A stretch of 64,000 nt of DNA from Chrysoporthe austroafricana (taxonomy: Eukaryota > Ascomycota > Sordariomycetes > Diaporthales > Cryphonectriaceae), in the NCBI GenBank assembly GCA_001051155.2, contig JYIP02000010.1, forward strand, positions 558,001-622,000, in the 5' to 3' direction. Position numbers and translations under genes: made by a program. Below, one piece after another: positions 1 to 64,000 of this stretch. The first letter of the stretch is position 1. Each line of letters starts with the position of its first letter. The notes under the pieces are model-generated. The model was given only the letters and a program-made list of their open reading frames with translations, searched no databases and had not been told where the DNA came from.

Positions 1-1069
1 GACGAACCCTAGCCAGAATTCCCGGAGAGGAAGTTCTATGGGTACTGCAAGGGAGTATGATCCGTACTCCCGTGCCAGCGTCTTCTAGACGCTGAACGCC
101 CTTCAAGTTGAATTAGTCATGACCTCTATCCAGCCGCTGACAAATTCAGCCTCCAAGGGCGTATGAGGTGGCGAGGTATTTAGGCCGTGGACTTATGAGA
201 AGCATTCTACCTAGGTCAGCCGAAGGAGAAACAGGCGCAAAAGCAATTTCGGAGTTATGTTAGAGCTGTGGAAGCAGAGCCGTGAACTGGCGGAAGTCTC
301 GGTGAACGACCTAGTGACGGCTGTCGGCAACGAAGCCTTAGCCGAGCTAGTGGGCACAATGCTTCACACCGGATCGACCGTGGTTGCAGTTAAGGTTAAG
401 TCTTCACTAGTACTACATACATCTGTCAGGGTCTGCATCCTTTGCATCCTGTTCATGCCCATTTGTCTGCAGCAGGGTGCCAGAGTCCAGGCAACTTTTG
501 CGTATAGCCGGCACAGATTATTAATACAGCAAACTCGTCACGAACCCACTGTTCCTCGAGCTTGTCCGTTTCACCACAACCTCACCGCACCTCTCTTTTG
601 CATCCTTAGCTGTGTTGGTAGAAACACTTATACAAAGGTGTTCAGCCTAGCGTACTTGTAGGCGAGAATGCCAGGCCGACTCTCTTCGCCAATAATTTGG
701 TCCAAACCCGAATCGACGTTGATGACCCCGTGGTTATTACTTCTGCAACAAATGATCATCCGGGACCTTTCCTGGGTCTGAACTCTGGAGTAGCTCCTAA
801 ATCCGCCAAGTGCCACGCGGCGGCCCTTATCATTCTATAACGGGTCCATACCCGGATGTTCCCTCTAATCCACAAATACCAAGCTCAAATTATCAACATT
901 CCTTTATATTGCAGCTAACATGTTGTTTGTCTCAATGGGTGAAGTTCCGGTGCCAACAAGGCGATCAGTCAAATTCGCAGCATCATGCCACTGCTCAAGC
1001 CTGATGATCCTCATAGTATCGGAAGCGTCCGCGCTCGCCGTTCTTATAAGTGACACGGCTGGCTTCGTA
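1..1069. other. Left-edge stretch without a supported gene
   Basis: No recognisable gene was found. The longest open frame (257-661, plus) begins with a helix-like run of about 50 residues and then turns into low-quality sequence with no known motif. It could be the decayed tail of a gene, but nothing supports a call. Confidence 0.4.
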
Positions 1070-2543
1070 CTATTTCGACGAGGTTGCCACTGCTCTTCCG
1101 GCGTTAGGTAGGATGCAGTCCTGCTGGGTGCGCAAAGACCAACACCACGCGATCAGCTCCCGTGCCCGACTATCGGAACCGCTGCTGTATGCATTGAGTC
1201 TTTGGAACTTATCTTCTATCTCCGGTCTCGAGAGGGTGTTGCCCGGGTCTCCCTTTGGCTCGTCACAGATGCCTTGCACAACTCTATCGCCGGCCAGCTC
1301 AACCTCAACCCTTCCAAGCCACCGCTTCGGGTACGCCGCATCAACCTTAGGATCAAGGACCATGGTGATGCGATCTCTGAACTGCAATATGTCCGGATCC
1401 GTGAGCGCGAACGTCTCAAAGTCCAAAAGGCTCGCGCTTCCCCTCAACGCAATGAGAGAAAGCGTCGATTTCATGCTGAACTTGGCGGCGTGTACCGTCT
1501 TCGGGGGCGAGGCGGCGTCTACGGGACCAAGCACGTCGATAGCGCCCTGGTGCACCCGGGCCACAACTTTCCGAATTTCCGACATGGGGTCCGCAATTCT
1601 GTTCTTTTCGATAGCGTCAAGTAGAGCATCAGCGGCGGGATGGGTATGTCGACAACAGGCATGGAACTTGAAGCTCGTCTCGAGCACAGCCCACCTCTCG
1701 CCCAGGCGATTTGCTAACCGCGCCGCATCCGCGTCGTCCCCTGACAGCCCCTTCAATAGACCAGCGCCACCTTCAACGACGTCGTGGGCACCTTTCAAAC
1801 CATCCCGTGTCATGTACGCACTCAGCAGGCCATTTGCCGCAGCGTGAGCACAATGCAGCTGTTTGCTGTCCCCCGCACCGCTGCGCATGAACTCCCAGAG
1901 CCCGCTGGTCTGAGTCCCCGCCGTGCCCAGAGCGTAAACCATCTGCTCGTAGCTGAAGTTAAGTAGCTTTGCGACGGCCAAAGCAGCCGCCATGGTACCG
2001 ACCGTGGCTGTGGTATGAAAGATGCGATAGTGGGAGCGCCCCAGAGACTCGGCGATACGGATCCCAGCCTCGTAGCCGGCGATACTCGCGAGGAGCATGT
2101 CGGACCCGGACCTGCCCTCATCCTGAGCCGCTGCCAATACGGCAGGGAAGATGACGCTATTACGATCGTTGGGGTAAGCCAGGTGCTCTAGAAAAGGCAA
2201 CGTATCTAGGGGCTTCTCACGTTGCGGGATGCATCACGCTGCTGTTGTGCAAGTCATCTTGCTCCAGCGTGTGGCTTGAGGCAGCGTTCAGCCAGGCGGC
2301 CCAGTAAGGGCTTGACCTGGTCCCGTTGGTGAGAATCTGCGCTGAGCCTTCCTTCGGTCCCATCTGCAGCGCTGTGGTCTGGAAGACGGGGATCGGATGC
2401 GTCCTGGCGGCGGCGAGCGTCGAAGCAAGCCAGTCCAGGAACAAGTCCTCGATCCGAAGCCAAACTTCTTCGGGAACGCTATGGGCCGTGAGGTCTTCTG
2501 AGAGATATCGTAACAGGGCTGCAGTGTTCTCGGAGGTAGCCAT
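1070..2543 (-). CDS. MmgE/PrpD-family protein (2-methylcitrate dehydratase / cis-aconitate decarboxylase superfamily)
   Basis: There are two exons on the minus strand, 2543-2221 and 2156-1070, joined across a 64-bp GT-AG intron (2220-2157) that restores the frame exactly where family members read HPAT followed by VIFPA. The product is 469 residues, normal for the family. The N-terminal exon carries the all-helical MmgE/PrpD part, including the stretch HTLEQDDLHNSSVMHPAT. The second exon carries the helical core (AAQDEGRSGSDMLLA, GYEAGIRIAESLG) and the lid domain, with a conserved FKFHACCRHTHPAADAL stretch. Known members act on methylcitrate, aconitate or iminodisuccinate; the substrate here cannot be told. 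No methylcitrate-cycle neighbour is visible, so a role in secondary metabolism or small-acid detoxification is as likely as propionate use. The start is the first ATG in frame. No disruption is seen. Confidence 0.9.
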
Positions 2544-3859
2544 TGTGAGTATCCTCGTTAATGTGGGCTGTGATAATGAGTTCTAGGTCCAAAAAGGCAT
2601 CTGGACGATGATGTGTATGTGGTGGAAGATGTCCTCAAGATCCTCGGTAATTACCTCTTGGGCCGGCTGTGCGGGGTGAAAACGTTGGCTCATTTCCACT
2701 GTCGATACAGAGCACCATATAGCCTACTTACTTCATCAATTGATGCGATTGGAGCAATGTCAAAAGCTCAAGTGGGTATTCTTAAACATGAACATCGCTT
2801 TGTATACGTGACAAGTCAGATTAAATGTAGCCACTAGACAACATAGTCGTTGGGCGCTGAGGAATGAACGTTTGTAAGAGACAGAGAGAGAAAGAGAAGA
2901 GGATTGCTTGTCTCACATAATGGACACAGATAATTGCATAAGGCATGCCTTGCTGCGGCTCAAGACAGTTCATGCGTTTTTCCATTCTCGGTCATCTGCA
3001 CTAACACCGTCCATATGTTGGTCAACAGAGCTGAGGACCCTCACATTCCGGTGATTCCATGTGGTGGGCTGACGGGCTCGGGGCTGAACTCAGGCGTTGA
3101 GAATTCTTGCTTTGCCTGCCTATCCGCTAATCAAGCGACCCGAGCTGAACTTAAAAGGGTGTGTAGGCTTGCCATCAACACAAGCATGGAGGCGGATTTC
3201 TCAGCCGCCAAATTACTGAGGCTTCCGCCACCCGCCACATGCCTCAATCCCAAAGGGGCGTCTTGCTATTCGTGTATGCCGGCTTACTCCACACTCTACA
3301 CTTCGTGTATATGTAGCACACGCTTTTCTTTGAGGCTCTGGGGTAATCAGGAAAGATGCGTCTGATGGCGACGCCCAAAGACGGGCGGATTTTCAGCAGA
3401 GACGCACATCATGACTAGACACGCCATTCACCTCTTAGGGTAGGAAGGATAGTGGGGGCTGAATGTGCCGGAGGTATGTAGTGACACCGTGATTGGCCGC
3501 GGCTTCTGCTGGGCGTCAAGCTGTCAGCGCGGAGAGTCGTGGTGTGTTACATTTCAGAGGCATGTCAGCAGCGCACGGCCAATGGCATAGAAGACAAGGA
3601 GTTAGCGCTGCATCTTCAGAGCCTTCTTCGGGAATGGGGTGGACAGACCCTGATATCGGAAGCGAAACGTGGAACCAAGGTACGCTATCGTACTTATAAT
3701 AAGGTGCACAGTCAAGTCAATCGACTTGATCACTACAGTCCTCTTCGTCCAAGAACGTCACTATCTCGACCTTCTTTATCGCTTCTAAAGGAAGGCTGTT
3801 GAACTGCAGAACGACTCGCCAGATCCCGAGTTAGATCCCGAGTGAAATGATATTCCACG
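2544..3859. other. Intergenic, no supported gene
   Basis: Only short frames on both strands, none with a recognisable motif or a convincing intron structure. It contains the presumed promoters of the minus-strand MmgE/PrpD gene and the plus-strand membrane-protein gene. Confidence 0.5.
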
Positions 3860-5546
3860 ATGGCGCCGCATCATGAATCATGGTTTCGGTATCCTCTCGA
3901 GCGTCCGTATCCATTCCGCTGGTTCTCGCCGCTATTTACTGGGACGGCAATAGTGGCATTGATTCTCTTTACATTTATCAACATCGCGGCGGATGGATAC
4001 ACTCAAAAAGTCATCTACACCACGAACCCGAACTCGACTCTGACTGAGCATCACTGGTACATGGACGCACCCTGGTCATGGATCAGCACCGCCCAGTTCT
4101 CCTGCCAGTCTCCGGGCATCTCCATAGGCAGCCCTTACTACACATCCAATCAGGAAACGGCCAGTTATACTGTAACCAGCATGAATACCACCCTGGCACC
4201 AGATGAGGCCGCTGTTTATGCTGGTCTTACTGCTCAGTCCCTAGGCATCACAACCTATATGAACAACACACTGCGTAACTGCTGGATGGGCGATATGCAA
4301 GTCATCTTCACCTCTGCACAAGAACCAAGCTCTGCCACACTGCAAATCCAGGTCAGCCTCTAGATGAATAACACCAGGCTTGGAAGAGTGGGCTGACATG
4401 TTATAGACTGGGCCAGTTTATTGCTATATCGAGACGAACAAGCGCATAAATATCACTGTACAACAATCGTTTAGTGGGACCGAATTTCTATTCGAGCAGC
4501 GTTCCAGTTTAAGCCAGTACTTAGTATACAACTTCATGTCAGTCCGTCCGATGCATTAATTGGGCTATCCATGCCGGGACATCGTGGCTAACGATACTAT
4601 ACGGGCATAGGAAGGAAAGTTATACTGTTCTGATCGATACGATTCAAGGCATGAACAGCACGTCTGGATACACGGGAACCACCCTAGGTTCGTTCAACTC
4701 AAGATTTCTGTACCAACCTAAAAATGAGATTCATCGTCTAACACATCACCCATGACAGCACTACAAACCTCGGGCACCGCAGACATCACGTCGGACGATT
4801 TCTTTTCCGTCTCAATCTTGAGTCCGGGTGCGAGCGCAAGCCTTGTCTCGTCACCTGACAATTCTACAGACGGGTCCTTCCCACTAGCGCAAGGCGAGCC
4901 ACGAGACTTGTCGAGACTCCTCGATGCCTTCGCGAAGTCCTATTATTCGACCGTTTTGTGGGATTTGGCCTTTGATAGCAGCAACGCATTCGCGAATGAG
5001 ACCGCAACAAAATACCTACAGAATACTATCAACGACGCCAGTGCAAATGACACCATCAGCGACCTCTCCATACTAGGCTCTTCAGACTTGCAAGGCACTC
5101 CGGCGCAGTTCAGCGTCCAGTATATTTGCTCCGTACCGCGCAAGAAGGATACAGGATCCTTGATCATATCCGTCATGGTGTCCAATATCGTGCTAATCTC
5201 CGCATTCTGGAAAATATTCGACTGGATTGCACGAAGATACCTCAGATCACGGGACCCGAACTGGAATGTCTGTCCCGGCTGTCTCGAGCGTATTAGCCGC
5301 GGTACCTCTGGGAACAGCCCGAAAATGCGAGTGTGGCAATTGGACCAGGATCCGCTTTGCCAGAATGCAGACTCAGACCAGGAGACATTGTATAGTAAAG
5401 TAAAAAGCCCACTTCCATACTGGGGCAAGGCTGGCAAAACACATTCGGTGAAGACGAGGGACTCGCAGAGCACAATCAGAAGTCTTGATGAGAAAAGTAT
5501 GAGGACAGGGAAGATCGCAGCAGGAGAGTACCTTGCCCTCTCGTGA
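3860..5546 (+). CDS. Fungal glycosylated membrane protein of unknown function
   Basis: I model four exons: 3860-4351, 4407-4537, 4611-4687 and 4759-5546. The introns are 55, 73 and 71 bp, each with GT-AG ends and the later two with CTAAC-like branch sites. The spliced product is 495 residues. Residues about 23-45 form a membrane segment or uncleaved signal anchor. A long N-glycosylation-rich ectodomain follows, and a second membrane helix lies near residue 370 after the phrase QYICSVPRKKDTGS. The short cytoplasmic tail contains a CPGC pair. The plan of an anchor, a large Asn/Ser/Thr-rich outside part, then a YICSVPRxK-preceded helix is shared by many uncharacterised Pezizomycotina plasma-membrane proteins; no biochemical role is known to me. 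The middle exons are inferred from frame continuity and are less certain than the first and last. Confidence 0.75.
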
Positions 5547-5734
5547 GACACATGATAGGGTATGATAAATGTTGAGATAGACGATTCCACTAGCATGAAG
5601 CTTTGGAATGGCTTGTTTGCACTAAAGAGAATACGAGTCTGAAACGCCTGAGGAGATGTGATAAAACTTGCAGAATTTTCCTAGAAAACGCCAGCAACCT
5701 CTAGTTTCTATACACCAACCAATACCTTGACGGT

Positions 5735-5766
<32 letters not shown>

Positions 5767-5792
5767 GCACGTGTATATATACATATATATAC
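5735..5792. repeat. (AC)n then (AT)n microsatellite
   Basis: A run of AC dinucleotides from 5735 passes through GCACGCAC into alternating TA/TATATAC up to about 5792. It lies exactly where the KR reading frame of the adjacent PKS relic gives out, so it probably expanded inside the dead gene. Confidence 0.9.
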
Positions 5793-5799
5793 ATCAAAT

Positions 5800-6690
5800 C
5801 ACATTGCTGAATAAAATATGGGCACCAAATGCCTGAGCCTCTTTTGAGAGCCCTTCAACTGCTGATGTCATCTTAGCTCTTCTTGACAGCAGCACAACAT
5901 TAACTGCTCCATGTTGGATCATTCACTTTGCCATGCTGCGCCCCCAGCCACCAGTACCACCCACAATGATGTAAGTGGCATCGACTCTGAGGATCTTGCT
6001 GCGTTTTGGATCATGACGGGGCGGTGCCATGACCATCTCGTCGTCGTTGGGTACACGCACAAATTTCGAGCCACCCTCGCCTCTCAAAAGCTCATTGAAG
6101 GCTTTATCCGCTTGATAGAAAGGCACGGTGACGGCACTAGTGACCGGCCTGATTTTGCCCTGCTGTAGCAGAGTCGCTACCTTAGCAACAACTCGAGCAA
6201 GGACCTGTGGCCTTTGAGGCATTCTGCGGCGTCTTGAGGCTATCCAGGACGGAAGATGGGCGTATGTGTTGGACCTTTTGCTGATTGTAGCAGCCGTTGT
6301 CCTCGCGTTTCGGAAGCCTTAGCTCCTGGATTTGTACCAGGCAACCAAAATCAGACATGCAAGACTTCCACAGCCTTCCTAGGCCGGACTGTCCATGTCG
6401 CCGTGCCTGATCCCATGAGGCACTAACACATGTTCCGGGGCGATGGCCCTTGAATATTGACTAATGGTAGTGGCTTTCTCATCCAGTGTCTCAGCAAAGA
6501 CATAAAGGGCCACCCCGGCCGAGAGTGCGAGGCAAATTGCGGCCTGTGCGACAGGTTCTGAGCCGCAGGTGATGAGCACTTTCTGACCTGACTCCAATCG
6601 AATTTGATCCATGAGACAGCAGTAGGCCTTGCAGTACGCCAAAGGTAGAGCGGCTGCCTGTTCGAATCACAACGCCGAAGATGACATGGC
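5800..6690 (-). pseudogene. Highly reducing polyketide synthase relic (ER and KR domain fragments)
   Basis: Read on the minus strand, pieces of an enoylreductase come first. A 6642-6379 segment contains AYCKAYCCLMDQIRLESGQKV and AAICLALSAGV. A short shifted segment near 6350-6230 reads LWKSCMSDFGCLVQIQ and then LPKREDNG, and 6222-5990 holds the end of the ER. The ketoreductase start follows: VDATYIIVGGTGGWGRSMAK, one stop (TGA where Trp is usual) at about 5922, then MIQHGAVNVVLLSRRAKM continuing to about 5800. Order, spacing and motifs match the ER-KR junction of fungal type I HR-PKSs. There is no KS, AT, DH or ACP, there are several frameshifts, and the nucleotide-binding middle of the ER is shortened. 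Fragment identity is secure from the KR glycine motif; the product is unknowable. It ends head-to-head with the dead ABC exporter. Confidence 0.88.
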
Positions 6691-6734
6691 CCCTGAAGAG
6701 AGTGAAATGACCATCCCAGGACAACTCAGTTGGA

Positions 6735-8200
6735 GCTCTTACTGGTCAACTATCGACGGACCCGACACAATGACAGGAGCTCGTCGGCATCCACATGGCC
6801 TCCATCATCACATCATCGATCAATCTTGTGGGATGTGTTGCTTCAGCGTTTACATTCGGATGGAAGCTCACCCTCGTGGCACTCTTGATCACCCTACCCG
6901 TCGTAATAGCATCCATGATATATCGGATGCAGTACGAAATGGATCTCGACCAGATAAACAACGCAATCTTTGCCGAGAGTACCCTATTCGCCTGCGAGAG
7001 TATCACATCGATTCGCACGGTGGTTAGCCTCACTCTAGAGGACAATATTTGTCAGAGATATGAGAAGATGCTGTTTGAACACACCAGAAAGGCGTTCCAC
7101 AGGGCAAGTCTGTCGGTGATGTTGTTCTCACTGAGTGAGAGTATCACGCTGCTTTTCACGGCCTTTGTGCTCTGGTACGGTGGTCAGTTACTTGTTAACC
7201 ACGAGTACTCTCCATTTCAACACATGATTGTTTACATCGCTGTGCTACAAGGAGGTATAAGCACAGGCCAATGGCTTAGTCTGAGCCCGAACATTTCCAG
7301 TGCGACCAGGGCGGCCGATCGCATCTTGAGCGCCAGAGAAGATGACGGGGACGTGGTTTTTGACGGCGGTCAGAGGTCGGCTGTGGAACAAGTTGAGAAG
7401 GCCGACGTTGCAATCGAGTTCCGAGACGCCAGCTTTCAATATCCTACGCGCTCTTCACAAATATTCAGGGGCCTCAACTTGAAAATCAACAAAGGAAGTT
7501 TTGTTGCGATCGTCGGACCATCGGGTTCGGGCAAATTGACCATGATATCGCTCATTCAAAGATTCTGTGCACCGCAGCAGGGCGAGATCCTGCTAGATGG
7601 TATTGACGTCGCCAGCATGGGTCTGGAAAGTTATCGGCGAGGCATCTCGCTAGTACATCAAGAACCCACCCTGTTCAGCGGAAGCATCCGTGAGAACATC
7701 ACTCTGGGCGTGCACCATTTGAACAATGACCATGGCGAAAATGAGGGCCTCCTAACCGATGCAGACGTTCACCAAGCAGCTCATGACGCCGACATACACG
7801 ACTTCATCGTCTCTCTTCCCGAGGGGTATGACACCGCCATGGAGTCGGTGGCCTTGCGTTGTCTGGCGGACAGAAACAGCGCATTTCTCTCGCACGTGCG
7901 TTAATCCGCTAAACCGGCTTGCTACTGCTCGACGAGGCGACGAGCAGTCTCGACAGCGAGGCCGAGGCGCGTGTGCAGGCGGCGCTGGCCGCCACGAAGG
8001 GCAGTCGAACCATAGTTGTTGTGGCGCATCGACTGGCCACTGTGCAGGACGCGGATACGATCTTTGTTCTCGGCGATAGAGGAGATGTTGTCGGACGGGG
8101 CACTCACGCCACCCTGAGCGCCAGGAAGGGAGTCTACTACAACATGGTAGGTGTCGCGCTCCTACTTATGCGTTTATTCACGCCCAGATACTCCACCTAA
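6735..8200 (+). pseudogene. ABC-B (MDR/leptomycin-type) exporter, C-terminal half, disabled
   Basis: This is the second half (TMD2-NBD2) of a full-length ABC-B transporter. A stop falls near 6762, just after LSTDPTQ. The membrane helices run from ITSSINLVGCVASAFTFGWK (about 6800) onward. The nucleotide-binding domain begins near 7400 with the YPTRSSQIFRGLNLKINKG stretch. Walker A at 7515-7541 reads GPSGSGKLT, with Leu where Ser/Thr is needed. The Q-loop region HQEPTLFSGSIRENI is intact. A one-base loss near 7845 moves the signature LSGGQKQR (7859-7882) into another frame, and a TAA at 7910-7912 cuts the line before Walker B LLLLDEATSSLDSE (about 7919). The D-loop and H-loop (VVAHRLATVQDAD) follow. 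TMD1 and NBD1 are absent. Three independent lesions make this a pseudogene. Such exporters commonly serve polyketide clusters, which fits the adjoining PKS relic. Confidence 0.9.
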
Positions 8201-8776
8201 GGGAGTTCGATGTCACCTCCTCTCCACCTCACCCGTCTGATACTGACCGTGATGGACAGTGCTAAGTGCAAACAATGGTCTAGGACTAGTACGGAGTGGG
8301 GCGGTCTCATTTCCGAGTTGCAGAAGCTCTGGGGAAGTGGACCAGCACAACCACTCCACCTCATGCCGGTGTTTAAATCGCTGTCTCACTTCTGGTGTCC
8401 GTCGTATACCGTAATGGTCAGATGGGATAGGCTGTATTCTGGGCAGACGGTTGCATCGAGCATTTTCTGCCTAGTCATAATGTCCGTGGTAGTCTACTCT
8501 CGACAGCCTGAGATTTATCACCGGGCCTAGTCTCGGCCGAGCGCACAGGACTACGTAAAGCCTGTCTTCTTTTCCACATGTTATCATCCCGGCCCGATTT
8601 CATTGCGGGGAACTGCATAATTCCACGGCGGTGAAATCCTGTCCTGGAATTATTGTACCGACTTTTTTGCCCCCATCAGGTTGTCAGGAACTCAGCGGTG
8701 CGATCACCGCCTCGGAGAAGGCGGCATTGCGCGATGGGTTGGGGGAGACTGACGGGGTAACATGGACAGACGTGGA
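8201..8776. other. Intergenic, no supported gene
   Basis: Holds the tail of the ABC relic and the upstream region of the carboxylesterase gene. The frame at 8210-8530 has no family resemblance. Confidence 0.5.
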
Positions 8777-8786
8777 TATATAAATA
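8777..8786 (+). promoter_or_regulatory. TATA-box-like element before the carboxylesterase gene
   Basis: The sequence TATATAAATA lies 87 bp upstream of the chosen ATG at 8873, a normal distance for a fungal core promoter with a short leader. Confidence 0.55.
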
Positions 8787-8872
8787 AGAGGTGAGGCGTG
8801 GGCGCGGCCTTGCTTAGGAGGCACGATGAGCTGGCTGCAGTCGACGTTTCCACGCGACGACGACCTCCAACC

Positions 8873-10825
8873 ATGGCCATCTCACGTCTTGGTGGTGCTG
8901 CCATCGCGGCCCTTGCCCTCGTCCCTCATGCTGCCTCCTCGACGGCGTCCACCAGTGACAACCCCATTGTCCGCACTAGCTATGGCCACATCATGGGTGG
9001 CACGTCCGAGTTCCGCGAGGGCGTCTCGACGTTCAAGGGAATTCCATACGCGGAGCCTCCCGTGGGCGACCTGCGATGGCGGCCGCCTGTCAAGCCCGCA
9101 CCCTGGGGCACGGACGTCCTGAACGCGACATTTTTCCGGAGCCAGTGTATCCAGACATTCTCCAACATCAACCAGAGCATCTGGACGAACATGTACCTGC
9201 CCGTTAGCGAAGACTGCCTGTACCTGAACGTCTGGACTTCCAACTTGGACTCGACCGCAAAGCAGCCCGTGTTCCTCTGGATGCATGGTGGGCGCTTCTG
9301 GGATGGCTCTGGCGAGGTCATCACCTTCGACGGCTCAGGGCTTGCTGCTGAGGGTATCGTCGTGGTTACGATCAACGACCGGTTGGGCAAGTTCTGGTCC
9401 TTGAAGTCCTGAAGTTGAGGTTCTGGCGATTAACATCCGCACAGGACCCCTTGGCTACCTCGCTCATCCTGAATTGGCCGCTGAGTCCCCACACAATGTG
9501 AGCGGCAATTACGGCGTTATGGACATGATTGCCTCCCTTGAGTGGGTTCGGGATGAAATCCAATACTTCGGCGGTGATCCTGAGAAGATCACGGTCGGCG
9601 GACAGTCCTCAGGTTCGTCCTGTGCGCTAGACATGCTGTACAGCCCTCTGGCCTCGGGAATGATCGCAGGTGCAATTCCTGAGAGCGGTGCTCGCTCGCC
9701 CCTCGATCCCCTGACCGGCTCTCTTGCAACGTCATACCGCACCATGGATAGAGCCCTCGTCCAGGGCCAGGAGTATATCGCGCAGTTCAACGCTTCCACG
9801 ATTGAAGAAGCGCGCAACATCAGCGTGGCTGACCTCCTGTCAGGGGATGGCGAGTACTATCTTGAGGATGACACAATTTTCGCGGATACAGTATGGTACA
9901 ACCAGAGCAGCGCCATGATGGAACCGCCGTTGTTCCGACCGGTTCTCGATGGATACGTGCTGCAGTACACGTACGAAGGTCCGTAATGATCAACCGGATG
10001 GCCCCTCGCCAACGGATGAGACTGACACTGATTTCTTCAGACAATCTCAAGTATAACGGGCACGCAGACGTTCCTGTCATGACAGGGAACAATGCTGATG
10101 AGTCTGGCTCCTCGCCAGATCCTGGTCTCACTGTTGCGAGCTATAAGCAGTTCTTCGACCAGTTCTTCTCAAATACCAACCTGACATCGAGCTTCTACGA
10201 GCTTTGGCCCGGCGATACCGACAGTCAAGCGAACAACAACAGCAATGATTTCTTCCGGGTCGTCGGACGTGTGTCAACTTGGTAGGTTGACGTCGACTTT
10301 CCCAAATCCGGATACAGTTCCCGACGGGCTGCAGATCCAAGCTAACCGCAGGCTTCACACAGGCAATGGGGCCAAGACTTCTATGCAGGCATCGCCAACG
10401 ACTCGAGTGTCCAGAATTATGCCAGCGAGAACAGCACAACTGGTGCCAATGTCTACACCTACTACTTCACCCACTCGCCCCCGATCACCTCGTCCCTGGT
10501 GGCGCCCAACGATGGGGGAGCCTATCACGGTGCTGAGCAGCTTTACGTATTCAACAACATCCCATACAACTACCCTGATGCCGGATGGACATCGGCCGAC
10601 TACACCGTTCAGGCGCAGATGGTCCAGTACTGGGTGAACTTCATCAAGTACGGGAACCCCAACGGCAACGGCAGCAGCAGCGGCAACTTGACGTACTGGC
10701 CCGCGAGTGGCGACGACGAGACAACTATGTGGCTGGGTGACTCGTGGGGCGCAGGATCCATTGCCTCGGCTGCCAAGAAGCAGTTTGTCATCGACTGGTT
10801 CGAGGCCACCGGCTACCACTACTAG
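8873..10825 (+). CDS. Secreted type-B carboxylesterase / lipase
   Basis: Four exons: 8873-9386, 9445-9978, 10041-10281 and 10363-10825, coding 583 residues. The first intron (9387-9444) uses GC-AG with a strong G|GCAAGT donor; the other two are GT-AG (62 and 81 bp). A signal peptide occupies about residues 1-22. The alpha/beta-hydrolase features are in order: KGIPYAEPPVGDLRW, SEDCLYLNVW, a modified oxyanion loop HGGRFWDGS (Arg where Gly is usual), the nucleophile elbow GGQSSGS with Ser226, an acid region NNADESGS and the catalytic-His motif GAYHGAEQ. Many NxS/T sites fit secretion. The enzyme would hydrolyse ester bonds of an unknown substrate outside the cell. Intron 3 was placed so that the exon reads RVSTWQWGQDF, which matches related esterases. 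No lesion is seen, so the gene appears functional despite lying next to decayed genes. Confidence 0.92.
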
Positions 10826-11804
10826 ACGAAGAAGTATACTGTGGCGGAGAGGCCCTGCAATGTACATACTTTGATCTTCAAGTTGATACCTAGGAATGGG
10901 AATCAGCACTGTACAAGCACAAGGCTCGCGACGCGGCACAAAGGTACCCCTGGCCCCCAAGCTCACTGTCGCGGGGGTTTGAGCCACGGATTCTCAATCC
11001 TTCGCGGCTTTGCCTGGGTCCTCAGTCTCTAGGCAGCGTCCTAAGCTATCTCGATGTGCTGTCCAACACCGTATAGCCGGCCACTGGCATGGTTTGATCG
11101 AGCGCCAAGACAGGTGGCCACGTCCGCGCTTCCTGAGCAGCCTCGTATTGCAAGTCTAGATTGGCGTAACTCTCAGAAGCGCAGCACCGCGATGCTCCCG
11201 TAGCTTCGAAGGAAGAATTCAAGCTCGAGCAACTGCGTCCCGTCAACATTGGATTGCTTATATGAACAGCATGTTCGCACGACGGCGGCGGTGAACCTGC
11301 CAAGTTGGCTCCTGAACGCCTTGGACCTAATTTCGGCTCCGCGGCAGCGGATATATTACTGTAGTATGGGATAGATGGTGAACCCCCCTTTCCAATGCAA
11401 CGAATGAGCCCTGGGGCCATCCGTGGCGATCACCCCGTATTGCCGGGGCTGAGCAGTGGGGAGGCCCACAAACAAACGGCGCCATGAGTAACGGTAACTC
11501 CGTTAAACCTTATCCCAATTAACCATGCGGGAGGAATCAAGCTTCATTTTAGGGGCTCACTGGGGCTGCAAGATGGTCAATGGCATTTCGATACCTTGAT
11601 AGGTGCGCATAGTGGCATGTGTATCGAGTCCTTACCGCCGGCAGTGCTCGCTGCGCCGCTTAGGCGACAACTCGTATTTCGAAGATCGAGAAAGATCGTC
11701 GCTGTGTCACGAAGACTGTGCAATGCAGCCGTGCTTGGCCGCAGAGGTTTAGGGGCGCTCAGCGAAGAGGAGAAGTCGTACCCTATGAGAATGGCATTGA
11801 ATAG
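10826..11804. other. Intergenic, no supported gene
   Basis: This is the 3' flank of the esterase and the upstream region of the PhiA-like gene. The frame at 11046-11420 (minus) has no recognisable features. Confidence 0.5.
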
Positions 11805-11812
11805 TATAAATA
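11805..11812 (+). promoter_or_regulatory. TATA box of the PhiA-like gene
   Basis: TATAAATA lies 153 bp before the ATG at 11965. The region between is C/T-rich with CAACC-type runs, typical of leaders of strongly expressed fungal secreted-protein genes. Confidence 0.6.
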
Positions 11813-11964
11813 GGCTTGTCTGCTGTTGATATCTCGTGTGTCTGTCAGCCTCACCAAGCAACACTCAGTCTTCTCTACACGATACGATAAGCACTTGCCA
11901 GCACTCGCTCCTCGACGCCACAACGACTTCCGTCTACCATCATCAACCAACGAAATCACCGAAA

Positions 11965-12528
11965 ATGAACTCTCAGATCGTCGCACTTCTCTCTCTCCTC
12001 GGCGTGGCCGCCGCAGCTCCCCAGCTCAAGGCGCGCAGCAGCATCTCGGCGGGCGACAGCTTTGGTCTCACCACCATCCGCTCGGGATCCCCCGTCCACC
12101 TGATGAGCTTCCAGGCCTCGAGCAGCTACTTCGCTGTCGGCCTGCAGGAGCAGAACGCCACTTGCGATACCCCGGCCAACTTCGCCACCTTCACGCTTAA
12201 CAGCGACAGCTCTCTGAGCCTCTACAGCACCGCAGCCCCCTTCCAGGAGGCCTTCGTCGACGCCTCCGGCATGGGCCAGGGTGTCTTCGGATACACCACG
12301 GGGGCTCAGTCGGCCCCGGGACAGCGGACCGGTTTCGCTCTCGACGAGAATGACGATCTGACCTTCAACAACGCGAGCTTCGTCGCTTGCCCCTCGTCGC
12401 AGGTTGGCGTCTACAGCATCTGGGTGGACACTGGCGTGGCGAGCCCGGGCGGCAACACCGGATGCCTGAGCATCTCGGTCCGGGCCACGAAGACCGACTC
12501 CCCGGACTCTTGCCAGTACACGCAGTAG
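11965..12528 (+). CDS. PhiA-like secreted cell-wall protein
   Basis: A single exon of 187 residues. The signal peptide is residues 1 to about 17 (MNSQIVALLSLLGVAAAAP), followed by a short pro-like KAR site. The mature part opens with FGLTTIRSGSPVHLMSFQAS, the hallmark of the PhiA family, and ends with GVYSIWVDTG, GGNTGCLSISVRA and a final Cys-bearing tail. Family members are abundant wall or secreted proteins of hyphae, phialides and conidia, and one is a known fungal allergen. The frame stays open upstream to 11836, but the ATG at 11965 is chosen because it starts the signal peptide and follows the context CCGAAAATG. The gene has its own TATA box and leader. Function beyond wall association is not established for this family. 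Confidence 0.85.
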   Translation: MNSQIVALLSLLGVAAAAPQLKARSSISAGDSFGLTTIRSGSPVHLMSFQASSSYFAVGLQEQNATCDTPANFATFTLNSDSSLSLYSTAAPFQEAFVDASGMGQGVFGYTTGAQSAPGQRTGFALDENDDLTFNNASFVACPSSQVGVYSIWVDTGVASPGGNTGCLSISVRATKTDSPDSCQYTQ

Positions 12529-14425
12529 ACACGCACGAACACGGCACGCACGGTAACTTGGTCTTTGAAAAGGTTGCATGGCTTAGGGGCATATAGGTTG
12601 ATCTCGATCCACATAGACAATACGTAATATATATAATGATCTACCACAAGGATCCGATGTAACCTGGAGTGTCGACATGTGTACTCTTCAGCACTGTGAC
12701 TTGGTGAATAAAAGCATGGAGGACCGTGTTCCATCGCACGGCTTTCCGACCCATCATTGCCAATACTCCCGAGGGCAGATATTTCTCATCCACCAACCTC
12801 CACCCACTATGTTCCTCTGGGTGCTCTTGCATTTCATCAGGATAGAATTGCAAGCTCCACATAATCCGGATCCCTCGAGCACCAGTATTGAGATTCGTTG
12901 GACCAAGCCCTCAAGGCAAGGAGCCATATGCGCATCCTGTTCGGGAAGTGTTTTCTGCAACTGATAGCACGAGATCCCCCGCTGCACTCACGGGGATATT
13001 ACTGCACATATGCTCCAGTGAGGAGCGAGCCGGGAATACCGCGCCCCTCAATGAAACCATCGAATCTCATGAAACTTCCCAGCATTCCGGATGACGGCCT
13101 CTTGCAGATCCATCGCTCCGCTTCCCGTCAGTTCACGGACCGCTCGGCATACGTCATGCGCGCCATCTCTCTCGTCTGGTTCTGCATACTTAGCTTTGTC
13201 CTCATCTCTGAATCGTGTCATTCAGCCATATTTATCCGCACTCTTAGACGGCAGAACTGAAGTGACGCTCCAGGCCCTCCGAATCCATCGGATGACAGGA
13301 TAAATGCACCTAAAATGTACTCTATCATGAATCGATTTCCAAGCATCGTTTTTGACACACTGCACCACACCTATCTGCGAGTCACCGACAAGGATCTGGT
13401 GCATCTGCCAGTAAGTCGTTAGGATCTATATCCGTAGGTTGCAGGCTTTCCAATGTGTTCACGTCCTTATCAACTCCATACCGCTACAAGGGATGCGTGC
13501 CTCCTCAGTTGAGACATGTTGCGCGACCTCTTCCTAGTCGATCTCCAAATTGTCACTTGGTGTGGATCTAAGTAGGCGAAGGCTATTTTTTTTTTTTTAA
13601 TCTTTCCTTTCTTTTGTTTCTGAGGTGTGATAGTAGGACCTTGCCAATCGCATCTCTATGCTTGACTTGTTAAACTGTAGGCTGAAAACCAAGGCAAACT
13701 TCTGCGTTGCCTCTGAAGCGTCAGCACATTTTGGAAGGTTTCTACAAAGTCATAGAATGTCATGTAGAGGAGTGGTCCGGTTTGCTGGTTGACGGAAAAG
13801 CCCATGGAACTCCAGGTGAGCTCCCCGATGAGTTCCCGATCGCATGAGCTACAGGGACGCCGCGTTGGCGGATCCGCTCACCCTGTCTGTGGGTCGTCCC
13901 CCGAACACGAGAGTTGCATGTTCGAAGCCGCTTGGAGAACTCCCCTCAAGTACTCGTTTCCGGGATTCAAAAGGATTGCATGACAGTGGATATTGTTGTG
14001 TGTGCTAACCTGGTAGCGTACCACCCAGGTCAGACCACAGCGAATTACCGCAACCTCACCTCGCAGAGCTTGGTAGACAATGGCATCGGATCCAGAAGCC
14101 GGCAGAGTTCCCACTTGATGTTTCCTTGCTGACTCTCTAGTTTGTTATTCCGGTCCTGGGCCTATCCGTCGTTAACACAATGACTGATGATGGAGTGATA
14201 GTCTTTGGGCACCTGGGACAAAAAACGGACGTGTCGGTAATGGAGACATTCTCATAGCCTAGATTTCACCGATCTTAGTCGGCGCCGTAGCTCAGATGAT
14301 ACTTGAGCTTATCTCGGTCATAACTAGGCATTATAATATCCCACTCCGTATACCGTCTCTGTGTGTAAACGCACGGCAGTTAATGCCGGTGTAGCGGACG
14401 GTGTAGTGGATCCTGCATCACGTCT
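12529..14425. other. Long intergenic stretch, no supported gene
   Basis: Only short overlapping frames on both strands. It contains a 13-base T run at 13586-13598. No RNA gene with a complete cloverleaf was found. Confidence 0.5.
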
Positions 14426-15338
14426 TCATCCGTCAGATCCGGTACTAATTATTTCTATTGAGTTATTGCCGTGGTAGTATTGTACCAGTCTCGTAGCTGT
14501 CGACGTCCGTGGTCGGCATGTTGAGGACATCGGCGATAATATCTCCCAGGGCCACTTCAGTTCGGAGCACATCTCGCAGCAGACTCTGCTTTTCGTCGCC
14601 AGAAGATCTTTGGCGAGCAAGCCCCGGGTAGACCAATCCGATATTTTCACGTCGAATGGTGTTTTGTCCTCGAAGTATCGTTGATACGATCTCTGATTTC
14701 CAGAGCTTAGGCTTCACCTGGGATGACATTCCCAGGTACACGCTCGTCCCAACCTCTTACTCTCCAGTAGTTCGAATGGGACTCTCAAGTCTGTCGCGTA
14801 ACGCCTGTAGATCCTCTCTGACGATCGATGAGCTCAAAGGGTCTGCCTTATCCTCAGGGCTAGTGCCTTCGATGATGTTCATCCATTCCGCTAGCTACAT
14901 GTACAAGTATACGAGATATAACTTGAGGGCCTTGACCTTGAGAATCATTCGGAGCAGTGCTCCCTGTAAGCACAACATCCGGCAGGCAACCGCAGCGCCG
15001 TATGTCGACTATTCGAGCCATCATTAGATATTCTTAACGCGATTGCCATCCAAGACTTCGGGGTACAGCCCGCTTACGCCTTTGTACAAACGCGCGATCC
15101 ACTCGCGCCGGCCGGCAACCTCTGGATTAGCCAGTCCAATGACATCACTGTGGCTTTCATTCCACCTTGCTGCTTCTCGGGTTTCCGGATCTCAGTGAGC
15201 TTGATGAGCTGGAGGGTCTGCGAGAGGGCGGAGGTCGGCAGGGACATTTTCGGTGGGTTCCCAATATTGCACATCTTGAGTATTGGGACAGCAAGGAGAC
15301 CAGCGAGCAATAGTTGTAATTGTGAGTCCCGATACTAG
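14426..15338 (-). pseudogene. Unidentified degenerate coding relic
   Basis: On the minus strand several protein-like segments follow one another in changing frames. Near 15310-15165 the frame reads NIGNPPKMSLPTSALSQTLQ. A shifted frame from about 15165 contains DVIGLANPEVAGRREWIARL and then GLYPEVLDGNRVKNI before a stop. Near 14900-14770 it reads WMNIIEGTSPEDKADPLSSS, and in 14741-14463 KSLLRD-like helices precede DIIADVLNMPTTDVDS. Composition and helix-like periodicity suggest a broken gene, but I do not recognise the family. The frames are interrupted too often for introns alone. The opposite-strand frame 14656-15027 is considered a shadow, though I cannot exclude it. Confidence 0.35.
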
Positions 15339-15715
15339 GCCCTTCAGGCCTTTATTTTCTCCTTGGCCCACCTAGGTGTGTAGATAAGATGGAGCGATCG
15401 TGCGGCATCCTTAGGCGGCAAGTGGATAGATATCCTCCAGTTTTGGCGATACATGCGAGGCTCCATATCTACTTGACGCTACATCTCACGACATTACCTT
15501 ATCACCAGCACTTCAATATCCCTACATGTCCTGTCTGTCAATGTCGGCAAGTGGTACTTCATACTTCGATCTCAAACTCCCGCGCTATGTCTAGGATTTC
15601 TTTGTCCATATTGCAAATACTTCTAAAGTTGTTCATGACGGCCTCTTGATCACGTGAACGCTCTGGGGGAGACTGATTCTGTCCTAAATTCGAGAGATGC
15701 CAATCTTGCTGTAGC

Positions 15716-15843
15716 GTGAGGCTATGCTAATAAAACGTGAGGCTATGCAAATGAGACGTGAGGCTATGCTAATGAGACGTGAGGCTATGCTGAGAGGAAA
15801 CATGAAGCTGTGCTAATGGGATGTGAGGCTATGCTGATGAGAT
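15716..15843. repeat. 21-bp tandem repeat, six copies
   Basis: Six units of the type GTGAGGCTATGCTAATGAGAC stand head to tail. Five are 21 bp, the fourth is 23 bp, and they differ at a few sites. The array lies about 150 bp downstream of the terpene-cyclase stop codon. It has no coding continuity. Confidence 0.92.
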
Positions 15844-15997
15844 GTATGTTGTCATGAGTAAAAGTCGTTAGACATGTGCTGTGGTATCAAGCAAGGACGC
15901 GAGGAAAGATCCGGCACAGACCGCCAGCAAACAACCTGTCCGAGGCCGCGAAGAGCTTTAAGGAAAAGGAAATTCGTTAATAATCATGTATGCCCTC

Positions 15998-17280
15998 TCA
16001 GTGAGAAGCCCAAGTAGGCTGCTTTGCGTCCATCGCATGTTGACCAGGTAGGTTATAGAGACCTCCAGGTCCGTCTGAAGGTTGCTGCTGCGGTTTGCCG
16101 AGGTCAACCGACACGGCCATGGAGCCCCAACGAACCTTACAGCTCTTCTCCTCAGCCAGATCGATCTCACTGAGCCTGTATCGTCTTGTAGTCTTGTGCA
16201 TGTGAATATAACCTTGCAGATGATCTAGCCAAGCCGACCTATACGGTTCACGGCCTTCAAGGACTATTTCGATCCGTCTCTGTGCTTCTAGACACTCCTT
16301 GGCGGCATCTTTGAGCACCGAGATGACGTCTCTCCCTTCGTAGTTTGCTCTCTGGTGGATGTAATTTTTGGTGATGCCAGCCTTCTCTTCTTTATAGAAC
16401 CTAAAGACATGATTAGTGAAAGCAGTAGACGGCGAGGCCTAATACTGTCGACTCACGAGAGCACATCGTTGCAAAGGTTCAGGACCCGACCCATATCAGG
16501 TACAGCCTCAAGGAACATTCCTATATCTGGGTGAGTAGCCTTTGGAAAGGTAAAGTATGAATAGGCGTCCGGGACGCCTTCTCTGTCTCGGAAATAGTGT
16601 GGCCAGCGGCGACCGCCTTTGGTCGGAACCATAGACTGGAATTCTGGTCTCTCCTCGAGCACGTTGCAATTGATGAACGCGAGTGAAGATATGATGATAA
16701 AGTTTGCGGTCACGTTGTCCCATTCATCATAAGTCGACCGCAGGACATCCGCGTATCCTTGCAAAACGAGGTTGGGTTGTCTCTCGCCGGAATAAAATCG
16801 TTGTTGAAATTGTTGCACATCTTCTTTCATGGCGACATCATCAATCTGAGTACCAAGCCATGTGTGTAGGCCTGCGTACACTTGGGCTCCGAGGGGTTGA
16901 GTTGGATAACAAATCTAGGTAGCGATTAGTCATGATGTTCTCTGTACCTATGTGAGGTCTTGATAAGTCATTCTTACCGCCGCGTAGGTGAAGCCAACTT
17001 CGAAACAACGTCGGGACAACGGGGTGGTGACATCTATACCGGTTTCCCGGGCCCTCTTGAGCATTGTCGTCCAGAGGGCTTCATTTCTAATACGAGGGGG
17101 TGTCTTGTAGCCGATGTCTTTGAGGAAGGTGATAATAAGAGCACGCAGTTCGGCTTCCAGAGGCTTTTGCACGTCTTGCTTTGGCACGTCTGGGATAGTC
17201 CGAGGCTGCACTGGCTCATGCGGCGACGGTACTATACTGACAAGCTGCGACAAGTGCGGAGTGGAAGCGAACTGACCCAT
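15998..17280 (-). CDS. Trichodiene-synthase-like sesquiterpene cyclase
   Basis: Three exons on the minus strand, 17280-16978, 16914-16457 and 16400-15998, with introns of 63 and 56 bp; 387 residues, the length usual for the Tri5 family. The second Mg-binding (NSE) motif is complete: NDVLSFYKE at residues 250-258, formed across the second splice site. The first metal motif region reads DDVAMKED (Asp126-Asp127), so the usual acidic residue at the fifth position of DDxxD/E is Met. Near the C-terminus the basic RRYRL motif is present. Family members ionise farnesyl diphosphate in the cytosol to cyclic sesquiterpenes; the product cannot be predicted. Both Tri5 itself and longiborneol-type cyclases are possible relatives. 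No other trichothecene gene is recognisable here. The adjacent SDR could modify the product, an inference from proximity only. Confidence 0.9.
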
Positions 17281-19028
17281 GATGAGAGAAGACAGGCAAC
17301 GGGTTTGGGAGTGAAGTGTGAAGGGAATGGCCCAGCCTGGCTGCCACGAGGCAACAGACCGGCCCTTTTCAACTCTGCTTTTTTCTCTACCGCCCGAAAC
17401 TTGATTTATTCTGAGTTGCCGGCGGGCCGACCACTGTGGACCGGGACCAGGGTGAACCGTTCTGCTGGGACGTACAATATCGTGGTATCTCGCAACTACT
17501 GTGCCCGCTCGTCATCCATGCAGCCGAGGCCGGGCACGAGGCCAGACGGGGTCGCGGTCGACCCAGGAGGCGGAGCGCCAACTATCCACCAGACGCCCGG
17601 CTATCGCCACGTAGATATGCCATCACTTGCCTCGCCATTCGTCGTACAAGGCAGACAGAGAGGAGGCACCGGCATCTACGGCGTCAGGTGTCCCTTCGGT
17701 CCCGGGATCTGGAGACACCCACTCCTCCCGAGGCGGGCTAACGCACACCATCCTCTGACGAGAGATTGCAACGGCTCACCTAGATGGCTCGAAGTATCTC
17801 CACCTTGCTCACGCCCGCATCACGCGAAAGCAAATACAGTTACCTGGTAGAGTAAGACGAATTTATTAGCTTTATGGGGCATCCCCTGCTCTGGCCTATA
17901 GAAAGCCGGCCTCCACGGTGAATAGTGCGGACCGACCCATCGAAGACCACGAGGTGACCACACACATCTCATCGCGCCTCGTGGCATACGGACCTCACCG
18001 TAGCATTCGTGCCGAGCTCGGATGGGCCAGTCCAGCCTTGGCAAGCAGATCGGTCGGCCAGTGGGTCTGGTCGCCAACACATCTAGGCCCGTTCGAAAAG
18101 GGGGTCGCCTCCGTGTTGGTATAATGGGGATTGGACAATGATTCAGGATGCAGAAGCGAAGACGTCGGCTTGATCAGACGATGCCTTGGGTCCCTGGAGG
18201 CATTTGCCCTCAGTCTTCAGGCCGCAACGACCCGCAAGAGGTAGAAATGCGTTCACTGTTTCGACCTCCACGCTTGAATCCTTCCCGGTTTGGGACTCCT
18301 GAGCTGAGGATTTTCGGGTCGACCCCGTGGGTTCTCCCCGTTCTTGTGGATCTTCGCCACACCGTATCCGTCCCTTGACGGCGTCGGATGACCTTCACCT
18401 TGAGTGGATCATGACTCGTTGCCTTCGGTGAACGTTCGCTTGCTGCTACCCCCTAAGTATAGATTCCAGAATTGGCAAGCTCCTCCGGTGATCGATTGAC
18501 AGCGGCTCGATTTGTCACTTTCGTTGGCTGAGAGATTAGGAAGCCCACGAGGAAGCGGGTCCGCGTGGCTTCCCTGACACTTTGATGATCATCACCCTTC
18601 TGGACCGCTCGAATGGCTCCCATGGTTGCAAACCGCCAGGGGCCAGCATTGTCGGTCAAACTCTGTCTGAGCTCCTGACTGCGTGGCTTCAGCATGTGAA
18701 GGATGACAGCCGAAAGTTAAATTGCCTAACAGCTGTTGGCAGCGCAGTAGTCCTGCCGTGTTAGGCATCCCCACTATTGCGGCTGATATCACGCATCCTG
18801 GCGAAAAGATGCATCATTTTTCTTTGCAGTATATAGTGTGTGTGAAGTAAGTGCTCAGGGATGTCTTCGTAGCTCGGAGATAATCGACGCTGGGGATTAA
18901 GCGATGCCTGACAGGCCCATTGGAAACCCCGGTTATAATCAGGTGCTTCGCACGAAATATATCCTCCGTGCAATCCGACAAGTTTCATTGTGGTGTCATC
19001 GATCATTGATCATCCCCTGAACCTCACC
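17281..19028. other. Intergenic, no supported gene
   Basis: It contains the promoter of the terpene cyclase and that of the SDR. Several 60-100-residue frames exist on both strands (for example minus 18453-18695) but none resembles a known family. The long plus frame 16960-17850 is antisense to the cyclase at its left part and unconvincing beyond. Confidence 0.5.
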
Positions 19029-20239
19029 ATGGCACTTCAAATCACGAAGGATGCAATTCCGTCTCTACAGGGCAAGGTTGCTATCGTCACCGGTGAGTAG
19101 ACCGGAGGCTCGTACTTTGATCTATCATATTTCCGAGCGGAGTCGCGTCGCACCAACCGTGGATGTCGCCCAGAGGGACTTTCTCCTCGGAGATGGAACA
19201 ATGAGGTGCCGAGGCTGACTTCATTCCCCATGCTGTGTAGGAGGCTCGTCCGGCATCGGTTTAGCAACGGTCAGGCTCTTGCTGGAAAAGGGTGCCAAAG
19301 TCCACAACATCGATATCAACGAGCCCAACGAAGAAGACGCAGACGACTGGGAGGAGTGGGGAAACTTCCACATTCACCGGCTTGACGTCACGAATTGGTC
19401 AGCACTGCGTGATGCATTTGACTGCATTGGCCATGTGGACATTGTTTTTGCGAATGCAGGCATCTCAGACGTCGCACAAAATTTTCTCGATGATGTTCTT
19501 GATGCGGATGGCCGGCTGGCGGAACCAACGCAGAGTTACGGTGTGATCGACGTAAACATTCGAGCAGTGCTGAACACGGTGAAATTGGCCCGTCATGAGA
19601 TGCTGAAACACAAAACTCAAGGGAGCATTGTCCTTACAGGAGGCTCAGCTGGCTACTGGGCGGATCCGCTGGTGAAGGTCGGTTCTTTAGCTTGGACTGG
19701 GGTAAGTTCATCCGACCGTGGCACCCCTCTGAGGAAGCCAAGTTTTGGACAAGAAGAATGTGCTGAGGTATTTGTAGCAACTTGGCCTCGTGAGAGTTCT
19801 ACGCCATGTGCTTCAGAAGGACAATATAACGATCAATGCTGTCACCCCGGGCGCGACCGTCACCAGGATGGTGCCTTTTCGGCCCGTCATCTCCTGGATG
19901 CGCAACGAGCTCCCCCTGAGCACGCCCGAGACCGTTGCGCTGGCCCTCTGTTACTCCGCCACCGCGTCCCAAACTCGGCGCGTCGATACCTACGGACTGG
20001 ACACGGAACAGGACCTCGAAGTTGAGGAGCGCTGGAATGGTCGAGTCATTCAAGTGCTGGGGGATGAGTTCCGCGAGATTGAAGAGGCTCTGGCAGCCAC
20101 TAGGGATACTTGGTTCGGAGAGCGCTTCTCGCGCTTGACTAGAAACCAGCAGGCGGCGTGCGACGTCACAGCTAGGAAGGCGAAGGTGCGCGTGCCGGAA
20201 AATGGAGAGATGGGAGATACGAGCGAGTCCGATGCTTAA
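19029..20239 (+). CDS. Short-chain dehydrogenase/reductase lacking the YxxxK active site
   Basis: Three exons: 19029-19092, 19241-19701 and 19778-20239, with introns of 148 and 76 bp; 328 residues. The nucleotide-binding motif TGGSSGIG forms across the first splice site. The NAG motif (FANAGIS) and the structural Ser region (VLTGGSAGYW) are present, and the later part holds NAVTPGATVTRM. Where family members carry Tyr-x-x-x-Lys just before GLVRVLR, this protein reads VGSLAWTGQ, so both Tyr and Lys are missing. Everything else is open and spliceable, and the C-terminus is extended by about 60 charged residues. It may be a non-catalytic or neofunctionalised SDR, or an early pseudogene. The GSLAW stretch is wholly exonic, so a different splice choice would have to remove it. 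It converges on the nitrilase. Confidence 0.82.
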
Positions 20240-20658
20240 TGAGAGATTCAAAAGCCACCTGATTGTGATGAGGAACGTGCCCGAGAGTCCAGGTTCCTCC
20301 AAGCTCTCAGGAAGAGTTGGGTTCCTGTCGGAGCGCCATTAAAAAGCTAAAGAATTACGAAGAAAGACAGATGCATGACAGGATAGATCAAAAAATACGT
20401 GAAGAGAATGGTTAAAGAGCGGAGTGTATATTGGTGCAGACAGCTGGTCCTAGGCTCTGCAGCGTTGATAATGCCTATACTATTCAAAACGTTACTGCAA
20501 GGAGAGTAGGACAGCGCTCTAGGCTCAGGCAAAAATAGACTATTTACCCTCCTCCGAGCTCATGAGGTCAGTTTGCTCTCCGGTGAGCTGCCCGCAAATG
20601 AATGTCCGACCATGAGATTGTCTTCAGGAGTCATGCCGTAAAAGTATCACCCAGGCTC
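20240..20658. other. Convergent intergenic region
   Basis: The shared 3' region of the SDR (plus) and nitrilase (minus). No coding signal is seen. Confidence 0.5.
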
Positions 20659-21889
20659 TTAGAGTTCCGAGACTGCCTTGCCGGGGTTGGCATTGTGCTG
20701 CTTCTTGCCAGCAGCTCCTTGGTAATCACGGTCCGGCTTGGCATCCAATGGTCTGTCAAGGCCAAGACGATGCGCTGTCGAATATGTCGCGATACCTCCG
20801 TCCGGATCAGCCTCCGTGATTAGCTCCTTGCGCCTGGTGTCCACCAGAAGGCGAATCAGATCGGGACGCATATAATGACCAGCAAAGTCAGCAATGACCT
20901 TAGTCAAATGGGTCTCATTGAGATCGATATCCACAAAAAGTAGCCCATCGAAGTCCTTGTCCGGTTTGACAACCAAGCTGCCGTCCGGGCGATAGATGCG
21001 GGCGTGTCCATTGTACGGGCTCGGGTCGGTCTCCGGTTCCACGCCCTCAGGGGTAGTCTTCTTGAGACCTTCGACACTAAGTCGTTGGAAGGGGGCAAGG
21101 GTCCACGTCCCTGTCTCGTAAGCGTAAGATGGTGTGACCAGGTCAGATGCTGTATCCGCATAGTTCGTGGCGGGATCAGGGGCGACCTGACGCTCAATTC
21201 CTGGATAAACGGGCCATGCTGCGACATGGATCTGTTCCCCGGCAGAAACGTTGAGCGATTTGAGGAAGGGGTTCATGTTTTCCCAGCAATTGAGTTGGCC
21301 CAGGCGTCCAATCCCGGTCTCCGTGACGGAAAGGAATGTATCTCCGGATCCGTCGCCGTAGACAAGCTTTTCGACATGGGTTGGCTTGATCTTACGACGA
21401 TGGTTCACGACGTTGCCCTCGGGATCGATCAAAGCCTGGGCCAGGTAGAGGGTGGCGTGATCAATCTCGGAGAAGCCGAGCGAGACATAAATCTGGTTGT
21501 CACGGGCCGCTCGTCGAATACGGCGAAACTCTTCCGAGTCAACAGGGAGAGAGCTCTCGCGATACTTTTTCAGCATAGGAAGGCTCTGAAGATAGTTCAC
21601 TTTCCACATCCAGTAAGGATACCCAGGAATCCCTGATCTCGAGGTGAGCTGACCGCGGATGGCTTGTTGAGGAGAACTATACACATACAAACTTCGGGAA
21701 AGGCGACCAGCTTGCAGCCCGCTTTGCCTGCTTCATTGATGAAGTTAATTGTCTTCTGTACACTGGCCTCAAGGTCGAACCACTAAAACGGGCGTCAGTG
21801 ACAGGTTTAGCGCAGAAGCTGTGACACGGACGACATACTCCTGGCTCAGAAGTGACGGCGGCTGCTTTGTACTTAGTGATAGGCATCAT
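20659..21889 (-). CDS. Nitrilase / cyanide-hydratase family enzyme
   Basis: Three exons on the minus strand, 21889-21839, 21782-21689 and 21632-20659, with two 56-bp introns; 372 residues. The catalytic Glu-Lys-Cys triad is complete: Glu47 in LVAFPEVWIPGYPYW (restored across the second intron), Lys129 in [11 protein letters not shown] and Cys164 in [11 protein letters not shown]. The following [13 protein letters not shown] is characteristic of the nitrilase branch that includes fungal cyanide hydratases and aliphatic or aromatic nitrilases. It would convert organic nitriles to acids and ammonia, or cyanide to formamide; sequence alone does not separate these. Two adjacent ATGs are possible starts, differing by one Met. 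The Lys/Gln-rich tail after about residue 330 is variable in the family. Genes of this class in accessory regions often serve plant-cyanogen detoxification, which is an inference here. Confidence 0.93.
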
Positions 21890-23456
21890 GATAGTCGTAG
21901 TTGTCCTGAAAAGAGGAAAGTGGCCTTGTAAAGCGCAGTAAGATCTGGAGAAATATAGTCGTAACTTGCTGCTTGCTGTCTGGAGTGAGTTTTCGACAGA
22001 TTCTTATATGAGCACGAGTAGAGGGCCTCTTCTCAATTGTTCTGCACTGTCTCGTGCTGCAAACAAGATGCCGCATCGGGATCTGGACATCGATGCCGAG
22101 CAAATCCCAAGCTTCAAGTTCTGCGCACACGGTCAAAGGGAAAGAACCTCATGTTCGCGTGACCGGAACTATTCGGGTGGGACAGATTCCACATATCGAA
22201 CCACGGAAGACATGATAGTCCACAATACTGGAGACTTTCGGTCTGTTTTAAAAGCATTAATACGGCGCAGGTGCTACGGATCCAGCCGATTCCACTGTAT
22301 ACCGGGAACTGTAAGCCTAAGCGGCGGAGATTCGGTATCTGCGACAACACGCCCGGTCTTTGAGCAGCAAAGCCCGGAGCGGCGACTACCAACAGTATGG
22401 TCTCTATGACGTATCAATGCACAACTTCATCAAGTCTGTGGCTTCAGATGGAATATTCTGATTCGTATATGCCGATGGGTGCTCCCGACTATTATCAATC
22501 GGATCCGCCACTGCGGGCGAGGGTCGTGACAAATCACGCAAGGAAATCAATTGTATTAGCTCCTCAAAATGAATAATTGATAATAATGTAACCCAACTTG
22601 ATGGTCACATGATAAGGATGACGACTAGCTAGTGTGAACAACCACCCATATTGAGCCTTTTAGATCTGGTCCAGTTCTCCAGAAATGATGGCACAGAAGA
22701 GTACGCAGCGGCAGACCATCTACACCAAGGCACCGGACCTCCGGGCAACAAAAAATGTTTTCCCGCCACGGGCTGCATTCTTCAAAATTTTTCAAGATAT
22801 CTAGTGATATATATATTACATCGAGTTCTATTCAATAGGAACCATTATGCCCTAGCTCAAATCCTCTCAAGGATTTCCCGCCCGCTTCAAGCTTGAGCAG
22901 AAGGCTCGCAATTTCTGGACATCAATATCACGTGGCATGTTGACGCTGGATTTATTATATATAGCACTCTCTTGAACCTAGCCTTCGGATTTGCGGATTG
23001 TCTATAAATCTAATGCAGTCATGATATCTTTGTAAGATAATACAACGGTATTTCCAAGTCAATCTCACGCAAACTTGTCTTCTATGGTATCGCTCGTTTG
23101 TAATGCACTGTGTACTGTTTAATAGGCTGCGCTCTTTCTTCTTGCCCGTATCATATGCATCTATCACCTTGGGTTCTGATAATGCTCCAATTAGGATGGT
23201 CATTTTGAGACTATTCGGAGATATTAGACTGCTACTTTAGGCAGGTCGATATGTTCGCGTCTCTCAACTTTCCAACCGCACTCTGTGGCCGACGTTACAA
23301 CGTGTCTGCGGTGATGAGACTGATTGGATGCCGCCTTGCCCTCGGACACGCTATAATACTACGTCGGCACAGCTTATATGAAGACGAAATAGCCACCTTG
23401 GAATTTTTAGGTGACAATCCGTGTTCTGGCTCACTGAAACTCTTCGTTAAGTCAAT
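21890..23456. other. Intergenic, no supported gene
   Basis: Upstream regions of the nitrilase and the metallophosphatase. From about 22540 to 23250 the sequence is more AT-rich than its surroundings and lacks any long frame. No repeat structure was found. Confidence 0.5.
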
Positions 23457-24810
23457 ATGGGAGCCATTAGTCGCGCACAATCGATTGCAGTGCTGAGTCT
23501 CCTGTCACGAAGCACTGCGGCCGCTTGGCCAGCGCTGCACTTCACGGACGACGGCACTTTTCAGATTACGATCTTTGAGGACTTACACTTTGGCGAAGCG
23601 GAAGATACAGACTGGGGGCCCTTACAGGATGTCGACACCTTGGAGGTCATGCAGACCGTATTGGACAACGAAGTGCCTCAGCTTGTTGTCCTCAACGGCG
23701 ACCTGATTACCGGCGAGGACACTTTTAAGGAAAACTCGACTGATTATGTGGATGAAATCGTTGCACCGCTCGTGAAAGCAGGTCTACCCTGGGCATCAAC
23801 TTATGGGAGTAAGGCGGCCAGATCTCTGAAGCGCTTCTGCATCCTCTCCGAGGTAATAGTTTGTGGGATCGCTGACTAGAACTGCTTCATAGATCACGAC
23901 TCAGATTTCAACCTTTCCAGGATACAGATATATGATAGAGAGAAGACATATGCAAACAGCCTGACCGGAAACATGGTACAAGCTAATGATTCCGGTGTTT
24001 CGAACTATTACCTGCCTATCTATGCGGATAACGATACCTCGGCCACTCCGGCAATGCTTTTGTGGTTCTTCGATAGTAGAGGCGGGTGAGTGCGCTTTAA
24101 ATTCATTGCATTAGCATCGATATATTGACGAGCTGTCTAGTAACTACTATCAAGATCTATCTGCGGATGGAACAAGTGTCGGCCAGCCGAATTGGGTGGG
24201 CAGCAGCGTGGTCTCGTGGTTCGAGGAAACAAGGGACAACCTGACCGCTACGTACGGGAGAGCTCTACCGTCACTCGCCTTTGTCCACATTCCCGTAGAT
24301 GCTTTTCTGGCTTTCCAAGACGAGGGAGTGAATGCAAACCAGGAGCCGGGAATCAATGCGGATGTCCCACTGGCGCAGCAAGGCGTCGAGTCCGGCGAAG
24401 GTTCATCGGAGACGGTGTTCACATATGACGGCCAAGACGTGCCGTTCATGCAGGCCCTGCTGGATACGGAGAACCTTATCGCTGCATTTAGCGGCCATGA
24501 TCACGGGAACGACTGGTGCTTCAAGTGGGATACGCAACTCACGGGCATGACGCTTACGGGCAATGGGCTGAACCTCTGCTTCAGTCGCCACACAGGATAT
24601 GGCGGGTACGGGTCATGGACGAGAGGGTCCCGCCAAATCCTGGTGAGTCTTGATACGCTCGGGAACTCGACAGAGACGTGGACCCGTTTCGAGGACGGCA
24701 GCGTTGCGGGCGCTGTGACGCTGAACTCGACCTTTGGATCAGACGACTATCCTGAGGTGCCCTTGACTTACACCAGCGAGTACGACGAGGGCCACCCGTA
24801 TTCGAGATAG
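23457..24810 (+). CDS. Secreted calcineurin-like metallophosphatase (Dcr2-type)
   Basis: Three exons: 23457-23808, 23893-24085 and 24141-24810, with introns of 84 and 55 bp; 404 residues. A signal peptide covers about residues 1-22. The dinuclear-metal motifs appear in order: FEDLHFGE, LNGDLITGED, GNHD at residues 117-120 (its Asn codon is split by the first intron), FVHIPVDAF and SGHDHGNDW. This is the layout of the fungal Dcr2-like branch of calcineurin-like phosphoesterases. It should hydrolyse phosphate esters, with the signal peptide and several NxS/T sites placing it outside the cell or in the secretory route. The substrate is unknown. All motifs are intact. Confidence 0.9.
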
Positions 24811-25353
24811 CGTATTAGCAGGAGGGATTGGAAGTGAAACCCCAAGTGAGAGCAAAGGCCATTTTCGAGGTGCTCAAAAGACTGCCAAAAGCATGCTCTC
24901 CGAATTTGCATACTTTGAGGCCCGCGAAAGCCCTTCTAGTGGAGTTGGTATAGGGCGGGTTTTGTTCCGAGAATTCCGGACCGTTCGATTTATTCTTTCC
25001 TGCGCCGCAGCATCCTCTTTTGAACGGCAAATGCTCAACAGTCCTTATACTGTAAGAGAGGCAGGGTAATATGGTTGCGTGTGACGGATGTCTTTGGAAC
25101 AGTCGGTGAGCCGTTATGCTTTACACTATTTAGTGGCTGAAAATTACTTCTTGAACAACGAGCAGACGGCCTGGTCCGGATCGGAGGGCTAATGGGCTTG
25201 ACCAATCTTGGACGCGCGCAATGAAATCGAGTTAATCTACATCTATACTTCTAAACATTCGGCTCGACCGCTGTTCACAGCCCTTGCTGCGCTAGAAGAA
25301 CGCCGACCTGGTCTCTTGCAAGGGAGCACATGATCAGGCAACCGCTGGAGCTC
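24811..25353. other. Convergent intergenic region
   Basis: The 3' flanks of the metallophosphatase (plus) and FSH1-type hydrolase (minus). Nothing else is seen. Confidence 0.5.
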
Positions 25354-26163
25354 TCAAGCGTTTAATTGAATACCCGCATGAGCTGCCGCCGCCCTGATCT
25401 TGTCCACCACGAGCTTCACATCGGCCGTCTTGATGGGCAAGCGGTGATCCCCATTCCATTCAATCAGCGTCGTGGTCTTCGGATCGCACCATTCTTCCAG
25501 CAAGATCTGGTGATAGCCTAAGCCTGGGTCCTGCATCCCGTGGACGTGAATCGTGGGTATGCGTAGGACCCTCCTGGCGGCAACATTGCTGTCGTAGTCG
25601 AACTTCTCGTCCTTGTCCAGCCACGAGGCCCTGTCGGGATCATACTGCAGCAGCGGACCGCGCCCGGCCATCAACACGCCGAAGCGGAACCCTGCGTCGG
25701 ATCTCCTCAGGCGGCCCATGCTCTCGGGGGCCTCCTGCTGCCGCAGGAGGATGCTCGCGGCTATCCTCCCGCCCTGGCTGAAGCCCAGCACGGCGACCCA
25801 CTCCCCGGTCGCGCCGAGCCTGTCGTCGGCGTCCATCGCGTCCCCGACCTGCCTCTCGAGGGCGGCCCACGTCTCCTTGGGGTACTCCTCCACGGCGTTC
25901 GGCCCCGGGGTCATCAGCCAGCGCTTGAAGGGCCCGCACTCGGCGAAGACGCTGAGGACGTCGGGCCCGGGGACGGAGGGGAAGGCGGCGACGGGGTAGA
26001 CCATGCGGAACTGCGACTTGAGGTGGTGGGAGAGGGCGCGGCACTGCATGTGGAAGATCTGCGCGTTGGTGCCGCCGCCGTGCAGGCACAGGATCCGCGG
26101 GTGGTGCAGCGTGCTGCTGTCCGGGGCGGGCGGGCGGACGTCGCCCGAGCTGAAGCCGTTCAT
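25354..26163 (-). CDS. FSH1-family serine hydrolase
   Basis: A single exon of 269 residues, typical of the family. The fold motifs are RILCLHGGGTNAQIF near the N-terminus, the nucleophile elbow GFSQGG with Ser129, the acid HGMQDPG with Asp212 and the His in NGDHRLP (His240). FSH1 proteins are alpha/beta hydrolases; some fungal members release polyketides from their synthases, while others are housekeeping esterases. No working PKS is present in this window, so the substrate is open. Its coding GC is higher than in the decayed left part, which fits the change to ordinary genic DNA here. Confidence 0.92.
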   Translation of the reverse strand: MNGFSSGDVRPPAPDSSTLHHPRILCLHGGGTNAQIFHMQCRALSHHLKSQFRMVYPVAAFPSVPGPDVLSVFAECGPFKRWLMTPGPNAVEEYPKETWAALERQVGDAMDADDRLGATGEWVAVLGFSQGGRIAASILLRQQEAPESMGRLRRSDAGFRFGVLMAGRGPLLQYDPDRASWLDKDEKFDYDSNVAARRVLRIPTIHVHGMQDPGLGYHQILLEEWCDPKTTTLIEWNGDHRLPIKTADVKLVVDKIRAAAAHAGIQLNA

Positions 26164-28140
26164 GATGCCCGGGGGGGGGGCTTCGGTCTGTCCGGCTGGG
26201 TTTTCTGGTGGGGGGGGGCCTGGCGAGACTCTGTGGCTCTGTGGGCCGGCGGGCGTGGAGACAGAGGATGCTGCTGTGGGCGTTTGCTGTCCGGAGAGCC
26301 TCGTCAGCGATGACGACTGGAAGGGAGAGAGAGCGCCGAAGAGGCGTGCGAAGGAGCGGTAAGATGGCTTGGCCTCGCTTGGGCAATATAGAGCTACCGG
26401 GGGACTGGGCCACAGGTGTGCCTGGCACGTAAATGATGCATGATGCTACCTTTAGCTGCATGAAAAAACGCCCGGCAGGATCATGTATGCCACTGGAGGG
26501 TATTACTGTGCATCCGATACAGTGGGCCACTCGGCGTGTCGGTGCTTACTTGGCGTCGGCGACCACATTCCAGAGGGATGCGCATCCCTCGGCAGGAATC
26601 ATTTGTAGCTACTGGATCCTCACGTCTGAGTTCCCACCTGCCGGCGAGATCTCTCCTATACTGAGTATACCCAGCACCGGGGAGGGCGACGGAGTGCGCA
26701 AGGCGGTGTCCTCCGGATTGCCTCCTCAGGTCCACACCAGGAGAACGGACGCTCACGTTCGGACCATTTCTGGCTCGCAATCCCGCCGGCCCGACGCGGC
26801 TCGACGACGACAGACATGGGCGCGAGGGCGCGACCCAGGAGCTGGCCTGAGTGCAAGCCGCACTTGGGCATCGTGTCGTGGCCTCGTTAGGCGCTTTGCT
26901 TTCATGAATCAGAGCACACCGACCTGGGCGCCTCCCGCCTGATGGCTTTCATGGCGGCGAGGGTCCATGATCGAGAAGCCGTCCTGCTCTCCGGTCCCCA
27001 GCTCCTTCGATGAAGAATGTAAGGAGGTGGTGATCGGGAGTTTACCGAGAAGGATTCACCATACTCGTGACAGGGTGAAGATGCTTGATCCCCCGCCTTT
27101 CCCCCTGAGGAAAGACAGAAAGGAACAAAAAAAAAAAAAAAGAAAAAGAAAAAGAAACACGAAAACAAAGAGCCTTGAGATGGCTCGGTGCTATATATAG
27201 CGATCGATGCTTGGCTCGTAGTTGACACCACACCCTCTGCCCCCTCGGCACATCAACAAGCTCTCGGTAAGCACCCAGGCACGCCCGGCCGCGCAGAAGT
27301 GCCCTAGTGTTTCAGAAGACGCGCTCGTGGGCAGCGATGCTGGAGTGCAGCCGTGCGTGGGTGGCTGACTGACATGCGTGCGTGCTTCGGTAGAAACCGC
27401 CTCGACAGGGCGCTCCGAGGGCAGCACACAGACAGTATGCGAGTGAGTAAGTACGTCTGTATATACCAGGAGTCGTGCAGGACGGTGCAGGACGGCCCGG
27501 AAGCTCCAGTTCCCGTGGCGACAACCCTATCAAAGTCCCTCGTCGTCCTACTGCCCGCCCCACCAACCCCCCCCTCCCTCTGCATACTGAGTAAGTTCCT
27601 GTCGTGTCCTCCGGGCGCTGACGGGGCGCCCCCCTGATTGGGCCCATCGAGGTCGGTACTCGTGACACGGTGGTACCTCCGCCAGCCACGGCCGGACCAC
27701 GCCCGTCCCGATGGAGCTGACGGTGGGACAGGCGATCAACCAGTACTCGATCCCCCTCTGCGCCTCTGCGCGGGGTGGTGGTGTGGTTATGACACTGCCA
27801 TGTAGTATCGCGCTCTGGTGCTCTGGCCGGTGCCTGGGTCCCCGTCTGGTCTGGACGCTGGAGATCCCCTCAACCTTATGAGAAAGGCTTATTGCCATTA
27901 CTCATCCACCCCTATCTTATCTGGCCTTGATATCGCCCTCCGTCCCGGGCTTGATCACCTCGCCTCCCCATCTCAGATGCCGGACGTCGACCCACTTTCC
28001 TGCCTGTACGGTGTCCGCCGGCCTGTGTCAGATCATCGAGGTTGCCGTCTTCCCAGGGGACGCCGCCTAGTGGACCGGAAGCGGTACTGTATTATCCTCT
28101 AGCCCACCTCTCGCCTCGCCCGGCAGCAGCCCCGTCCGCC
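26164..28140. other. Intergenic region with homopolymer tracts
   Basis: The probable promoter of the FSH1-like gene (minus) and the long upstream region of the Zn2Cys6 gene (plus). It contains G runs near 26170 and 26210, an A/AAAAAG tract at 27126-27160 and no supported gene. Several 90-170-residue frames exist only because GC-rich sequence lacks stops. Confidence 0.5.
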
Positions 28141-31100
28141 ATGGCGGAGCTTGCTACACCGACAGTCCTCCCCGCCCCGGGCGCGGGTGGGGGGACCAAG
28201 AGGAAGTTCGCCGCACCCCCCGTCAAGTCGGCCTGTCTCGCCTGGTACGTCATGTCACGCCTCACGCGGTTGTCTCTCTCCCCCTCTGTCTCCTTCTGTC
28301 TGCCTCTTGCCTCCCCCCTTCTCTCTGTGTGTATGTGTGTGTCTGTGTCTGTGTCTGTGTCTGTCTGTGTGTTTGTGCGTGTGTACGTGTGTACGCGTGT
28401 GCAAGGAGGCTCTCTCTTCTCTGTGTGTGTGTGTGTCTTTGTCGGTGCCGGCGCGGCTGCTGACGGTGTGCGTTGAAGCCGAGCTGCTCGGACCCGCTGC
28501 GACGGTGCCAAACCATGTACGACTGTACGTCCGCCCTCCCTCCCGTAGAGGCCTCGCCAGCCCGCCTGGCTGTGTGTGTGTGTGCGTTCCTGTCTGAGCG
28601 TGTGTGTGTCCTCGCAGTGTCAGAGCAAGAGCCGAGAATGTGTCTACCTCCCCAGCCGCCGGGGCGGCCCACGGTGCCGGAAGAAGCCCCGGCCGGACCG
28701 GGACGTGGCAGACGAAGACCCGAAGCAGATCCCCAACGATGTCTTCGCCGTGCTGTCCCAGGAACCGGCTGACGCGCGGCGGGATCGTGAGTCGCGGCTC
28801 CTCCCCTCCTCTCCCCTCCCCTCTCCCCTGGGATCGGCCCCCGGATGGATATCTTGTTGTTGACACGGTGACGATACAGCCATATCGATACAGCAGTACA
28901 TCAACCCTGGCGCGGGCCTGAAGCACCTCGAAGACTGGGTCCAGGACAGCGACTTCATCTTCGACAGCCTGTTCATGACCGGCATGGGCCCCATGGGAGG
29001 CAGCGGCTTCGCGTCCGACGTCTCTGGGACGGAGACGCCGTCGTGTGCTGTGCCCATGGTGAGGACGTACCAGAGCGACACGGCAATGTGTGTGATACTC
29101 CCTCCCTGCCCTACCCCTTATTCTCTATCCCTCCTCTTCCGGGTGCGTGTGTCCCGGACTGTTCCGTCTGGCTAATGCTCTCGGCCAGACTGGAGGCGTA
29201 CTACGTCTTCATACACCCCTATCTCCCCATCCTGCCGCCGCCGTTCAGCATACCCGTGGACCGGCCGGTGCCCCGGCTGCAGAACCAGCTCGACGTCTTC
29301 AAGGGCGGCTACGAGCCGTCCTCGCCCGTGACGCTCGCCATCTCGGCCGTCCTCGCCCTGATCCCGTGCCCCGAGGACCCGGACCACCAGTCGCACGAGG
29401 CGCAGGTGTTCCGGCGGAAGTACGCCCAGTTCTTCGCGCAGTCCGCCTTCGAGACCATCGAGAGCGACGAGGAGATCCCGGCCTCGTCCATCGAGCCGCC
29501 GCGCGCCCTGAGCGAGGAGCACCGGCACCCCTTCCGGCGGCCCTTCCACCCGCAGGTGCCCGTCGAGCTCGAGCGGGTCGTCGCCCTGGCCATCCTGAGC
29601 GTCTACGAGTACGCCCAGCGCGGCAACCTCAAGAAGATGCAGAACCGCGCCGGCCAGGCCCTGATGTCCGCCATGGACCTGTCGCTGCACTCGTGCACGC
29701 TGCAGGACGAGTTCACCGAGGCGCGGCGCCGCGTCTGGTGGATGAGCGTATGTGCCTCCCCCCCTCCCCCCTGGCCCACGAGCTGCCCTGTCGCCGCCGG
29801 AAGAGCTGACCGCTGTCCCAGTACGTCTGTGTCTCGCAGGGCGCCATCGTCGGCAACACGGTGAGGACACGCCCTCTCTCCCTCCTCCCCTCGCGCGCAC
29901 ATGCACGCGCCCATCCTGACACGCAGCAGAAACCGACCTTCCTCGTCCTCTCGCCCAGCTACACGGCCGAGTTCCCGACGTTCCTGGCCGACCCCGAGGT
30001 GAGTAGCCGCCGCGCGGACCGTAGGCGGCATGAATGCGTGATTGCTTACCACCCCCACCCCCCCCCTTCGCAGGTGTTCCCGATCTTCCTCCAGGCCCAG
30101 CGGGCGATCCTAGCGGCGACAGAGTTCGTCATCGAGCTCAACAGGGCCGTCGCCGAGGGCACCGGCATGGCGCCCATCTTCGAGCGGATGCGGGAGCTCG
30201 AGGCCTCGCTCGAGCCGCTCCTTGCACGCAGCGAGGCCTGGCTGCTGCCGTCCACGACGACGTCACCCGTCGACCCCGCCGAAGCGGTCGTGGCGCGCTC
30301 GCTCCGCTGTATGGCCTCCATTAAGCTGAACAGGTACGTGGCGAGCCCGTCCTGGCTCTCTCTCTCTTTTCCCTCCCGCCAGCGGTCCCAGAATCTATCT
30401 TACAGCGGCGACGACCAGTGCCAGGATAAAAATCCACCGATACTGCGCCTTCTTCGACACCCCCGTCTTCTCCGGCAAGCACTGCGACCTCAAGCCCCTC
30501 AACGCCGCCGGCAGCAGCGGCGACGAGCCCCGGCAGTGGCCGACCTGTTCCTGCAGCGCCTTCGTCAACCCGTACGCGTCGAGCGCGAGCGCGACCGCGA
30601 CCACGCCGACCGGCAGCTCCCACTCCACGGGGCTGTCCCCGTCGTCCGCGTCCTCGGAGGCGACGGGCGGCCTGAGCAGCCACGGCCAGCCCGGAGGAGG
30701 AGGAGGCGGCGGCGGCGGTGCTACCGCCGTCGCCGGCGCCCCCGCCGTCAGCCCCGGCCCGTTCCCCTTCAGCAGCCACCAGTCGGCGCGGATCTGCCTC
30801 AAGAGCGCGCTCGGCATCGCGCGCTCGTTCGACGAGCTGCCGTTCCCGAGCCCGACGGGTGCCGCGCAGCCGCACGGCCCGCCCGTGTTCCTGTCGCCGA
30901 CGTCGGCGACCGTGTGCCCGCGGACGATGCCGTCGTTCGCGTGCTGCGCGATGCAGTGCGCGTACGCGCTGCTCATGGTGCACCAGAAGACCAAGGCGCT
31001 GTACCCGGCCTCGTACGGCGTGGGGCCGGCGGCTGCCGAGGGACCTGGCGGCGGTGTCGGTGTGGGTGCTGGCGTGGCGATGGGGGTCGTCGTCGGCGGT

Positions 31101-31403
31101 GGGCGACCACAGCACCAGCAGCATGGCGACGCGAGGCCCGCGGCGGTGAACAGCCTGCTCGCGAGGCTGCAGCAGGGGCTGATTAGTATCTACGCCACGC
31201 TGTCGAACTATGCCACGGCCTTTGAAGCGCTAGGCGGGATGAGGGGTATGTTCTTTTCTATTTTATTTGTTTATTTGTTTCTTGCTCTTCTATATCTCTT
31301 CATCAACCAGTCACTCGTCTCGCTGATATTTACTGACTTCTTTTCTCTTATAGACCAGATTCGAAGCGCGATCGAGGACTCGGCGGCGTTTGCTGTCCGG
31401 TAG
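28141..31403 (+). CDS. Zn(II)2Cys6 transcription factor
   Basis: I model ten exons: 28141-28244, 28479-28524, 28618-28786, 28880-29087, 29189-29747, 29822-29860, 29930-29998, 30074-30333, 30425-31245 and 31354-31403, giving 774 residues. Splicing exons 1-3 rebuilds a perfect zinc cluster, C-x2-C-x6-C-x5-C-x2-C-x6-C, read as CLAC, RAARTRC, DGAKPC, then C and SKSREC, followed by VYLPSRRGGPRCRKK as a basic linker. The middle (residues about 180-490) is helical and fits the fungal regulatory domain, with ARRRVWWMS leading into YVCVSQGAIVGN. A low-complexity Ser/Ala/Gly part with a nine-Gly run follows, then a helical C-terminus. The protein should bind DNA in the nucleus; its targets are unknown. 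Exon 7 may begin at 29927 instead (tandem CAGCAG acceptor). No lesion is seen. Confidence 0.87.
28325..28402. repeat. (TG)n-rich microsatellite in intron 1 of the Zn2Cys6 gene
   Basis: A TGTGTGTCTGTG-type run inside the 234-bp first intron, which splits the zinc-cluster codons. A second TG run sits in intron 2. Confidence 0.85.
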
Positions 31404-31422
31404 AGAAATTGCTTGGGAGGTT
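31404..31422 (+). other. Start of the 3' flank of the Zn2Cys6 gene
   Basis: A short stretch between the TAG stop at 31401-31403 and the T-rich tract. No terminator signal can be named. Confidence 0.3.
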
Positions 31423-31439
31423 CCTTTTTTTTTTTTTTT

Positions 31440-31505
<66 letters not shown>

Positions 31506-31620
31506 TTATATAAATNGTAGTATTTTTTTTGGGTGGTTTTTTTTTTTTTTTTTTCCTTTTTTTTTTTTTTTTCTTTCTCTTTTTCTTTTTTTCTTTCTCT
31601 TTTTCTTTTCTTCTTTTCAA
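31423..31620. repeat. Poly-T / T-rich low-complexity tract with an ambiguous base
   Basis: Long T runs, one over 55 bases, interrupted by a few C and A, with an n at 31516. Length and base accuracy here are doubtful; sequencing slippage or a gap join is likely. Confidence 0.9.
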
Positions 31621-31986
31621 AAAATAAAAATGGAGGGGGATCGGCGTAGGAAAGATTCCGCTCTTACACAGTCGCCTTGAAATCCTTTGAGGGAAGACTA
31701 TCACGCTCATATGGATCTGTATCATGATGGACGACGGCCAAGGTCAGGACCGCAGACCACTCACACCCTCTTGTACGGCGAATGGGGCGCAGGGGAAAAA
31801 ACCAAAAAAATAAAATAAAATAGGTGGCCATGCTGAGACGAGCGCTCCAGCTGTCAAGAAGCAGAGCGTGCTGTGGTGTTGTGGTGAGCAAGGCACTATA
31901 TACTAGTATCGTGCTGAAGTACACGCTACGGGGCAACCCACCCTGCAATGAATGATCATCTCGAGTCCACACATACTACTCAGTAC

Positions 31987-32085
31987 TGTGGCAGACTGGC
32001 AGACAGGCAGACAGGCAGACATGCCAGGCTCTCCTCTAGGCTCTCCTTCAGGCTCCTTCAGGCTCCTTCAGGCTCCTTCAGGCTA
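31987..32085. repeat. Two short tandem repeats (8-bp GGCAGACA and 10-bp GGCTCCTTCA)
   Basis: About three GGCAGACA units near 31991-32021 are followed by four 10-bp GGCTCCTTCA units at about 32047-32085. Another 10-bp array (CGCACCGCAT) lies at about 32320-32357. All are in the non-coding upstream region of the next gene. Confidence 0.8.
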
Positions 32086-33172
32086 GATCAGGGCAGGGCG
32101 GAAGGTCGGGAGCGCTAAAAATACTAACACCCCCCCAACCCCCCAGCGCTTCCCCCCACTATCCCCAGCCACCAAAAAGCTAGGACTACCCAGTCACTGA
32201 ACCAGTATGGGGCGTACACACTGGACGCGCCTGCGCTGCGCTGTGCTGTGCTGCGCTTGGCCGCGCTCCTCGTCTCGCTCTTACAAATCCTCCAATTCCT
32301 TGCCTGCTCTTCAGCCTCGCAGCACCGCATCGCACCGCATCGCACCGCACCGCATCTCATCTCCTTGCCGATCGCACATAGCTCTCTCGCGACATGCCTT
32401 GCCCGCACGCTCGGCACCCCCTCGCCCACAGGTTGCAACGCCGACAACACCAGCAATCATAAGAAGCGCGAAAGCGTCACCAGTCCAGCTCGTACAGCGC
32501 CCGCCCGGATTTGCTGTAAACACACCACCAATCCAATCCAATCGGCAGACCCGCCTCGCCCGCTGCGGAAGCTCGCATCATCACGGCCCAATCTGCAGCG
32601 ATACGACCGCCTCGTCCTGCACCGACGGCCTCGACCGCCGCCCTCTCGCTCGATCTCTCCCACGTGGCAGCCTGCTGACGCCGTCCGGCTGCCTGGGATC
32701 CGCCCGCGCGCCTGCGTTCCTGACATCGCGATCGGAGCCCCACGGAGCAGCCACGCCTCCCCAGTACGCGATCTCCTCCGCTATAAATCGAACCATCTGC
32801 GACCGCTGCGACTGCCGGTCTCTGCCCGCCGGGGTGACCGTCATTTCCTCGTTGCACGCGTCCGCGCGGAACAGCACATCGTGTCCACGCTGCTGGCTGG
32901 GCTGTCCGACTTGAGCGCGGTCCCGCTGCTACACCACACACAAAAGAGGCTCAGGATCGGGAGACTTATACGGCGTAAACGCGAGCCTCGGAAGCCGCGA
33001 GTACTTGGGATCCGCCTACATCGCCGCCTCAGGCAATCCCGTCTCCGGAGGACGATACCATCGCGAGGAGACAGCCTCGGTGCGCGCGCGTTCTTGACGA
33101 TCGACCCTCTTCCTCGGCAGTGGCAGTCGACCACACATACACACATACACACCAACACACCCTGAAGTCAAG
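32086..33172. other. Upstream region of the four-helix membrane-protein gene
   Basis: C-rich sequence with many stop-free frames on both strands, none with a family match. It could contain a long 5' leader for the gene at 33173. A CACACATACACACA-type run lies just before the start codon. Confidence 0.4.
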
Positions 33173-33863
33173 ATGGCTACGTCAGAGACGACAGACAGCT
33201 CCGTCGTCTACGAGCGCCGCGTGGAGCGCCTCCACAAGTACCACTGGCCCGCGATCCAGCTCAACCTGTGGATGCTGTTCATGCTGGTCGCGTCGTGCGC
33301 CATCCTCGGCATCTTCGCGAGCTTCATACAGACACAGCAGCAGCTGCTCCTCGGGATCCCATGGTACGCAGGATCCCTTCCTCTCTCTATCTCCCTCTCT
33401 CTCCCCCTCCGCTTCTCCCGGAGCAGCCCTCCGCTCCGGTATATATGTAGACGTTCCGCTGCTGACCCGGCCCGGCCCCCGGCCTCGCAGGTACTTCCCC
33501 TACTACATAACCGTCTCCGCCATCGTCATCGTCTTCATCTGGCTGATGCTCTGGCTCATCTTCCAACGCCGCCTCCTCCCCTCCATCGTCATGATCGGCG
33601 GCTTCATGCTCTTCGTGCTGTGGCTCGTCGGCCTGATCGTCGTCGCCGTCGAGCTCTGGGGCCCCAACGGCGTCAGCTCCTCGTGCAACACCCAGGTCTT
33701 CAACCAGAACCCCACCGGCCAGTCCCTGCAGACGCTGGCCTGGCTGGAGCAGAAGAGCATCTGCCAGGGCTGGCAGGCCGTCTTCGCCCTCGGCCTGGTC
33801 GGCGCCATCTTCCTCATGTGGATTATGATCATGGCGTATCAGGTGTTCGCCATGGACCGCTGA
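33173..33863 (+). CDS. Small four-transmembrane (MARVEL-like) protein
   Basis: Two exons, 33173-33363 and 33491-33863, with a 127-bp intron; 187 residues. Four hydrophobic helices lie at roughly residues 28-50, 68-90, 94-118 and 160-182, with a loop containing two Cys (SSSCNTQVFN and KSICQGW) between helices 3 and 4. The topology matches MARVEL-type proteins of fungi, which sit in plasma or secretory membranes; similarity is at the level of layout, not a named motif. The intron splits the Trp codon before YFPYYITVSAIV. The N-terminal 25 residues are polar and likely cytosolic. Function unknown. Confidence 0.78.
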
Positions 33864-34505
33864 CGAGGCGACGAGCAAATGAATGGATGGATGGACATAC
33901 AGATGGACGGACGGCGGTTGCCGTGCTTTCTTGGAGATAACGCCCCTTCGATGTATTCGATTTATTATGTATAAATGTCCTGCTTCCCTCGTCCTTTCTC
34001 TCAGCGGTTCGACGGGATAGTCGCGGCTGTGTGGTGCTGCCCTGGCGCCTGACCACACACCACACCGTGAGCCGAGGCTGGCGGCATGATTGGGAGTCCT
34101 CAGGAGGTACACGGCTAAGCTAGGTAGAAGGCCTGCACAGCGGGAAACGGAAATGATACCAGGAGCGGGCCAGCGGGCACCATGTGTTGCATATTGTATG
34201 ATTCTGAAGGCCTGATGAGATCACGACAGGACAGTGGTTAGATGGGGTTGAAGTCGAAGCGTATCATTATCGACAATGTTATCAATTGACTCTGGATTAA
34301 AATTACGGCATCATCCACCGTATCGTTCTCCGCGTCTCTCGTCAGGTCGGTCCAACCCGGCGCCTAGTTGCCCAATAGTAAGAGATAGTTACATCAGCCC
34401 AGGAGGCCTTCCTTCAGGTCGTGATATCGTGTGAAGCTTTCATCAGCAGGCGGGGTCCCAAACAAAGGGGATCCCCCCCCCGTCTCCTTTCGGCGCCCAG
34501 GCCGT
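33864..34505. other. Convergent intergenic region
   Basis: The 3' flanks of the four-helix protein gene (plus) and the 81-residue gene (minus). No coding signal. Confidence 0.5.
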
Positions 34506-34853
34506 CTAGTTGGAGATCTTGGGGTTGACCTGCTTGCCGGTCGCCTTCTCGAACATTTCGCGGGCGCCGTCGGTGATCTTCTCGGACGTGTTGCGGTCGA
34601 TGTTGTGGCCCGACTTCTTGACGCCCATGTCGAAGGCTACCATCCTGCCATCAGCCTTTCTGTCTCTCTCGTCTACCTATCTACAGATCTCGAGGATCCA
34701 GGGAGGGAGGAGGGAGGATGGAGGAAGTCTAGACTCACCCTTGTCGAGGTAGTCCTCCTGCTGCGCGCCGCCAGCCTGCTGGGGGTTCGCCTGGGCGCCG
34801 GTGGAGCTGCCGGAGTGGCTGGCCGAGTTTATGGCGTTCTTGATCTGATCCAT
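34506..34853 (-). CDS. Small conserved fungal protein (81 residues), unknown function
   Basis: Two exons on the minus strand, 34853-34739 and 34636-34506, with a 102-bp intron. The first half is Gln/Gly/Ser-rich and ends QQEDYLDK. Splicing gives DKAFDMGVKKSGHNIDRNTS, then EKITDGAREMFEKATGKQV and a terminal PKISN. This short polar protein with a GHNI(D/S)R and EKITDGAR core occurs widely in Pezizomycotina and is often stress- or conidiation-expressed. No enzymatic motif is present. It has its own TATA box and a leader rich in CACCTA and CCA repeats. The frame on the opposite strand (34431-34889) is a shadow. Confidence 0.85.
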
Positions 34854-34975
34854 TGTTTGATGGTGGTGGTGGTAGTGCTACTGGTGTAGGTGTAGGTGTA
34901 GGTGTAATTGATTATGATAGCTGAGGTGTGTGTGTTTCTAGAGTGAAATAGTCTTGTAGGGGGAGCACAGGTTTG

Positions 34976-34985
34976 TTTATATATA
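34976..34985 (-). promoter_or_regulatory. TATA-box-like element of the 81-residue gene
   Basis: On the minus strand this reads TATATATAAA, about 120 bp upstream of the ATG at 34853, in front of a repetitive C/A-rich leader. Confidence 0.55.
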
Positions 34986-36232
34986 CGCGAGCAGTTACAC
35001 GCTGGCCATCTCTACGACAAGGAGGAGGGGGGGTGTGAGGGAGGTGCTAGGAAGCGGCTGAGCAGGACGTCCTGGGGCCCATTACATCACCGGTGTTATC
35101 ATCGCACAAGGCTGGATCCGGATAAGGTTACTAGCAGTACCAAATCAGAGGGGACGCCCAGCCGCGGCCAAACAGGACTCTGGAGGTCTTGGCGAGAAAA
35201 AGAGGGCAGAAAGCCAGCGAGAGACCAAGCACAGCATGCTTTGACGCCGCCGCCGTCGCCGAGCTGACCCTGTTGTGGAGGCGCGGCCGTCTGGCTGCTA
35301 TAGTGCGTCGTACGTAGTAGACCCTGTATCCCAGCACCTACGTCATCGGCCCTCCCTCCAGCCCGCAACCGTTTTGTGGGGGAGGAGGCCCCCCGTTCAG
35401 GTCCCCTCCAGATCTAATCTACAGGCGCAGGGGGTGTACAGATAGTTCTGCTGTAAATAGCTGGTCGAAGTCAGGGCCTCCGAGTTGATGAAGTCCCTTG
35501 GTGTTTGTTTCCATCATTCCAGAAGCCGAGGCTCATCTAGTATTTGGTATGTGGTCGCTCGTGTCACTGTAGGTCACTAGAGGGCATCAACGTTCGAAGA
35601 CAACCTCGTTCAACACCATGCCCAGCCAGACAGGAATTGGGATCGCGAGCTTGGTCCTTATCCGCCTCGTCCTGGTCCCCTCTTGCGCAGGTGAGACGGT
35701 CGTAGCACAGATGGAATTCCCTTCCTCCGTGCCCTGCCGCCTACATGCAAATCGCGGTCCAGTGCGTAGACTGAGACCTCATCGGTGAAAGTATCGTGAC
35801 GTGGTATATTGAGGGATATATATGTATATACAAGCCTTCCTCCTGTTTGTATATGTACATAATGAGGAACATGCGCTATCCACCGATTATACCTCAAGCA
35901 GGAGAGTCGCCCGCCTGTCACACCTGCAAGCCTACACGTCCACGCTATGCTATATGTCGCTCTTGATCGCCCCAATACAGACAGACCTCCATGCACTCAA
36001 ACCTCTTTGAGGTCGAAGTCCGGGGGGGGTGGGCGAGGGAGCGCCTTGAGACAATGCGGATCCGAGAAATGCGATCAGAATCAGAGGGCTAGAGGCATCG
36101 AGTGGCACCGGCCTACTTCGCGTCGTGAGACGTGGATTCGGGTCAGCAGGGCTTGTCTCAGACAAGCCGAGTGCAGAGAACAGAGCTAGTATTCCCAGAC
36201 CAGCCACTCGCACCACTGACACCTGATGCACA
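34986..36232. other. Intergenic, no supported gene
   Basis: No convincing gene. A 56-codon frame from ATG 35618 begins with a signal-peptide-like stretch and contains a good splice donor (AGGTGAGA) near 35690, but no partner exon could be found. Confidence 0.45.
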
Positions 36233-37699
36233 TTATTCGATCAGCTTGGGGCGGGGGTACGCGTCCACAGGCAGCTTGGACCATCTGCTGCTGTATACCC
36301 TTCCCTCCTTGATCACCGCCAGGAGGTGGCTGTCAGGCCTCTCAAGGATGGTGATATCCTCCAGCGGGTTGGCGTTCAGCACCAGCAGGTCCGCCACGAA
36401 GCCCTCGCCGATCTCGCCCAGCCTGTGCTCCTGGCCCAGCATCCGGGCCGGGTTGACGGTCGCGTGCCTCAGCACCTCCGCGTCCGGCAGGACCTGCGCC
36501 CGCAGGCCGAACTCCCCGAGCTGCTCCGCGCCCAGGAAGCTCAGGAGGTCGCTGCCCAGGCACATGGCCACGCCGGCCTCGTGCGCCACCCGCAGGCTCC
36601 GGAGCCCCGCCGCCAGCACCGCCTCGTTCTTCTCGCGGGCCCCTGCCGGCAGGAACGCCGCGTACCGCGGGTCCGCCATCGCGCGGTACGCCACCAGCGT
36701 CGGCGTCAGGTAGACCCCGCGGTCTGCCAGGAGCGCCGCCGTCGCCTCGTCGAGCATGTTCCCGTGCTCGATGCCCCGGACCCCGCCCTCGACGGCGCGC
36801 CGCACCGCCGCTGGCGTGTACGCGTGCGCCGTCGCGAACGTCCCGCACGCCGACGCCGCCTCCGCCGCCGCCCGGATCTCCTCCGCCGTGAACTGCACGC
36901 CGTCCAGCCGGTCCGTCGGCGACGCGACGCCCCCGCCGGCCATGATCTTGAGGAAGTCGGCGCCCTGGCGCAGCTGCTCGCGTGCCGCCCGCAGCACCGA
37001 CGGCACGCCGTCGACCACCACGCTCAGCCCACCCGCGTCGCCGGTGCCGCCACAGCAGCAGCTCCCACCGCCGGCGGTGGGCGTGGTATCGTGGGCACCC
37101 CTGCGGTCGCCGTGGCCACCCGTCTGGCTGAGGCCGCGGCCGGCGATGAACAGGCGCGGGCCCGGGAGCACGCCGTCGGCGATGGCCTCCTTGAGCGCGA
37201 GCGAGGCGCCCCCGCAGTCGCGGGCGGTGGTGAAGCCACGCTCCAGCATGGCGCGGGCCTGGAAGGGCTGCCGAAGGAGGGACACGGTGCCGGGGACGGC
37301 CATAGCGGCGCGCAGGTCCGGCTCGCCGGGGACAGAGGCCAGGTGCACGTGGGCGTCGATGAGGCCCGGGCAGAGGAACTTGCCGGTACAGTTGATAACG
37401 CGGGCGTGTGCCTCCTCGTCTCTGCTGTCGCCCGCCCCGAGGATGTGTACGGCCCGGGGCACGGAGGATGCTGGCCCCTGGATCGAGGTGATCTTGCTCC
37501 CTGCGATGCGCACCCTCTGGTGGCGGAGGGTAACGCCCTGCACGGCATCGATGATGCTGATATCTTCGAATATATAGGGTTGCTGGGCAGGGGGAGTCCA
37601 TGGTTTAATGATCGCCTCCGGGATGGTGCTGGGGTTGGGTTGAAGGGTTACGGTTGTACGGTTAGAGGGAATGGCCCCCTGCTCGGGAGAGGCCCTCAT
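36233..37699 (-). CDS. Metal-dependent amidohydrolase (imidazolonepropionase / ochratoxinase-like group)
   Basis: A single exon of 488 residues from the ATG at 37699. The frame stays open to 37852 but without an earlier ATG, so a spliced 5' exon cannot be excluded. The amidohydrolase metal ligands are all visible: the His-x-His strand CPGLIDAHVHL, the Lys to be carboxylated in ADFLKIMAGGGV, the His in TAHAYTP, the His in IEHGNML and the Asp in CLGSDLLSF. This order and the SPTDRLDGVQFT stretch place it with fungal Xaa-Pro-dipeptidase/ochratoxinase-like members, which cleave amide bonds of small molecules or peptides. The fungal role is usually unknown. The gene is very GC-rich, which leaves a 465-codon shadow frame on the opposite strand. 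A Gly/Cys-rich insertion (TAGGGSCCCGGTG) is unusual. Confidence 0.9.
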   Translation of the reverse strand: MRASPEQGAIPSNRTTVTLQPNPSTIPEAIIKPWTPPAQQPYIFEDISIIDAVQGVTLRHQRVRIAGSKITSIQGPASSVPRAVHILGAGDSRDEEAHARVINCTGKFLCPGLIDAHVHLASVPGEPDLRAAMAVPGTVSLLRQPFQARAMLERGFTTARDCGGASLALKEAIADGVLPGPRLFIAGRGLSQTGGHGDRRGAHDTTPTAGGGSCCCGGTGDAGGLSVVVDGVPSVLRAAREQLRQGADFLKIMAGGGVASPTDRLDGVQFTAEEIRAAAEAASACGTFATAHAYTPAAVRRAVEGGVRGIEHGNMLDEATAALLADRGVYLTPTLVAYRAMADPRYAAFLPAGAREKNEAVLAAGLRSLRVAHEAGVAMCLGSDLLSFLGAEQLGEFGLRAQVLPDAEVLRHATVNPARMLGQEHRLGEIGEGFVADLLVLNANPLEDITILERPDSHLLAVIKEGRVYSSRWSKLPVDAYPRPKLIE

Positions 37700-39838
37700 C
37701 CTGATGCTGACGTTGAATCGTGATGACACTGGCCGCAGGATGATCGAGAAGCCATCCAGGTGCGCGCTGGTGTGGAAAGGCAGCGCAAGGGTTGTTCTGG
37801 GTTCGTCTTCGCGGTGCCCGCCTTCACCTATTTGCTGTATCTCGAACCCCACTTCCGGCTAAATGATCGTACATGAGCAGCCCACAGTCTCCGACTGATT
37901 CATCCTATCAGTTGAAGCTGTAGGGTTGATGCTGAAGTTGCCGCAATCTGTACAGGAGTCGACTCTTTACACATTATTCAAGTTCCAACTAAGAAGAATG
38001 AAGGCTTCCGTATGTGTTTCCTTGGGTTTTGCATGGGGGGAGAGGGGACTATAAGTGTTACCTTGCACAGCATGTAAAGGAGTAATCGCTGAATAGAAAA
38101 TTCCCGAAGGCCTATATGTGTTCTGAGCTTGAGATAGTCCATTCTGATGAAGCTTCACAGTTGATTGACTAAACCAAAACGCCTATCGCTTTCGGAATGC
38201 TCACCCAGACGCCACCCTAGCTGCCACTGTATGACGAGCCACGGCCAGGTGATTATGGCCTTCCAGATGAGCTGTGAATACATCGTAACCATCGGCGTAT
38301 GCCTCTGGGGCTGTCTGATCGGTCTGGATTTGGTGGTGGCTAATCACCAAGCCGGCGCCTTTCGTATTAGGCATGCTGCCGAGCCTCCAGGCCAACATGG
38401 AGTCATCACATTATATCGGCAACATCAAGACGTCGATTCCATCGCGACCGTCTTGTCCTGCCCAAGGTTGAGAGGGGAGAGAAGGAAAGAGAATGAGAAA
38501 AAAAGAAAAAGAAAGGGAAGAGAGAGGGGGGTTAGGAAAAAGTATTTCTCGTATGATCTGATCCATCAACTCAAGTGTTGCCGGCTCAGTGTATGCGTGG
38601 AAGACAAGCAGAGAATGCTTGCATGCCGACCAGCCGATGTTGACCGGTAGGATCTTTGACGCACTGGCCTGTGGACTTTTAAGCTTCATCCCGTCGCCAA
38701 GCACTGTAACCCTCTCAGATGCTCAGTACAAACCCCGTGAAGCGCGTGACTAGAGTGCTCGTCTATGGGCCACTAGCAACAGCGCCTCATCTAGCTGCCT
38801 TGTCGCCTCACCGTCCCGTCCTGTCGAATTTAGGGCAGCAGGTAGAGCGCAACGAGAACTGATGCTGAGCTACCACTGAGAGTCTCCAGGGAGTAACTCT
38901 CGTCGAGCAGCGGAGACAAGTTCTCTGGATGGTCAGAGCGGAAGCTGAAGCATGAGAGTGGGGATGGAAGAAACGCGAGGTACTGTAAGTATTGTTGACG
39001 CTGGGCGTCTCCATCGCAGAGCGGGGTTTACTATGTTCTGTAGGGCACACGGGCTTCTTCAGCGGCCTCGAACTATCGAAACGGGGGTCCCCTGTTCGCC
39101 TGCAGCAGGCCGTGCAGGCCTACGGGGCAAGGAACACAGGGCAGCATGGCAGGTGGGGAGTGTGCTCTCCCCCTGCAGCGCCCTGGCACCCTCTGCTGCA
39201 AGGCCCTGAGAGCCCTGAGTTGGACCCCTGCCAGGGGCCAAGCCTGTCGCTAACCTTGGAGCAACTGCTATCGTAGTTAGGTAAGCGAACGTCAAGCTGT
39301 AGTGCAGGGTGCTATGTGCTCTGGTAGTGCAGCGGCATGTATCACAGGACCTCCCCGGCTGCATTAATTTACAGGCCATGTCAACACCACCCATCAGACG
39401 AACGACGCGAGGACTCGACGATCTCGCCCACGAGGCCCAACACAGACCACGGCCCACGCGCAGCACACATCGACGGGACATCCGCTGCAATCGTACGAAC
39501 GACTACGCGAGACGCTGCTCCAACAACACGGTCACATCGCCCCTGAAAAAGAGACCATAGCGCGCAGAGGAGACGACAAGAGAGGAGACAGGAGAGACAA
39601 CCCTCGAGGACACACGGTCATCTCGTATACCGCCGCGCAGCCGCTCCCTCTTCCCCCTTCCTCGACTCCTGTCGCGTCCACATCGCCCGTCCCTTGAGCT
39701 CCTCGCGAATGCGCATCAGGCGAATCTAGGCCAATCGCACGGGTCGCCCCAGACGAGACGGCGCCACGCGCGCAGGGGGGCGAAGGGACGCATGCATAAG
39801 GCCCGCCCGAGGGAGACACGCAAGGCGCATCACACAAG
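37700..39838. other. Intergenic, no supported gene
   Basis: The upstream regions of the amidohydrolase (minus) and the MTOC gene (plus). About 400 bp before 39839 are CAC/ACG-rich, consistent with a leader. No motif-bearing frame was found. Confidence 0.5.
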
Positions 39839-42800
39839 ATGGACGACGGCGAAGGCAGTGATACCGCTGCCATGGCTGCCTCGAAGCCTCTGCCCCCTTC
39901 GTCCTCGGGCACCACGGTGGCCAGCAACGCCTCCGGGGAGGACCTCGACTACGAGCATGTCGAACACGATCCGTCGCGCCCCTCGACCGCGTTCCGGCTC
40001 CCAGACGACGACGCTCCCAATGAGGAGGACTGGCCCGGCGAGGATGAAGAGGACGATGACCTGGACATCCCCACGCCCACACACGAGATGCGAATAGAGC
40101 CACAGACGGCATTCAGTGCGAATACCATTCCCGACCTGAGACCCCCAACGGGTTCACGACAACAATCGGCCCAAGATAGACCAAAGGGCGATGCTCTTTC
40201 GCCCGGAGAGCCTAGCTATGCGGAAGGTCCCAGCGATCTGCCCGCCCGAGACCCAAACGACTCCTACACCGCACACATGGTCCGGAAACGCCTCCAAGAT
40301 ATGGAATCAAGCTTCACCACGCCCGTCTCCCCCCTCCCTACCATCAACTCGCTCGGTTTCGACGACACCTTCGTTTTCGACTCTCCTTCCAAGCCTCCCA
40401 AGTCAGGCCCTCCGTCCTCGACTAAGTCCGTCGGCCCGACGTCCCACCCGGTCCAGCACGACGAGCCATCCCTGCCTACGATTTCCCCGCTGCGCGAAGA
40501 CCCGAACAAGAGCCCTCTCATGAAACAGGAAGCATCTTCTGGGCAACAACAGCTACATGTTCCGGGGGACACCTCCGCCCTCGAGGGCTTTTCCTCTTCG
40601 CCAACGGGTGCCGCGACTGCGCGCACCGTCTCCAGAGCTATGTCAAGACACAGCAACGTTAAGGACGAACCTGGCCGTGACAGCGAAGCTCGTTCTAGCC
40701 ATGATGACAGCGACCTGGGGCATGATGCACCTGGAGATGACTCCTCAATAATACACGCCGGTACGGCGGCCGCAGCCCCAAGACCCTCCTCGCACAAGAA
40801 TCCGAACAGGAGCATACCCAAGATCAGCGTGGACGCAGGTAGCACGCCTGGTCATGCCCTCAAGGGCGGCCAGCGCCCCAAGTACCTGCGCAGTCGCATG
40901 TCAAGCCAGCGGTCCTCCGACTCCGACTTCGCCGCAGGGGATACCGAAAGTGACGCTACCGTCGGCACTGCGGATCTTCGTGCCGACTACGCACTACAGT
41001 CTGGAGGCGCTATACCGGCGATGAGCATGTCTCGTAATAGCAGCGTGAGCAACATGATCACACGCCAGATCAGCATGGGCAGTATGGTGTCAGACTTCCG
41101 TGAGGACTCGACCGGGCGTATAGGGATGGAGCCGCTGGAACCATTGACCGAGGACGAGGGGGTTCCTTTCGGGGACCAGCTTAAGACGCCCAGGGCCCCG
41201 AAGCAGTCTCTGACTGAGCCAACCGACACCGTCATCGCAAGACACGTTAGGAACGTGCAGGTGCCTGAGTCGCTGGCCAGGGAGTACAGGACAAAGAGCG
41301 GCCTTGTCACGCCCAGGCGGAAGATGTCCGAGGTGAACCTCGGTGCCAGCGCCAGCACCACTCGCACCGGCCGGAACCTCACCCTCAAAGAGCAGAGCAG
41401 CACAATAGAGCGGCTCTCCAAGGAGAACTTTGACTTGAAGCTCAAGGTCATGTTTCTGAGTGACCGCCTCGATAAGCTCTCCGAAGAAGGTATTAAGGAG
41501 ATGATCTCGGAGAACGTAGAGCTCAAGACCAGCCTGGCCGTCCTGCAGCGCGACAACAAGGTCTTGCGCCGTCGTGTGAAGGAGCTGGAGAGAAAGCTTA
41601 AGGATGAGGACGAGCGGCCCGGAACAGCTAAAAGTGGCGCGTCTTCGGCTGGCCAGACGGCAGAGGACTACGAACAGCAAGCCGCCAACGAAGAGGAGCT
41701 GATCTACCTGCGCGAGCGCGTCGACGAGTTCGTTACGGAAATCGAGCGCCTCAAGCAGGAAAGCCTGAACAAAGAGGCAGAGAAGAGGCGCATGGCCGAG
41801 GTCGTCAAAAATTTGCAGACTATTAATGAGAATCGCATTGGAGACTCACTTGGCCAAGACGACGAGACGGAGGTGTGGAGGGAGCTCTACTCGCAGGAGT
41901 CAGGGCGCCGAGAGCAGGCTGAGGAGGACAACCAGAGGCTAGGCGACGAGAACAAGAAATTGCGGGACGAGGTCTTTCGCCTGAAGCAGGAGCTGGCGAA
42001 TGGTACGACCAGCTCGGCAGGCAACTCGGCCGGCAGTCTACAGCATACTACCAATATTTATAATATCACAAGGAAGCCCAGGGCCGAATCGCCGTCGAGA
42101 GCAAAATCAAGGATGTCGGAATCAGAGACTATGACAGGCACTATGAGCGTCAGCGTCACCCTCGTCGAGGAGCTGCGCCGCGAAAGCGAACAGCTGAGGC
42201 ACGAGAACGCCGAACTGAGGCGCGAAGTTGGTGCTCAGACTTCCATGCTGACTTCGAGAAACCGAGAGAAGGAGAGATTGTACCAAGAGATTGAAGATTT
42301 GAAAATGGCACAGCGCCGGAGTGGCACAGCAGGATCGACTCTCGACAGCATTCTCGACCGATCCGCATCTCGTTCCGGCGTTCACGACCGACCAGTATCT
42401 CGTGGCAGCCAGGTCACCCGCACCGCGACGCTCGATGAGGACCCGGAGCGTGAGGAGCTCGAGAACAAGCTGGCCGAACTCCGTGACAAGCTTAGTGCGG
42501 TCAAGATGCAGAACCAGGACCTGCAGCAGGAGCTCAATACCTACGTCGAGGAGTACGAGGCCGAGCTGGAAGCCAGGAAAGAAGTGGAGACCACGGCCCT
42601 GCAGTTGCAAGAAGAGCTCGAAGCCACTCAGAATGATCTCATGGCATTGCAACAGGAGCGAGACGAGCTCCTCCAGGAGAACTCGAGCATGGATCAAGAG
42701 TTCAACAATTTACGGACTGAAGCACAGGACGAGATCGACCACCTCGAGGCTGAAGCTGAGCAACGGGACACGGAGATCGCTCGACTCAACCAGGAGCTTG

Positions 42801-44770
42801 CCGAGCGCAGTGAGAACCAAGAAGCCCTACAGGAAGAGATGCGCCGTTTGAGTGACGACATGATTCGCTTCGAGGATACTCAAGAGACCCAACTCAAGCG
42901 CATCAAGCAGCTTGAGGAAGAGCTGGCGCAGAGCAACGCAGAGCTGGAAGACCTGGAGGAGAAGCTGGTCGCTGCCAACGACAAAGTGTCGCGTCTTAGT
43001 GTCCAGCAGGAATCCAACCAGAGCGAGATCGCTTTCCTGCGTGAGGAACAAGAGGGCGATAAACTCAAGATCGGCGATCTGGTCGGCCAGGTGGCACAGC
43101 TTGAGGTTGTCCTGCGAGAGGAGAAGGACAAGACGAAGGAGCTAGAGACGCAGATTCAGAACGAGAGACAGCAACACGAGATCGTCACCAACCAGGAGAA
43201 GGAGGAAGTCCAGCAGGTGATCAACCAGCTCAACAGGGAGGTGACAGCGGCCAAAGATGAGTCCAGGAAGCTGCGCAAGAATCTCTCTAAGCAAGAGATT
43301 GAGGCGGCTGAATGGAAGGAGCGGCTACTTGAGCTGGAGAACAATCTCAGGGAGGCGCTTGGTGATCTGAACGGCACCAGATCCAGTTTCCTCCGTGACA
43401 TCTCCAAACTTCAGCATGATCTTGACAAGACATGCCGCGAGCTCGACACCACCCGAGCGTCGCTCAACGACAAGGAGCACCTCCTGAAGCAGCGAGACGA
43501 ACTCCTTGAGACCTCCGCCCTCGAGGCCCGGCGGCTTGCTGAGATGTTCGACAAGGAGAAGCAGCTTCACCGCACTACGAAGCATGAGCTTGAAACATAT
43601 CAGAAGACGCAGCTCCATATTCACGGGAACATGTCCAGTGCCGAGTTACGCATCAAGGAGCTCGAGTCTTCCAAGAGCAGAGACAAGCAGAGACTTGCCA
43701 AACTGGAGACCACGCTGAAGGAGCAACTGAACGAGCGAAACAGCCTACTTCTGGTGTTATGGACAAGGCTGTCGAGCCTCTGCGGCTCCGATTGGGCGCA
43801 CGACAACAGCCTCATCAGTGGGCGCGCGCTGCCCTCCTTGGAAGCCGTGGCCACCATGCTACCTGGCTTTAGCAAAAATTTACTGGCTGCGGTGAAGACC
43901 ATCGAGTCAATCGTCGGCAAGTTCCAGGATCGCATGAAGAGTGTCGAGCGCGAACTGTGGAAGGAATATCAACACTTGGATGAGACCTTGGACAAGCGCA
44001 TCAAGAAACTCGATAAGCTCGAGTCGATTGTGCGGAACGGCATCGCCACCGGTACCATTGGTGTTGGTGGCGGCGCGTCACAGGCCCTTGTCGAAGAGCA
44101 GCGCCAGCGGATAATCAAGCTCGAAGATGCGTACCGGCAGCTGAAGGTGGAAAATGCGACCTTGCGGACCGCCAACGAGGTGCGCGCGCGCGCAGCACAG
44201 GAGGCGATACTGGATCCTCGTGGCGAGAGGCACTTCGACGGCGGTAGTCCCAGCCCGGCCATCCCAACCGGACCGCGCGACCGGCCGTCGGGAACGTCGG
44301 AGCGCGAACGCACCAGCAGGCAGACCAGCCGGACGTACGGGCCGTCTTTGGCGACGTCGTCCTCCTCGTCCGTCCGTCGCGAGGCCAGTCGGCCTTCGAC
44401 GGTCTCGCGTTCTCGCACCGAAAACGAAGCCGTCACCCTCTCCAACTCGCATGACTTCCCACATGACTACGACCCCGGTCCAGCGTCCGCAGGCGCCGCG
44501 CCGCTCCTATCACCGGGAGCGCCGTCTGATGCAGACATAAAGTGGATGCACCGGCTAAAAGACCTCGAGGGCAAACTTAAGGCGGAGCGCGAGGGGCGGA
44601 TGCTAGACCGGTCGGAAGCGAGTCGGCGACTTTTGGACCTGGAAGAGGTTGCTAGGGAGGCGCAGATGAGGGAGGCCAAGCGCGAAAAGCACCGCAAGAT
44701 ACAGGCGGCGCTATCGTTAGCCAAGAAGAGCCCCGCCGCATCACGGTCGGCCTCGGCGGCCGACGACTGA
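39839..44770 (+). CDS. apsB: Spindle-pole-body / septal MTOC protein, ApsB / Mto1 / centrosomin family
   Basis: An intronless 1643-residue coding region. The first ~500 residues are acidic, Ser/Pro-rich and probably disordered. At about residues 515-590 lies a centrosomin motif 1 (CM1): LKEQSSTIERLSKENFDLKL, then FLSDRLDKLSEEGIKEM and ENVELKTS. CM1 recruits and activates gamma-tubulin complexes. From about 560 to 1320 the protein is almost continuous coiled coil. A conserved globular stretch follows (SLLLVLWTRLSSLCGSDWAH, then ALPSLEAVATMLPGF), then another coiled coil, a Ser/Arg-rich part and a basic C-terminal helix that may help docking. In Aspergillus, ApsB sits at spindle pole bodies and septal MTOCs and controls nuclear distribution; Schizosaccharomyces Mto1 has the same role. 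The symbol rests on CM1, length and layout. No lesion. Confidence 0.9.
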   Translation: MDDGEGSDTAAMAASKPLPPSSSGTTVASNASGEDLDYEHVEHDPSRPSTAFRLPDDDAPNEEDWPGEDEEDDDLDIPTPTHEMRIEPQTAFSANTIPDLRPPTGSRQQSAQDRPKGDALSPGEPSYAEGPSDLPARDPNDSYTAHMVRKRLQDMESSFTTPVSPLPTINSLGFDDTFVFDSPSKPPKSGPPSSTKSVGPTSHPVQHDEPSLPTISPLREDPNKSPLMKQEASSGQQQLHVPGDTSALEGFSSSPTGAATARTVSRAMSRHSNVKDEPGRDSEARSSHDDSDLGHDAPGDDSSIIHAGTAAAAPRPSSHKNPNRSIPKISVDAGSTPGHALKGGQRPKYLRSRMSSQRSSDSDFAAGDTESDATVGTADLRADYALQSGGAIPAMSMSRNSSVSNMITRQISMGSMVSDFREDSTGRIGMEPLEPLTEDEGVPFGDQLKTPRAPKQSLTEPTDTVIARHVRNVQVPESLAREYRTKSGLVTPRRKMSEVNLGASASTTRTGRNLTLKEQSSTIERLSKENFDLKLKVMFLSDRLDKLSEEGIKEMISENVELKTSLAVLQRDNKVLRRRVKELERKLKDEDERPGTAKSGASSAGQTAEDYEQQAANEEELIYLRERVDEFVTEIERLKQESLNKEAEKRRMAEVVKNLQTINENRIGDSLGQDDETEVWRELYSQESGRREQAEEDNQRLGDENKKLRDEVFRLKQELANGTTSSAGNSAGSLQHTTNIYNITRKPRAESPSRAKSRMSESETMTGTMSVSVTLVEELRRESEQLRHENAELRREVGAQTSMLTSRNREKERLYQEIEDLKMAQRRSGTAGSTLDSILDRSASRSGVHDRPVSRGSQVTRTATLDEDPEREELENKLAELRDKLSAVKMQNQDLQQELNTYVEEYEAELEARKEVETTALQLQEELEATQNDLMALQQERDELLQENSSMDQEFNNLRTEAQDEIDHLEAEAEQRDTEIARLNQELAERSENQEALQEEMRRLSDDMIRFEDTQETQLKRIKQLEEELAQSNAELEDLEEKLVAANDKVSRLSVQQESNQSEIAFLREEQEGDKLKIGDLVGQVAQLEVVLREEKDKTKELETQIQNERQQHEIVTNQEKEEVQQVINQLNREVTAAKDESRKLRKNLSKQEIEAAEWKERLLELENNLREALGDLNGTRSSFLRDISKLQHDLDKTCRELDTTRASLNDKEHLLKQRDELLETSALEARRLAEMFDKEKQLHRTTKHELETYQKTQLHIHGNMSSAELRIKELESSKSRDKQRLAKLETTLKEQLNERNSLLLVLWTRLSSLCGSDWAHDNSLISGRALPSLEAVATMLPGFSKNLLAAVKTIESIVGKFQDRMKSVERELWKEYQHLDETLDKRIKKLDKLESIVRNGIATGTIGVGGGASQALVEEQRQRIIKLEDAYRQLKVENATLRTANEVRARAAQEAILDPRGERHFDGGSPSPAIPTGPRDRPSGTSERERTSRQTSRTYGPSLATSSSSSVRREASRPSTVSRSRTENEAVTLSNSHDFPHDYDPGPASAGAAPLLSPGAPSDADIKWMHRLKDLEGKLKAEREGRMLDRSEASRRLLDLEEVAREAQMREAKREKHRKIQAALSLAKKSPAASRSASAADD

Positions 44771-45356
44771 GGAGGTTCGTTGCCTGCGAAGGGGCCTGTC
44801 GAAGGGTCTGTGCTTGGGATGGGGACGAGGCCGGCATCGTGGAGAAAGAAGCTGGTTTCTTTTGTTTTTGATCGCAGCAGGAAGCATGGGCGTTTCGTGG
44901 GCGGCTGGCGAAGGCAGATGGAGAGAGCGAGTGTATGATACCTTCAGTGGTCTGGTTTGTGGGTCCTTACGCCCCGTCGTCCTGACGGCTGGCTGCCTTT
45001 CACTTCCGCCCCGTCTGTAGACGGTTTTCGGCATCTAGTCTATACTGTACTTGTAGTATGGGGATAAAGCATTATTTAATGGGACTGGGAATTGTCTTGC
45101 GTGCAGGCTCTCAAGGGCGGGCCTGCACTCTACGTCCCATGTCTGGCGAAAGGCACGCACGCTCTCGAGCAAGGAATGATGACATCGTTCCAATTACATC
45201 TTTGTCTACTCTCTTCCGACTACCCGGTTCTGCCAGCTAGCTCGGTCACCTGCACTCGGCGGCGCTTTTCGTCCAGCGGCCGCACGAGCTGGAAACGCCG
45301 GATCGTCGAGGAGAGGTGCATTTTGGCAGGGAAATCCCGCTCGGGAACAACATCAT
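44771..45356. other. Convergent intergenic region
   Basis: The 3' flanks of the MTOC gene (plus) and the Kre9-like gene (minus). A minus-strand frame continues past the Kre9-like stop (to 45220), but no splice arrangement adds it convincingly. Confidence 0.45.
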
Positions 45357-46376
45357 CTACAGGCGCCGCTCGGTCCCATCGCGCCTCCTGACGACACGGG
45401 GGAACGGCCGGGTGTGGCCGTTGTCCGAGTGCCTCTTCCTCGCCTGCCTCTTCTTGGAACAACCCTTGGAGCCCGAGGACACGACGTCCTCCGAGGTGGT
45501 CAGCCCCTCGCCGGCGGCGCCGGACGCGGCGGTGGCGGTAGCGGTAGCGGTGGCCTCCGCGGCAACGGTCACCGTCTCCCAGTGGCTCCCGCCCTTGGCC
45601 GCGCCGGCGGGCGTCGGGGTCGCTACACCGCGGCCTGCGTGGGGGACGCTGGTCAGCGTGACTGGATGGCCGTAGTCCCCGTTCCAACCGATGGTCGAGG
45701 GGCAGGTGCCCGAGAAGGCGGCCGCCGAGGAGGTGGGGGTGGTGGAGGTAGTGAAAAGAGAGGAGGAGCCGGCGCCCAGGACGGCCGGCGCCGTGGTAGC
45801 GGCGTGGGACGCCAGGGACGCCGAGGAGAAGTTGCCAGGACGCACCGTGACGGTCACCGTCGCCGTGGCCGCCGTGGCCGCCGCGCAGACGGACGACGTA
45901 GTTGTCGCGGGGTCGACGCAGCTCGCGCCGCTGATGGAGAACTTGGGCGTCTGCGCGTAGATGACGTAGACGTTCGTGCCGTTGATAGCGTTGCTACGGG
46001 TCCAGGTCAGCGGATCTGCTCTTTTATATATGCCATATGTATATACATGTATGTATACGTATATATATATGTACTTTTTTTGGTTACGGGGGGATACTCA
46101 CAACTGGTAGCCGTACGAGTTGTCGATGTCGCAGGGGATGCGCACAGAGGCATCACCGGTGGTGGTGTCGACGTCGAGGTCCAGCAGCTGGTAGTAGGGG
46201 GGCCAGTTCACGAAGTTGACCAGGTAGACGCTCAGGGTGCTCGGGTCGGTGTCGACGGTGGACCACTCCAGGTCGTAGGTGGTGCCCTTGGTCAGGGTCG
46301 CGTTCTCGGCCGGGTTGAGGAACTGGACGGCGGCGGCCAGCTGGGCGCCGAGGGCGAGGAGGGAGAGTCCGCGCAT
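45357..46376 (-). CDS. Kre9/Knh1-like secreted Ser/Thr-rich wall protein
   Basis: Two exons on the minus strand, 46376-46102 and 46020-45357, with an 81-bp intron that contains an AT/GT microsatellite; 312 residues. A signal peptide (about residues 1-17, LSLLALGAQLAAAVQF) leads into the Ig-like Kre9/Knh1 N-terminal domain: LNPAENATLTKGTTYDLEWS, the VYLVNF strand, IPCDID and YVIYAQTPKFSISGASC. A long Thr/Ser/Ala-rich stalk follows. Members are wall-bound or GPI-anchored and linked to beta-1,6-glucan architecture or adhesion. This one lacks a hydrophobic C-terminal GPI signal; its tail is basic (KRQARKRHSDN, RRRDGTERRL). The acceptor at 46021 was picked because it is the only one that keeps the ADPLTWTRSNAIN exon in frame. 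A further 3' exon carrying an anchor cannot be excluded. Confidence 0.8.
46022..46076. repeat. AT/GT-rich microsatellite in the intron of the Kre9-like gene
   Basis: Alternating TATATG/TATACG sequence followed by a T run, entirely within the intron. Confidence 0.8.
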
Positions 46377-48208
46377 CGTGACGGCAAAGGAAAGGTTTGT
46401 CGTGTAGAACGAGTGGAAGTGCTGCGGAACAGCACGGGGGGTAGAACGAGAGTGGGTTGGTTCGTGGTGTGAACCTGACGTCAAAAGAGCGACTAAGGGC
46501 GAGCGGGACAGCCTTGGGATTAAGAAGGAGGTGAAGGAGGTGAGGCAGGTCTATGAAGGAGAGATGAGCGCAGCCAGGGACCCATCTTAATATTTGACAA
46601 TGCTACTCTGCAGCTGTCTGCGCCAGCATCCCCCGTCGAGGTTACATCGACATCTTCTTTGCATAGTAGGGAGAACTCCTTATCAACGACCCACCCTAGG
46701 CACCACCGTTACTTCTTCGGGAACAGTCAGTACTTGACAACCCCATCTGCTCTTCTAGAACACGTTTGCGCCCCGGAACTCAGCTGTGATAAGTGCCATG
46801 GCTTGATGGACAACCTGCGAAGCGCCCTCCCGCCGCCAATCTGTCCCTCCCGTCCTGAAAATTTCCCGCGGGAGAGGCGACTGACTCGGGCCTCACTCAC
46901 GATAACCACGCACTGGCCTCGGCAATTTCCCAATTCGTCCCGCCCGCTGGGCCCCCGTACGATATTCCTGCCCGCTAGCTTGCTGACGGCTCTTACGAGT
47001 GATCCCCCTCTAGGCCACCGCTTGCACCGAACGGGCCTGGCGAGGCGCGCGGCGCAATCTGGGCGCCGTCCGCATCGGGTCAAGGCCTCCGCCGGCGATA
47101 TCAGAACATCGTCCTGGCGCTGGCGCCACGCTGTGCCGCGTCGGATTTCACCCTATTGCATGATATCGCGAGGGAAGACTCGAGTGATTGACTCGCCGGC
47201 CGTGGTTATGAGCTGAGGATTCTCAGAGGCTCCTGGCGCCCCCCCCCCTATCCCACAAATGAGCCGAAAGAAACGAGTATGGAGTCGTTTGACGCGTTGC
47301 CAAGATATCCACGCCGGTTTGTGCCGCAGTAATTCATGAGACGCTGGATATCTTTTAGTCACATCGAAACGCCTATCATCTAAAGCCATCTTCATGTAGG
47401 AATGCGGACTCGTTGCGTCGTGGACCAGAATAACCCCCCTTAGAAAAAAGGTAACCACAGAGCTGCAGCATGCAAGCCCAAAATAATCTAATACCGTAAT
47501 CGCCAAGATCCAGCCATGCCCGATACGGATGTGATTTGGGAATGTTTATTGAGAAAGTTATGAATGCTCCGCTTATGGAGGAAGCAACATTCTCAGTCTT
47601 CAGTGATACTATAGTTAGGGAGTAGCCTCGACCAGTTATATTGGTAATTGGCTGTCGATATCATAGAATCGATATTCATGCAAAAACATGCAAAAAGACT
47701 TGACGGGAAAATGTTCCGTCGGGAAGGGGGGCGATGTAAATGTTTAGGCTGTCCATGGGTGTCCAAACTGGGGCGCCATCCACTCGGAACCAAAGAAAAG
47801 CAGTCCAGAATTAGGGCAGCCCAAGAAAGGTGGGTCTAGACGAACCATACCTTCCCAAAATAAATCAACTGAGAGTGATGAGTAGGGGTGCTAGAAATAC
47901 TATAGGCATTCCAACAGCGGTATAGGGCAGGGGCAGGAAGGTAGATACTTATTTATTTCCATTATCATGCTAACACAAGCCACGTTTATCTTCTAATCTT
48001 CCTCCATCTATCCTTCAAAGGACGGTACAAGGCCGTGGCGGTGCTTATTGGCCGTTGTCCATAATAATCATCAAGCTGCTGCAGTGGTAACCGATAACCT
48101 CTCCTAAACAGACGCTGCCTTCTACGCTTTACAGCCTCCAGAAGTTCGAACCCAAGGGAGAAGACGCTTTCCTAGCAACGGTCTCCAGCAGATGTCATCT
48201 GCTCGCCA
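46377..48208. other. Intergenic, no supported gene
   Basis: Promoter region of the Kre9-like gene at left and the 3' flank of the LURP-one gene at right. The 185-codon plus frame (46659-47216) has the random composition of GC-rich DNA and no motif. From about 47200 rightward the sequence becomes more AT-rich. Confidence 0.5.
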
Positions 48209-48995
48209 CTAAACACACGCCTGATCATTCTCCCACTCGTCGAAAACGATGCACACCGCAGCAACGGCGGCGTAGTCAACACCTGGCGCCACCGTGACGC
48301 TGTACGTATTCTGGTCGAACAAGAAGGTGCTCAAGCTCTTGAACGCGGACTTGCGGTGGATGCGAGCACACACTTGGCCGCTGCCCTCGTGCTTGATCTC
48401 GGCTACCGAGTCACGCCAGTTCCCTTCCATCACCAGGGTCTGCTCTGAGCCGCCCGGCTGCGTGAAGACTATCGTGAATTTTGATCCGAAGCCAACTGTC
48501 TCCATGGTCAGCATATTTTCAATGTGAAGTATTCCTTTTTCCTGAGGTACCTGCTCATCAGACGTACTTTTAACGTTCTTCTTGATCTCGCAGAACTTCT
48601 CGTCGTTCACGTCAACGAGCTTCATGTACTCGTGGACAAAGTGGAAATGTTCCTTCTTGAGGTCGAATAGATGGTTGCCCGTCATGTCGAAGAACGCCCT
48701 CTTGCTTGTTAACACACTAGCTGCGCAGTGTCAGAATGATGTTGCGAAAGTTCGAATTCTTCCGCCTAAAAGCTCCGAATGGGGCGAGCAACGGCACCGC
48801 ACGTGGAAGGGACTACTTACGGTCGACTTTTAGGACTGGATAAGGTTCTCGTCCATCTTGAGGATCGATCCTAATATCGAAGGCGTCCCCGGTGAGGGAC
48901 AGCACCTTCTCCTTGAGTATGAGTGTTGTCTCTTGCTGGGAGTTGACAAACTCTATGCGCCCGACAGGCGGGTTTATGGGCTGAAGGCCTTGCAT
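48209..48995 (-). CDS. LURP-one-related (Tubby C-terminal-like) protein
   Basis: Two exons on the minus strand, 48995-48821 and 48720-48209, with a 100-bp intron; 228 residues. The family pattern is clear: TTLILKEKVLSLTGDAFDIR near the N-terminus, then after the splice LTSKRAFFDMTGNHLFDLKK, FTIVFTQPGG, DSVAEIKHEGSGQVCARIHRK and VTVAPGVDYAAVAAVCIVFDE. LOR proteins adopt the 12-strand Tubby-like barrel around a hydrophobic helix, here the final AAVAAVCIVFD segment, and may bind phosphoinositides; the fungal members have no assigned role. The start is the first ATG in frame. It is the last intact gene before the transposon-rich region. Confidence 0.9.
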
Positions 48996-49496
48996 CCTGG
49001 ATCTCTGGTAGTGTTTGTAGCTGGCTGCAGATTGTGCTTCGGAGCGGGATGAGGGAGCGCGAAGCTCGAACGGATTCCAGGCAGGTACCGCCAGGGCTAT
49101 TTATGAGGAGATGTTGAGCTGAATCATCACACATAACGCGACGTGTCACCGCGGCCGCAGGGCGCTTAGCCACAGACTGAGATGTGGTGCCAAGCACAAA
49201 CAACAGCCTCTGCTGGGTCGAGGCGAAGCAGATGTGGATCTCCGAGCTGAACTAGCTGGAGGCCTGTCAGATCCAATGCATGGTCACTTGCACCCCCGCA
49301 TGATATCAACCCCGTTGCGCTCGTGGGCAATAACCATCTGAAGAAAAAAAAGGAAAAAAGAAAAGCAACTTCGATCCCTCTTTAGTCATTCTCTTCGATT
49401 CCACGTATTAATTCACCAATCGCCAGATCTCGTTACTATGTCTGACTCACAATGGCGACGAGCAGAAGACTATCTGCCATTGCCACTCAGGGCAGC
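48996..49496. other. Upstream of the LURP-one gene; edge of the transposon region
   Basis: At 49438 an open frame starts MSDSQWRRAEDYLPLPLRAA and is cut at 49497 by the start of the foldback element. It could be the broken start of a gene, but the fragment is too short to identify. Confidence 0.4.
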
Positions 49497-49922
49497 TGTT
49501 ATAAACCACGACAGGTTCAGGTTACAGGAACAAGCCGGATCAGTGGATCCAGGACCAACATGGCCCGGATCCAATATCCGCGGCAAGGAACGCTCTTATA
49601 TAAATACTTCTCCAAGATTAATACTCAGAGAATTATTTAGATTGATAACTGAAGAGCAACCATAAAATCTATTTGACAGTAGGAAAGTTCCAATCTTATA
49701 TATTCGGCTCTCGAGTCCGAATGAATTTTCTTTTAGTAATTCGATTATGCTTGGCACCGTAATCCGATTATTCGAATTACCGTGATTTAGGTGATTCGAT
49801 TCTAACCCTTGGTACGTAAGAAGACTTCCTTTGCCGCGGATATTGGATCCGGGCCACGTTGGTCCTGGATCCATTGATCCGGCCTGTTCTTGTAACCTGA
49901 ACCTTCTGTTGGTTCATAAAAA
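49497..49922. mobile_element. Foldback element built from two inverted LTR-end fragments
   Basis: The left ~105 bp (from TGTTATAAACC at 49497) and the right ~105 bp (ending GGTTCATAAA at 49920) are reverse complements of each other, sharing the GGTTCAGGTTACA, GGATCCAGGACCAAC and CCCGGATCCAATATCCGCGG blocks. About 210 bp of AT-rich DNA separates them. The ends resemble the start of the LTR at 52060 (TGTTATGAACC, GGATCCAACATCCG, CTTATATAA). It looks like a solo-LTR rearrangement or a small non-autonomous foldback copy. No 5-bp target duplication is evident. Confidence 0.75.
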
Positions 49923-49998
49923 ACGAATGAAAAACTGCTTTTCGTACGCAATATAGCCATTACGAGTTTGTAAAACATAAAAAGAAAATAATCTAGCT

Positions 49999-51343
49999 AT
50001 GGTCAATTATCGACCTAATAAATGCTGGATCATCCCGAACCTCTTGATATTGCCTGAGGTTCTCAGCATTTGCGAATTAGCCTCATCTATGCTACTGAAC
50101 GGCGCCTTCTATTGGTGGTCAGGAGCACTAGTTCCACCTGAATGGTCTCACTCCATCTCGCTTATCACTCGCTGGTTGAATATCCTATCTATTTTTACAG
50201 CAATAGCTAGTTTTGCTTATACTATCACATCCTCGTTCAGTTATTCCGTCAGTATAGCTGCACCGAGCATGGTATGGAGCAATACTGAGATAATGGGCCT
50301 ATCCTTGGGGATTGTCTTGCTATGGGCTGTGCTTATGACTCTGAAGCTGGAAAGCATCTCAACGATTTATATGGCCACAGGTATGCAGGCAAGGCAATCT
50401 TTTTTGAGTTGATACTGACCGAGGAAATAGCGGTCTTGGTCCTGTTACAGATTGTGATTTTTATTTTGGGTTACCCATCTCCCATGCTATCCAAGGCTTA
50501 CCGTTCGCCTCTAGTCAAGATATTTTTGGAAGTTTTACGACCTACATAGATTGGGGTGCTGTAGTCGCTATCATGTACTTATAGTTTAGCGCAATGTAGG
50601 TCAACTTAGCATAGATAGTACCTGTCTACGTTGCTGAAGAAATACAACGCCACTAGAGAGACTCCCAGGTCGCTACTATACACGTTCATCCTCACTGCTG
50701 TATTAGGCACCGTCGTTTGCCTTTTGAGTGCATTTTGCATTACTGGCATCGCCGGTGCGGCAATAGATGAAACGTGAGTCCCTTAAGCACATTACATACA
50801 GGGACACGAGCTAATGTTTACATATTTCCAGTGGCTACCCATTAATCAACATGACCATTTCTCATTGGGGTCAACCTCTCGTCTGCGCTTTTCCTCTTTG
50901 TCACCCCGGTCGGTTTCATTGGCGGCAGTGGCACTCTTTTAACTTATGTGAGTCAAATTGCCGCGTTTGCACGCGACGGAGGCTTCCCGTGTCATCAAAT
51001 CATGGCATATGTGCATCCAAGGTTGAACTTGCCCATCTACGCCATAGCACTTCTTGTAGTGGGAACATGCCTAATGCTGCTATTCTCGCTCTCAGTCTAC
51101 GCTAGCGAGATCATCTTTTCTCTTTCAGTTGTGGTCAGTCTCATCACCTTTGTCATTCCTATCTTACTGCGGCTGTTCGCCGGAGATCGATGGGCACCCG
51201 GACCATTCAATCTAGGGCGGTATAGCATTCCTATTGCGACGTTTGCTGTAATCTCCCAGCTATACGTCATTTCACCCGTGATTCAATCGATGTCAGATGC
51301 AGACTCCCAACCTCAGCATCGTATGACTTGCGCTTTGCATTGA
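49999..51343 (+). pseudogene. Amino-acid/GABA/choline-type permease (APC family), decayed
   Basis: Read in plus frames, the typical APC helices appear in order: ELASSMLLNGAFYWWSGALV, ITRWLNILSIFTAIASFAY, then LGIVLLWAVLMTLKLESIS. After a frame change near 50400 come further helices and the segment LYTFILTAVLGTVVCLL (about 50680-50730). A usable intron lies at 50773-50831. After another one-base shift near 50890, TPVGFIGGSGTLLTY, ASQIAAFARDGGFP-like, HPRLNLPIYAIALLVVGT and PGPFNLGRYSIP follow. The N-terminal ~60 residues are missing or unrecognisable, there are in-frame stops between 50540 and 50640, and the protein ends early. This was a plasma-membrane importer of amino acids or choline; it is now dead. 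Confidence 0.85.
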
Positions 51344-51392
51344 CACTGGGCGTAGCTTGCGACCCGTCGCCAAATAATTAGCTAAACCCCGT

Positions 51393-52059
51393 TCAGATGC
51401 GAAGTGCAGAGTAGTCCTTTACTGGCCAACGTCCAAAATAACATAAACGACAGAGCTTATCAATATTATGCCTTTTTTGGCCACACATCTTCTCCGCTAT
51501 AAGCTTCATCATACCAGTCATCGAATAATGGCGGTGCACTGGCTGCTTTCCCTTGAGTTCTGCGTCTGTATTCTCCCAGAGCTCTTTTAGAAGCGGCCGA
51601 TCAGTTGCTCCGCCCATATTCATCTGAGTAGCAGCAGTCAATAATGAGAGTTGTCAATATCGTCGGCAAGGCTGCCTGGTCTTTGGTAGGATTCTGGGAC
51701 GGTATAAGTCTTTACACACCATGCCGGGCTTGATAGCCCAGGACATCAAGACAGTTCCATTGCTCCTAATGGCAACGACTGCTGGCTGGGCCATGCCGTG
51801 AGCATAACCATTCTTTTCACTGATAGCCACGTCCAGAATGCCCTGTCTCCTGAGTTTCGCGGCGAGGACATTTTCAGGGTCATTGATGGCAACTCCCTTG
51901 TAGCCGGTAGCGGTTCGGACACTACCAAGGTACTCGGATGACTCGGCCGTGACTATAATCGTCTTACACCGGCAAGGTTGATAGAGGGCGACAGAGCCTG
52001 CAGTGATCGAATATAGGACATGCAAAATGGGCACCAATGTCCACGGTAATCTGATATAG
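51393..52059 (-). pseudogene. AhpC/TSA-type peroxiredoxin-like gene, cut at its 5' end by an LTR
   Basis: On the minus strand the gene is readable from 52059. DYRGHWCPFCMSYIRSLQAL carries the CxxC redox motif. A one-base loss near 51975 shifts the frame before KTIIVTAESSEYLG; AINDPENVLAAKLRRQGILD and EKNGYAHGMAQPAV follow. A 96-bp intron (51719-51624) leads to MNMGGATDRPLLKELWENTD and the family's C-terminal QPVHRHYSMTGMMK. These are the landmarks of the fungal AhpC/TSA group of thioredoxin-fold proteins. Everything upstream of the DYRGHWCPFC region is lost because the outer gypsy LTR begins at 52060. Truncation plus frameshift make it a pseudogene. Confidence 0.88.
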
Positions 52060-52226
52060 TGTTATGAACCAACGAATGGTTCAAGTCACGGGAACAGGCG
52101 GGGCTAGCGGGCCCAGGGCCAACGCAGTACGGATCCAACATCCGACGCAAGGTACCCGCTTATATAAGGATGTTTGATTATCCCGAATTATATAATCAAA
52201 GGGTTAGGGTTTCCAAGTTACAATTG

Positions 52227-52355
52227 CCAGAATTGCTAAGCGATTGGAACGACTAAGTCGCCAGAATCGCTAAGCGATTGGAACGACTGAATTGCCAGAA
52301 TCGTTAAGCGATTGGAACGATTAAATCGCCAGAATTGCTAAGCGATTCGGAACTG
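52227..52355 (+). repeat. 34-bp tandem repeat within the outer element's LTR region
   Basis: Three full 34-bp units, starting CCAGAATTGCTAAGCGATTG, stand at 52227-52260, 52261-52294 and 52295-52328, with a partial fourth to about 52355. Differences between units are mostly C/T changes. Confidence 0.9.
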
Positions 52356-53079
52356 AAAAGCTAAATATATAAGAACGGATATTTCTTACTGTTAGATAAG
52401 TTTTATAATTGCTTTTTAATTGTCAATTTAAGTATTTTTTTTAAAGATATTATTTCAAAGGAATATCCAATACGGATAGTAAATACTTAACAAATATCGA
52501 ATATTTCCAAAAACTATATTTCCGTATATAAGTTAATTACATTATATACTATCCTTGCCTAATATAAACTATATATTAAATACCTATATTATTCGAATGC
52601 TTATTACATTTTGATAATTCTTGTTCAAGGACTAATTTAGTATTATTTATTTTTAGCAATACGGAAATACGATAGCTCTTCCCATTCCAATACCGTTTTC
52701 CTTTTAACAGATTACGCCCTAGGCTTTGCAAACCCAGATTGCGGCTTTGCAATAGCATATCCAGGAATTTGAGAACTAGGAAGAAAGCTTTCAAGTTGCT
52801 ATTGCCGATAAACTATACAAACTCGATAAGCTTAATATTTACAATAAGGATTAGAAAATTTTCTAAGGATTTATTATTCAGTATAAAGCCTATTTTGCCT
52901 ATTATAATTCCTAGTTTGATACCGAAAAAAAAAAGGTTATTTTTGCGGGTATTTATTTCCAATACGAAACCCTAGCCTAATATAAACCTTTCTTTCGCAA
53001 CTATCTGGATAATTAAAGCAATCTAATGGCATGCAAAACGGAAATAGTTAAGATATTCTCTTATTTTGATAAATTCGAG
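52356..53079. other. AT-rich leader/LTR remainder of the outer element
   Basis: No coding signal; long A/T runs. It probably contains the 3' end of the LTR, the primer-binding site and the gag start, all too mutated to place. Confidence 0.4.
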
Positions 53080-54182
53080 CAAATAATTAAAAAAACTTTT
53101 GGCAACCCGGATAAGATCAGAATAGCAGAACGAAAACTTATAAGATTATAGCAAACCAAATTAGCATTAGCTTATACGGCCGAATTCAAGCGTATCTCGT
53201 CCAAACTATTATAGAATCCGGTTTGGATAATAATCCAGTATTATGCAGGATTCAAGAATGAAATTAAAAACGAATTTTACAAAATTGATAAGTTTCAAGA
53301 ATTTTCGGAATATACCGAAATCGCAATTAAAATCGATAACTGATAATATAAGAGACGAATAGAAAAATAAAGGATATAAGCGCATTTTCATTCTAAATTC
53401 TAAGCCAATATAAAGAAACCCTTATAATAAAACCAATAATAGCAGCGTAATTATTAATGCAATACTATATATAATAATATAACCTATTCAAGACTTATAG
53501 AATTAAATATAGTATAAAGGAACCCTGGCAAGGAAAAACCCTATTATAGCTGCTATAATTGCGGGAAAATAGGGCATATAGCGAAGGAATGCCAATAACT
53601 TAAGAAAAATAGTTGGAAGCCCGTATTAAAAGAAAGATACCTTAACGCAATTTGGCAAAAGGACAATTAACCTTCAAAAAAGAGCTTTATAGAGCAAATA
53701 CCGGACTCTAGAAAAAAGTATAATAGTCTCAGTTAGACTATTTATTACGACAATTATTATTAGGAATACTTTTCGGATAAAGAAAAAAGCAATTGGTTCC
53801 TATACATACCAAAAGGAAAAAAGCAAATAGTAATAAGAAATATCGGGACCGATATTATATTCGATTGCTTTATTAATTTCTTAAGAAAGATTGCTAATAA
53901 GCATGATTACTTACTTAATAACGATTCCGGACTACTCGGAATTGTCGAGCGAGAAGAATATGAAAAAGATAAAAGGAAATATTTTCAATTATACTAGGTA
54001 AACTGCTTAGCAGAAAAACCTTTTAAAAAGATTCCAGAATTAATAAAATCCGGCGAAAAAGAAACTTTCCAGGACAAATAGCAAAACGACTTATAGGAAT
54101 CCACTATTCCCGATACGGAAGATAGAAAGGATATTCAGAATTTATTAATAGACGCAACTTTCGAACCTCTAAGAAATACGGA
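53080..54182 (+). pseudogene. Outer element gag relic with CCHC zinc knuckle
   Basis: From about 53100 the plus frame reads gag-like helices (KLALAYTAEFKRISSKL, QYYAGFKNEIKNEFYKIDKF, EYTEIAIKID) broken by TAG/TGA stops. At 53551-53592 is an intact zinc knuckle C-x2-C-x4-H-x4-C (CYNCGKIGHIAKEC). The frame continues to the insertion point at 54182. Confidence 0.85.
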
Positions 54183-54187
54183 ATATG
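54183..54187. repeat. Target-site duplication, left copy (atatg)
   Basis: The five bases atatg directly precede the left LTR of the inner element and match the five bases after the right LTR. Confidence 0.9.
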
Positions 54188-54602
54188 TATTATGAACGCT
54201 GCAGCAGATCCTTAGATGGGCTATAACCTGTTCCCCAAAATACGATTGTTCTCGCTACGGTTCATGACAGAACTCGAAGTCCTGCTTAAATGACTTATAG
54301 CGTTCCAAGTATTCGGTTATACCGATAGTTATCATCGGTCCAATTGATACTTAGATTGACGACTGAAAGTCCTATCTAATTATCTAGCCGATAGTTCTTC
54401 CAGCCTTATATATCCATGTTTTTTTAGTCCTTAGCTTATCGCTGCTTATCGGGGCTTATAGCTGCTTATCGAGCCCCGGTAAGCCCGGTTGAGCTCTGAT
54501 AACGGATTGGGACCGAATGCATTAGAAACGCCGGTACGTATTTTCATTCTCTTGATTTGGCCCTAGGTCGGGGTTTGTCCTTCTGTATGTTAGTTCATAA
54601 TA
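54188..54602 (-). repeat. Inner element LTR, left copy
   Basis: 415 bp, bounded by the imperfect inverted ends TATTATGAAC and GTTCATAATA (the terminal TG/CA mutated to TA/TA). Relative to the right LTR it is collinear and nearly identical, except for 54227-54336 and 54504-54532, where it is the unreversed complement. Confidence 0.92.
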
Positions 54603-55452
54603 TCATCCTTCCTCTATCGGTTATTATCCCTAACAATGCTTTATAAGTATCCTTGTTCGGCAAGTTTCTTATCGCACTTTCCTTATTGAGATATCTTACA
54701 GAATCGGCAAGTTTCATGGTTTTTCGTCTACTCTTTCTTCCAAGAGTCTTGCCCGCCTTAAGCGATTTTCGTTTATCGAGTCTCGAGGGTATGAAATTAT
54801 GCTTTGTTCGCTCTATCTTGAAGAGGGCTTATCGTATCGTATAGTGGATAGGGTTAAGAGTTGTTCTAATTGTACGAAACGGGGGCGTTCTTACGATACT
54901 GGACGGGTTCCGTTATCGTTTTGTAAGCTCCCCTTTTCTTTCTTCTTGCTCTTCTTATTCTTCTTCCTGATCCTGTTATAGTATTACGAGTTACCGATAA
55001 ATTGTCCCGGATTGATAGTTATAAGGTTAAGGAAGAGGGGCGGCTTCTCGAGCTTCAGTCTTGCATAACCGAATCTTTGGCTTATCTTGTACGGCTAAAG
55101 AAATAGCGCTGCTTCTTTTAGGAGAAGGGGATAAAGTTGGTAAATCAAAGTCTGGAAGAGGAAGAGCGTAATCGTATGGCTGTCGAGGTATAGGCGGTAG
55201 TTTCCGAGAAGTTTGCAGCTGCGGTTGCGGATCCTTCTTTTAGTAGTTTTGACTGGAATTCCGTAAATGTAAGTAATTCTGTAATAGACTGGTCTGGTTT
55301 TTTGGGTAAGGCTAATTCCTGTTCTGGATCCGGGCAGTTTTCTTAAGTAATTCGGGTAAATAGAATCTTTATATGCTTATTTTTTTCTGTTATTATTTAT
55401 CCAAGTAATCTGCTAATGCTCGAAGTGCATTTTGTAAGTTGGACTTGGGTTC

Positions 55453-58400
55453 TTACGAATTTTCATTTGCTAGGTAATCTTTCCATTTGATAAGGTATTC
55501 GGGGTCGTAATCTGGTTCGCGGTATCTGAGGATTCGTTCGATTTCGTATTCTGGCTCGTTACTTTCGACTTGAATGTTTTTGTCTGTTTTGATTATTCTT
55601 GGTATTAGTTCGAGGAGCGAGATATGGAATACCGGATGGATTCTCATTCTATGGGATAGCGCGAGTTCGAAATTGATATTTGAGATTTTCCTTAGGATTT
55701 TGAATGGTCCCAATTTCTTGTAATCCAGTGAGTAAGAGGGTTTTATTGTTTTAATATATTCTTTCTGTCAAATAAAGTAGATTTTATCCTTTTCCTGTAA
55801 GATTGGTCTTTCGATCTTTTTGGAATTAGCATATTTCGTCATTCTTTCTTATATGAATTTCAGTTCTTTCTGGAATTCTTTCTAAACTTTCTTGATTTTT
55901 CTGATTCGTCTTTCTGCAGCTTTTGCATTTGCTCCTAGTATCTTGTCGTAATAGGCTGTCGGGTTATAGCTATAGAGTGCGTAAAATGGCAATTTCTTTG
56001 TCGTATTTATATTTGCGTTATTATATGCAAATTGCGCTAGGGGTAAGAAGTCGATTTAGTTATCCTGCTTGTGGTTTACGTAATGTCGTAAATATTGCTT
56101 GACAATCTGGTTGGTTCTTTCCGTTTGTCTGTCTGTTTGTAGATAGAATGCTATAGACATTTTCTATTATATTCCGAGTAGCTTCGTAAGTAAGGTCTAG
56201 AAGTTTGATGCGAACTTTCTGTTTCTATCGGAAATGATTTCTTTGGGCATGCCGTAATTGGCTATAACCGTTCTGAGGAATGTATATGCGAGTTTTTCTG
56301 CTATGCTGCTTTCTTTATATAGTAGGAAGTAAGCGTATTTGCTTAGTTTGCAAACTATTACTAGAATGCTATCGTATTATATTCTAGTTAAGGGTTTTTG
56401 TAAGAGAGGTAGCTTGGTAATAAAGTCCTAGTTAATGGATTGCCAAACTATTTCCGGAACCGGGAATAGTTAGAGCAATCTATAGAGCTTATAATATTCA
56501 ATCTTATTCTTTTTGCAGCTATCGTACTTTCGTAAGATTCTTTCGATTCTTTGTCTGAGCCCTAGTAGGTTCCAGTATTTCTTGATTCTTTCGTAAGTGG
56601 CTTTGATTCCTTGATAATTATATGCTGGTACGCTATATATGGTTTTGATATATTCGTTTTGTTTTTCGGGAGTTATATTTTCAGATTTTCTTTTTTAATT
56701 CTCGATTCTGATAATCGTATTGAGTTCTCTTGCTTCGCTTACAAAATTGCTATCTTTGTTTTGCTTGAAGATATTCTGTAATTCTTTGGGTTCCGTATCC
56801 TAGTAGTCTGCTCGTTTGCTAAGGGTATCTGCTTTGCCATTCTCTGATTTTTTGCAATATATGATTTTTAAGTCGAATTGCGAAAGGAATTCTGCCTATC
56901 TGACTTGTCGTTTATTCAAGACTTTTGTTATTATAAATATTATTAGGTTTTTGTAATCTGAATGTACTATTATTTGGTATTTAGTTCCGATTAAGTAATA
57001 TTGCTATTTTTCGAATGCTTTGACGATTGCCATTAGTTCTTTATCTGGAATGCCGTAATTGAATTCCGGGCCGTTTAACTTTTTTGAGAAGTTGCTTACT
57101 ATCTTGAGATATCCCTGGTTGTCTTGTTAGCTTAGTTGTCCGCTAAGTGCGTAGTCTGATGCGTCGGTTTCGATTTCGAATAGTTTGTCTGGGTTCGTTT
57201 CGCAGAATATGGGTTCTAACGTAATTCGTTCTTTGATTTCGTCGAATGCTTTTCGAGTTTCTTAAGTCCATTCAAATTTGCAATCCTTCTTTGTAAGATT
57301 CGTAAGTGGTCGTGCGATCTTGCTATAATCTCGAATGAATTGCCGATAGAAGTTAGCATAGCCGAGGAATGCTTTGATTTCCTTAATCTTTTCTAGTATA
57401 GGCTATTCTTTTACTGTTTAGACTTTATTTTTCTGCATGCTGATCTGTCCTGGTTTGATAGTATAGCCCAAGTAATCGATTTCTTGTTAGTGGAATTGGC
57501 ATTTGCTTAATTCCATGAGGAATTTGTTATCTTATAATATTCGGAATACTTATCGTATATGCTATTTATATAATGCGAGGTTTTTAGAGTAAATAAGGAT
57601 ATCGTTAAGGTAGACGATAATAATGGTATCCAGGTATTTGCGGAAGACGTCATTAATCATTTTTTGGAAGGATGCGGGCGCGTTAGTTAATCCAAAAGGT
57701 AAGATTACATATTCGAAATGTCCGTAGCAGGTCCTGAATGCTGTTTTCCAAATGTCATCTTCCTTGATCCGGATATAATAGTATCTTTCTTTGAAATCCA
57801 GGGTAGTGAACTATTTTGCTCCTATCAGACGATCTCGTATTTCTCCTATTAATGGCAAGGGATAGCGATTCTTGATTATAATATCGTTAAATTGCCGATA
57901 GTCCATACAAAGTCGTAGTTTGCCGTTTTTCTTTGGAACGAATAGGATTAGGTATCTTGCGAGTAATTATAATTTCCGTATATAGCCTTTCTTGAGGTTT
58001 TCGTCGATATATTCCTTGAATGCTTTGAGTTTTGCTTGATCGAGCTTGTAAATAGGGTAGTTCTGTAGCTTTGTCCCTTCTTTCAGTAGGATCTTATAAT
58101 CAAAGGGGCTATATTCGGGTAAGCCGTTATCGAATTTTCCTTATTATAGTTTTTTGAATTCGTAGTATTCCCGTAATACGTTTTTGAGGTCTGGCAGTAG
58201 TTCTTTTTCGTCTTCTGCGATCTGTAAGAATATAAGGTATCGCTATGCGTATCTTGCTTCGCTAGCTTCTTGTCTTTTGAGCTTTTCTGTTTCTGGTGGT
58301 TTCGGGTATCTGTCGGGTGCTAAGCCGAATTATCTTCTAGCGTATTCGTGCTGTAGGAGCTGTATTTCTTTGTGATTCCATAATTTATATTTTCTTGCGC

Positions 58401-58960
58401 TATTCCGTACTTGACCGAACTTCTGTTAGTCGATAGTCGTTTGTAATCCTGGTCCGTCCCTAACTTTTATCTGGAAGTTCAAGGTAATCGTAATCCTTCC
58501 CTGTATTATGGCTTGCTTTTCTGTTTTAAGGGTATTCGTAAGCCTATTTGAGCGCATTTCACTTATATTGTTCTCAGTAACTAGGTCTCTTTTTCTGCTA
58601 GTAATCGCGACCTTTTTGGTAGGTACGGCTTGTTCCTATAAAATCTGGCTAATAGTCCAATTAATTCGAGGGTTATGCTCTTTAAGCTAAAGTATTCCCA
58701 AGATTAATTCATATTATACTATATTTGTAATATCAAAAGTAATATTTATCGTAAGGCTTTGAATCGAGATAAGTAGATAATCAGTTTCTATATCGATTAT
58801 ATTTAGATTGTACGTAACCGACTTTCTTTTTATAGTATTGAGCTTATAAGAATCTTTCTTTTGCGTCCAGGGAATTCGTTCCCTATTAACGATTTCGGGC
58901 GAGATGAAATTTCCTTATACGCCGCTATCTAGTAATATACTGTATCGTCGTCCTTTGATA
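55453..58960 (-). pseudogene. Inner element pol relic: protease, RT, RNase H, integrase, chromodomain
   Basis: Read on the minus strand from right to left. A protease-like DSG motif lies near 58930, then reverse transcriptase at about 58150-57300, with its catalytic loop at about 57630-57600 reading [12 protein letters not shown] (Asp to Asn in YLDD). RNase H is at about 57250-56830 (LMAIVKAFEK, then a broken ...QYYLIG and SENGKADTLSKR). The integrase region with its Cys/His part and core is at about 56720-55740 (ISDRNRKFAS, then YLQTDRQTERTNQIVKQYLR and FLPLAQFAYNNA). The chromodomain tail is at 55713-55453 (YEIERILRYREPDYDPEYLI). Stops replace Gln or Trp codons throughout, so no full protein can be made. 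Confidence 0.9.
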
Positions 58961-60139
58961 TACATATCTAGAATGATATGCTCTTCGTTTCCTTTAGTAA
59001 TGGCATATAGGGACCTCGTAGTCCTGATCGGCTGTTATCCTATTATAGGCAATCTTTCCTTTTTGGGGTATCCTGGGCGTTCTTTGCTATTTGCTGTGCT
59101 AGCCTTTTTGCTTAAGCATAGCTTCGCTACCGATTCTTCTCGATTTTTTGCAGCCTGTGCCATTCTTTGGCTTTGTTCCGTATATATATAGAGTATGCAA
59201 TCATATAGCATTATCCCTATATAGTTTTTCCATTAATGCATGCTCGTGGGCAGTTATTGGGTAGTCCTATATATGCGTTATTGTTTTCGATATGCAAGAC
59301 TTTCTTATGCTTTCCTTTTTCTTCCGTAACGGAATGGATCAATTGGTCCTATTCCTTAAGCGGAAACCAATCGTATTTAATTTTCTTGCTGAAATGTATC
59401 TGGCAGTTATAGTAAATATAACTAATCCAGGCAAATTCATAATAGCAAAGGTATAAGTAACTGATCTTTCCGTTTTCCTAGGGTAGGCAATTACTATTCT
59501 GGAATAGTATGCCTTGGAAGAATTCTTTTGTTGTAAGCCTATAAATGATATATTCTATTTCCGTATATTTGGTTATCCATTTGTTGCAATTTTGGCAGTT
59601 TTTTTATTAATAGCGGGCTGTTTTTTCTGATAATTTTTCGTCGGGAACTGGAATTAGTAGGTTATCTGGTTATTTGTCGGGATATGCCGATTTTTCGATA
59701 ATAATGCTAGGTATCGGTAATTCCGGTCTTATAATGCTAATTTCCTTTTCTATTATATTGTTCCATTATCGTTCCAGATAATAATTCAAAAGGTATTTTC
59801 CCAAGTCTTCCTTGCTTTGCAAGGGTCTTTCATTAGAGCAATCGGAATCGCTATCCCGGATAATAGTATCGTAAAATAAGCCTTTCTTGCCTATAGCAAA
59901 TTGCCGCTATTTTTAGGGCTTGCGTAAGAATTATCCTAAGCCTTCCTTTTCCGAGAAATGCAGTATGCAATGATCTTGGTAGCAGGCTATCTAGCTGGTA
60001 TTGCTATAATCAAAGTCCGCTGCTTATTTAAATTGGATATTTTTGCCTAGTTAATTGGGTTCCTATCGCTAAGCGACGTTAAGCTATCTTTCTGGGACTA
60101 GCTTCCATTCTCGCTTCTTTTATTCCTATTAATAATTGC
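58961..60139 (-). other. Inner element, region between gag zinc knuckle and protease
   Basis: Part of the element's internal coding sequence, now with many stops and no recognisable domain apart from Cys/His-rich scraps. Confidence 0.4.
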
Positions 60140-61043
60140 GGGCAATATAACCTTTCTTACTACAGTTATAACAAGTAACCCCTTTGCATTATTTGCGTAC
60201 GAGAGTATTTAGTTCTATAGGCTTAGCGTATATAATGCCCGAATAGGCCGTATTATTCTTGCCCTTATGCTGGAATTTGCGCTTCTCAGTATTTGGCTGA
60301 TATTACGGGGAAGTATTATGATTCTTCTGCCGTTATTGCCGTCGTTCGTATAGTCGGTTATCAATGCGGACTGCCTTATTAATAAACTCACTAAGCTTTT
60401 CGGGTCGGTCTTCCTTATAGAGTTCATCCTTGATTTCCTCTTTGAGTCTTGCGTAATAAGTATTTATAAAGGGTTCGTTCTCGTAATCAAGGTAGGTAAC
60501 GATTTGCCGGAATTTCGCCGTATAGTCCGCAGCCGAACCAGTTTATCGAAATGCTTCTAGCTGCCGTATTGCAGTTTGTCGTTTATCCGGATCTCCAAAG
60601 GTTTTAGTAAGAGCTGATTCGAAATTGGCATAGCGCTGGAAGACGCGCTTGGTATTTTCCGAGCGAAGTTTTTCGCTATTATCCAAATAGTTGCGAAAGG
60701 TTGGCTTCCATTACTGGAATGCCGTTCTTTCAAGGCGACTTCCTGCGAAATCGATCTTGTTATAGGTAATCCTAAACTGGGTTCCATAATGCTTGAAATA
60801 GGCCTTGAATTGTATTAAGAAGGCCTGGAAATCTCCCCGAATGCCTTTATACGGGCCGGGCTTGTCAAGCTTGAAAGCCTTGGCTTGCTGAAAGGCGTTA
60901 AAGCGGATGATTTCGTTCTTGATTTCCTCAAGCTGCTAGTATAATATCACATTCTGTTATTGGAGTTGTTCGTTAGTAAGGACGACTGGGACCTTTTCCT
61001 GGAAGGCTTGATTGTTGGATAAGGACGGGGTTTGAGGCGCCAT
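60140..61043 (-). pseudogene. Inner element gag relic
   Basis: It starts at the ATG at 61043 (MAPQTPSLSNNQAF) and reads typical gag helices: QQAKAFKLDKPGPYKGIRGD, FLIQFKAYFKHYGTQF, GSAADYTAKFRQIVTYLDYE and EEIKDELYKEDRPEKLSEF. Near 60190-60150 the former zinc knuckle reads CYNCSKKGYIARNY, with the His and last Cys changed to Tyr. Several TAG stops interrupt the frame. Confidence 0.88.
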
Positions 61044-61105
61044 TATATCCTGAATATTGCTCAAAGGGTATATACTGAACCGATCTTGAATAAGAGTTAT
61101 CAAAA

Positions 61106-61520
61106 TGTTATGAACGCTATAGCAAATCCTTAGATGGGCTGTAAGGACAAGGGGTTTTATGCTAATAAGAGCGATACCAAGTACTGTTTTGAGTTTCAGG
61201 ACGAATTTACTAAGTATCGCAAGGTTTATAAGCCAATATGGCTATCAATAATAGGGTCCAATTGATACTTAGATTGACGATTGAAAGTCTTATCTAATTA
61301 TCTAGCCGATAGTTCTTCCAGCCTTATATATCCATATTTTTTTAGTCCTTGGCTTATTGCTGCTTATCGGGGCTTATGGCTGCTTATCGAGCCCCGGTAA
61401 GCCCGGTTGAGCTCTGATAACCCTAATCCTGGCTTACGTAATCTTTGCGGGGTACGTATTTTCATTCTCTTGATTTGGCCCTAGGTCGGGGTTTGTCTTT
61501 CTGTATGTTAGTTCATAACA
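61106..61520 (-). repeat. Inner element LTR, right copy
   Basis: 415 bp, bounded by TGTTATGAAC and GTTCATAACA. As the element runs on the minus strand, this is its 5' LTR. The blocks 61145-61254 and 61422-61450 are unreversed complements of the matching blocks in the left LTR. Confidence 0.93.
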
Positions 61521-61525
61521 ATATG
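61521..61525. repeat. Target-site duplication, right copy (atatg)
   Basis: Matches 54183-54187. Removing the inner element and one copy of atatg restores the reading frame of the outer element. Confidence 0.9.
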
Positions 61526-64000
61526 CTATTTTTGGACTTATACTTAATGAAATTTTCAAAAATGTTCGGTTTCAAAACGATACTTATAGAAAATACGAAA
61601 ACGAATAAATTAGCATAAGATTATTCTAGCATTACCAGATCGCATAAGTCTCGTACATTTATAATAATTGCAAAGAATATTTTGCAGCCAAAATAGCAAA
61701 TAACTAGTTTCTTTAAAAGGATTAATATTTAGTTATTAAGGCCTATAAAGAACAAAACCTTTATTGCAAAATCAGATTCGACCGAAACGGACATTTTGGC
61801 CTTATCGGACTATTTAGCAACTTTTCTCAAAATTGTTTCGAAAAAAGGGTAAAATAGCAAGAATACCAGATAGAAAACTATAAAATCCATACTAACAAAA
61901 AACTATATGCCTAGTATTAATAAAGGGACTTTGAAAACTATAATAAATAAAGATATATATATAGTACGGAATAAGCTAAAGAATTTGCAAAATAAGTAAC
62001 CCAAAGCCCTGAATAAACCTTAAAGGCCTTAAAAGACGAAAAATGCTTATAATAAAATAGCAAATATTCGGACTTATAAAGTCTTTAAGCTTAGCAATAA
62101 TAGCAGACTAAAAGCATATTAAGATATTTATATAACTTAACAGGCAAATATATAGCATATTCTTAGATAATAGCGTTTAAAGGAATTTCATTTTACTAAA
62201 AATTATCAATTAAGCATGCATTATATAGAAATAAAAAAGGAATCCGTATATATTATATACTATAGAAAGGAAACCGGTTACTTATAATCAAAATATAATT
62301 AATAGAAAAACTAATTATCTATTTATTTCGATTCAAAAATATATAATAAACTTGACTTTCGATATTACGGATATAGCAAAATACGATATAATTATAGGAT
62401 TACTTTAGCTCAAAAAGCATAATTTTCGAATCGATTGGACTACTAGCTAAATCTATTAAGATAATACTATATCCCAGAAAATAATTGCGATCAAAAGCGC
62501 AAAGCGAGATTCAGTTATTAAGAAAAGCTTAATAAAGGGCTTTCAAACGAATATTTATACTATTTCCAAATTAGCAAGGATTAATAGCTTAAAGAAAAAA
62601 ACTATACGATAGTCGAACTCTAAAAAACAGAACGATAGTAAGTTAATATAATAAATAGACAAATGCCAAAACAATTACTTGGCTTAATATAATACAAAAT
62701 ATCGAAAATAAATATTATAAGAAGAGAATTAATAGTTCTTCCTGGATTACGAATAATTTCCGAAAGCCCCGATATATGAGTTATAGAATTATAAGGAAAT
62801 CAATTACGAAAACAAGATAGCAAAACGATATCTTCTATTCTTATAAATAGCGGATACAAAAAAAGAATTAAGGCTAGAATTTAAGAATATATTAAGAGAA
62901 TATTACAAATTCAAAGAAATTTTCAGGCCAAAAAGGGATACGGGATTCTTAGCATACGGTCTATACGATTACGAAATCCTATTCAAACCTAGTATATATT
63001 TAACTTTCGAACCGATTTACGGATTAAATAAAGTACGATTCGAAATTTTCAAAGAATATCTTGATAAGCAATTTAAAAAAGGATTTATACAAAAATCCTA
63101 CTTACTAGCAAAATACTCAATCCTATTTATACCAAAAAAGAATAGCAAATTACAACTTTGCGTAAATTATAAGAAACTTAATAATATTATTATCAAAAAT
63201 CGGTATCTATTATTACTATTAAAAGAATTGCGCGACAGATTTCGTAGCGCAAACTGATTTACGGCATTCGATTTATAAGAAAAATATACGCATATCCGCA
63301 TTAAGGAAGGAAATAAATGGAAAACAGCATTCAAAATACGTTACGGCCATTTTGAGTACTTTATTATGCTATTCGGATTTATTAATATTCCAGCATTCTT
63401 CCAGGAATATATGCATTATATTTTGCAAGGATATTTAAATTGCTTCATTATTATTTATTTTGATAATATCTTAATTTATTCCAAGGATTTCGAAATATAT
63501 AAATACTATATCAGATAAGTATTACAGACTTTCAAAAGCAATAAATTCTTTATTAACGGAAAAAAGAGCCAATTCTATTCGCAAAAAGTCGACTATTTAG
63601 GATATACTATTAAACTAAGCAGAATTAGAATACAAAAAGATAAGGTTAAAGCAGTACGAAAATAGCTATAACTTCAAAATATTACTAGCATTAAATCCTT
63701 TTTCGGATATATTAATTTCTACTGACAATTCATTAAAGGATATGCGGAAATAGCTAGATTATTAATAGAGCTAACCAAGAAAAACAGAATATTCGAATAG
63801 ATAGAAACCTAATAAAAAGCATTTAAAATATTCAAAGAAAAAGTTATTCAAGAACTTATATTATAAGAAGCAAACTTAGCAAAACCATTCGAAATCAATA
63901 CCGATATATTAGCCTATACTATCGGTAACGAACTTATTTAGAAAGATAATTAAGGAAAACTATACCTCGTTATAAACTTTAGTAAAAAACTTAATAGATT
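61526..64000 (+). pseudogene. Outer element pol relic (protease, reverse transcriptase, RNase H start), continues off the window
   Basis: The plus frame resumes from the split gag-pol frame. A retropepsin tail lies at about 62350-62480 (FDITDIAKYDIIIGLLQLKK). Reverse transcriptase runs from about 62990 to 63700: GLNKVRFEIFKEYLDKQFKK, PKKNSKLQLCVNYKKLNNII, FTAFDL then a stop then EKYTHIRIKEGNKW, and the catalytic loop IIYFDNILIYSKD with Asp to Asn. RNase H begins near 63880 (KPFEINTDILAYTI). Stops stand at Gln and Trp positions. Confidence 0.88.

Follow-up and report, generated by a model that had tools for sequence, protein, structure and literature searches.

An exchange of A with T and of C with G, read in the same direction along the strand, has been claimed for DNA of the mitochondrial 16S gene of Kamimuria wangi, in which the 'swinger DNA' lies in normal surroundings and is bounded by sharp switches; the citing paper describes it as the sole exchange detected in DNA so far (PMC4942731). 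An omitted reversal or an omitted complement would also yield this very exchange. Repeated areas are a second relevant setting, and another study names them as gaps that resist closure (PMC3446322). Here we describe the same exchange, with similarly normal surroundings and sharp switches, in the fungus Chrysoporthe austroafricana. In contrast to the Kamimuria wangi case as it is cited, the exchange here forms several short blocks in nuclear long terminal repeats (LTRs), in a family with faulty contig joins. We consider these complement blocks very probably an assembly artefact, not a new copying mode.

The blocks came to light in a window of 64,000 nucleotides (C2:558001–622000) from an assembly of 48,151,211 bases (48.15 Mb) in 22 contigs. 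The element that carries them, at 54188–61520 of the window, is flanked at both ends by ATATG, a 5-bp target-site duplication. An RVT_1 match between its LTRs (C2:615457–615939, minus strand) scored above the cut-off and contained five stops, so the element is a dead, stop-ridden LTR retrotransposon of the RVT_1 type (Ty3/gypsy-like). The transition bias of its divergence suggests that it was inactivated by RIP. In its LTR pair, 5-bp target-site duplication, RVT_1 domain with stops and divergence by transitions, it resembles other RIP-inactivated RVT_1-type LTR retrotransposons, and the two complement blocks are the sole difference that we saw. Its features are as follows, in window coordinates; the internal region is read on the minus strand and the other features have no strand.

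54183–54187, left target-site duplication, ATATG
54188–54602, left LTR, 415 bp, containing both complemented blocks
54227–54336, block 1, same-direction complement of the normal LTR, 110 bp, LTR positions 40–149
54337–54503, normal direct LTR segment separating block 1 from block 2, 167 bp
54504–54532, block 2, same-direction complement, 29 bp, LTR positions 317–345
54603–61105, minus strand, internal region in which no complement block was found, with the RVT_1 match at about 57457–57939 and its five in-frame stops
61106–61520, right LTR, in the form of the other fetched family copies
61145–61254, normal counterpart of block 1
61422–61450, normal counterpart of block 2
61521–61525, right target-site duplication, ATATG

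An array of 34-bp units in tandem lies upstream of the element (52222–52381), and a second retroelement lies at the end of the window, with an RVT_1 match at 63129–63611 (C2:621129–621611, plus strand) and about 65–69% identity to the internal region of the family that bears the blocks.

A first-pass annotation of the window had reported that part of the left LTR complements the right LTR in the same direction, in a register kept to the base. Recomputation bore out both points. The two LTRs align at a constant offset of 6918, and 54227–54336 is the plain complement of 61145–61254 at 102 of 110 positions and identical to it at none; the probability of at least 102 such positions by chance is about 1.6e-51. 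The eight exceptions are all transitions, and in seven of them the right copy has the A/T-type base, also as reported. The annotation had further described the sequences on both sides as ordinary direct copies. This is correct for most LTR positions, but it overlooked block 2, in which 54504–54532 is complementary to 61422–61450 at 28 of 29 positions and identical at 0 of 29. Outside the two blocks the LTRs are direct copies that differ at 13 positions, all by transitions.

One possible explanation for such a pattern is an ordinary process, namely an inversion, a palindrome, gene conversion or a template switch, that mimics a plain complement, and the LTR ends at one of the other loci described below, on contig C12, do resemble inverted repeats. 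However, block 1 matches its counterpart at only 26 of 110 positions as a reverse complement (and at 26 of 110 as a plain reverse) and at 0 of 110 directly, and inversion or conversion cannot yield a same-direction complement. We therefore dismissed inversion, palindrome and gene conversion, the first and last of which the annotation had already excluded, and regard an ordinary process of any of these kinds as next to impossible.

Which of the two forms other copies carry, a question raised by the annotation, was answered by searching the genome. Block 1 as written had one match, itself, whereas its plain complement matched 29 of 29 loci (L002–L030, the right LTR of the window among them). With the whole left LTR as the query, the other listed places matched LTR positions 1–39 and stretches within 150–416, but not across block 1 (40 of 144 candidates scored). 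These results indicate that the left LTR is the altered copy. The same counts led us to dismiss the right LTR as the odd one, and the single match of block 1 gave no support to an inherited family variant shared with other copies.

The two blocks are not alone. When the 48.15-Mb genome was searched with two LTRs as plain complements, the total rose to six blocks, spread over four contigs and five LTRs of one superfamily. A third block (C19:279709–279797, in L044) was found by a plain-complement search among 21 sequences. These total 244,861 bp, and the search could test 180,282 bp of them, for which the sample contained a further copy. The genome search with the right LTR as its plain complement yielded C19:199918–200000 and C1:5571369–5571443, and a related LTR, L050, used in the same way, yielded C12:3434260–3434333. 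The six blocks occupy LTR positions 40–149, 317–345, 281–369, 123–206, 275–349 and, in the numbering of L050, 13–86. Their edges vary between LTRs, and three of the extents overlap, around positions 275–369. No block turned up in the internal DNA tested. Setting aside the hits of the window and L044 blocks left 40 of 284 plain-complement hits, all of them 32–44 bp long and from one pyrimidine-rich near-mirror tract, and a 600-bp piece of the internal region, searched as its plain complement, had no match in the genome. Outside the LTRs of the superfamily, a piece of a DDE_1 element of unmeasured copy number, the sole other repeat searched, yielded no block. Copia elements were considered as a second family; they gave 15 RVT_2 matches, and the single region fetched had no LTR pair.

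The LTRs of this superfamily are also places where the assembly was badly joined. A single N lies inside four of the 42 fetched LTRs (two for each of the 21 sequences, incomplete ones counted). Some scaffolders mark contig overlaps that they did not merge with a single N. The repeats that flank the four Ns, of 103, 121, 102 and 85 bp with 1, 1, 1 and 0 mismatches, are contig ends that overlap yet were left unmerged, and contigs C1 and C10 terminate within LTRs. Two block edges coincide, to the base, with contig edges at such N joins. The end of block 2, at LTR position 345, is the end of the contig that precedes the N in L043, and the start of the L044 block, at position 281, is the start of the contig that follows the N in L036. 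Two coincidences among six well-defined edges had a simulated chance of 0.0013, in a comparison made post hoc. An N stands near a block at one of the five loci, the one on C12; no N was found within the window element, in the L044 region (9 kb) or in the stretches of 1.4 and 1.2 kb around the blocks in L052 and L053. In their clustering in contig-breaking repeats, their single-N joins and their unmerged overlaps, these faults are like the known gap-filling and scaffolding errors that repeats cause in short-read drafts. Two further LTRs (L042:7601–7863 and L048:566–845) lack about 130–150 bp between LTR position 152 or 171 and position 300 or 303, possibly through repeat collapse at a join. Single Ns also occur in homopolymer-type tracts, at 31516 of the window (long and T-rich) and at L049:7279 (poly-A).

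The C12 locus gives the closest view of how a block relates to a join. Reading the minus strand downward from C12:3434900, the LTR starts with TGTTATGAACGC and then passes into the complemented stretch (L054, L056). Aligned as a plain complement, the stretch agrees with other LTRs over as many as 87 columns. It is an exact mirror, at 94 of 94 positions, of an ordinary arm further along the same locus (about C12:3.434 Mb). The single N lies 240 bp beyond the end of the stretch, and the arm is present on both sides of the N (99 of 99). Reversing the 86 bases that directly follow the N gives, without a mismatch, the opening 86 bases of the stretch. This is the output expected of a filler that reverses the sequence of a contig edge without complementing it.

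Three observations together favour an artefact of assembly: blocks recur in five LTRs and differ in their edges, contigs were badly joined in the same LTR family, and the C12 block is an exact mirror near an N. Counting against it are the absence of an N near the blocks at four of the five loci, in the stretches inspected, and the failure to find blocks beyond the LTRs of this superfamily. Under this explanation, the LTRs of a multicopy retrotransposon superfamily would have broken the assembly, and a joining or gap-filling step would have inserted LTR pieces of 29–110 bp that had been reversed yet left uncomplemented. The pieces were probably reads or extensions off the opposite strand, as a read of the reverse-complement strand that was only reversed would give a plain complement in exact register. 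The responsible step would then lie in software, and the DNA of the cell would carry an ordinary LTR at each of the block sites. Such an artefact would account for the type of exchange and its register, for the C12 mirror and the edge coincidences, and for the recurrence of blocks, which in the sequences tested were confined to contig-breaking LTRs. What sets the case apart from known gap-filling errors is the reversed but uncomplemented filler itself; among titles and the opening parts of abstracts, we found no published account of a tool that writes it.

It is also conceivable, although highly improbable, that the change was made after gap filling, during file processing such as the re-orientation of a scaffold piece or manual finishing. 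The change amounts to a reverse complement of which half was forgotten, and each contig piece was joined on its own, as is evident from the N joins and the C12 mirror. An error applied to a whole piece would, however, probably affect longer stretches and unique DNA, whereas the blocks measure 29–110 bp and lie within LTRs, with the qualification that unique DNA is invisible to this test.

A biological origin would require that, while an LTR was being reverse-transcribed or repaired, a polymerase switched to the A–T and C–G exchange and back, and that the blocks then escaped RIP. The exact register and sharp edges of the blocks, their recurrence in the LTRs of one superfamily only and the precedent claimed for Kamimuria wangi (PMC4942731) are all consistent with such a switch. 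Against it stand the faulty joins in the same LTR family, the exact mirror near an N at C12 and the want of an established mechanism, and we judge it very unlikely; none of the observations calls for it. The broader proposal that the LTRs of one superfamily repeatedly gain real complement blocks of 30–110 bp through synthesis or repair in an exchange mode, the blocks then escaping RIP as unmatched DNA, seems to us a long shot.

To compare the blocks with other copies base by base, we tabulated the alleles of 26 LTR rows, leaving out those with N, deletions or truncation, those at contig ends and those of a subfamily of about 80% identity. Turned back to the normal orientation, the two window blocks and the L044 block show no private base in this table; ordinary rows also lack private bases in 18 of 24 cases in the columns of blocks 1 and 2 and in 14 of 24 cases in the L044 columns. 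The L044 block turned back is identical to the copy at the end of contig C1 (89 of 89), and six of the 24 ordinary copies likewise have an exact twin over LTR positions 281–369. Block 1 agrees with the same contig-end copy over 76 bases with zero mismatches. The absence of private bases and the L044 twin weakly support an artefact.

The altered LTRs carry the derived A/T allele at one of 13 differences from their mates within blocks, turned back, but at 20 of 40 in the flanks (Fisher test, p = 0.008 for the pooled data and 0.33 and 0.10 for the two sets on their own). Since the blocks hold fewer derived alleles than the flanks of their own LTRs, they are probably more than flipped reads of those LTRs, and a filler would probably have been drawn from other LTR copies. 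The low derived load fits either such a filler or a real block that escaped RIP, as an exchange by a polymerase would predict. These two readings of the alleles are inseparable here because mates are barely more alike than non-mates (shared minority alleles, 42 of 206 versus 1456 of 7776).

The orientation of RIP-context changes bears on the order of events. In block 1 and the four blocks of the other LTRs, six G:C-to-A:T changes are in RIP context in the normal orientation only and three in the displayed orientation only; the L053 block contributes four to the former and none to the latter. These counts, small as they are, weakly favour RIP preceding the complement event, which counters reverse transcription as the source of a polymerase switch. 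The single left-specific change in block 1, at 54296, points the other way, in that only the displayed orientation places it in canonical RIP context; however, the same allele occurs in seven of the 24 other rows. Dating the complement event from RIP alleles is only suggestive. The first-pass annotation had read the seven A/T-type bases as RIP after the event, which these data do not sustain: all seven are in the right copy, which is normal and could have undergone RIP with or without a complement event, and the six-to-three count gives the displayed orientation no advantage over the normal one. As for the three candidates that it had named, the data-processing artefact is now favoured by the recurrence, the bad joins and the C12 mirror, whereas an unknown template process in reverse transcription is weakened by the L053 changes, few though they are.

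Blocks of this kind can go unnoticed in public assemblies, as an ordinary homology search reads a same-direction complement as unrelated DNA, and artefactual ones could pass for 'swinger' replication. The present case suggests a route to swinger-like sequence without new chemistry, and a plain-complement self-search would be a cheap quality test for draft genomes. Real blocks, by comparison, would overturn the view that polymerases copy antiparallel complements only.

Elsewhere in the window, a gene for a cyanide hydratase-like nitrilase lies on the minus strand at 20659–21732. In a protein search it had up to 93% identity to unnamed database proteins, and its closest named hits were from Diaporthe (Diaporthe helianthi cyanide hydratase, 90%), Colletotrichum and Fusarium, all three of which are Sordariomycetes.
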